DNA of 34,517 nt, taken from Sneathiellales bacterium. Lineage in GTDB: Bacteria > Pseudomonadota > Alphaproteobacteria > Minwuiales > Minwuiaceae. Shown here one piece after another: positions 1 through 34,517 of the stretch (its first letter is position 1; each line of letters begins with the position of its first letter). The stretch lies in contig JALXAG010000262.1 in NCBI GenBank assembly GCA_026992315.1, positions 1 through 34,517 of the forward strand, in the 5' to 3' direction. The translations under genes and the position numbers were made by a program. The notes below the pieces were generated by a model. That model worked only from the letters and a program-made list of their open reading frames with translations, was not told the DNA's origin and searched no databases.

Positions 1-432
1 GACCATGGCCGTTGACTGCGCGCCCGTCGCCAGATCGGCGAACAACAACTGCACGTCGCGGGCGCGGACCTCGCGACCGTTGATCCGGTAGCCGGAGCCG
101 GAATCGCGCACGATCCGGCGGGTGATTTCCAGCACGTCATCGTCGTTGAAGGGGGCGGGGGCGCGGCGTTCGGCATTGTCGAGAACCACCGTCACCTCGC
201 ACTGGGCGCGCGGCGGGCGGCTGTTGGTGCCGGCGAAAATGACATCGTCCATGGCGCCGCCGCGCAGGCTTTTCGCCGACGTTTCGCCCATGACCCAGCG
301 CAGCGCCTCGACCAGGTTGGACTTGCCGCAGCCATTGGGGCCGACAATACCCGTCAGCCCCGGCTGGATGGCCAGTTCCGTCTGATCGACGAAGGATTTG
401 AACCCCGAAAGGCGCAGGCTGGTGAAATGCAA
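1..432 (-). CDS. smc: Chromosome segregation ATPase SMC, N-terminal part (cut by window edge)
   Basis: This is the first 144 codons of the SMC condensin ATPase, which compacts and separates the chromosome. The translated start reads [14 protein letters not shown], followed by a Walker A motif GPNGCGKS at residues 31-38 and the SMC-typical EALRWVMGE stretch just after it. The rest of the head, the coiled coil and the hinge lie beyond position 1. The start is a TTG codon at 432-430. It fits because GGGAGG lies about 5 bases upstream on the minus strand and because SMC proteins normally begin this close to the Walker A. The gene follows the DsbA-like gene in the same direction with a 50-base gap, so the two are probably co-transcribed. 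The identification is firm; only the start codon is inferred. Confidence 0.95.
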
Positions 433-482
433 TGGGCCTCCCAGTCAGCGGCGGTTGCAGGGGTGAAGACCAGCCGCCATGG

Positions 483-1157
483 TCATTTGGCGTATTTCAT
501 GAGGATATCGTTCATTTCCTCGTAAGAGCGGGCGCCGGGATATTTATCGCCTTCGATGATGAAGGTCGGCGTGGAATTCACCCCGAATTTGCGCTCCCCC
601 TCCTGCCGGTTGCTCAGAACGAGGGTTTCCAGTTCCCTGTCGGTCATGCAGGCCTGGAATTTCTGGCTGCCGATGCCGCCAAGGCGCGCGATCTTGCCCA
701 GCGCGGCAATGGGATCGGCTGCGCGGGACCATTTGGCCTGGCGCTTGAAGAGAACATCGAGAAAGGCTTCGAACCGTCCGGGGCCGGCACAGCGGACAAG
801 CTGGGCTGCGCGCAGCGCGGCGCCATCGAAGGGAAATTCGCGCAGGATCATTCTGGCCTTGCCGGTATCGAGCCAGTTCTTCTTCAGTTCGGGATAGGTC
901 TGCAGATGAAAACGGGCGCAATGAGGGCAGGTCATCGAGTAATATTCGATGATCGTGATCGGCGCATCGGCCTTGCCGATGACTATTTCGTCCTTGATAT
1001 ATTCCGCCGCGTGGGCCGGGCCGCCCATGGCGCTGAATGCGAGGATGGCGCCGGCAAGTCCCGCGGCGATGACATGGCGGCGGCTCAGGCCTGCCTGCCC
1101 ATGGCGGGCGGGGATGGTAACCGCGGTTTTCTCCAGTTTTGTCTTGGTTTGTGTCAC
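483..1157 (-). CDS. Exported DsbA-family thiol-disulfide oxidoreductase
   Basis: This is a periplasmic thioredoxin-fold protein that forms or shuffles disulfide bonds. It has an N-terminal export signal with twin arginines (SRRHV, residues 25-29) and a hydrophobic stretch ending in AHA, so Tat export is possible although the motif lacks the usual Phe. The catalytic CPHC motif sits at about residues 77-80 and the cis-proline loop NSTPTF near residue 200, both typical of DsbA-like enzymes. The predicted start is the GTG at 1157, because GGAGAG lies about 6 bases upstream; a GTG four codons earlier (1169) is also in frame. The gene lies between DUF721 and smc, an order I recall as common in Alphaproteobacteria. 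Whether it is an oxidase or an isomerase cannot be told from sequence alone. Confidence 0.9.
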   Translation of the reverse strand: MTQTKTKLEKTAVTIPARHGQAGLSRRHVIAAGLAGAILAFSAMGGPAHAAEYIKDEIVIGKADAPITIIEYYSMTCPHCARFHLQTYPELKKNWLDTGKARMILREFPFDGAALRAAQLVRCAGPGRFEAFLDVLFKRQAKWSRAADPIAALGKIARLGGIGSQKFQACMTDRELETLVLSNRQEGERKFGVNSTPTFIIEGDKYPGARSYEEMNDILMKYAK

Positions 1158-1237
1158 ATCTCTCTCCACATACTATATATGGTATTATAACAAGGCGTGG
1201 CAGCGCGGCAATGGCGGTTTTGCCGCTGCCTGCCCCG

Positions 1238-1837
1238 TCAGTTTCCTTTGCGGGCACCCCTTCCGCCTTCGCGGGCGAGGATGCTTTCGCCCAGGCTTTG
1301 CAGGGCGTTTTTCAGATCCTCATGTCTTATGCCACGGACAGCAGCGCCGATTTCCTTCTTTTCTTCCGGCGATAAATGTCTTGGCTGAAATTTACGGTTT
1401 TTCTGCGGGCGGGACAAATGGCCCTGGCGGATGCGCAGGCCGGTCACGGCGCGATAACCGTAGAAGCGGTTGATCCGTTCCAGGATCACCGGTTCCAGAT
1501 GCTGAACCTGTGGCCCCCAGCCTATGGCGACGCGTAGGTGCAGAATGGCGCCGTCATCCTTTTTCCCTGCCGGGCTCAGCCGTTCCGGGCGGGCGTTTTC
1601 GGCCAGGGATGCCCCGGCGATTTCTCTCCAGTGGGTCAGGATTTCGTGACCGAATTTGCCGAATCCCCGGCGGCGGTACAGGGCATCGGTACTTCTGTTC
1701 ATAAGGCGGGAAACCGGTTTCAGCCCGTTTTCGCGCGGTTTGAAGCCTGTCCGGGGTGTCCATCCCCCGTCGGGAGAGGAACGTTCCTTGTTGTTAGAGC
1801 GGGGCATCGGGGCTAAACAATCCTCTGATTTCGCCAT
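1238..1837 (-). CDS. DUF721 family protein (DciA-like)
   Basis: This basic protein of about 199 residues carries the DUF721 domain. The recognisable core runs from the motif FGKFGHEILTHWREIAG through a middle segment, ILHLRVAIGWGPQVQHLEPVIL, that fits the family's β-strand and helix. DUF721 includes DciA, which helps load the replicative helicase DnaB; applying that role here is inference from the family. The C-terminal tail is Arg/Lys rich. The start is uncertain: ATG at 1837 gives the longest sensible protein, while ATG at 1807 is the alternative; neither has a strong ribosome site. The gene is divergent from mutY with only about 53 bases between starts, so the two share a promoter region. 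Downstream are the DsbA-like gene and smc in the same direction. Confidence 0.8.
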   Translation of the reverse strand: MAKSEDCLAPMPRSNNKERSSPDGGWTPRTGFKPRENGLKPVSRLMNRSTDALYRRRGFGKFGHEILTHWREIAGASLAENARPERLSPAGKKDDGAILHLRVAIGWGPQVQHLEPVILERINRFYGYRAVTGLRIRQGHLSRPQKNRKFQPRHLSPEEKKEIGAAVRGIRHEDLKNALQSLGESILAREGGRGARKGN

Positions 1838-1890
1838 GCGGAAGGTTTTACAGCATAAGCCAGGGCGGGCAGGGGGCAAGACACGAAGCG

Positions 1891-3027
1891 ATGAAAAACG
1901 AGCAGACAGGAGGCAAACCGGCATCCCGCGTCGATCCGCAGCGCATCCGTGCGGACCTGCTGGCCTGGTACGATGTCCACCGCCGCGATCTGCCTTGGCG
2001 CGCCAAAGCGGGAGAGACACCGGATCCCTATCGCATATGGTTGTCGGAAATCATGCTGCAGCAGACCACGGTTGCCACCGTCGGGCCGTATTTTGCCGCT
2101 TTCACAAACCGTTGGCCGACGGTGCACGACCTGGCGGCGGCGGCGCTGGACGATGTTCTGCATGCCTGGGCCGGGCTTGGCTATTATGCGCGGGCGCGCA
2201 ACCTGCACCGTTGCGCGCAGGCGGTGGTGGCGCAATTCGCCGGTCGGTTCCCCGAGGACGAGGACACACTGAAAACCCTGCCCGGTATCGGGGATTATAC
2301 GGCCGCGGCGATTGCCGCCATTGCCTTCGGGCGCAAGGCCACGGTCGTGGACGGCAATGTCGAACGGGTGACGGCGCGCCTGTTCGCCATCGACCAGCCC
2401 CTGCCCGAAGGCAAGCCCTGGATCCGGGCCATGGCCGCGACCCTCACCCCCGATTATCGCCCCGGGGATTTCGCACAGGCGATGATGGATCTGGGCGCCG
2501 GCGTGTGTGTGCCGCGTAATCCGCAATGCGGGCGATGCCCGCTCTCCGGACAGTGCGAGGCTCTGGCCGCGGGTCTGGCGGGGGAGCTGCCGCGTCGGGC
2601 GCCGCGCAAGGCGCGCCCGGAACGGCGCGGCATCGCCTTCTGGCTGCAGAGCCCGGACGGGCGGGTATTGCTGCGCCGCCGCCCGGAAAACGGGCTGCTG
2701 GGCGGGATGATGGAAATCCCCTCCACCCCCTGGGCGGAAAACGACGCCCGCCCGCCCGCAATGCAGGACCTGGCGCGCCTGGCGCCGCTGGATGTGTCCT
2801 GGCGCGTCTTGCCGGGGCGGGTGCGCCATGTGTTCACGCATTTTTCCCTCGAACTGGAAGTCTGGGCCGGCAGGGCGGAGGCAGGGCAGCTCGATCAGGT
2901 CTGGGGCATCTGGTGGCCGATCGGCGATCTCGACCAGGCGGCACTGCCCAGCGTGATGCGAAAGATCTGCGCTCATGCCCGCGCCCATGGGGATGAGGGT
3001 GGCGCCGCCGGACCGCTGTTCGCCTGA
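1891..3027 (+). CDS. mutY: A/G-specific adenine DNA glycosylase MutY
   Basis: MutY removes adenine mispaired with 8-oxoguanine, the last guard against G:C to T:A mutations from oxidised guanine. The 378-residue product has the catalytic Glu53 in SEIMLQQT, a helix-hairpin-helix LPGIGDYTAAAI at 129-140 and the catalytic Asp154 in VVDGNVERV. It also has a [4Fe-4S] cluster motif at Cys206, 213, 216 and 222 (spacing C-x6-C-x2-C-x5-C). Residues from about 235 form the Nudix-like C-terminal domain that recognises 8-oxoguanine. All key residues and the usual length are present. The start at 1891 has only a weak ribosome site (GAAGCG). The gene is divergent from the DUF721 gene. No terminator is evident in the 124 bases before the next gene. 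Confidence 0.97.
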   Translation: MKNEQTGGKPASRVDPQRIRADLLAWYDVHRRDLPWRAKAGETPDPYRIWLSEIMLQQTTVATVGPYFAAFTNRWPTVHDLAAAALDDVLHAWAGLGYYARARNLHRCAQAVVAQFAGRFPEDEDTLKTLPGIGDYTAAAIAAIAFGRKATVVDGNVERVTARLFAIDQPLPEGKPWIRAMAATLTPDYRPGDFAQAMMDLGAGVCVPRNPQCGRCPLSGQCEALAAGLAGELPRRAPRKARPERRGIAFWLQSPDGRVLLRRRPENGLLGGMMEIPSTPWAENDARPPAMQDLARLAPLDVSWRVLPGRVRHVFTHFSLELEVWAGRAEAGQLDQVWGIWWPIGDLDQAALPSVMRKICAHARAHGDEGGAAGPLFA

Positions 3028-3151
3028 GGGCGTCACTTCATTTCCCGAGCGGTGATGATCTGCCGCAGGGCGCGGGCTTGATGTTGGCGTGGCGGTTTCT
3101 ATAGTCGTTTGCGCACGTATCTTTATCTTTCTTCCTGCCGGATGAACTGCC

Positions 3152-4390
3152 ATGTCTCAAGAAAACGATCGGAGCGATATGCCGTCATCCCCCGCCGCTT
3201 CCGGTGCCCTTTCCGGCATCAGGGTGATCGATCTGTCGCGGGTGTTGGGCGGGCCGTATTGTTCGCAGATACTGGCCGATCACGGCGCCGATGTGATCAA
3301 GGTCGAGCCGCCCCAGGGGGATGAAACCCGCGAATGGGGACCGCCTTTCAAGGAGGGGTTGTCGGCTTATTTCTCTGGCGCCAATCGCAACAAGCGGGCG
3401 ATGGCCCTGGATATCCGCGATCAGCGCGGCCGCGATATTCTGCTGCGCCTGCTGGAAGGGGCGGATGTTCTGCTGGAGAATTTCAAGACCGGTACGCTGG
3501 AAAAATGGGGGCTGGGCTACGAGGATGTGCTGCGCCATCGCTTCCCCCGCCTGGTGCACTGCCGCATTTCCGGTTTCGGCGCCGACGGCCCCTTTGGCGG
3601 CTTGCCGGGATACGATGCGGTGGTGCAGGCCTGGACCGGGCTGATCAGCATCAACGGCAGCCCCGAATCGGGGCCGGTGCGTCTGGGGATTCCGCTGGTC
3701 GATCTCGGTACCGGGCTGTATGCGGCCAACGGCATCATGATGGCGCTGCTGGAACGCAGCCGCTCCGGGCGCGGGCAGTTTGTCGAGGCATCGTTATACG
3801 ATTGCGGGCTGGCGCTGCTGCATCCGCAAGGGGCCAATTATCTGATGAGCGGCAAGGTGCCGGGGCTGACCGGCAACGCCCATCCCAATATCTCGCCTTA
3901 CGATCTGTACGAAACGGCGACGGTGCCGGTATTCCTCGGCATCGGCAACAACCGCCAGTTCGCGCGTCTGTGCGAAATGCTGGGCGATCCGCAGCTTGCG
4001 GAAGACGAACGTTTCCGCAGCAATGCCGACCGGGTTGTCAACCGCCCGGCGCTGACGGAGCGTCTGGCAGCGCTGATGGCGACGCAGGACGGCGAGGCGC
4101 TGGCTGCACGACTATTGGCCGCCGGTGTGCCCGCGGGGGCGGCGCAGACGGTCGATCGTGCCCTGGCCCACCCTCATACCCGCCACCGTGATATGGTGGT
4201 GGAGAAGGACGGCTATAAAGGTATCGGCATTCCGGTCAAGATGGGCCGCACACCGGGACAGGTGCGCCGGGCGCCGCCGCGCTTCGGCGCCGACAGCCGC
4301 GCCATTCTGGCGGAGGCCGGTTATCCGGAAGACGAAATAGAAAGCCTGATCGCGGAAGGCGTCGTCAAGGCGGGCGATGCCGATGTCTGA
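3152..4390 (+). CDS. CaiB/BaiF family (class III) CoA transferase
   Basis: Family III CoA transferases move CoA between carboxylic acids through an aspartyl-CoA intermediate. This 412-residue protein begins with the typical GIRVIDLSRVLGGPYCSQILADHGADVIKVE block (residues 22-52) and has the catalytic Asp at about residue 184 in PLVDLGTG, matching the Asp of formyl-CoA transferase. Length is normal. The real start may be the ATG at 3179, which has GGAG four bases upstream; the ATG at 3152 has no clear ribosome site. The gene ends 29 bases before the molybdenum hydroxylase and probably shares its transcript. This suggests a catabolic route in which an acid is activated to its CoA ester and a substrate is hydroxylated. 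The acid cannot be predicted from sequence. Confidence 0.92.
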   Translation: MSQENDRSDMPSSPAASGALSGIRVIDLSRVLGGPYCSQILADHGADVIKVEPPQGDETREWGPPFKEGLSAYFSGANRNKRAMALDIRDQRGRDILLRLLEGADVLLENFKTGTLEKWGLGYEDVLRHRFPRLVHCRISGFGADGPFGGLPGYDAVVQAWTGLISINGSPESGPVRLGIPLVDLGTGLYAANGIMMALLERSRSGRGQFVEASLYDCGLALLHPQGANYLMSGKVPGLTGNAHPNISPYDLYETATVPVFLGIGNNRQFARLCEMLGDPQLAEDERFRSNADRVVNRPALTERLAALMATQDGEALAARLLAAGVPAGAAQTVDRALAHPHTRHRDMVVEKDGYKGIGIPVKMGRTPGQVRRAPPRFGADSRAILAEAGYPEDEIESLIAEGVVKAGDADV

Positions 4391-4419
4391 ATACAGGAAA
4401 TCGGGGGCAGGAGGTTATT

Positions 4420-6753
4420 TTGGTCCAATTCGGCAAAAGTCAGTCCGTCCGGCGCAAGGAGGATGACCGTTTTCTGACCGGTCACGGCACCTATACGGAC
4501 GATATCAATATCGACGGGCAGTTATATGGGGTGTTTCTGCGCTCTCCCGTTGCCCATGCCGAAATCGGCGCGATCGATCTGGAGGATGCTCGTGCCATGC
4601 CCGGTGTCGCCGGGATTTTCACCGGTGCCGATCTGGAGGCGACGGAATCCAACGATATTCCCTGCGCCATTCCCTTGAAGAACAGCGACGGTAGCCCGCG
4701 TGCCGATCCGGGCCGCCCGGTGCTGTGCACGGGGCGGGCGCGTTTTGCCGGCGATGCCATTGCCCTGATTGTGGCCGAAACGCCCGAACAGGCCCGCGAT
4801 GCCGCCGAGGCGGTCATGGTCGATTTCGGGGAATTGCCCGCGGCTGCCGATCTGCGTAGCGCCATCGGCGGCCCGGCCGTTCATGATGCGGCGGCGGATA
4901 ATGTCGCCTTCGATTGGCAGATGGGCGATGCGGATGCGGTGGAGGCGGCTTTTGCCGCCGCTGCCCATGTGACGCGGATCGAGGTGGTGAACAACCGCCT
5001 TGTCGTCGCCTCCCTGGAGCCGCGCGGCGCCGTGGCCGATTACGACCCCGCCTCGGGCCGGCTGACCTTGCACACCGCCACCCAGGGCGGTTGGCTGATT
5101 CGCCGCTATCTGGCAGAACATGTGCTGCATATGCGCCCGGAACAGATCAGGGTGCTGACACCCGATGTCGGCGGCGGCTTCGGCATGAAGCTGTTCTTCT
5201 ATCCCGAACAGGCGGCGGTGGCCTGGGCGGCCCGCCATCTCTGCCGTCCGGTGAAATGGATCAACGATCGCGGCGAATCCTTTCTCACCGATACCCATGG
5301 CCGCGACAATATCAGCAGGGCGGAGCTGGCGTTGGATAAGGACGGGCGCATTGTGGCCATGCGCGCCGATACGCTGGCCGGGATGGGGGCCTATCTGTCC
5401 AATTTCGCGCCGATGATCCCGACCCTTGCCGGGTGCAAGGTGCTGCCCGGTGTCTATGACGTGAAAAAGCTGCATCTGCGGGTGCGCGGCGTCTTCACCA
5501 ATACCACGCCGGTGGATGCCTATCGCGGCGCCGGACGGCCGGAGGCGATTTATCTGATGGAGCGGCTGATCGACCGGGCCGGGCGGGAAACCGGCCTTGG
5601 CGCGGCGGAGATCCGACGGCGGAATTTCATACCGCCTGAAGCGATGCCCTTCAAGACCGCAACGGGACAGACCTATGACAGCGGCGAATTCGCCCGCCTG
5701 CTGGATATGGCCATGGCAAGGGCCGATTGGTCCGGTTTCGAGGCACGGAGGCAGGAAGCCTCGGCGCGTGGGCGCCTGCGCGGCATCGGCCTGTGCTATT
5801 ATGTCGAGGCCACCGGCGGCGCCCCGGACGATACGGTGGCGGTACGTTTCGGGCAGGACGACACGGTGTCGGTTGTGGTCGGCACCCAATCCACCGGACA
5901 GGGGCATGAAACCGCCTTCGCCCAACTGATGGCCGAGCGGCTGGAAGTGGATATCGATCGTATCCGCATCATACAGGGCGATACGGACGCCCTGGCCAAG
6001 GGCGGCGGTACCGGCGGATCGCGATCGCTGACCGTCGAAGGGGGTGCCATCGTCAAGGTGGCTGAAACGGTGATCGAACGGGGACGGTTCTTTGCCTCGC
6101 TGCTTCTGGAGGCGGCCGAACAGGATATCGAATACAGGGATGGCCGTTTCACCATCGTGGGGACGGACCGGCGTATCGGCCTGTTCGAACTGGCGCGCCG
6201 GGCAGCGGATCATCCCGCAGCCCAGGGGGATTACGAGGGCGGGCTCGATGCCAGCGCCGCCTATGAGGTCGAAGCCTTCACCTATCCGAACGGCTGCCAT
6301 ATCGCCGAGGTGGAAATCGATCCCGATACCGGCGAGCTGAGCATTGAAAACTATACGGTCGTGGATGATTTCGGCCATATTCTGAACCCGATGCTGGTGG
6401 AGGGTCAGGTGCATGGCGGTATCGCCCAGGGGCTGGGCCAGGCATTGATGGAGGCGGCGCGCTACGATGCAAACGGCCAGCTTCTCAGCGGCTCTTTCAT
6501 GGATTATGCGCTGCCGCGCGCCATCGACATGCCCGCCAATCTGTCCCTGTCCACCGTCGAAGTGCCGTGCCGAAACAATCTTCTCGGCGTCAAGGGCTGT
6601 GGCGAGGCCGGCTGCATCGGCGCCCCGGCGGCGCTGATCAATGCGATTATCGATGCGCTTGCCCCTCTCGGGGTGGAGCATATCGACATGCCCGCCACGC
6701 CGCAGCGTCTGTGGGAGGCCATCCGCACCGCCCGCAATCGCCCGGCGCCATGA
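4420..6753 (+). CDS. Molybdenum hydroxylase large subunit (xanthine dehydrogenase / CODH-like family)
   Basis: This 777-residue protein is the molybdopterin-cytosine-dinucleotide-binding large subunit of the xanthine oxidase family, which hydroxylates carbon centres using water. Family motifs include GHGTYTDDI near the N-terminus, VGGGFGMK in the pterin region, AYRGAGRPEA, GTQSTGQGHETA and the C-terminal GCGEAGCIGAPAA with the expected catalytic Glu. AYRGAGRPEA is the loop of CODH-like homologues, not the AYRCSFR loop of true CO dehydrogenase, so CO oxidation is unlikely. Translation begins at a TTG (4420) with AGGAGG five bases upstream. It follows the CoA transferase by 29 bases and overlaps the Nudix gene as ATGA. 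The usual iron-sulfur and FAD subunits are absent from this window, which is odd for the family. Confidence 0.92.
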   Translation: MVQFGKSQSVRRKEDDRFLTGHGTYTDDINIDGQLYGVFLRSPVAHAEIGAIDLEDARAMPGVAGIFTGADLEATESNDIPCAIPLKNSDGSPRADPGRPVLCTGRARFAGDAIALIVAETPEQARDAAEAVMVDFGELPAAADLRSAIGGPAVHDAAADNVAFDWQMGDADAVEAAFAAAAHVTRIEVVNNRLVVASLEPRGAVADYDPASGRLTLHTATQGGWLIRRYLAEHVLHMRPEQIRVLTPDVGGGFGMKLFFYPEQAAVAWAARHLCRPVKWINDRGESFLTDTHGRDNISRAELALDKDGRIVAMRADTLAGMGAYLSNFAPMIPTLAGCKVLPGVYDVKKLHLRVRGVFTNTTPVDAYRGAGRPEAIYLMERLIDRAGRETGLGAAEIRRRNFIPPEAMPFKTATGQTYDSGEFARLLDMAMARADWSGFEARRQEASARGRLRGIGLCYYVEATGGAPDDTVAVRFGQDDTVSVVVGTQSTGQGHETAFAQLMAERLEVDIDRIRIIQGDTDALAKGGGTGGSRSLTVEGGAIVKVAETVIERGRFFASLLLEAAEQDIEYRDGRFTIVGTDRRIGLFELARRAADHPAAQGDYEGGLDASAAYEVEAFTYPNGCHIAEVEIDPDTGELSIENYTVVDDFGHILNPMLVEGQVHGGIAQGLGQALMEAARYDANGQLLSGSFMDYALPRAIDMPANLSLSTVEVPCRNNLLGVKGCGEAGCIGAPAALINAIIDALAPLGVEHIDMPATPQRLWEAIRTARNRPAP

Positions 6754-7238
6754 GTGCGCGTCATTATCCCGCCCGCCCCGTCGTCGCCGTCGGAATCGTG
6801 ACCTGGTGGCAGGGGCGGGTATTGCTGATACAGCGGGGCAGGGAACCGCGTCTTGGCGAATGGTCCATCCCCGGCGGTGCGCAGAAACTGGGCGAGACCC
6901 TGCATCAGGCAGCCTTGCGCGAACTGCATGAGGAAACGGGGCTGACGGTGCCCGATGGCACGGCGCTTCATCTGGTCGATGCGCTCGATTCGATCATTCG
7001 CGATAGCCGGGGACGGATCGAGTACCATTACACGCTGGTCGATTATACCCTGTGCATTGCCGACGGCGCATCGGCGGTGGCCGGTGGCGATGTCGCCGCC
7101 CTGCAATGGGCCGATCCGGACGCGTTGGAAGCTTTTTCCCTGTGGGCGGAAACGCGGCGGATCATTGCCGCCGCCAGGCGTATCATGGCAGGAGGGGAGG
7201 GGGCGTTTCAGTCATCGAAACGACCGCCGCGCCCCTGA
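6750..7238 (+). CDS. Nudix hydrolase
   Basis: This 162-residue protein has a perfect Nudix box. After the Gly in IPGG come the spacing G-x5-E, then x7 and RELHEETGL, giving all metal-binding glutamates. Nudix enzymes cleave nucleoside diphosphates linked to another group (sugar nucleotides, NADH, CoA, oxidised dNTPs). The N-terminal PARPVVAVGIVTWWQGRVLLIQRG resembles the broad ADP-ribose / NADH-type group, but the exact substrate cannot be assigned. Its ATG at 6750 overlaps the stop of the molybdenum hydroxylase (ATGA), so translation is probably coupled and the genes act in one pathway or share regulation. Its last 31 bases overlap the tail of the convergent enoyl-CoA hydratase gene. Confidence 0.9.
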   Translation: MSARHYPARPVVAVGIVTWWQGRVLLIQRGREPRLGEWSIPGGAQKLGETLHQAALRELHEETGLTVPDGTALHLVDALDSIIRDSRGRIEYHYTLVDYTLCIADGASAVAGGDVAALQWADPDALEAFSLWAETRRIIAAARRIMAGGEGAFQSSKRPPRP

Positions 7239-7975
7239 CCCCGGCTGAAACGGGCGGCACCTTTCGATGCCTCTTCCCGTAGCGGTGCCAGACCGCCGCG
7301 TCCTTCGGCCTTCAATGCCTCATCCAGCGGCAGGTCCCATTGCCGGTGGGCGGAAAGGCGATCGGCGCGCATGCAGGTTTCAGGAAAGGAGGCGATGGTT
7401 TCGGCCAGCTTGCGGGCTTCCTCAAGCGCCTGGCCCGGCGGGCACAGGCGATCCGCCAGACCCCAGCGAAAGGCTTCCCCGGCATCGACGGGGCGGCCGG
7501 TCAGGATCATGTCCAGGGCCCGCCCCTGCCCGATGATGCGGGGCAGGCGCACGGTGCCGCCATCGATCAGCGGTACGCCGAAACGGCGGCAGAACACGCC
7601 GAATACGGCGGTTTCGGAGGCAACCCGCAAATCGCACCACAAGGCCAGCTCCAGCCCGCCCGCGACGGCATGGCCTTCGATGGCGGCGATGACCGGCTTG
7701 TCCAGCAGCATGCGGGTCGGCCCCATGGGGCCTTCGCCTTCGGGCTGATAGTCGATCTTTTCCGGGTTGGCGGCTTCCTTCAGGTCGTATCCGGCGCAGA
7801 AACTGCCGCCGGCGCCATGAAGAACAGCGATTTTCAGTGCGGAATCGGCGTTGAAATCCCTGAAGATGGCGCGTAACTCCCGCGCTATGCGGGCATTGAC
7901 GGCGTTGCGTGCTTCGGGCCGGTTCAGGGTGACGATGAGAATGCCGTTTTGTGCCTTCGCATTGATCGATGTCAT
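7208..7975 (-). CDS. Enoyl-CoA hydratase/isomerase (crotonase family)
   Basis: Crotonase-fold enzymes act on acyl-CoA thioesters, most often hydrating enoyl-CoA. The protein of about 255 residues shows both oxyanion-hole segments: GSFCAGYDLKEA, and HAVAGGLELALWCDLRVAS further along. The C-terminal half has the expected helical part. It is probably an enoyl-CoA hydratase, but isomerase, hydrolase and decarboxylase activities occur in the same fold. I chose the ATG at 7975 (MTSINAK), which has AAAGAGAT about seven bases upstream; an earlier in-frame ATG at 8014 would add 13 unlikely residues. The gene faces the Nudix gene and their ends overlap by 31 bases. Its partner in metabolism could be the CoA transferase upstream, but they are not co-transcribed. 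Confidence 0.9.
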   Translation of the reverse strand: MTSINAKAQNGILIVTLNRPEARNAVNARIARELRAIFRDFNADSALKIAVLHGAGGSFCAGYDLKEAANPEKIDYQPEGEGPMGPTRMLLDKPVIAAIEGHAVAGGLELALWCDLRVASETAVFGVFCRRFGVPLIDGGTVRLPRIIGQGRALDMILTGRPVDAGEAFRWGLADRLCPPGQALEEARKLAETIASFPETCMRADRLSAHRQWDLPLDEALKAEGRGGLAPLREEASKGAARFSRGQGRGGRFDD

Positions 7976-8183
7976 TGCCGTATCTCTTTCTGTCGGGGGT
8001 ATCATGCCGGTCACGCCGGAACATGGCTCGGTTCGGAACAGTAGCGGTCTGCCGTTTTTCTGTCACCCGTTATGGCGCGATGGGATTATGAGGCGCTATG
8101 GGCAGGAAGGGCCCTTCTCCGGCGGTTCAGACAATCGTCCCGCCGTCTGGACAGGCGGCATCGGGGGCAGGAAAATGCATTAT

Positions 8184-8198
8184 TGAAAATCATTCTCA
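8184..8198 (+). promoter_or_regulatory. Fur-type operator upstream of the iron-binding-protein gene
   Basis: The sequence TGAAAATCATTCTCA fits the 7-1-7 Fur consensus TGAnAATnATTnTCA at every fixed position. It lies just upstream of the predicted -35 box and about 105 bases before the start of a ferric-iron transporter gene, as expected for iron-repressed control. That Fur is the protein involved is inference; Irr or Mur are alternatives in Alphaproteobacteria. Confidence 0.75.
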
Positions 8199-8204
8199 AA
8201 ATAC

Positions 8205-8233
8205 TTGCCGAAACGGTTCAAGGTTGCTATAGA
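8205..8233 (+). promoter_or_regulatory. Predicted sigma-70 promoter for the iron-binding-protein gene
   Basis: A -35 box TTGCCG (8205-8210) and a -10 box TATAGA (8228-8233) are separated by exactly 17 bases. Each matches four of six consensus positions. Initiation would be near 8240. The Fur-like site overlaps the region just upstream and a TGATA-N5-TATCA palindrome lies over the start point. Confidence 0.55.
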
Positions 8234-8239
8234 TGCGAA

Positions 8240-8254
8240 TGATAGTAGTTATCA
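8240..8254. promoter_or_regulatory. TGATA-N5-TATCA palindrome at the predicted transcription start
   Basis: The palindrome TGATA-GTAGT-TATCA has a perfect 5-base inverted repeat around a 5-base spacer. Its centre is 56 bases from the centre of the upstream Fur-like site. It could be a second, weaker Fur/iron-regulator site, giving repression from both sides of the promoter. Chance occurrence is possible since the repeat is short. Confidence 0.45.
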
Positions 8255-8303
8255 ATAGCGCAAAACTGCGATGAGCGGTAAGCGCATCAGGCAGGAGTAG
8301 TCA

Positions 8304-9332
8304 ATGCAAAAATGTTTCAGTCTCGCTCTTGTTGCGGGGATCGCTGGGATTGCCGGACTTGCGGCCGGTTTCGTTCAGGCGGCGGAGGTGAATGTCTATT
8401 CCTCGCGTCATTACGACACCGACCGGGCGATTTATGAAGCCTTCACGGAAAAAACCGGGATCAAGGTCAATGTGGTGGAAGGAAAAGCCGGGGCACTGCT
8501 GGAGCGGTTGAAGGCGGAAGGGGCCAACAGCCCGGCCGATATTCTGCTGACCACAGATGCCGCCAATCTGTGGCAGGCAGAGAATGAAGGACTGTTTGCC
8601 CCCGTTTCCTCGGCCCGGCTGGAACAGGCCGTTCCGGCCCATCTGCGCCACCCTGATAATCTGTGGTTCGGCTTTACCACCCGTGCCCGCCTGCTGATGT
8701 ACAATAATGCCAAGGGCCGCCCCGCCGGGCTGGAGCGTTATGAGGACCTGGCGAAACCCGAATATAAGGGCATGATCTGTGTGCGTTCCTCGCGCAATAC
8801 CTATAATCGTTCTCTTGTCGCCTCGCTCATTGCGGCCAATGGCGAGGAAGCGACACGTGCCTGGCTGAAAGGCTTTGTCGCCAATTTCGCCCGCAAGCCA
8901 CAGGGCAACGATACCGCCCAGATCAAGGCCGTGGCAGCCGGTATCTGTCGTATCGGCATCGCCAACAGCTATTACCTGGCGCGGCTGAAAAAGAGCAGCG
9001 ATCCCGAACTGGCGGCCGTGGGCAAGGCAGTCGATGCGATTTTTCCCAATCAGAAGGACCGCGGTACTCATATCAATATCAGCGGTGCCGGGTTGCTGAA
9101 AACGGCCCGCAACCGCAGGGAGGCGATAATGTTCCTGGAATTTCTGGCCACTCCCCAGGTGCAGGAAATGCTGGCGGCCGGTAACAATGAATATCCGGTG
9201 GTGGCCGGGGTGAAGGTCGATCCGGTGGTCAGGGCGCTCGGCGATTTCAAGGCCGATACGCTGAATGCCGCCATACTTGGCGCCAACAACCTGAAGGCGC
9301 TGACCATGATGGAAGAGGCGGGCTGGAACTGA
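8304..9332 (+). CDS. Ferric-iron ABC transporter substrate-binding protein (FutA/FbpA-like)
   Basis: This 342-residue periplasmic protein binds Fe(III) for an ABC importer. It has a clear Sec signal peptide (residues 1-27, ending VQA) and begins its mature part with EVNVYSSRHYDTDRAIYEAF, the family signature. A Tyr-Tyr pair at 223-224 (NSYYLARL) is the iron-binding tyrosine motif of FutA/FbpA proteins. The start at 8304 has GGAG at a good distance. It has its own Fur-type promoter and a strong terminator (9377-9401), so it is transcribed alone. The matching permease is encoded convergently next to it. No ATPase of this transporter is in the window. Confidence 0.93.
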   Translation: MQKCFSLALVAGIAGIAGLAAGFVQAAEVNVYSSRHYDTDRAIYEAFTEKTGIKVNVVEGKAGALLERLKAEGANSPADILLTTDAANLWQAENEGLFAPVSSARLEQAVPAHLRHPDNLWFGFTTRARLLMYNNAKGRPAGLERYEDLAKPEYKGMICVRSSRNTYNRSLVASLIAANGEEATRAWLKGFVANFARKPQGNDTAQIKAVAAGICRIGIANSYYLARLKKSSDPELAAVGKAVDAIFPNQKDRGTHINISGAGLLKTARNRREAIMFLEFLATPQVQEMLAAGNNEYPVVAGVKVDPVVRALGDFKADTLNAAILGANNLKALTMMEEAGWN

Positions 9333-9376
9333 TCCGCCCTACGCATCTTCCCTACCTCCTCACATGATCCAGACTT

Positions 9377-9401
9377 GGGCCCGGCGACGGGCCCTTTTTT
9401 T
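9377..9401 (+). terminator. Rho-independent terminator after the iron-binding-protein gene
   Basis: The arms GGGCCC (9377-9382) and GGGCCC (9389-9394) form a GC-only stem with loop GGCGAC, followed directly by seven T residues. It ends rightward transcription 44 bases after the stop and just before the tail of the convergent permease gene. The T run exists only on this strand. Confidence 0.9.
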
Positions 9402-9409
9402 GACGCTAC

Positions 9410-11083
9410 CTATGATCCGGTGTTCTTATCCATGGCGCGGCTGAGCAGGACGATGGGAATGATGCCGACTGCGACGATGGTCAGCGCGGCGGTTGAAGCC
9501 TCCGCAAGGCGTTCGTCGGATGCCAGGTTATAGACGCGTACTGCCAGGGTTTCGAAATTGAACGGGCGCAGAATCAGCGTGGCGGGCAGTTCCTTCATGA
9601 CATCGACGAAGACAATCAGGGCAGCGGCCAGCAGGCTTGGCCGCAGCAGCGGCAGGTGGATGCGTATCAATACGCTGCGTGGCGGGCAGCCCAGGGTGCG
9701 GGCGGCAGCGTCCATGCTTGGGGTGATTTTGGCAAGCCCGGCAGAGATGGCACCGTAAGAGACGGCAAGAAACCGTACCAGATAGGCGAACAGCAGCACA
9801 CCGATGCCGCCGCTGATCAGCAGGCCGGTGGAAATGCCGAAACTGCTGCGCATAAAGGCGTCGACGGCATTGTCGAAGGCTGCCACGGGAATAAACACGC
9901 CGACGGCGATCACCGATCCGGGTATGGCATATCCCAGCGATGCCGCCCGGTTGGCTACGGCAATGAGGGGGGAGCGGCTCAAGCGTTGGCCATAGGCCAT
10001 GAGGACGGCGACGGCGACGGTCAGCAGGGCGGCGATGATCGACACTTTAAAACTATTGGCTGCCAGGGATCCGTACCAGGAGCCGAAGGCTTTATCGCCA
10101 TGACGCAGGCTCAGACGCAGGAGTTCCGCGACCGGGAGCAGAAAACCCAGCAATACCGGCAGCAGGCAGGCGAAGGCGGCCGGCCAGCCCCGCCATCCCA
10201 GATCGCGCCTTTGTGCCGGGCGGTGCTGGCGGCTGCTTTCGTAATAGCGCTGGCGCCGGCGCGAATGCTGTTCGAGAAACAACAGTAATGCGACGAAACC
10301 AAGCAGAAAAGCGGCAAGCTGAACGGCTGCCTGAGGATCGCCGCGCGAGAACCATGTGGTGTAGATGGCCGTGGTGAAGGTGCGGACGGCAAAATAATCG
10401 ACGGTGCCGAAGTCGGCCAGGGTTTCCATCATCGCCAGTGACAGCCCGGCAATCAGCGCCGGGCGGGCCATGGGCAGGGCAATACGCCAAAAGGCGCCGA
10501 AGGGGCCGAGGCCGAGAACCCGGCTTGCCTCCAGTGTCGTGACCGATTGGTTGATGAAGGCGGCACGGGCCATCAGATACACGTAAGGATACAATGCCAG
10601 GGACAGCATGAGAATCGCCCCACCCATGGAACGGATTTCGGGAAAGACATAGTCTCCGGCGCCCGTATAACCGCCAAGCGCGCGGATCAGGCGCTGAACC
10701 GGCCCGGCATAATCTAGGAGATCCGTATAGACGTAAGCGAGAACATAGGCGGGCAGGGCCATCGGCAGCAGCAGGCCGATTTCAAAAACACGCCGCCCCG
10801 GAAAGCGGTAATTGGCGACCAGCCAGGCGCATCCCGTGCCGATGACGGCAGTGCAGAGGGCAACCCCGGTCAAAAGTATCAGACTGTTGGCAATATAGGT
10901 GGCCAGAAAGGTGCGGGCGAGATGACGCCACACCTCGGTTGGCGGCTCGAACAGCTTCACGGCGATGGCCGCAATCGGCAACATTACCAGGAAGGCAATG
11001 AAAAGGGAGAAGAAAAGCCAGGCCCCCCGTGAGCGCCCGTCGCTTGTGTAAGATGAGCCGAGCGTACCGTCAGCCATTATCAT
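9410..11083 (-). CDS. Fused-domain ABC iron permease (FbpB/SfuB type)
   Basis: This 557-residue membrane protein has two tandem binding-protein-dependent permease domains, about 12 membrane segments in all. Each half carries an EAA-type loop for contact with the ATPase: EASRVLGLGPFGAFWRIALP in the first half and DAAARTLGCPPRSVLIRIHLP in the second. Two domains in one chain is the arrangement of ferric-iron permeases such as SfuB, HitB and FbpB. It is the evident partner of the convergent binding protein. The two genes end 77 bases apart. The start at 11083 has an AGAAGAAAG region upstream; the ATG two codons later is equally likely. The ATPase subunit must come from elsewhere. Confidence 0.92.
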   Translation of the reverse strand: MIMADGTLGSSYTSDGRSRGAWLFFSLFIAFLVMLPIAAIAVKLFEPPTEVWRHLARTFLATYIANSLILLTGVALCTAVIGTGCAWLVANYRFPGRRVFEIGLLLPMALPAYVLAYVYTDLLDYAGPVQRLIRALGGYTGAGDYVFPEIRSMGGAILMLSLALYPYVYLMARAAFINQSVTTLEASRVLGLGPFGAFWRIALPMARPALIAGLSLAMMETLADFGTVDYFAVRTFTTAIYTTWFSRGDPQAAVQLAAFLLGFVALLLFLEQHSRRRQRYYESSRQHRPAQRRDLGWRGWPAAFACLLPVLLGFLLPVAELLRLSLRHGDKAFGSWYGSLAANSFKVSIIAALLTVAVAVLMAYGQRLSRSPLIAVANRAASLGYAIPGSVIAVGVFIPVAAFDNAVDAFMRSSFGISTGLLISGGIGVLLFAYLVRFLAVSYGAISAGLAKITPSMDAAARTLGCPPRSVLIRIHLPLLRPSLLAAALIVFVDVMKELPATLILRPFNFETLAVRVYNLASDERLAEASTAALTIVAVGIIPIVLLSRAMDKNTGS

Positions 11084-11130
11084 TGCCGCTTTCTTCTTCT
11101 GCCGCTGCTATGGGAATGCCGCGGCGGAAC

Positions 11131-11145
11131 TGATAATCGTTCGCG
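11131..11145. promoter_or_regulatory. Possible degenerate Fur site upstream of the iron permease gene
   Basis: TGATAATCGTTCGCG matches the left half of the Fur consensus (TGAnAAT) perfectly but only two positions of the right half. It lies 48 bases upstream of the permease start. Co-regulation with the binding protein would make sense, but the match alone is weak. Confidence 0.3.
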
Positions 11146-11340
11146 ATTGGCGACTATGCCAAAGTAACCTGGCTCAGGCAAATGATAAGGTGGGCCCGTA
11201 TGTCTGTTTACGGCCGTTCCGGTTCCGGACAGCACAAAATACCGCCCGGACCAGATACGGGAGCGAAATTCCCTGTTTCAGGTTTCGGGTTCAGATTGGG
11301 GCGCATCATGCGAAAAGGAAACGCTTGCTGTGGCGCCGAT

Positions 11341-11817
11341 CTATTCCAGTTCCACCGTTTCAGCCACCGGTCCGCGCTGGCCCTGGGAGGAAATCAGCCT
11401 GACGCGCTGCTCCTTCTCCAGCGTAGGGATGCCGGCGCGTTCCAGGGTGCGGATGTGAACGAACACATCCGGGCCGCCATTATCCAGTTCGATAAAGCCG
11501 AAGCCTTTTTCCGTATTGAAGAATTTCACGCGCCCGCCGATCATTTCGCCGGTATTGCCCTCTGCAGGGCGGATCTCATGAATGACGGAAATCGAAGCCC
11601 CCTTGGGGCCCTGCACCACTTCGCACAGGATCTGCGCGCCCTGGGCGATGCCCTTCAGGCCGCAACGCTCCAGAACGGAGGCATGGAGAAAGGCATCTCT
11701 GTTTCCGGGAAATTCGGCAAAACCGAAACCTTTGTCGGCATTGTACCACTTTACCGTTCCTTCAAGACGCTCCCCGCTGGAGGAGTGATCCTGGCTGGCA
11801 TCGAAATCGGCAGACAT
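11341..11817 (-). CDS. Two-domain cold-shock protein
   Basis: This protein of 158 residues has two cold-shock domains joined by a linker. The first runs from EGTVKWYNADKGFGFAEF and the second from GGRVKFFNTEKGFGFIEL; both hold the RNP1-type motif KGFGF. The second also has the RNP2-type DVFVHIRTL, replaced in the first by DAFLHASVL. Such proteins bind single-stranded nucleic acid and act as RNA chaperones. Doubled cold-shock proteins are common in Alphaproteobacteria, where some are induced in stationary phase. The start ATG at 11817 has GGAG eleven bases upstream; a TTG at 11853 is the only longer option. The gene is monocistronic, and the 354 bases upstream hold no other gene. Confidence 0.92.
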   Translation of the reverse strand: MSADFDASQDHSSSGERLEGTVKWYNADKGFGFAEFPGNRDAFLHASVLERCGLKGIAQGAQILCEVVQGPKGASISVIHEIRPAEGNTGEMIGGRVKFFNTEKGFGFIELDNGGPDVFVHIRTLERAGIPTLEKEQRVRLISSQGQRGPVAETVELE

Positions 11818-12171
11818 ATGGGAAAAAGCTCCGCAATATAACAACAGGCTCAATCACGCGGATACGAAAGGCCGGGCAGGGTGCCTGTCGGCTCAGGGCT
11901 ACAACCGCAGGATAACCGCCGCGGCGATACCCTGACACGCGGTCACCCTGGCTGATCGATCCGACCGGCCTGTGCGGGGCGCGATTAACGGAAGTAATAA
12001 TGCTCGTTAAAGGGTGGAGGCGTCAAGCGTCTATCGGAAGTGGATTAACCATATTTTCCTGCCCGGCCCTTCCGACAGCACGATGTCCCCGAAACGAGGC
12101 AAAAGCAGTTGCGCTGACGGGCCGGCTGTGGCTTTGTTTGCGCGGTTTGTGTTTTCAAGGGTCCGATCATC
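11818..12171. other. Intergenic region between divergent csp and uup genes
   Basis: No coding frame, strong hairpin or repeat stands out in these 354 bases. They must hold both divergent promoters. Cold-shock genes often have long 5' leaders, so part may be transcribed leftward, but I see no specific structure to support that. Confidence 0.5.
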
Positions 12172-13992
12172 ATGGCGCCGCCTCTTCTGACCATCAATGA
12201 CGTTACCCTCGGTTTTGGCGGAAAACCGCTGTTTCTCGGCATATCGCTTGCCGTCGGGGCGGGGGAGCGGATTTGCCTGGTCGGCCGGAACGGATCAGGC
12301 AAATCGACCCTGCTGAAGGTGCTGGCCGGTCAGATCGATACTGACAGCGGCGAACGTTTTGCCGAGGCGGGCGCACGTATCGCCTATCTGCCGCAGGAAC
12401 CGGATTTATCCGCCTACAGCCGCGTGATCGACTATCTGCGCGATGTCGCCGGTGCCGATATCCCCGAATATGAATTCGGCCGTTACCTCGATGCGCTGGG
12501 ATTGCGGGCCGATGCGCAAGCCTCCTCCCTGTCGGGCGGGCAGAAGCGCCGGGCGGCCATTGCGGCGGTGTTGGCCGGGCAGCCGGATGTGTTGCTGCTG
12601 GACGAACCGACGAACCATCTGGACCTGCCCGCCATCGAATGGCTGGAAAATACCCTGGCGCAATTTCGCGGCGGCATGGTGCTGATCAGCCATGACCGCG
12701 AATTTCTCAGGCGGTTGAGCAACAGGACCATATGGCTGGACCGGGGCAGGCTGCATCGTCTGAACGAGGGATTCGCCAAATTCGATGAATGGTCCTCGGC
12801 GCTGCTGGCGGCGGAAGAGGCCGAGAATGCCCGTCGCGACAAGCTGATTGCCCGTGAAAGCATCTGGGCCGTGCAGGGGATAACCGCCCGGCGCAAGCGC
12901 AATCAGGGGCGTTTGCGCAAGCTGCAGGCCCTGCGCGCGGCCCGGCGCGAACAGATCCGCCGCCCCGGCGCCATGCGCCTGCAACAGGGCGAGGGAAGGC
13001 TCTCGGGGCGGCTGGTGATCGAGGCCGAACACATCTGCAAAAGCTTCGGTGACGGCAGGCCGGTCATTCGCGATTTCAGCTTCCGGGCCATGCGCGGCGA
13101 CAAGGTCGGCATCGTCGGCCCGAACGGGGTGGGGAAGACGACATTGGTGCGCATGCTGACCGGCGATCTTGCCCCCGATAGCGGCACGGTCCGTCTGGGC
13201 ACCAATCTGGCAATGGCGGTCGTGGATCAGATGCGCAGCGCCATCGATCCCGGGCTGACCCTGATCGAGACCCTCACCGGCGGCGAGGGCGATCAGGTGC
13301 GTATCGGCAAGGAAACCCGCCATGTCATCGGTTATCTGGGCGATTTCATGTTCAGCCCCGAACAGGCGCGCGCCCGGGTGGCGACATTATCGGGCGGGGA
13401 ACGCAATCGCCTGTTGCTGGCCAGGGCGCTGGCCACCCCGTCCAACCTGCTGGTGCTGGACGAGCCGACCAACGATCTGGATATGGAGACGCTGGACCTG
13501 CTGCAGGAATTTCTGGGCGATTATGAGGGAACGCTGCTTCTGGTCAGCCATGACCGTGATTTTCTCGACCGGGTGGTGACATCGACAATCGTTCTCGACG
13601 GGCAGGGCGGGGCGCGCGAATATGCAGGCGGGTACAGCGATTACCGTGCCGAACTGGCCGCACCGGAAAGGGCGGATAAACGCCATGCGGCCAGGAAGAG
13701 GCGCCCGGCAACGGATAAGGAGACAGCACGCCGGGACAAAACGCGCAAACCGGCCCGATTGTCTTACAAGCACAAACGCGCCCTTGAAACCCTGCCCGGC
13801 GAAATCGCGGCGCTGGAGAAAAAGATTGCCGGGTTGGAAGAGCGCCTCGCCGATCCGACCCTTTATGCCCAGGACAGGGAGGAATTCTCCCGCCTGAGCG
13901 CGGCGCTGGAGGAAGCGCGCCAGACCCTCGACGCCAAACAGGAACAATGGCTGGAGCTGGAAATCCTGCGCGAGGAGATCGAGGGCGGCTGA
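12172..13992 (+). CDS. uup: ABC-F family ATPase (Uup)
   Basis: This 606-residue protein has two ATP-binding cassettes and no membrane domain, the layout of ABC-F proteins that act on ribosomes or nucleic acid. Cassette 1 has Walker A GRNGSGKST (38-46), signature LSGGQ (120-124) and LLLDEPTNHLD (141-151). Cassette 2 has GPNGVGKTT (316-324), LSGGE (406-410) and LVLDEPTNDLD. A basic linker rich in Arg and Lys joins them, and the C-terminus (about 515-606) is a charged coiled coil typical of Uup, which binds DNA. Both cassettes look catalytically intact. It is not the missing ATPase of the iron transporter, since ABC-F proteins do not drive transport. The start has AAGGG at moderate distance. Confidence 0.93.
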   Translation: MAPPLLTINDVTLGFGGKPLFLGISLAVGAGERICLVGRNGSGKSTLLKVLAGQIDTDSGERFAEAGARIAYLPQEPDLSAYSRVIDYLRDVAGADIPEYEFGRYLDALGLRADAQASSLSGGQKRRAAIAAVLAGQPDVLLLDEPTNHLDLPAIEWLENTLAQFRGGMVLISHDREFLRRLSNRTIWLDRGRLHRLNEGFAKFDEWSSALLAAEEAENARRDKLIARESIWAVQGITARRKRNQGRLRKLQALRAARREQIRRPGAMRLQQGEGRLSGRLVIEAEHICKSFGDGRPVIRDFSFRAMRGDKVGIVGPNGVGKTTLVRMLTGDLAPDSGTVRLGTNLAMAVVDQMRSAIDPGLTLIETLTGGEGDQVRIGKETRHVIGYLGDFMFSPEQARARVATLSGGERNRLLLARALATPSNLLVLDEPTNDLDMETLDLLQEFLGDYEGTLLLVSHDRDFLDRVVTSTIVLDGQGGAREYAGGYSDYRAELAAPERADKRHAARKRRPATDKETARRDKTRKPARLSYKHKRALETLPGEIAALEKKIAGLEERLADPTLYAQDREEFSRLSAALEEARQTLDAKQEQWLELEILREEIEGG

Positions 13993-13993
13993 T

Positions 13994-14014
13994 CCGCCTG
14001 TTCCCTTCAGGCGG
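13994..14014. terminator. Shared hairpin between convergent uup and hydrolase genes
   Basis: A perfect 7-base stem CCGCCTG / CAGGCGG with loop TTCCCTT lies in the 14-base gap and includes the hydrolase stop codon. It could serve both convergent transcripts. No T run follows on either strand, so termination is not certain. Confidence 0.4.
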
Positions 14015-14606
14015 GGACGTCGCTTGCGGTGGCGGCGATGGCGCAGAAACGATCCGCCAGGGCCGCCAGCGAAGCTCGCTGCAGGTCGGCGGCGGTAACG
14101 ATGCCATCGCCGTTCGGTCCGGGCAGGTCGCGGGTGGCGGTGGCGGATGCCACAACGGTGCTGAACAGGCCGTGATCGACGGCGGCGCGGACCGTGGCGC
14201 TGATGCACATATGAGTCATGAAACCGCCGACCAGAAGCTGTTTGCGGCCGGTGGCGGCAATCGTTTTTGCCAGCTCGGTTCCCGCAAAGGCATTGGGCAG
14301 GGTCTTGCCGATGACCGTTTCGTTGCCTTCAGGGGCAGCGGCGGCGATGATGCAGCCGCCGCGGGCGGGATCGAAGGCCCCGCCGGAACGACCCAGATGC
14401 TTGATATGGATGATCGGGACGCCGGTTTCACGCGCCGTTTCCAGCAGCCGGGCTATTTCCGCCAGGGCGGCCTCGATGCCGGGCAGAACGATGCCGCCGT
14501 CGAGATATTCGCGCTGGCAGTCAATCAGCAGCAGACAGGATTCATCGAAGGCTGCGGGCCGGATCGTGGCGCCGGCCATTTCCAGCAGGGTTTTCGGCTT
14601 GGACAT
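14007..14606 (-). CDS. Cysteine hydrolase of the isochorismatase-like family
   Basis: This 199-residue protein has the isochorismatase-like fold. The likely catalytic triad is visible as Asp29 (LLLIDCQREY), Lys101 (IGKTLPNAF) and Cys134 (THMCISAT), in the family's expected order. Members include nicotinamidase, isochorismatase and N-carbamoylsarcosine amidase. The Cys argues against a true isochorismatase, which lacks it, and for amide hydrolysis. The substrate cannot be given. The gene is divergent from a LysR regulator, with two matching palindromes between them, so it is probably that regulator's target. A region near ATG 14606 lacks a clear Shine-Dalgarno, as does the LysR start. Confidence 0.9.
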   Translation of the reverse strand: MSKPKTLLEMAGATIRPAAFDESCLLLIDCQREYLDGGIVLPGIEAALAEIARLLETARETGVPIIHIKHLGRSGGAFDPARGGCIIAAAAPEGNETVIGKTLPNAFAGTELAKTIAATGRKQLLVGGFMTHMCISATVRAAVDHGLFSTVVASATATRDLPGPNGDGIVTAADLQRASLAALADRFCAIAATASDVPA

Positions 14607-14656
14607 GGTGGTATCTCTTCATCTGTGGATAAGTTCGTTGCTGCCATCAGGTTTAA

Positions 14657-14672
14657 TCTGCGTTTATGCAGA
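14657..14672. promoter_or_regulatory. Upstream palindrome TCTGC-N6-GCAGA (putative LysR operator 1)
   Basis: TCTGC (14657-14661) and GCAGA (14668-14672) form a perfect 5-base inverted repeat around GTTTAT. The same 16-base design recurs at 14700-14715 with its centre 43 bases away, about four DNA turns. It lies in the intergenic region between hydrolase and LysR genes, where such a regulator would bind. Confidence 0.6.
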
Positions 14673-14699
14673 AAAAAATCCGCGATAATGCATTTGTAA

Positions 14700-14715
14700 T
14701 CTGCAATAATGCAGA
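14700..14715. promoter_or_regulatory. Palindrome TCTGCA-N4-TGCAGA next to the LysR start (putative operator 2)
   Basis: TCTGCAATAATGCAGA is a perfect 6-base inverted repeat with a 4-base spacer. It touches the LysR start codon at 14716, taking the place a ribosome site would have. This suggests autoregulation of the LysR gene and perhaps leaderless translation. It matches the upstream palindrome at 14657-14672. Confidence 0.7.
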
Positions 14716-15597
14716 ATGTTCAATCTCGACGATATTCGCATCCTTCTCGCCATCGGCCGCCGGGGCACCTTGTCGGGGGCGGCAGAGACGCTCGGTCTGC
14801 ACCAGACGACGGTTTCCCGCCGTCTTGCGGCACTGGAACAGGCGCTGGGCGCGCGTTTGTTCGATCGTATCGACCGGCGTATGCAGCCGACCCGCCGGGG
14901 CGCGGTGCTGCTGGCGCAGGCGGAACGGGTCGAACAGGAAGCCCTGACCCTTGAGGCGCTGGCCGAACGGGCCGATATGCGCCCGGCCGGCAATGTGCGT
15001 ATTGCCGGGGTCGAATCCCTTTTATCGGCGTTTGTGGCCCCGCGCCTCGGGCGTTTTTGGCAACGCTATCCCGATATTACGGTGGAACTGGTCGCCGGTA
15101 ATGAGAACCTGCATATCAGCCGCCGCGAGGCCGATATCGCCCTGCGCCTGGCCCGGCCCGTTTCAGGCGATGCCATTGCGCGGCGGATCGGGGTTTTCGG
15201 CTTTGCCCTTTACGGCCCCCGGGAGGCGGGGGCGGGAAAAGCCGCTGCCGCCTGGGGCGGTTATGACGAAGAACTCGACCATGTGCCGGAGCAAAAATGG
15301 TTACTGGCACAGGCCGGGCACGGTTCATTGCGCCTGAAGGCCAGCTCTGCGCATATCCTGCGTGCCGCCGCCTGCGGGGCGGGGCTGCGGGTGATGCTGC
15401 CCTGCTGCATGGGAGATCGGGAAGCAGGGCTTAAGCGCCTGTCAGGGCCGGAACCTGCCGCCTGTCGCGAGATATGGCTGCTTGTCCATCGCCAGATCCG
15501 CCATGTCGCCCGCATTGCGGCGGTCATCGACTGGCTGGTGGAAACGGCGGAACAGGAAAGTGCATTCCTGCGCAATGGCGATGGGCCCGGCTCCTGA
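14716..15597 (+). CDS. LysR-family transcriptional regulator
   Basis: The 293-residue protein starts MFNLDDIRILLAIGRRGTLSGAAETLG and continues with the helix-turn-helix (LHQTTVSRRLAALEQALGARLF). It then has the LysR effector domain from about residue 90. Length is normal. LysR proteins sense a small molecule and bind near their own and a neighbouring promoter. The divergent hydrolase is the natural target. The ATG at 14716 fits family alignment but has no Shine-Dalgarno, because a palindrome abuts it. The effector domain is cysteine rich in its second half (MLPCCMG). Ligand and whether it activates or represses are not known. Confidence 0.93.
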   Translation: MFNLDDIRILLAIGRRGTLSGAAETLGLHQTTVSRRLAALEQALGARLFDRIDRRMQPTRRGAVLLAQAERVEQEALTLEALAERADMRPAGNVRIAGVESLLSAFVAPRLGRFWQRYPDITVELVAGNENLHISRREADIALRLARPVSGDAIARRIGVFGFALYGPREAGAGKAAAAWGGYDEELDHVPEQKWLLAQAGHGSLRLKASSAHILRAAACGAGLRVMLPCCMGDREAGLKRLSGPEPAACREIWLLVHRQIRHVARIAAVIDWLVETAEQESAFLRNGDGPGS

Positions 15598-15623
15598 TCA
15601 TATCATCAGTGCCACCGGATCCT

Positions 15624-16508
15624 TCATAGCCAGCCGCGTTGGCGGATCGCAGCCCGATAGGCGCGGCTAACGGGAATTCTGGCGCCGTTATCCAAGAATA
15701 AAATAATCCTGGATCCTTCCTTCCGGGCCGCCGTGACGTGGGATGCCGCCACCCAGTGCGAACGGTGTACCTGTAGCCCGTCCAAGGTTTCAAGCTCTGC
15801 CAGGGCGTCGCGAAAGCGCATCAGAATCATTTCCCGGCCGGCGGTGGTCACGGCACATACATAATGATCCTCGACGGAGACATGCACCAGATCGTCGCCG
15901 ATCCGGGCCGGCAGACGGCGCAGAAAGGGACAGGGCTGCGATGCTGGCGAGGCCGCCTCCTGCTTCATTTCCGGCATCGGAACGTTTGCGGAAGGTGGCG
16001 AAGCCGTTGCCCCGTCATGCGTCGCATCCTCCCTGCGGTGTATCTGCAGTCGGCCGCGTTCCGCCGTCAGGGTCAGGAAATAGCTCAGCACCAGAGCGAC
16101 GGCGAGCACATCGGGATAGTAATAGGCAAGGCCCAAGGGCTCTCTGTCCGTCAGTTTTTTTTCCAGTAAATCGATGAGGAACGCCCCCGGAATGGCGGCG
16201 ATAGCGGCCCCGGCACCGATCGCCAGGAGTTGCAGCCACAATTTTTCTCGCACGATGGCCAGCAGGATCAGAATGCTGCCATAGCACAGGATCCAGCCGC
16301 CCAGAATGGCGACGGCCCAATAAATCAGCCGGGAGGCCGTATCCATATGTTCCAGGGTGCCGAAAGGGCCCATATAGGCGAACAGCAGGATCAGCGGCAC
16401 GATAAAGGCCAGATGCTTTGCCAGAATTTTCACTGGCTGTCTGTTTTCGTCCTTTTGCCGCTGTTGGGTGTGCCGTTCGCGCTTCGTGAAATGCATGAAC
16501 CCGTTCAT
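15624..16508 (-). CDS. Membrane-anchored LytTR-domain transcriptional regulator
   Basis: This 294-residue protein combines a membrane part with a DNA-binding domain. Four hydrophobic segments lie at about 32-48, 61-87, 91-115 and 131-148. A linker rich in Ala, Pro and Ser (about 160-195) leads to a C-terminal LytTR domain (about 197-294) with DLVHVSVEDHYVCAVT and LQVHRSHWVAASHV. There is no receiver or kinase domain, so it looks like a one-component regulator that senses something in the membrane. The start ATG at 16508 has GGGGAG nine bases upstream. It is divergent from the DUF2141 and carotenoid oxygenase genes and is convergent with the LysR gene. The target and signal are inferred from position only. 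Confidence 0.88.
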   Translation of the reverse strand: MNGFMHFTKRERHTQQRQKDENRQPVKILAKHLAFIVPLILLFAYMGPFGTLEHMDTASRLIYWAVAILGGWILCYGSILILLAIVREKLWLQLLAIGAGAAIAAIPGAFLIDLLEKKLTDREPLGLAYYYPDVLAVALVLSYFLTLTAERGRLQIHRREDATHDGATASPPSANVPMPEMKQEAASPASQPCPFLRRLPARIGDDLVHVSVEDHYVCAVTTAGREMILMRFRDALAELETLDGLQVHRSHWVAASHVTAARKEGSRIILFLDNGARIPVSRAYRAAIRQRGWL

Positions 16509-16627
16509 TAACGAATTCTCCCCGTTCCCTCGCGTAATGCGGCTGTCATTTTGCCGGCACCCCCGATTTATTTTCCCCTCAGGTCGTAAAGGCCCGCGTG
16601 AATTAAACCCCGGTGTAATCATACAGG

Positions 16628-17074
16628 ATGCAGAAAATGCACGAAAATATTATTCGGATGATCGGTTTCGCCTCTGTCCTGCCGTTTTCCGCCATGGCCT
16701 CGGCCGCCGATCTGCAGGTCGCGGTCGATGGTGTGCGCAGCGATCAGGGTGAGGTGCGTATCGCCATTATCGGCGAGAACGGCAAGAAGGATTTTCCCAA
16801 TGCCGCCGAAGCCGCCGCGCGGGCCATTGTTCCCGCGCATAAGGGGCGGGTTGCCGCCGGCAGCTACGATCTGCCTCCCGGTAAATACGCCATTGCCGTT
16901 TTTCACGATGAAAACGGCAATGGCAAGCTGGACAGCAATCTGTTCGGCATCCCGACCGAAGGCTATGGTTTTTCCGGCAAGACCAGAGGGTTCATGGGCC
17001 CTCCGAGTTTTGACGGCGCCAGCATCGAAATCGGCGACGACGGAGCCAGGGTTCTGATTCCTCTTACATATTGA
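16628..17074 (+). CDS. Exported DUF2141 protein
   Basis: This small protein of 148 residues has a signal peptide (hydrophobic stretch ending AMASA-A) and a DUF2141 domain. The family feature seen is KYAIAVFHDENGNGKLDSNLFGIPTEGYGFS, with an acidic DENGNGKLD loop that resembles a calcium-binding site. Function of DUF2141 is unknown. A second ATG nine bases downstream (16637) has AGGA about eight bases before it and may be the true start. The gene lies 28 bases upstream of the carotenoid oxygenase and probably shares its transcript. It is divergent from the LytTR gene. Both products of this operon are predicted to be outside the cytoplasm. Confidence 0.85.
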   Translation: MQKMHENIIRMIGFASVLPFSAMASAADLQVAVDGVRSDQGEVRIAIIGENGKKDFPNAAEAAARAIVPAHKGRVAAGSYDLPPGKYAIAVFHDENGNGKLDSNLFGIPTEGYGFSGKTRGFMGPPSFDGASIEIGDDGARVLIPLTY

Positions 17075-17102
17075 TCGCCTTGTATTGCGAAGGGAAAAGA
17101 TC

Positions 17103-18599
17103 ATGAACAGGCGTGGTTTCCTGACGGCAGCGGCAATGCTGCCACTGATCGGGGCTTTCGGGCCGGGGCTGGTGTTCGGTGCGGAGGCGGGGCCGATATT
17201 CCGCGCCTTTCGGGAGGGGCGGGCAAAGCATCCTTGGCTGACGGCCTTCGACACTGCTGCCGCGGCCTATGATTGCGAAAATTGCGAAATGGAAGGCCGC
17301 CTGCCCGCCGGATTGCGCGGTATTCTTTACCGCAATGGTCCGGCCATGCATGAGAAGGGCGGGCGGCGTTATCGCCATTGGTTCGATGGCGATGGCATGG
17401 TGCAGGCCTTCCGTCTTGGTGAACAGGGTGTTTCCCATCGCGGTCGCTTTGTCGAAACGGCAAAATTCGTGGCGGAGAAAAAGGCGGGCCGCATGCTTTA
17501 TCCCGGGTTTGCCACGCCCTTGCAGGACGCATTGCCGGTTGCCGGACCCGATAGCGTCAATGTCGCCAATATCAATGTAATTTCTCATGCCGGGCGGCTC
17601 TATGCCCTGTGGGAAGCCGGTAGTGCCTATGAAATTGCCCCGGATGATCTGAAAACCCTGGGACCGAAGATCTGGACACCGGAAATGCGCGGGATGCCGT
17701 TCTCGGCCCATCCCCATGCGGATAGGGATGGCACGCTATGGAATTTCGGCTATGAAATCACCCGGGCCGACATGCTGGTTCTCTATCGCATCGATGCCGG
17801 CGGAACAGTGCGCGGACATGCCGTCATTCCTGTGCCGGGAATGGCGCCCATTCATGATTTCGTGGTGACCGAACGTCATCTGGTCTTTCTGATTCCACCG
17901 CTTTCCCATGATCATAACCGCGATCCGCGGCGCAGTTTCCTCGATAGCCTGTCCTGGGATCCGGATGCGCCGAGCCGGATTCTTGTTGTCGACAAGGACG
18001 ATCTGAGCCGCCGCCGCTGGCTGGAAATGCCGGCTAACTGGGTGTTTCACTTCGCCGATGGCTGGGACGAAAGGGACGGCACCATCCGTTTGCATGCCTG
18101 TACGTATGAGGATGCCGAAATCCTGTTCACGCCCTTCCGGGCCGTTATGCGCGGGGAGGTGCCGGCGATCCCCGCGGCGAGGATGCGGAGAATCGCCCTT
18201 CATCCCGATAATCGGGTCACGGTCGAGGATAGCGGCATTGCCGGGGAATTTCCGCGCACCAGCACCCCGGCGGGCAGCGGTGTTGCGCCCTATATGGTTC
18301 TGGCCGGCCCCGGCTCGTCAGCGCATCCGTTGCCCAATCGCATTGTGCTGTGGGACGGGGTGAAAGAGCAGGCGCGCGGTTATCGTTACGGCGATACGGA
18401 AATCGCCGAGGAACATGTCATCGTTCCCGACCGTAATGGCCGGGCGCGCTGGGTTCTGGGCACCAGCCACGATTTCGCGGCCCGGCGCACGCGGCTGAAT
18501 GTGTTCGAGATCGCCGGTTTCGCAGATGGGCCCGTTTGCCGGGCGACCCTGCCTTACGCCCTGCCCCTGGGCCTGCACGGGAATTTCGTTGCCGTTTGA
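17103..18599 (+). CDS. Tat-exported carotenoid cleavage oxygenase
   Basis: Carotenoid oxygenases use Fe(II) held by four histidines to split a carotenoid or stilbene double bond. All four are visible at about H203 (SAHPH), H251 (PIHDFV), H316 (VFHFADG) and H492 (GLHGNF). The 498-residue length and RPE65-like start (GRLPAGLRGILYRNGPAMHE) also fit. The N-terminus MNRRGFLTAAAMLPLIG has a Tat twin-arginine motif followed by a hydrophobic stretch, so export of the folded enzyme is predicted; most bacterial members are cytoplasmic. The start at 17103 has AAGGGA at good distance. It is probably co-transcribed with the DUF2141 gene. No carotenoid synthesis genes are present in the window, so the substrate is unknown. 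Confidence 0.92.
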   Translation: MNRRGFLTAAAMLPLIGAFGPGLVFGAEAGPIFRAFREGRAKHPWLTAFDTAAAAYDCENCEMEGRLPAGLRGILYRNGPAMHEKGGRRYRHWFDGDGMVQAFRLGEQGVSHRGRFVETAKFVAEKKAGRMLYPGFATPLQDALPVAGPDSVNVANINVISHAGRLYALWEAGSAYEIAPDDLKTLGPKIWTPEMRGMPFSAHPHADRDGTLWNFGYEITRADMLVLYRIDAGGTVRGHAVIPVPGMAPIHDFVVTERHLVFLIPPLSHDHNRDPRRSFLDSLSWDPDAPSRILVVDKDDLSRRRWLEMPANWVFHFADGWDERDGTIRLHACTYEDAEILFTPFRAVMRGEVPAIPAARMRRIALHPDNRVTVEDSGIAGEFPRTSTPAGSGVAPYMVLAGPGSSAHPLPNRIVLWDGVKEQARGYRYGDTEIAEEHVIVPDRNGRARWVLGTSHDFAARRTRLNVFEIAGFADGPVCRATLPYALPLGLHGNFVAV

Positions 18600-18689
18600 G
18601 CGGGAGTGAAATCGGAAACATATGCAATGCGCGCAGACAAGAAACTGCCTGCACTTTGACCTGACGGTATGAGGAAGAAAGGCGCCGGG

Positions 18690-18709
18690 AAGAAACACAC
18701 CGAAGTGTG
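18690..18709 (-). terminator. Hairpin terminator after tRNA-Leu
   Basis: On the minus strand, CACAC-TTCG-GTGTG forms a five-pair stem with a stable UUCG-type loop, followed by TTTCTT. It lies 29 bases after the tRNA 3' end. The stem is short, so strength is uncertain. Confidence 0.55.
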
Positions 18710-18737
18710 AAGCGGCGGAGCTATAAAGGGCAAGGGA

Positions 18738-18824
18738 TGGTGCGGATGGGGAGACTCGAACTCCCACTTCGTTACCGAAACCAGATTTTGAGTCTGGCGC
18801 GTCTACCAGTTCCGCCACATCCGC
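18738..18824 (-). tRNA. tRNA-Leu(CAA)
   Basis: The minus strand folds into a class II tRNA with acceptor stem GCGGATG / CATCCGC. The anticodon stem is CCAGA / TCTGG around the loop CTCAAAA (anticodon CAA at 18790-18788, reading UUG codons). A long variable arm (TTCG-GTAA-CGAA) follows, then a T arm containing GTTCGAGTC. The CCA end is encoded at 18740-18738. The long variable arm and anticodon agree on leucine. Confidence 0.97.
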
Positions 18825-18907
18825 AGGCTGAGGCGGATATTATACAAGCGCCGCGCCGGGTCAATCACTTATGCGGGATTTGTCCTTGCCGCCGGCATCA
18901 TGGATCG

Positions 18908-18941
18908 CCCGTCAGCCGTCTCTGCCAGGGCGGCTGACGGG
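18908..18941. terminator. 11-pair stem-loop between tRNA and zinc-ribbon genes
   Basis: Arms CCCGTCAGCCG (18908-18918) and CGGCTGACGGG (18931-18941) are perfectly complementary around a 12-base loop. It lies 51 bases past the zinc-ribbon stop. There is no T run, so it may stabilise a 3' end or act with Rho. Confidence 0.45.
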
Positions 18942-18992
18942 AGGAACACGGCAGGTCAGGATACGGAGGCAGCAGGCTTCGATGCCGGCAGC

Positions 18993-19289
18993 TCAGTCAA
19001 AGATATCGAAAATCTCACCGAGCACGGATTTGCGCCGCCGTTTACCGTATCCGTATTTGTCATGGCCATATGCGTATTTGCCGTGATGGCCGCCATGTTT
19101 GCGGGGCTTGTCGTATCCGCCGGAAGGTACCGGCGAATCCGGGGGGCGGATTTCTGCGGTGCTGCGTTCGATGATCTTGTCCAGTTCGCCACGGTCCAGC
19201 CAGACACCACGGCATTTCGGGCAATAATCGATTTCTATGCCCTGACGTTCGGCCATGGCCAGGTCGGTTTCGCATGCGGGGCATTTCAT
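18993..19289 (-). CDS. Small TFIIB-type zinc-ribbon protein with His/Gly/Tyr tail
   Basis: This 98-residue protein starts MKCPACETDL and has a zinc ribbon of the zf-TFIIB family: Cys3, Cys6, Cys23 and Cys26, followed by GVWLDRGELDKII, the family's fixed pattern. The middle and end are low in complexity: Gly, His, Tyr and Lys repeats (GGHHGKYAYGHDKYGYGKRRRK) and an acidic FDIFD end. Function is unknown; such proteins are small cytoplasmic zinc proteins. The tail could bind metals, which fits the neighbouring DUF411 gene, but this is conjecture. The start at 19289 has GGAG seven bases upstream. It lies 50 bases after the DUF411 gene and may share its transcript. Confidence 0.82.
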   Translation of the reverse strand: MKCPACETDLAMAERQGIEIDYCPKCRGVWLDRGELDKIIERSTAEIRPPDSPVPSGGYDKPRKHGGHHGKYAYGHDKYGYGKRRRKSVLGEIFDIFD

Positions 19290-19339
19290 TTCGTTTCTCC
19301 GTTCAGAAAGCGAGGGGACAGCCATTCTCCGGGGGCCGG

Positions 19340-19813
19340 TCAGTAGCGGGCATAGATCCGTGCCGAACCATCCTCCTTGAACAGTATGACGTTGTAGGAT
19401 TCATTCCCGCCGCCTTCCATGCCGGGAGAGCCGGCAGGCATGCCAGGAACCGACAGGCCCGCTGCCGCCGGTTTTTCTGCCAGCAGGCGTTCGATATCGC
19501 GTGCGGGAACATGGCCTTCAATCACATAGTTGCCGACCATGGCCGTGTGGCAGGCCTGCAGCGGCGCCGGGACGCCGGCGATCTTCTTGATCGGGTCCAG
19601 GTTCTCCGTCTCCTTGACGGTGACGTCATGGCCATTGGCTTTCAGGTGGTCGATCCATTTGGCACAGCAGCCACACCACGGAGATTTATAGACGATGAAA
19701 TCGGCAGCCTTTGCAGCGCCGAGCGAGGTTGCCGCCATCATCGCCACGGCGGCGGCCGCCGCCTGCAATGCCCTGAGCGAAGCGGGTTTGCGCTGATGTC
19801 TGTCTCGTGCCAT
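19340..19813 (-). CDS. Exported DUF411 metal-binding protein
   Basis: This 157-residue protein has a signal peptide (hydrophobic Ala-rich stretch to about residue 37) and a DUF411 domain with thioredoxin-like topology. Potential metal ligands are CGCC at 47-50 (SPWCGCCAKW), Cys88-His89 (LQACHTAM) and His101 (VIEGHVPA). DUF411 proteins are often found beside copper genes and are thought to bind metals in the periplasm. It keeps a C-terminal extension rich in Gly, Met and Pro beyond the core. The start ATG at 19813 has GAGG five bases upstream. It is upstream of the zinc-ribbon gene in the same direction. A copA-cueR pair lies about 9 kb away in the window, but no direct link is shown. Confidence 0.88.
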   Translation of the reverse strand: MARDRHQRKPASLRALQAAAAAVAMMAATSLGAAKAADFIVYKSPWCGCCAKWIDHLKANGHDVTVKETENLDPIKKIAGVPAPLQACHTAMVGNYVIEGHVPARDIERLLAEKPAAAGLSVPGMPAGSPGMEGGGNESYNVILFKEDGSARIYARY

Positions 19814-19961
19814 GTCAGCCTCTTTTCTGCGAAATGTCATGTTGCGGAAGATTCTCTAACATCTCTAGGAACTATAGGGTCAAGGGCGGATTGGATCAGG
19901 AAGATATTTTTCCCGCTGTGGCGATCCCGCCTGCCGGCGGAAAGGCAGAAGCGGAAAATGA

Positions 19962-20028
19962 TGCAATGCAATATTCATTTCGTTAACCATTGAATACGTG
20001 CTATATTTCATGGTGTGCGTTGCAATAT
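19962..20028. promoter_or_regulatory. Repeated TGC-N3-GCAATAT element upstream of the phasin-like gene
   Basis: TGCAATGCAATAT at 19962-19974 and TGCGTTGCAATAT at 20016-20028 match at 11 of 13 positions and lie 54 bases apart. Each contains TGC-N3-GCA, the core of the CTGC-N3-4-GCAG sites described for the phasin repressor PhaR. They sit 44 to 110 bases before the phasin-like gene, the expected place. PhaR control is inference. Confidence 0.5.
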
Positions 20029-20071
20029 ATGGCGATGTGCCGATATGTGCGCAAAGGATGGAGTGACGACG

Positions 20072-20587
20072 ATGGCAACGAAAACCGCAAAAGCGAAGGC
20101 GGCGCAGAAAAATCGGGCGATGGCGGCGGGTGCCGCCGTACAAGGGCAGGATCCCGCCGTCAGGGAGCCTGAGACATCTGTCTCACCTGTGACTGAGGAG
20201 AAATCCCTCACGCCTGCGACGGTGGAGAAAAAAGCACCCGTTCCTGCACGGAAAAAGCGGGCGGAGACCGCCAGAACGGCTTCCGCAAAGAAAACGGCGG
20301 ATGGGCAGGAGGCGCGCTCCGGTGATGCCACGCCGGCCGATATGTTCTCCTTGTTCGCTGCGGTGAATGACGGTTTTTTCCGCTTGTGGACCCAAGGCAC
20401 CGCCGAAACGGTCAAACTGGCGGAAAAGGCAGCCAGGGCGGGCAGCCTGAACGATTTGTACGAACTGCAGATCGATTATGCCTGCACCCTGAGCCAGGGC
20501 TATGTCGAGGAAGGGCTGCGCATCGGCGAATGTGCCTTTGCCGCTGCCCGCGCCGCCGGCCGGGAAATCGCCGCATCCGGCCGGTAG
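20072..20587 (+). CDS. Phasin-like protein
   Basis: This 171-residue protein resembles phasins, which coat polyhydroxyalkanoate granules. The first 100 residues are Ala, Lys, Thr and Glu rich and probably disordered. From about residue 90 there are amphipathic helices: FSLFAAVNDGFFRLWTQGTAETVKLAEKAARAG and YELQIDYACTLSQGYVEEGLRIGECAF, a pattern like the phasin family, in particular the ...YTQGFFE / DYASKQ-type C-terminal segment. The Lys- and Ala-rich N-terminus recalls PhaM or DNA-binding phasins, but this is speculative. The start at 20072 has GGAG eight bases upstream. The gene has a terminator pair after it and a repeated putative PhaR element before it. Confidence 0.6.
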   Translation: MATKTAKAKAAQKNRAMAAGAAVQGQDPAVREPETSVSPVTEEKSLTPATVEKKAPVPARKKRAETARTASAKKTADGQEARSGDATPADMFSLFAAVNDGFFRLWTQGTAETVKLAEKAARAGSLNDLYELQIDYACTLSQGYVEEGLRIGECAFAAARAAGREIAASGR

Positions 20588-20591
20588 GCCT

Positions 20592-20628
20592 CCCCCTGCC
20601 CGGGCAGGGGGCGACACTGTCGTTTTTT
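20592..20628 (+). terminator. Terminator after the phasin-like gene
   Basis: A 20-base perfect palindrome (20592-20611, CCCCCTGCCC / GGGCAGGGGG) is followed by a second small stem CGAC-ACT-GTCG (20612-20622) and six T residues. It ends rightward transcription just after the phasin-like stop. Confidence 0.75.
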
Positions 20629-20641
20629 AAGTGAATTTTCA

Positions 20642-20691
20642 GGCCCTCCGGCCATCATTGGCACATGCCGATGGTGCGGGGGGCTTTTTTT
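20642..20691 (+). terminator. Second terminator hairpin ahead of clpS
   Basis: A long imperfect stem from GGCCCTCCGG to GCGGGGGGC folds around a CACA loop and is followed by seven T residues (20685-20691). It lies 14 bases past the first terminator and 70 bases before clpS. It could be a backup terminator, or an attenuator if clpS transcription starts upstream of it. Confidence 0.7.
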
Positions 20692-20761
20692 CTGGATTAA
20701 AATTACGATATTCTATGCAAGAGCGAAATTTGCGAACGATGGGAATAACCGGTTTGAAGCC

Positions 20762-21088
20762 ATGAGCGACAAACGAAATACCGACAGACAGGACGATATC
20801 GGCATCGTCACCAAGACGCGGCCCAAGACGCGCAAGCCGTCGATGTGGCGTGTCATCATGCTGAACGACGACTATACGCCAATGGAATTCGTGGTTTTCG
20901 TTCTGGAACGCTTCTTTGCCAAAAGTCATGAGGAGGCAACGCAGATCATGCTGACCGTGCATCAGAAGGGCGCGGGGGTCTGCGGGGTCTTTCCCTATGA
21001 TGTCGCCGAAACCAAGATCAGCCAGGTGATGGATCTGGCCCGCGAGAATCAGCATCCCCTGCAATGTACGATGGAAAAGGTTGATTGA
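20762..21088 (+). CDS. clpS: ATP-dependent protease adaptor ClpS
   Basis: ClpS binds N-degron substrates and hands them to ClpAP. The 108-residue protein has a short disordered N-terminus and the ClpS core: [27 protein letters not shown], with the substrate-pocket segment [10 protein letters not shown], then [19 protein letters not shown]. These are family-typical and intact. Its stop overlaps the start region of clpA, so the adaptor and its ATPase are probably translated from one transcript. The start at 20762 has a weak ribosome site (TTGAAG). Confidence 0.97.
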
Positions 21089-21090
21089 CT

Positions 21091-23451
21091 GTGCCTTCAT
21101 TTTCTCCTGTCCTGGAAGAGACACTCCACCGGGCGCTGGCCCTGGCGACGGAACGCCGCCAGGAATTCGCCACGCTCGAACATCTGTTGCTGGCCCTGAC
21201 CGAGGATCAGGACGCCGCCGCCGTGATGCGCGCCTGCGACGTGGATCTGGAGCTGTTGCGCCAGGATCTGGAACAGTTTCTCGACGATGAGCTGAAGGAC
21301 CTGGTGGTCGACGGTCTGGAAGGCGCCCGCCCGACGCTGAGCTTCCAGCGCGTGGTGCAGCGGGCGCTGATCCATGTGCAGTCCTCGGGCCGGGAGGAGG
21401 TGACCGGCGCCAATGTGCTGATAGCGATCTTCGCCGAACGCGAATCCCATGCCGTCTATTTCCTGCAGAAGCAGAATATGAGCCGCCTCGATGCCGTCAG
21501 CTATGTCTCTCACGGCATTGCCAAGGCGCCCGGCTATACGACGCGAAGAACGCCCCGCGGTACCGAAGAGGATATGGAAGCCCCTCCCTCCGCTGAGGAT
21601 GAAGTGCCGGAGGCGGAGGACGAGAAGGAAAACGAACACGAGGCGCTGGATGCCTATTGCGTCAATCTGAACCGCAAGGCCAGGGAAGGGCGCATCGATC
21701 CGCTGATCGGTCGTGAACACGAGATCGAGCGCACGATTCAGATTCTGAGCCGCCGTACCAAGAACAACCCGCTATATGTCGGCGATCCGGGTGTGGGCAA
21801 AACCGCGATTGCCGAAGGGCTGGCCCTGCGCATCGTCAAGGGCGATGTGCCGGAAATCCTGACCAAGGCGACGGTCTTTTCCCTCGACATGGGGGCGCTG
21901 CTGGCCGGAACCCGCTATCGCGGCGATTTCGAGGAACGGCTGAAAGCGGTGATGGCCGAGCTCGAGGCCTATCCCCATGCCATATTGTTCATTGACGAAA
22001 TTCATACGGTGATCGGCGCCGGGGCGACCTCGGGCGGGGCGATGGACGCCTCCAACCTGCTGAAGCCGGCCCTGGCCAATGGCGGGCTGCGCTGCATCGG
22101 TTCGACCACATACAAGGAATACCGTTCGCATTTCGAGAAGGATCGTGCCCTGCTGCGCCGGTTCCAGAAGATCGATATCGTCGAACCCTCGATCGAGGAT
22201 GCGGTCAAGATCATGAAGGGGCTGAAGCCCTATTACGAGAAGCATCACAAGGTCCGCTACACCATGGATGCGCTGCGCGCGGCCGTGGAACTGTCGGCCC
22301 GCTACATCCATGACCGCAAGCTGCCGGACAAGGCGATCGACATCATCGATGAGGTCGGGGCCGCGCAGAACATCCGCCCGCCCTCCAGGCGCAAGAAGAC
22401 CATCGGCGTGCGCGATGTCGAGGAGATCGTCGCCAAGATCGCCCGCATCCCGCCGAAGAGCGTTTCGCGCAAGGATACCGAAGGGCTGAAGGATCTGGCC
22501 CCCGCCCTGCGTCAGGTCGTTTTCGGCCAGGACAAGGCGATCGATGCGCTTTCCACCGCCATCAAGCTGTCCCGCGCCGGGCTGCGTGAGGCCGGCAAGC
22601 CAATCGGTTCCTACCTGTTTTCCGGCCCGACCGGCGTCGGCAAGACCGAGGTCGCCCGTCAGCTTGCCGCGACGATGGGGATCGAGCTGGTGCGTTTCGA
22701 TATGTCCGAATATATGGAACGCCACTCGGTCAGCCGGCTGATCGGTGCGCCGCCCGGCTATGTCGGTTTCGATCAGGGCGGCATGCTGACCGATGCCGTC
22801 GATCAGCATCCGCATGTGGTGCTGCTGCTCGATGAGATCGAAAAGGCCCATCCGGATGTGTTCAACATTCTGCTGCAGATCATGGATCACGGCAAGCTGA
22901 CCGATCATAACGGCAAGCAGATCGATTTCCGCAACGTGATCCTGATCATGACCACCAATGCCGGGGCGGCGGAAATGGCCCGTCCGGCCATCGGCTTCAA
23001 CCGCGACAGCCGTGCCGGAGAGGATGAGGATGCGATCAAGCGCCTGTTCACCCCGGAATTCCGCAACCGTCTGGATGCGATCATTCCCTTTGCGCCGTTG
23101 TCGCCCGAGGTCGTCTCCCGCGTGGTCGACAAGTTCGTTCTGCAACTGGAAGCCCAGCTTTCCGACCGCAACGTGACCTTCAGCCTGACCGACGAGGCAC
23201 AGTCCTGGCTGGCCAAGCGCGGTTATCATCCCGAATACGGGGCGCGGCCGCTGGCCCGCGTCATTCAGGAGCATATCAAGAAGCCCCTGGCGGATGAGCT
23301 GCTGTTCGGCAGGCTGGTTCATGGCGGCCATGTTCGCGTCAAGGTCGCCAAGGGCAAGCTTGCCTTCGATATCGATGCCGATGCGCCGCGCTCTTCGCCG
23401 GGGGGCAAGGGAAAGGGCAAGAAATCCGTCGGCGGCGAATCCGTCAAATAA
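21091..23451 (+). CDS. clpA: ATP-dependent Clp protease ATP-binding subunit ClpA
   Basis: ClpA unfolds proteins and feeds them to the ClpP protease. The 786-residue product has the N-terminal Clp_N repeat domain (binds ClpS), then two AAA+ modules: Walker A GDPGVGKT (231-238) and GPTGVGKT (512-519). Matching Walker B segments are [13 protein letters not shown] and [13 protein letters not shown]. The absence of a middle coiled coil separates it from ClpB. The C-terminus is rich in Gly, Lys and Ser. I prefer the GTG start at 21091, giving the family-typical MPSFSP; an overlapping TTG at 21085 is also in frame. It follows clpS with no gap. Confidence 0.97.
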
Positions 23452-23589
23452 ACCGCCTGCAGGCAGGGCGCGGGTCTTCATGATCCGGCGAACGGGTCGG
23501 GTTCGTTCCGGCCTGTTTTACCGTGGCTTGCGGGCGGTGCGGTCGCGTCATACTATTGCCCCCATAGTGAAACAACCGGCGGTATTCTC

Positions 23590-24432
23590 ATGAAATTTCT
23601 GCGTTACGGTGCGGCGGGGGCCGAGAAACCCGCCATTCTCGACGATGACGGTGGCATGCGCGATCTCTCCGCCCATATCGGCGATGTGACCGGCGCCATC
23701 TTCGATGAAGACACCCTGTCCCGTCTGCGCGATATCGATGTTTCCTCGCTGCCTGCGGTCGGTGAGGAGGTGCGGATCGGCCCCTGCATCGGCGGCATCG
23801 GCAAGTTCATCTGTATCGGGCTCAATTATTCCGACCATGCCGAGGAGGCCGGGCTGGAAATTCCCGCCGAACCGCTGATCTTCATGAAGGCGACCAGTGC
23901 CGTTTGCGGTCCGAACGACAATCTCGAAATTCCCCGCGGTTCAACCAAGACGGATTGGGAGGTCGAGCTTGGCGTCATCATCGGGCGCCGGGCGAAATAT
24001 GTTTCCGTCGATAAGGCGCTGGATTATGTCGGCGGTTATTGCGTTATCAACGATGTGTCCGAGCGCGATTTCCAGATGAATCACTGCGGCCAGTGGGTGA
24101 AGGGAAAATCGGCCGACACCTTCGGCCCGACCGGTCCGTGGCTGGTGACCCGCGACGAGGTTCCCGATCCGCAGAATCTATCGCTGTGGCTGAAGGTCAA
24201 CGGCGAATACCGCCAGAAGGGCAGCACGGCCAGAATGGCCTTTACGGTGGCGGAGGTCGTCGCCCATATCAGCCGGTTCATGACCCTTCATCCGGGCGAT
24301 GTCATTTCCACCGGCACGCCGCCCGGCGTCGGCATGGGCATGAAACCGCCGCAATATCTGCGCCCTGGCGATGTGGTGGAGCTGGGGGTCGAAGGGCTGG
24401 GCAGCCAGCGCCAGGAAGTCGTACAGGGATAG
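23590..24432 (+). CDS. Fumarylacetoacetate hydrolase family enzyme
   Basis: This 280-residue protein belongs to the FAH family, whose members cleave or hydrate 2-keto acids, hydrolyse fumarylacetoacetate or act as ureidoglycolate lyase. Family features include GKFICIGLNYSDHAEEAG, a metal-binding acidic block DWEVELGVIIG (D122, E124 and E126) and later FTVAEVVAHISRFMTLHPGDVISTGTPPGVGMGM. The short N-terminal domain is the small bacterial form. Likely a 2-hydroxyhepta-2,4-diene-type or ureidoglycolate lyase-type enzyme, but the substrate is not clear. The start at 23590 has no strong ribosome site. The next gene follows after 29 bases, so they are probably one operon. Confidence 0.92.
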   Translation: MKFLRYGAAGAEKPAILDDDGGMRDLSAHIGDVTGAIFDEDTLSRLRDIDVSSLPAVGEEVRIGPCIGGIGKFICIGLNYSDHAEEAGLEIPAEPLIFMKATSAVCGPNDNLEIPRGSTKTDWEVELGVIIGRRAKYVSVDKALDYVGGYCVINDVSERDFQMNHCGQWVKGKSADTFGPTGPWLVTRDEVPDPQNLSLWLKVNGEYRQKGSTARMAFTVAEVVAHISRFMTLHPGDVISTGTPPGVGMGMKPPQYLRPGDVVELGVEGLGSQRQEVVQG

Positions 24433-24461
24433 TTTTTACCGAAAGAAGGGGGGAGGGAACC

Positions 24462-25052
24462 ATGCCTTTGGTGCCGCCGTTGACGGCCGATCACGATGAA
24501 GACGTGCGCGAATTGGCGGCGTTTTTTCATGAAACCCTGGGTTTCGTGCCCAATAGCGTGCTGACGATGCAGCGCCGCCCGGAGATCGCCAAGGCCTTCA
24601 TCGCGCTGAACAAGGCGGTGATGGAATCCCGCCATGGCGTATCCAGCGAGCTGAAGCGGCTGATCGGCCATCTGGCCAGCACGACGGCCGGATGCAATTA
24701 TTGCGAGGCGCATACCCTGCTGGCGGCCAAGCGCTACGGTGCCAGCGACGAACGGCTGGCGGCCATCGCCGATTATGCCGATGCGGATGTCTTCAGCGCG
24801 GCGGAAAAGGCCGCTTTCGATTTTGCCGTGGCCGCCGCCGCCGTTCCCAATGGCGTCGATGAGGCAATTGCCGAAAATCTGCGCCGGTACTGGGACGAGG
24901 GACAGATCGTCGAGATTCTGGGAGTGGTTTCCCTGTTCGGCTTTCTCAACCGCTGGAACGACAGCATGGCGACGACGCTGGAGGAAAACGCCTGCCGGAT
25001 CGGCGAGGACTATCTGTCCGCAAGAGGATGGAGCCGGGGCAAGCACCGCTAG
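24462..25052 (+). CDS. Carboxymuconolactone decarboxylase / AhpD-like family protein
   Basis: This 196-residue helical protein matches the CMD/AhpD group, specifically the peroxidase-related type with two conserved Cys. The core motif is AGCNYCEAHT, giving C-x2-C-x2-H as in AhpD, which acts as a thiol reductase or antioxidant. The N-terminal part contains LGFVPNSVLTMQRRPEIAKAF, common in this group. It could act in peroxide defence or in an aromatic pathway with the FAH-family gene 29 bases upstream. It has a strong ribosome site (GGGAGGG). The following ABC transporter genes are 126 bases further on and may or may not be in the same operon. Confidence 0.88.
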   Translation: MPLVPPLTADHDEDVRELAAFFHETLGFVPNSVLTMQRRPEIAKAFIALNKAVMESRHGVSSELKRLIGHLASTTAGCNYCEAHTLLAAKRYGASDERLAAIADYADADVFSAAEKAAFDFAVAAAAVPNGVDEAIAENLRRYWDEGQIVEILGVVSLFGFLNRWNDSMATTLEENACRIGEDYLSARGWSRGKHR

Positions 25053-25178
25053 GACCGGGTGCGGTGAAAAACACTTGCCATCACCGCCCTTTTTGTGCCC
25101 GATAAAGGGCAAATGGCCCGGCACGAGCGGGGACCATGGATGAGGGGTATTCGTTTGCGAATGTTCAGGGAGACAATG

Positions 25179-26165
25179 ATGAAAGCGATAATCAAGGGGC
25201 TGCGCCTGGCAGCCGGCGCCGTTCTTGTGGCAGGCGTGATGAGCACGGCGGCACAGGCCGATGGCGTGCGCATCGGCATTGCCCAGTTCGGGCCGCATCC
25301 GCAGCTCGATGCGGTGGTGACGGCCTTCAAGGCCGAGCTTGCCGCCGCCGGTTACAAGGAAGGGCAGAACACCACCTATGACTACGCCCATGTCAATTTC
25401 GATCCGTCGCTGGTGCCGCAATTGCTGACCAAGCAGAAAGCGGGCAATCCCGATCTGATCCTGACGATCACCACGCCGGTCAGCCAGGGGGCGAAGCAGC
25501 TGCTCAAGGGTTCGAAGATTCCGGTGGTTTTCGCTGCGGTGACCGATCCGGTGGCGGCCAAGCTGGTGCCGTCCTGGGACAAGGGGGCGCCGGACATGAC
25601 CGGGGCCTCCGACCTGCAGAGCCTGGATGGCGTTCTCGCCTTCACGCGCAAGCTGCTGCCCAAGGCCAAGCGGATCGGGGTTCCCTTCAATCCCGGCGAG
25701 GACAACGATGTGGCCATGCTGGGCATGATGAAGGAAATTGCGCCGAAATACGGCTTTACGGTTGTCGAGGTCGGCGTCGATAACGCCAACGATATTCCGG
25801 TGCGCATCTCGTCCCTGCGCGGCAAGGCCGATGTGATTTACGTCGCCGCCTCCAATCTGCTGCAGCCGGCGGTTCCTGCGGTGGCTTCGGCCGCCAATGC
25901 CATCCGCGTACCGGTGATCAATGCGGCCGAAGGACCCGTGCGCGAAAATCTGGTTCTGGGTTCCTTCGCTGTCGATTATTCCCAGGTCGGCAAGAATGCC
26001 GGCAAGATCGCGGTGAGGATCCTCAAGGGCGCCAGCCCCGCCGATATCGCGCCGGTCAAGCCCGCTTATGCCGATCATGCGCCGCTGATCAGCGCCAAGC
26101 AGATGAAGATGTACGGGGTTACCCTGAGCGGCGATCTGGCCAATTGCGGTTGTGTCGTTCAATAA
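25179..26165 (+). CDS. TrpX-type ABC transporter substrate-binding protein
   Basis: This protein of 328 residues is a periplasmic binding protein of the ABC_sub_bind family (COG2984). It has a Sec signal peptide ending TAAQA and starts its mature part with DGVRIGIAQFGPHPQLDAVVTAFKAEL. Family motifs PDLILTITTPVSQGAKQLLKG and KRIGVPFNPGEDNDVAMLGMMKE follow. In Streptococcus the same family (TrpX) takes up tryptophan, but the ligand in Proteobacteria is mostly unknown. I place the start at ATG 25179, with GGGAG about six bases upstream (an ATG three bases earlier is also possible). A strong hairpin follows the gene. It forms an operon with the ATPase and permease. Confidence 0.9.
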   Translation: MKAIIKGLRLAAGAVLVAGVMSTAAQADGVRIGIAQFGPHPQLDAVVTAFKAELAAAGYKEGQNTTYDYAHVNFDPSLVPQLLTKQKAGNPDLILTITTPVSQGAKQLLKGSKIPVVFAAVTDPVAAKLVPSWDKGAPDMTGASDLQSLDGVLAFTRKLLPKAKRIGVPFNPGEDNDVAMLGMMKEIAPKYGFTVVEVGVDNANDIPVRISSLRGKADVIYVAASNLLQPAVPAVASAANAIRVPVINAAEGPVRENLVLGSFAVDYSQVGKNAGKIAVRILKGASPADIAPVKPAYADHAPLISAKQMKMYGVTLSGDLANCGCVVQ

Positions 26166-26185
26166 CCCTTATTGCGGGGAACACT

Positions 26186-26213
26186 GAAGGGCCGGGGGTT
26201 TCCCCGGTCCTTC
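26186..26213 (+). other. Intercistronic stem-loop between the binding-protein and ATPase genes
   Basis: A 12-pair stem (one G-U pair) with arms GAAGGGCCGGGG and CCCCGGTCCTTC and a GTTT loop starts 20 bases after the binding-protein stop. No T run follows, so it is not a classic terminator. Such stems can protect the upstream message and give more binding protein than ATPase and permease. Confidence 0.7.
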
Positions 26214-26252
26214 GCATTCCGGAACCAACCGTTGCGGACGGGGAAACACCCG

Positions 26253-27032
26253 ATGCTGTCGATCAAGCAACTCTGTAAAACCTTTTATCCCGGCACGCCG
26301 GATGAAAAGACCGCTCTCGACCATGTCGATCTCGAGCTCGATACCGGCTCGTTCTGTGTGGTGATCGGCAGCAACGGTGCCGGCAAGAGCACCCTTCTGA
26401 ACGCGATTTCCGGCAAACTGCCGGTCGATGGCGGTACCATCGCCCTCGATGGGGAGGATATCGGCCCGCTGCCGGTTCATCAGCGCGCCCGTCTGCTGGC
26501 GCGGGTGTTTCAGGATCCGATGATCGGCACCGCGCCGGGCATGAGCATCGAGGAAAACCTGCTTCTGGCCGAATTGCGCGCCAGCCGCCGCAGCCTGAAA
26601 TTCGGCCTGACGGCGGCACGGCGGCGGCTGTTCCGCGATCGTCTTGCCTTGCTGGGGCTGGGGCTGGAGGATCGCCTCGATGCCCGTGTGGAGCTGCTCT
26701 CGGGCGGGCAGCGCCAGGCCCTGTCGCTGATCATGGCCGTCAGCACCAATCCGCGCCTGTTGCTGCTGGACGAGCACACGGCGGCGCTGGATCCGCGCAC
26801 GGCCGGGCTGGTCATGGAGGCGACCGTGCGTGCCGTGGCCGAATTCGGGCTGACCACCCTGATGGTGACGCACAACATGCATCATGCCATCGAATATGGC
26901 GACCGGCTGATCATGATGGAGGCGGGGCGGATCAAGCTCGGCCTCGGGGCGGAGGAAAAGCGCGGCCTGACGGTCGAGGAACTGGTGGCGCGCTTTCAGA
27001 TCGCCGACGACAAAATCTTGCTTTCGGATTGA
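26253..27032 (+). CDS. ABC transporter ATP-binding protein (TrpXYZ-type, COG1101)
   Basis: This 259-residue ATPase powers the neighbouring transporter. It has Walker A GSNGAGKST (39-47), signature LSGGQ (149-153) and a Walker B region LLLLDEHTAALD (169-180). The H after DE in place of the usual P (DEHT versus DEPT) is a recognised feature of the group. The unrelated-looking N-terminus FYPGTPDEKTALDHV fits this ATPase group. The start ATG at 26253 has GGGGA upstream. It precedes the permease gene by four bases and so is tightly coupled to it. The order here is binding protein, ATPase, permease. Confidence 0.92.
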   Translation: MLSIKQLCKTFYPGTPDEKTALDHVDLELDTGSFCVVIGSNGAGKSTLLNAISGKLPVDGGTIALDGEDIGPLPVHQRARLLARVFQDPMIGTAPGMSIEENLLLAELRASRRSLKFGLTAARRRLFRDRLALLGLGLEDRLDARVELLSGGQRQALSLIMAVSTNPRLLLLDEHTAALDPRTAGLVMEATVRAVAEFGLTTLMVTHNMHHAIEYGDRLIMMEAGRIKLGLGAEEKRGLTVEELVARFQIADDKILLSD

Positions 27033-27036
27033 GACG

Positions 27037-27948
27037 ATGGATTTCCTGAACAGCTATATCGGCCTGATCCCGGTCACCATGGCGCAGAGCCTGATTTACG
27101 CCTTCGTCGCCACCGGCATCATGCTGCCGTTTCGCATACTGAGCTTTCCCGACCTGACCAGCGAAGGGGCCTTTCCGCTCGGCGGTTGCGTCTGCGGGGT
27201 GCTGCTGTCCATCGGTGTCGATCCGCTTCTGGCGATGACGGTGGCGGCCATGGCCGGCTTTGCCGCCGGCTGTACCACGGCCTTCGTGCATCTGCGCTTC
27301 GGCATCAACACCTTGCTGGCGGGCATTCTGGTGATGACGATGCTCTACAGCATCAATCTGCGCATTATGGGCCGCTCCAACATCGCCCTGTTCAATTACG
27401 AGAATATTTTCAGCAACATCCATCCCGATCTCAATTTCGACTATACGATGAAGATCCCGTTTCTTGCCGCGCTGATCGGTATCGTGGTTCTGGGGTTCTT
27501 CTGGTTCTTCAAAACCGAAAAGGGCGTCGGGGTCCGTGCCGTCGGCGCCAATCCGGAAATGGCGGAAGCGCAGGGAATCAATATCTGGACGGCGACGATC
27601 GGCGGGGTTGGCATCGCCAGCGCCTTATCGGCATTCGGCGGGGCGCTGCTGGTGCAGTCGCAGGGTTTTGCCGATGTCAATATGGGCTTCGGCATTCTGA
27701 TCAACGGTCTGGCGGCCCTGATCATCGGCGAGGCGATCATCGGCCGCAACAGCGTGCTGCGCCAGTTGCTGGCGCCGGTCGTCGGCGCCATGGTCTATTA
27801 TCAGCTCGTTTCCTTCTGCCTGGCCCTTGGCCTGCCGCCATCGGATCTGAAGCTGGCGACCGGGGCCTTTGTGCTGATCATGCTGGCACTGCCGACCCTG
27901 AAAAAGGGCAAGGCGGGTGCCGTGCGTCCGGAAAAACTGCGGGAATGA
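27037..27948 (+). CDS. ABC transporter permease (TrpXYZ-type, COG4120)
   Basis: This 303-residue membrane protein is the permease subunit for the preceding binding protein and ATPase. About eight hydrophobic segments are visible, and EGAFPLGGCVCGVLLSIG and GGALLVQSQGFADVNMGFGILINGLAALIIGEAIIG match the branched-chain-type permease fold of this family. It completes a full importer. It lies four bases from the ATPase gene. It ends 21 bases from the convergent EamA gene with no clear terminator. The substrate is unknown. Confidence 0.9.
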   Translation: MDFLNSYIGLIPVTMAQSLIYAFVATGIMLPFRILSFPDLTSEGAFPLGGCVCGVLLSIGVDPLLAMTVAAMAGFAAGCTTAFVHLRFGINTLLAGILVMTMLYSINLRIMGRSNIALFNYENIFSNIHPDLNFDYTMKIPFLAALIGIVVLGFFWFFKTEKGVGVRAVGANPEMAEAQGINIWTATIGGVGIASALSAFGGALLVQSQGFADVNMGFGILINGLAALIIGEAIIGRNSVLRQLLAPVVGAMVYYQLVSFCLALGLPPSDLKLATGAFVLIMLALPTLKKGKAGAVRPEKLRE

Positions 27949-27969
27949 CGTGGGGCACTCTGTATTCTG

Positions 27970-28863
27970 CTACAGCGCCTTGCGGCGGCGTTTCAGCGTG
28001 AACAGCGGCAGCAGCTGAATGGCGAGGATGCCGGCAAAGATCAGCGCGCATCCGGCAAGCTGAACCGGCGTCAGCCGCTCGCCGAGGAAGATCGCCCCGG
28101 CAATGGCCGCGAACAGGGTTTCAGTGGACAGGATGATCGCAGCATCGGCGGCCATCGTGTATTTCTGTGCCACCACCTGCAGGGTGAAGGCCACGGCGAC
28201 GGACAGGGCCCCGGCATAGAATATCTCGAACCAGGCATTGGCGATGGCGGTGAGATCGGGTTCCTCGATGAGCAGGGCGACGACCAGGCTGAGAGTGCCG
28301 GTGATCATGAACTGGATGCAGGCGATGAGCAACGGGGCGTTGATACGGCTGGCGGCGATGCCGATGCTCAGCACATGGATGGCCCAGAAAAACGAACTGC
28401 CCAAAACCCAGAAATCGCCCGGATTGACCTCTACCGCCCCGGCGCCGCTGAGCAGCCAGGCCCCGATGACCGAACCGAGCCCCGCGGGCCAGATCAGCGG
28501 ATGCGGCAGGCTACGGAAGGCGAGAAAGCCCAGAACCGGCACCAGCGGCACATAGAGAATGGTCAGGAAGCCGGCATTGCTGGCGGTGGTGTAGATCAGA
28601 CCGATCTGCTGCAGGGCGGATCCGGCGAACAGGGCCAGGCCGACCAGTAGCAGCAAGGGCAGGTCCTTTCCCCTGTCGGCTGCGACCAGACGGTGACGCT
28701 GCGGCCAGGCAAGGGGCAGCAGCAGCAGCCCGCCGAGAAGAAAGCGGATGCCGGTGAAGGTGAAGGGGCCCATCGCTTCCATGCTGGTGCGCTGCACCAC
28801 AAAGGTCGTGCCCCAGATCAATGCAGCCAGGGTCATCAGCATATTGGCCTTTACGCGGGTCAT
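27970..28863 (-). CDS. EamA/DMT family transporter
   Basis: This 297-residue membrane protein has ten hydrophobic segments in two repeated EamA domains, the layout of drug/metabolite exporters (RhaT/YdcZ-like). The start MTRVKANMLMTLAALIWGTTFVVQRTSM is typical: LxxxAALIWGTTFV is the family's opening. The C-terminus is short and basic. Substrate unknown; relatives export amino acids or other small molecules. The start ATG at 28863 gives this normal length; longer in-frame starts add over 100 residues without family similarity. It is divergent from copA with about 265 bases between, which hold the copper-type operator, so it could be affected by CueR, though this is unlikely. Confidence 0.88.
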   Translation of the reverse strand: MTRVKANMLMTLAALIWGTTFVVQRTSMEAMGPFTFTGIRFLLGGLLLLPLAWPQRHRLVAADRGKDLPLLLLVGLALFAGSALQQIGLIYTTASNAGFLTILYVPLVPVLGFLAFRSLPHPLIWPAGLGSVIGAWLLSGAGAVEVNPGDFWVLGSSFFWAIHVLSIGIAASRINAPLLIACIQFMITGTLSLVVALLIEEPDLTAIANAWFEIFYAGALSVAVAFTLQVVAQKYTMAADAAIILSTETLFAAIAGAIFLGERLTPVQLAGCALIFAGILAIQLLPLFTLKRRRKAL

Positions 28864-28993
28864 GGCGGTTCCGGGCTGAGGTGGTATGGATGCGGGATTG
28901 CGTATGGCGATTTCCCATCCGCTATACCCAAGGCCGGATGAGGGCGCAATCCGGTTTTGCATATTGGATACAAAATTTTCTCGCCTCCCCCTG

Positions 28994-29024
28994 TTGACAC
29001 TCCAGTGACTGGAGGCTCCATCTG
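28994..29024 (+). promoter_or_regulatory. MerR/CueR-type copper promoter for copA
   Basis: A perfect -35 box TTGACA (28994-28999) is followed directly by CTCCAG-TGA-CTGGAG, a perfect 6-base inverted repeat (29000-29014). The long spacer between -35 and the putative -10 near 29019 is as expected for CueR-type promoters, which MerR proteins untwist when bound to metal. The -10 match is weak. The CueR gene is two genes downstream. Confidence 0.75.
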
Positions 29025-29128
29025 GGTCAAGGAACGAATTTATCTCCGGCCCGCGACTGCCGGTACGGTATCCCTTTCCGATACTCAATGGCCGCGGGCG
29101 GGAGCATTTTCTGAAATGGAGGAGCCCC

Positions 29129-31567
29129 ATGGCCGCCGTTGAAATGAGTGAGCACCGCGAGCAGCGGAAAATCCGCTTCGATGTCGAAGGGATGACCTGT
29201 GCCGGCTGTGCCGCCAAGCTCGAAAAAGCACTGGCGGAAACGCCGGGCGTGATCGAGGCTAATGTGAATATTTCCCTGAACCGGGCCGATATCGTTTACG
29301 ATCCGGAGGAAATCGATCCGGCCGGCCTGGTCGCCAGGGTCGATGATACCGGCTATGCGGTGAAGGCCGAACCGGTGCAGTTCGATGTCAGCGGCATGAC
29401 CTGCGCCGGCTGCGCCGCCAAGGTCGAACGGGCGATCAGGTCGGTTCCCGGCGTTGTCGATGCCACTGTCAACCTGCCTCTGGAACGCGCCGATGTCCGG
29501 TTTGCCGGTGCGGCGGATCCGGAGCTGGTGGTCAGGGCCGTGGCCGATGCCGGTTTTTCCGCTCATCCGCGCGTCAGCGGCAAGAGCAAGGCGGAAAAAC
29601 AGGCCGAGGAAGATGCGAAGGCGGAGGCCGCCATCCGCCGCGAAAGCATCATGCTGGTACTGGCTGCGGTGCTCAGCACGCCGCTGGTGCTGAAGATGGT
29701 CTTCCCCGGGGCGGGCTTCCTGGCCTGGCTCAGCCCCACGGTCGAATGGCTGCTGGCGACCCCGGTGCAGTTCATTGTCGGGGCGCCGTTCTACCGTAAT
29801 GCCTGGAATGCCGTTCGCCACCGCACCGCCAATATGGATGTGCTGGTGGTGTTGGGCACCACGGTAACCTATCTCTACAGCCTGGCATTGCTGGTTCTGT
29901 TGGGCGAAGGGGCGGAAGGACGGCTGTATTTCGAAACCTCGGCCGTGCTGATTACCTTCATTCTGGCCGGACGCATTCTCGAAGCCCGTGCCAAACGGGG
30001 TACCACGGCGGCGATTCGTGAATTGATGGCACTGCGCCCCGAGGAGGCCCGTCTTCTGCGCGACGGCAAGGAGGTGACGGTCGGGATCGAAGATGTGGCT
30101 GTCGGCGATATCGTGCTGATCAAGCCCGGCGAGAAAGTCCCGGTCGATGGCGAGATCGTTTCCGGGGAAAGCGCGCTCGACGAATCCCTGATTACGGGAG
30201 AAAGCGTACCGGTGCGCCGCAAAAGCGGCGATATGGTCGCCTGCGGTGCCATCAACGGCGAAGGGGTGCTGCAGGTCAGGGCCACCGCCGTTGGCGAGGA
30301 CAGCAGCCTTGCCCGTATCGTTCGTCTGGTGGAAAATGCCCAGTCGGGCAAGGCGCCGGTGCAGCGCCTGGTCGATAAGATCAGCGCCATTTTCGTGCCC
30401 GTGATCATCGTTTTGTCGATCCTGACCTTTATCGGCTGGTTCGCTTTCGGCGGCGGGTTCGAGAACGCGCTGATCGCGGCCGTGTCGGTGCTGGTGATTG
30501 CCTGCCCCTGTGCGCTCGGTCTGGCCACGCCGACGGCGCTGGTTGCCGGTACCGGTTCGGCGGCACGCCATGGCATCCTGATCAAGGATATCGAGGCGCT
30601 GGAGCGGGCCCATCGCGTCGATCTGGTGGTGTTCGACAAAACCGGCACCCTGACAGAAGGCAAGCCCGCCGTGCAGCGCGTTTCACCCGTCGAAGGCTGG
30701 GACGGGCAAGCCGTGCTGCGCCTGTGTGCTGCCGCCCAGCAGGGCAGCGAGCATCCGCTGGCCCGCGCCATTCTGGCCGCGGCGGAGGAGGCCGGGATCG
30801 AATTGCCGCCCTATGAGGATTTCAAGGCCGTGCCGGGGCTGGGCGTGCAGGCCCGGGTCGAGGGGCGGCAGATCCTTTGCGGCAATGGCGAGCTGATGGA
30901 AGAACAGGGCATTGATCTGACCCCGGCGGCCGCATTGCTGGCCGAGGTGGAGGAGCGGGCCGAAACCCCGTCGATCGTGGCAGTGGATGGCAAGGTGGCC
31001 GGTGTGATCGCCATCGCCGACACCATCCGCCCGACGGCACGGGAGGCCATCGCCCTGCTGAAGAAGCAAAAGGTCCGTACCGCCCTGCTCTCCGGCGATA
31101 TGCCCGCTGTCGCCGCCCGGGTGGCCGAAGATCTGGGCCTTGACAGCTATCGCGGTCAGGTGCGCCCCGGCGACAAGGCCAATGAGGTGGAGAAATACCG
31201 CCGCGGCGGCCATGTCGTGGCCATGGTCGGCGACGGCGTCAACGATGCTCCGGCACTGGCGGCCGCCGATGTCGGCATCGCCATGGGCTCCGGCACCGAT
31301 GTGGCGATGGAAACGGCATCCATCACCCTGATGCGCCCGGAACCGCGTCTTGTCAGCGCGGCGCTGGATGTGTCCAAGGCGACATGGCGCAAGATCCGTC
31401 AGAATCTGTTCTGGGCGTTTATCTACAACCTGATCGGCATTCCGCTGGCGATGGCCGGGCTGTTGAGCCCCGCCCTGGCCGGTCTGGCCATGGCTTTGAG
31501 CTCGGCCAGCGTCGTCAGCAGTTCGCTGTTGCTGCGCTTCTGGAAGCCGAAATTCGAGGAGGCCTGA
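29129..31567 (+). CDS. copA: Copper-exporting P1B-type ATPase CopA
   Basis: This 812-residue protein pumps Cu(I) out of the cytoplasm. Two N-terminal metal-binding domains have MTCAGC (Cys24/27 and Cys92/95) and are very alike. The core has TGES (356-359), the transport motif CPC (459-461), DKTGT with phosphorylated Asp503, SEHPLA (540-545) and GDGVNDAP. Near the C-terminus, YN in IYNLIGIPLA and MxxxS in MALSSASVV are the P1B-1 copper signature. All functional motifs are intact. The start has GGAGGAG about four bases upstream. It is preceded by the CueR-type operator and followed at two bases by cueR. Confidence 0.97.
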   Translation: MAAVEMSEHREQRKIRFDVEGMTCAGCAAKLEKALAETPGVIEANVNISLNRADIVYDPEEIDPAGLVARVDDTGYAVKAEPVQFDVSGMTCAGCAAKVERAIRSVPGVVDATVNLPLERADVRFAGAADPELVVRAVADAGFSAHPRVSGKSKAEKQAEEDAKAEAAIRRESIMLVLAAVLSTPLVLKMVFPGAGFLAWLSPTVEWLLATPVQFIVGAPFYRNAWNAVRHRTANMDVLVVLGTTVTYLYSLALLVLLGEGAEGRLYFETSAVLITFILAGRILEARAKRGTTAAIRELMALRPEEARLLRDGKEVTVGIEDVAVGDIVLIKPGEKVPVDGEIVSGESALDESLITGESVPVRRKSGDMVACGAINGEGVLQVRATAVGEDSSLARIVRLVENAQSGKAPVQRLVDKISAIFVPVIIVLSILTFIGWFAFGGGFENALIAAVSVLVIACPCALGLATPTALVAGTGSAARHGILIKDIEALERAHRVDLVVFDKTGTLTEGKPAVQRVSPVEGWDGQAVLRLCAAAQQGSEHPLARAILAAAEEAGIELPPYEDFKAVPGLGVQARVEGRQILCGNGELMEEQGIDLTPAAALLAEVEERAETPSIVAVDGKVAGVIAIADTIRPTAREAIALLKKQKVRTALLSGDMPAVAARVAEDLGLDSYRGQVRPGDKANEVEKYRRGGHVVAMVGDGVNDAPALAAADVGIAMGSGTDVAMETASITLMRPEPRLVSAALDVSKATWRKIRQNLFWAFIYNLIGIPLAMAGLLSPALAGLAMALSSASVVSSSLLLRFWKPKFEEA

Positions 31568-31569
31568 TC

Positions 31570-31962
31570 ATGAATGTCGGAGAGGCGGCGCGCCGCGCCG
31601 GTCTGCCCATCAAGACCCTGCATTACTACGAGGAAATCGGACTGGTGCGCCCGGGGCGGCGGCCCAATGGCTATCGCAGCTATTCCGATCAGGACGTGCA
31701 CAAGCTGCGGTTTCTGCAGCGCGCCCGGGGGCTGGGCTTTTCGATCGAGGAATGCCGGACGCTGCTGGCACTGTATGACGATGAAAATCGTGCCAGTGCC
31801 GATGTGCGGGCGGTGGCCATGGCCCATCTGGAGAAGGTTCGCCGCAAGATCGAGGAACTGAAGACCATCGAAGCGGTGATCGACGATCTGGTCAATAACT
31901 GTCAGGGCGATCACCGGCCGGACTGCCCGATCCTGAAGGATCTGGCCGGCGATACCCACTGA
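31570..31962 (+). CDS. cueR: MerR-family copper-responsive regulator CueR
   Basis: This 130-residue MerR-type activator senses Cu(I) and turns on copA. The N-terminal winged helix-turn-helix reads MNVGEAARRAGLPIKTLHYYEEIGLV, followed by a dimerisation helix. The metal loop has Cys111 and Cys119 with seven residues between (CQGDHRPDCPI), matching the CueR Cys112/Cys120 pair and distinct from Hg- or Zn-sensing members. It starts two bases after the copA stop, with GGAGG upstream, so it is co-transcribed with copA and would be induced by copper together with it. Gene order with cueR downstream of copA rather than divergent is one of the known layouts. Confidence 0.93.
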   Translation: MNVGEAARRAGLPIKTLHYYEEIGLVRPGRRPNGYRSYSDQDVHKLRFLQRARGLGFSIEECRTLLALYDDENRASADVRAVAMAHLEKVRRKIEELKTIEAVIDDLVNNCQGDHRPDCPILKDLAGDTH

Positions 31963-31995
31963 TATCAGCCGGAAGCGATATCAACCGGAACGGAC

Positions 31996-32014
31996 GGGGC
32001 GGGATTGCCGCCCC
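31996..32014. terminator. GC-rich hairpin between convergent cueR and kinase genes
   Basis: Perfect arms GGGGCGG (31996-32002) and CCGCCCC (32008-32014) with loop GATTG lie 33 bases past the cueR stop. Only a weak T-rich tail (GTTGCCGTTT) follows on the plus strand. Confidence 0.5.
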
Positions 32015-32070
32015 GTTGCCGTTTACCGCCCCTGTCGTCGTTGCTGCGCCTGTTTCCGCGTCTGTTGACC

Positions 32071-34517
32071 CTATCCGTCATTGGCGGCGCGGCGCAGCGA
32101 TGAATCGCCGCTGTTGGCGGTGCGTTCACTTTTCTCCCCGAAGGCGCGGGGCAGGTAGAGGTAGATGGTGGTTCCGCGCCCCGGGGCGCTGTCGATGCTG
32201 GCCTCTCCGCCCGATTGACGCGCAAAGCCGTAAATCATGCTCAGCCCCAGCCCGCTTCCCTGACCGGGGGGCTTGGTGGTGAAGAAGGGATCGAAGGCGC
32301 GGGCGGCGGTTTCGGCATTCATGCCCGATCCCGTATCCCTGACCGTGATGCAGACATAATCGCCCGGCGGCAGGTCGCTGCCCTCTTTCTGGCTGTCGAT
32401 GACAACATCGGCCGAGGAGATGATGACGGAACCGCCTTCGGGCATGGCGTCACGGGCATTGATGACAAGATTGAGCAAGGCGTTTTCGAACTGCCGCCTG
32501 TCGATGCGGGAGCGCCATTTGTTGTTCAGATCGAACTGCAAGCGGATCGAGGAACCGATGCTTCGTTCCAGAAGTTCGCGGATTTCCCTGATTACCTGTG
32601 CAATATCGACCTTTTCAGGCTGCAGGGGTTGTTTGCGGGCGAAGGCGAGAAGCTGGTGAATAAGGGCACTGCCGCGTATGGTGGCGTTCAGTGCCGTTTC
32701 GATCTTGCGCCTTTGCTTGTCGGTCAGCCGCTTATCTTCCCGCAGCAGTTCCAGATTGCCGGAAATGATGGACAGAAGATTGTTGAAATCATGGGCCAGG
32801 CCGCTGGTAAGCTGGCCGATCGCCTGCATTTTCTGCGATTGCCTGAGCTGATTTTCGATTTCGGCCTGGCGGGTGACATTCCGGCCGATACCGCGATAGC
32901 CCTGAAAGCGGCCCTGTTCATCGAAAACCGGCACGCCGCTGATTTCGATGATGAGATTGCTGCCGTCACCGCCCGTCATGTTGTAGCGGAAGTCGCGGAA
33001 CGGTTCGTGCCGTTCAAGCACGGCCAGATGGGCGCGGACGAGATCCTCGTTCTTGTCGCCGAAGGAGGTCAGGTCCCGTTTGCGGCCCAGAAAGAAACTG
33101 GCCGGCCTGCCGGTGATGATTTCCGCATTGTGCGAGATATAGCTGAAACGCAGATCGGCATCCATTTCCCAGAACCAGTCCGAGGCGCTTTCGGCGAAAT
33201 TCTGAAAACGCTGTTCGCTGAGGGCGAGTTTTTCCTGGCTCAGGCGGGTTTCCGTAATGTCGTGGCCGATGCCGCATATGCTGATTTCAGAGGATGCCTT
33301 GTCCTCGATCGGAAAAATGAGGAAGGAAAGTATTTTTCTGTCATCGCCCCGGCCGCATGTGATTTCCGTTTCCACGGGGCTCTGCGTACGCATTGCTTCC
33401 TCGCGCCGTGCGAAAAGCTGCAGGTGCTGTCTTGTTTCCAGGGAAGACAGAAAATCGCTGCAGGCCTGGTTGGCATAAATCATTTCGCCGTGCTCGTCCT
33501 GAAGGAAAACGAGAACCGGTGCATGTTCCAGAATGGTTTCGCTGCGATGACGGGTTTTCAGCAATTCGCGGAAGGTGCTTTCGATTGTCTTTCCCAGCAG
33601 GTTGAATTCGCGGATCGGGGAGGGGGGGAAAGAGGAAACCTCTTTTCTTCCGGTGATGCGGGATGCGAATTCCAGCACGGTCTTCAGCGACTGACGCGTT
33701 GCCCGTTGGGCGATCAGGCTGGCGATGAAGGCCGTCAGCACGATGATGGCGCTGACCAGCAGCAGGATGCGCAGATAGGCGCGATTCAGGTTGCTCAGCG
33801 GCGTGCGGTCAAAGCGGGAGATCAGCCTGACCGGCATGTCTTTTGCCTCAGCCGGGGTGATGGGCATGGCGAATTGTGCCGCCGAGGAGGGAGGGATTGT
33901 TTCCGCAGGGGAGGCGGGAGAGGCGGCGATGACCGCATCGCCCGCCATCAGAGCGAGCCTGCTGGCACTGGAAAGGCTGTGCAGTTCATCCAGCAATCTT
34001 TGGTTGTCATTGAGAACCGTTCCGGCAACGAGAAAGCCGAGAACGCGTCCCGAAACGGGATCGACGATTTCATTTTTCCTGTAGCGGATGACCAGAGGCG
34101 GGTTACCGTTGCCGACATAAGTTTTCCACGTATTGCCGGCTTCGGTTGCCGCTGTCAGTTTCTTTTCAAAATCATCAAGGATTTCCAGTCGGGGGCTGAA
34201 ATCGCGCCAAGAGCCGGTTTTTGCATCGTACAGCAGAATTACATCCACTACCGGTACCGTGCTCTGGTCGAAGATGCCGTAAAGGCGTGTCTCAATGGTA
34301 TTATTATCGTGGCTGCGGCTTATGATCAGGGCCATTTCATCGGCGGCAAGATCGATGACCGGCGTCAGCGAATCCCATCTGGCATTGAAGGCGACGGAAA
34401 GGATTTGCTGTTCCTTGCGCAGGAAGCGGCTGGTTTCGGCCTCCAGCGCCTTGCGCGATGCGTAATAGGCCGTTCCGGCGGTGATCAGCGCCACCAGCAT
34501 CGCCATGGCGAAAAAGC
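32071..34517 (-). CDS. PAS-domain sensor histidine kinase (5' end cut by window edge)
   Basis: This is a membrane sensor kinase of at least 811 residues from the first visible ATG (34506); the frame stays open into the window edge, so a few upstream residues may be missing. Order: a membrane segment at the start, an extracytoplasmic sensing domain (about 25-245, dCache-like), a second membrane segment (about 250-275) and a HAMP-like linker. Then come two PAS domains (about 325-430 and 440-555) and the kinase core. The phospho-accepting His is in GLAHDFNNLLSII and the ATPase N-box in LLNLVINARDAMPEGG, with DTGSGM and GLGLSM boxes. No receiver domain follows, and no response regulator gene is in the window, so its partner is unknown. 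It converges on cueR. Confidence 0.93.
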   Translation of the reverse strand, partial: FFAMAMLVALITAGTAYYASRKALEAETSRFLRKEQQILSVAFNARWDSLTPVIDLAADEMALIISRSHDNNTIETRLYGIFDQSTVPVVDVILLYDAKTGSWRDFSPRLEILDDFEKKLTAATEAGNTWKTYVGNGNPPLVIRYRKNEIVDPVSGRVLGFLVAGTVLNDNQRLLDELHSLSSASRLALMAGDAVIAASPASPAETIPPSSAAQFAMPITPAEAKDMPVRLISRFDRTPLSNLNRAYLRILLLVSAIIVLTAFIASLIAQRATRQSLKTVLEFASRITGRKEVSSFPPSPIREFNLLGKTIESTFRELLKTRHRSETILEHAPVLVFLQDEHGEMIYANQACSDFLSSLETRQHLQLFARREEAMRTQSPVETEITCGRGDDRKILSFLIFPIEDKASSEISICGIGHDITETRLSQEKLALSEQRFQNFAESASDWFWEMDADLRFSYISHNAEIITGRPASFFLGRKRDLTSFGDKNEDLVRAHLAVLERHEPFRDFRYNMTGGDGSNLIIEISGVPVFDEQGRFQGYRGIGRNVTRQAEIENQLRQSQKMQAIGQLTSGLAHDFNNLLSIISGNLELLREDKRLTDKQRRKIETALNATIRGSALIHQLLAFARKQPLQPEKVDIAQVIREIRELLERSIGSSIRLQFDLNNKWRSRIDRRQFENALLNLVINARDAMPEGGSVIISSADVVIDSQKEGSDLPPGDYVCITVRDTGSGMNAETAARAFDPFFTTKPPGQGSGLGLSMIYGFARQSGGEASIDSAPGRGTTIYLYLPRAFGEKSERTANSGDSSLRRAANDG

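Follow-up and report, generated by a model that had tools for sequence, protein, structure and literature searches.

A LytTR regulator gene divergent from DUF2141 and carotenoid oxygenase genes: a conserved proteobacterial unit with a predicted Tat-exported oxygenase

The locus and its gene products

The window analysed here is the whole 34,517-base contig of a Sneathiellales bacterium, whose 3.15-Mb genome is of alphaproteobacterial type. It contains a three-gene unit, flanked by a LysR gene and a tRNA-Leu gene, in which a LytTR regulator gene is divergent from genes for a DUF2141 protein and a carotenoid oxygenase (Table 1). A preliminary description of this DNA had already proposed this layout, and all three genes are present with matches to their Pfam families; the scores are 113 bits against a gathering score of 24.4 for the DUF2141 protein (PF09912) and 335 bits against 27 for the oxygenase (PF03055). 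The most likely start of the LytTR gene is the ATG at 16508, which has a GGGGAG ribosome site upstream, and we therefore take the protein to be 294 residues long; the start at 16622 assumed earlier was rejected in view of the ribosome site and of family comparison. For the oxygenase a TTG start at 17085 was dropped in favour of the ATG at 17103, from which all residue numbers are counted. The genome holds a single LytTR gene and a single oxygenase of the module type.

Table 1. Positions of the genes and of predicted or conserved elements in the window
Feature	Position	Strand	Basis
Membrane LytTR transcription regulator, 294 aa	15624..16508	-	PF04397 E=3.1e-13; hydropathy; family comparison; ribosome site
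Divergent intergenic region, LytTR / DUF2141	16509..16627	.	sequence
Candidate LytTR operator CCCTCGCGTAATGCGGCTGTCA	16527..16548	+	comparative motif nTTYRCGMAW-N7-TTG
DUF2141 protein, 148 aa, Sec-type signal peptide	16628..17074	+	PF09912 E=7.5e-33; alignment; AlphaFold2 pLDDT 87.8
Tat-signal carotenoid oxygenase (RPE65/CCO family), 498 aa	17103..18599	+	PF03055 E=9.1e-100; model; fold matches 6vcf, 2biw
Predicted Tat signal peptide MNRRGFLTAAAMLPLIGAFGPGLVFGAEA	17103..17189	+	RR invariant in 16 homologues; Tat-like 84/96
Fe-ligand His203 codon	17709..17711	+	invariant in alignment
Fe-ligand His251 codon	17853..17855	+	invariant in alignment
Fe-ligand His316 codon	18048..18050	+	invariant in alignment
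Fe-ligand His492 codon	18576..18578	+	invariant in alignment

The LytTR DNA-binding domain forms the C-terminal part of the regulator (residues 205-291) and follows an N-terminal membrane domain of a four-helix family and a linker. The four membrane helices initially described hold in part, as a strict hydropathy scan finds three strong helices and a fourth that is weaker; for many members of the family it gives four. A sequence motif common to 17 homologous intergenic regions (log-likelihood 201 versus 162-165 in shuffles) points to a candidate operator in front of the DUF2141 gene, and with a leave-window-out profile this site ranks 5th of 68,992 window positions. Because some of the motif sites in relatives lie near or overlap the LytTR start, we regard the candidate operator as suggestive only, on grounds that are weak to moderate. 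The 9-bp direct repeats with 18-25 bp spacing of the LytTR type were unconvincing in these intergenic regions, and the profile motif performed better.

The DUF2141 proteins carry Sec-type signal peptides as judged by eye (...SAMASA/ADL in the present one) and share a conserved loop, HDENGNGKLD...IPTEGYGFS. The AlphaFold2 model of the protein is a predicted beta-sandwich, for which a fold search returned generic beta-sandwich matches only (E>0.009) and no confident solved relative.

Conservation of the gene neighbourhood

Whether the three genes stay together in related genomes was asked of an even sample of 289 genomes of the class, which was searched with models of the LytTR, DUF2141 and oxygenase families (37, 93 and 73 places used, respectively). 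They contain 12 LytTR-DUF2141-oxygenase triads in 7 families, where about 0.02-0.03 adjacencies would be expected by chance, and any oxygenase no more than 3 kb from a LytTR gene also has a DUF2141 gene. The co-occurrence suspected at the outset is thus confirmed; the module is conserved and the neighbourhood exceeds chance by far. The arrangement varies to some extent, in that the LytTR gene of one family (f64) lies downstream and convergent rather than divergent, and in two genomes (G083 and G292) the LytTR-DUF2141 pair persists where an oxygenase of the module type was not detected. At two loci with a divergent LytTR-DUF2141 pair (L059:8203-9588 and L064:6605-7990) an HpcH/HpaI-family gene lies near, and the genome likewise yielded no oxygenase of the family.

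Among the nine genomes of the order, DUF2141-oxygenase pairs are found in G001, G003, G004, G005, G006 and G008, with oxygenase identities of 39-46%. A divergent LytTR gene accompanies all of them except that of G001, the locus in G006 being cut by the contig end. In G001 the LytTR gene is replaced by a gene that reads by eye as PadR-like and lies ahead of the pair on its strand, overlapping it by 4 bases (L018:4196-4792). In one genus (g3; L020-L023, e.g. L020:6536-7855) the oxygenase gene is directly followed on its own strand by a gene of about 439 codons, which in L020 encodes a HisKA histidine kinase, possibly an extra sensor.

A scan of named genomes, one per species for 84,980 species, extends the picture beyond the class. 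The 80 best oxygenase loci were kept and, being the top matches to the query, they describe the clade and not oxygenases at large. They come from Alpha-, Beta- and Gammaproteobacteria, with Variovorax, Ralstonia, Undibacterium, Maricaulis, Caulobacter, Pseudoxanthomonas, Pseudoalteromonas and many uncultured organisms as hosts. The DUF2141 gene lies directly upstream of the oxygenase gene in 77 of the 78 loci that could be evaluated, L151 being the one without it and L128 and L140 ending with their contigs; this order is kept over the three classes at about 40% identity. The suggestion that DUF2141 is a partner of the oxygenase therefore holds at the genetic level, where it is near-obligate, and the persistence of the pair across many Proteobacteria argues for an apparently real system. 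The link to a LytTR-domain regulator, proposed earlier as a one-component membrane sensor, is sustained as well and takes two forms. A divergent membrane LytTR gene is present at 11 of the 80 loci, and at 12, mostly gammaproteobacterial, a LytS-type kinase (matching PF06580 in those scanned) and a LytTR response regulator are encoded directly downstream, so that the one-component form is found mainly in the alpha- and the two-component form in many of the gammaproteobacteria. Since most betaproteobacterial copies, like that of G001, have no adjacent LytTR gene, this link is frequent rather than universal. Beyond the three genes the neighbours vary (histidine kinase, aminotransferase, HpcH aldolase, esterase) and no pathway emerges from them; recurrent uptake or catabolic genes were not seen beside the module.

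The oxygenase clade and its export signal

All four iron-binding histidines named in the preliminary description (H203, H251, H316 and H492) and both arginines of its Tat motif (R3 and R4 in MNRRGFL) proved invariant in 16 aligned module oxygenases. The same holds for the second-shell glutamates E171 and E436, and nearly so for E382. An AlphaFold2 model of the protein (pLDDT 86.1, pTM 0.87) has the seven-bladed propeller fold and lies nearest to the carotenoid and apocarotenoid cleavers, namely Nitrosotalea CCD (6vcf) and the Synechocystis apocarotenoid-15,15'-oxygenase ACO (2biw), at TM 0.80-0.82; lignostilbene dioxygenases (LSDs) come slightly below at 0.76-0.80, and the ranking of the two fold types is thus a close one. 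ACO and 6vcf are the best matches in sequence too and resemble the module oxygenase in their four-histidine iron site and second-shell glutamates, but they share only about 25% identity with it and branch separately with strong support. A tree of 93 proteins places the 61 oxygenases of the module on one side of a branch (SH-aLRT 100), and ACO and the LSD-like proteins outside this clade. A separate, Tat-less LSD-like oxygenase is encoded in G002, G003, G007 and G008 of the same order (L024-L027). A scan of viral contigs with the oxygenase as query found no relative.

The predicted N-terminal export signal of the oxygenase, MNRRGFLTAAAMLPLIGAFGPGLVFGAEA, comprises the twin-arginine motif, a hydrophobic region and an AxA-like site, all conserved in homologues, and the alignable part of ACO begins only after it. 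Scored by motif plus a hydrophobicity test, a Tat-like signal is present in 84 of 96 module oxygenases but in none of 34 other alphaproteobacterial oxygenases sampled (Fisher p=2e-21, the relatedness of the sequences being uncorrected). Among the 12 negatives, several stem from frames that are truncated, too long or at a contig edge, and one (L187) has RRQWL, which falls outside the scored pattern. These comparisons support the view that a putative Tat-type signal sets the module clade apart from its sampled Tat-less relatives, and a TatC gene was found in the Sneathiellales genome. To our knowledge, characterised bacterial carotenoid oxygenases all act inside the cell.

Possible function and relation to known systems

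But what would an exported oxygenase, a DUF2141 protein and a membrane regulator accomplish together? The reading we prefer, to which we assign a probability of roughly one half, is that they form a self-contained module in which lipophilic polyenes from outside are cleaved in the periplasm, DUF2141 is the partner of the oxygenase and a membrane protein is the sensor. The oxygenase would fold and load iron in the cytoplasm, be exported by Tat, and oxidatively split C=C bonds of a lipophilic, apocarotenoid-like compound from the surroundings. The beta-sandwich of DUF2141, exported by Sec, would serve as its periplasmic partner and, most simply, hold or deliver the lipophilic substrate or product. 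The helix bundle of the LytTR protein, which has no periplasmic domain, may respond to this compound, to its product or to what they do to the inner membrane, whereupon the protein would activate the divergent DUF2141-oxygenase operon. The gene content, its conservation, the export signals, the iron site and the association with LytTR in two architectures are established by computation; the substrate class, the role of DUF2141, the inducer and the direction of regulation are inferred. A bolder version, in which pan-proteobacterial sensing and periplasmic cleavage of external polyenes unite the Tat-exported clade with DUF2141, its dedicated partner for binding (apo)carotenoids, and with a LytTR protein that detects the ligand in the inner membrane, is one that we hold tentatively and with some doubt.

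The preliminary description had envisaged a periplasmic module cleaving apocarotenoids or stilbenes. The conserved module and the Tat signal speak for its general outline, and the stilbene half of the proposal fares poorly. Lignostilbene dioxygenases bind the 4-hydroxyl of the substrate through Tyr101 and Lys134, with Phe59 stacking on it (PMC8191317). Aligned to an LSD above its NCBIfam cut-off, the module oxygenase has Phe94, Phe136 and Trp170 in place of Phe59, Tyr101 and Lys134, the tryptophan being shared by all 16 module proteins in the alignment, and because the phenol-binding Tyr and Lys are thereby lost, stilbene is disfavoured as substrate. Thus, although LsdA, NOV1, NOV2 and LSD4 have fold, family and iron site in common with the module oxygenase and it weakly matches the LSD and NOV2 models, it scores far under the LSD cut-offs NF053778 and NF053780 (155 versus 800 and 140 versus 650 bits), the module clade includes no LSD-type proteins, and none of the 34 LSD-like and other homologues sampled has a Tat signal. 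Periplasmic cleavage of plant-derived aromatics, stilbenes or phenylpropenoids, in the manner of an LSD consequently appears improbable to us. Tryptophan at the Lys134 position, as in ACO, together with the fold matches would favour a lipophilic, apocarotenoid-like substrate. Could such a substrate be one of the cell's own carotenoids, or the reaction supply retinal to a rhodopsin? Family membership and the position of DUF2141 genes beside crtI or crtG in other bacteria would fit, but a CrtI-type phytoene desaturase over the cut-off, found in 43 of the 289 class genomes, was detected neither in the Sneathiellales genome nor in its 8 relatives of the order, and it occurs in 3 of 13 module carriers (the 12 triads plus G192, where the module is split between contigs) as against 40 of 276 other genomes, with no association (p=0.42). 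As 10 of the 13 carriers, the Sneathiellales genome included, thus have no phytoene desaturase, the substrate is probably external in most of them; turnover of own carotenoids is largely refuted for this genome and highly unlikely overall. A search for rhodopsin gave no match, which is uninformative, as the control did not respond either.

A merely historical or chance neighbourhood with no joint function could account for the free variation of the genes that flank the triad, but with the number and spread of triads seen against the chance expectation, and with the DUF2141-oxygenase order kept over three classes at about 40% identity, we consider it to be hardly tenable. A weightier alternative starts from the regulator. 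HigX of Caulobacter crescentus, also alphaproteobacterial, has the same architecture as the module regulator, a four-helix membrane domain without a periplasmic domain, a linker and a LytTR domain, and its targets are envelope genes, its action depending on the membrane domain (PMC13384398). The one-component membrane LytTR architecture is therefore already known. The likeness is one of architecture; HigX adjoins a hydrolase gene (PMC13384398), whereas the module regulator is divergent from the DUF2141-oxygenase pair. By analogy, the regulator could sense the state of the membrane for envelope maintenance, with DUF2141 as its main target and an oxygenase that detoxifies oxidised or toxic envelope polyenes, own or foreign, rather than serving catabolism. 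The LytTR-DUF2141 pairs without the oxygenase, which indicate that DUF2141 also acts without it, are in line with this, as are the failure of the module to track carotenoid synthesis and the lack of recurring catabolic genes beside it. Seen from the oxygenase, however, the partnership with DUF2141 is nearly absolute, which suggests a joint enzymatic role, and no recurrent envelope-stress genes were seen beside the module. We rate envelope maintenance as rather unlikely but worth keeping in mind.

For the polyene-cleaving module that we prefer, the context of DUF2141 elsewhere is informative. Other DUF2141 genes adjoin crtI in three class genomes (G022, G154 and G289) and an FA_hydroxylase gene at L106, and in Sphingomonadales one lies beside crtG (PMC5989583). 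There too the family neighbours a carotenoid-modifying enzyme, although the enzyme is a different one, the hosts are pigmented and no LytTR gene was reported (PMC5989583). A polyene-binding role would be the simplest joint reading of these contexts. The carotenoid link is not exclusive, since DUF2141 genes are also found beside cobT and other unrelated genes; the cobT (DBI_PRT) neighbourhood recurs in four alphaproteobacterial genomes (L081, L085, L100 and L101) as a second context. On the regulatory side, the LytTR regulatory systems (LRS; PMC6193735) and LytS/LytT likewise couple a LytTR domain to a multi-helix membrane protein, and the gammaproteobacterial module copies with their LytS-type kinase and LytTR response regulator resemble the latter. 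In the present locus, by contrast, sensor and DNA-binding domain are fused in one protein, encoded in a divergon without a membrane partner gene, unlike an LRS with its separate membrane inhibitor and soluble LytTR protein. Hydropathy gives most kinases of the gammaproteobacterial two-component copies a membrane region of three to four helices, which would fit a signal read within the membrane.

We found no paper that joins DUF2141 with "carotenoid oxygenase", nor one that combines carotenoid cleavage, twin-arginine, bacterial and periplasm, in a literature search of papers open without subscription. The three-gene system is apparently undescribed; its parts come from known families, and what is new is their combination and the oxygenase clade with its Tat signal. 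Should the proposed function be true, many Proteobacteria without a carotenoid pathway would process polyenes or apocarotenoids outside the cytoplasm, be it for food, for detoxification or for signalling with algae and plants. DUF2141 would gain a first function and this type of membrane LytTR sensor a defined chemical ligand class. The module makes both the function of DUF2141 and the signal of membrane LytTR regulators directly testable.

Elsewhere in the window, a DUF411 gene (positions 19340-19840) and, about 9 kb from it, a gene for a P-type ATPase with two heavy-metal-associated domains (29129-31567) possibly serve in copper (metal) handling, and the contig end (32071-34506) encodes a histidine kinase that combines PAS domains with a periplasmic domain of the LuxQ type.
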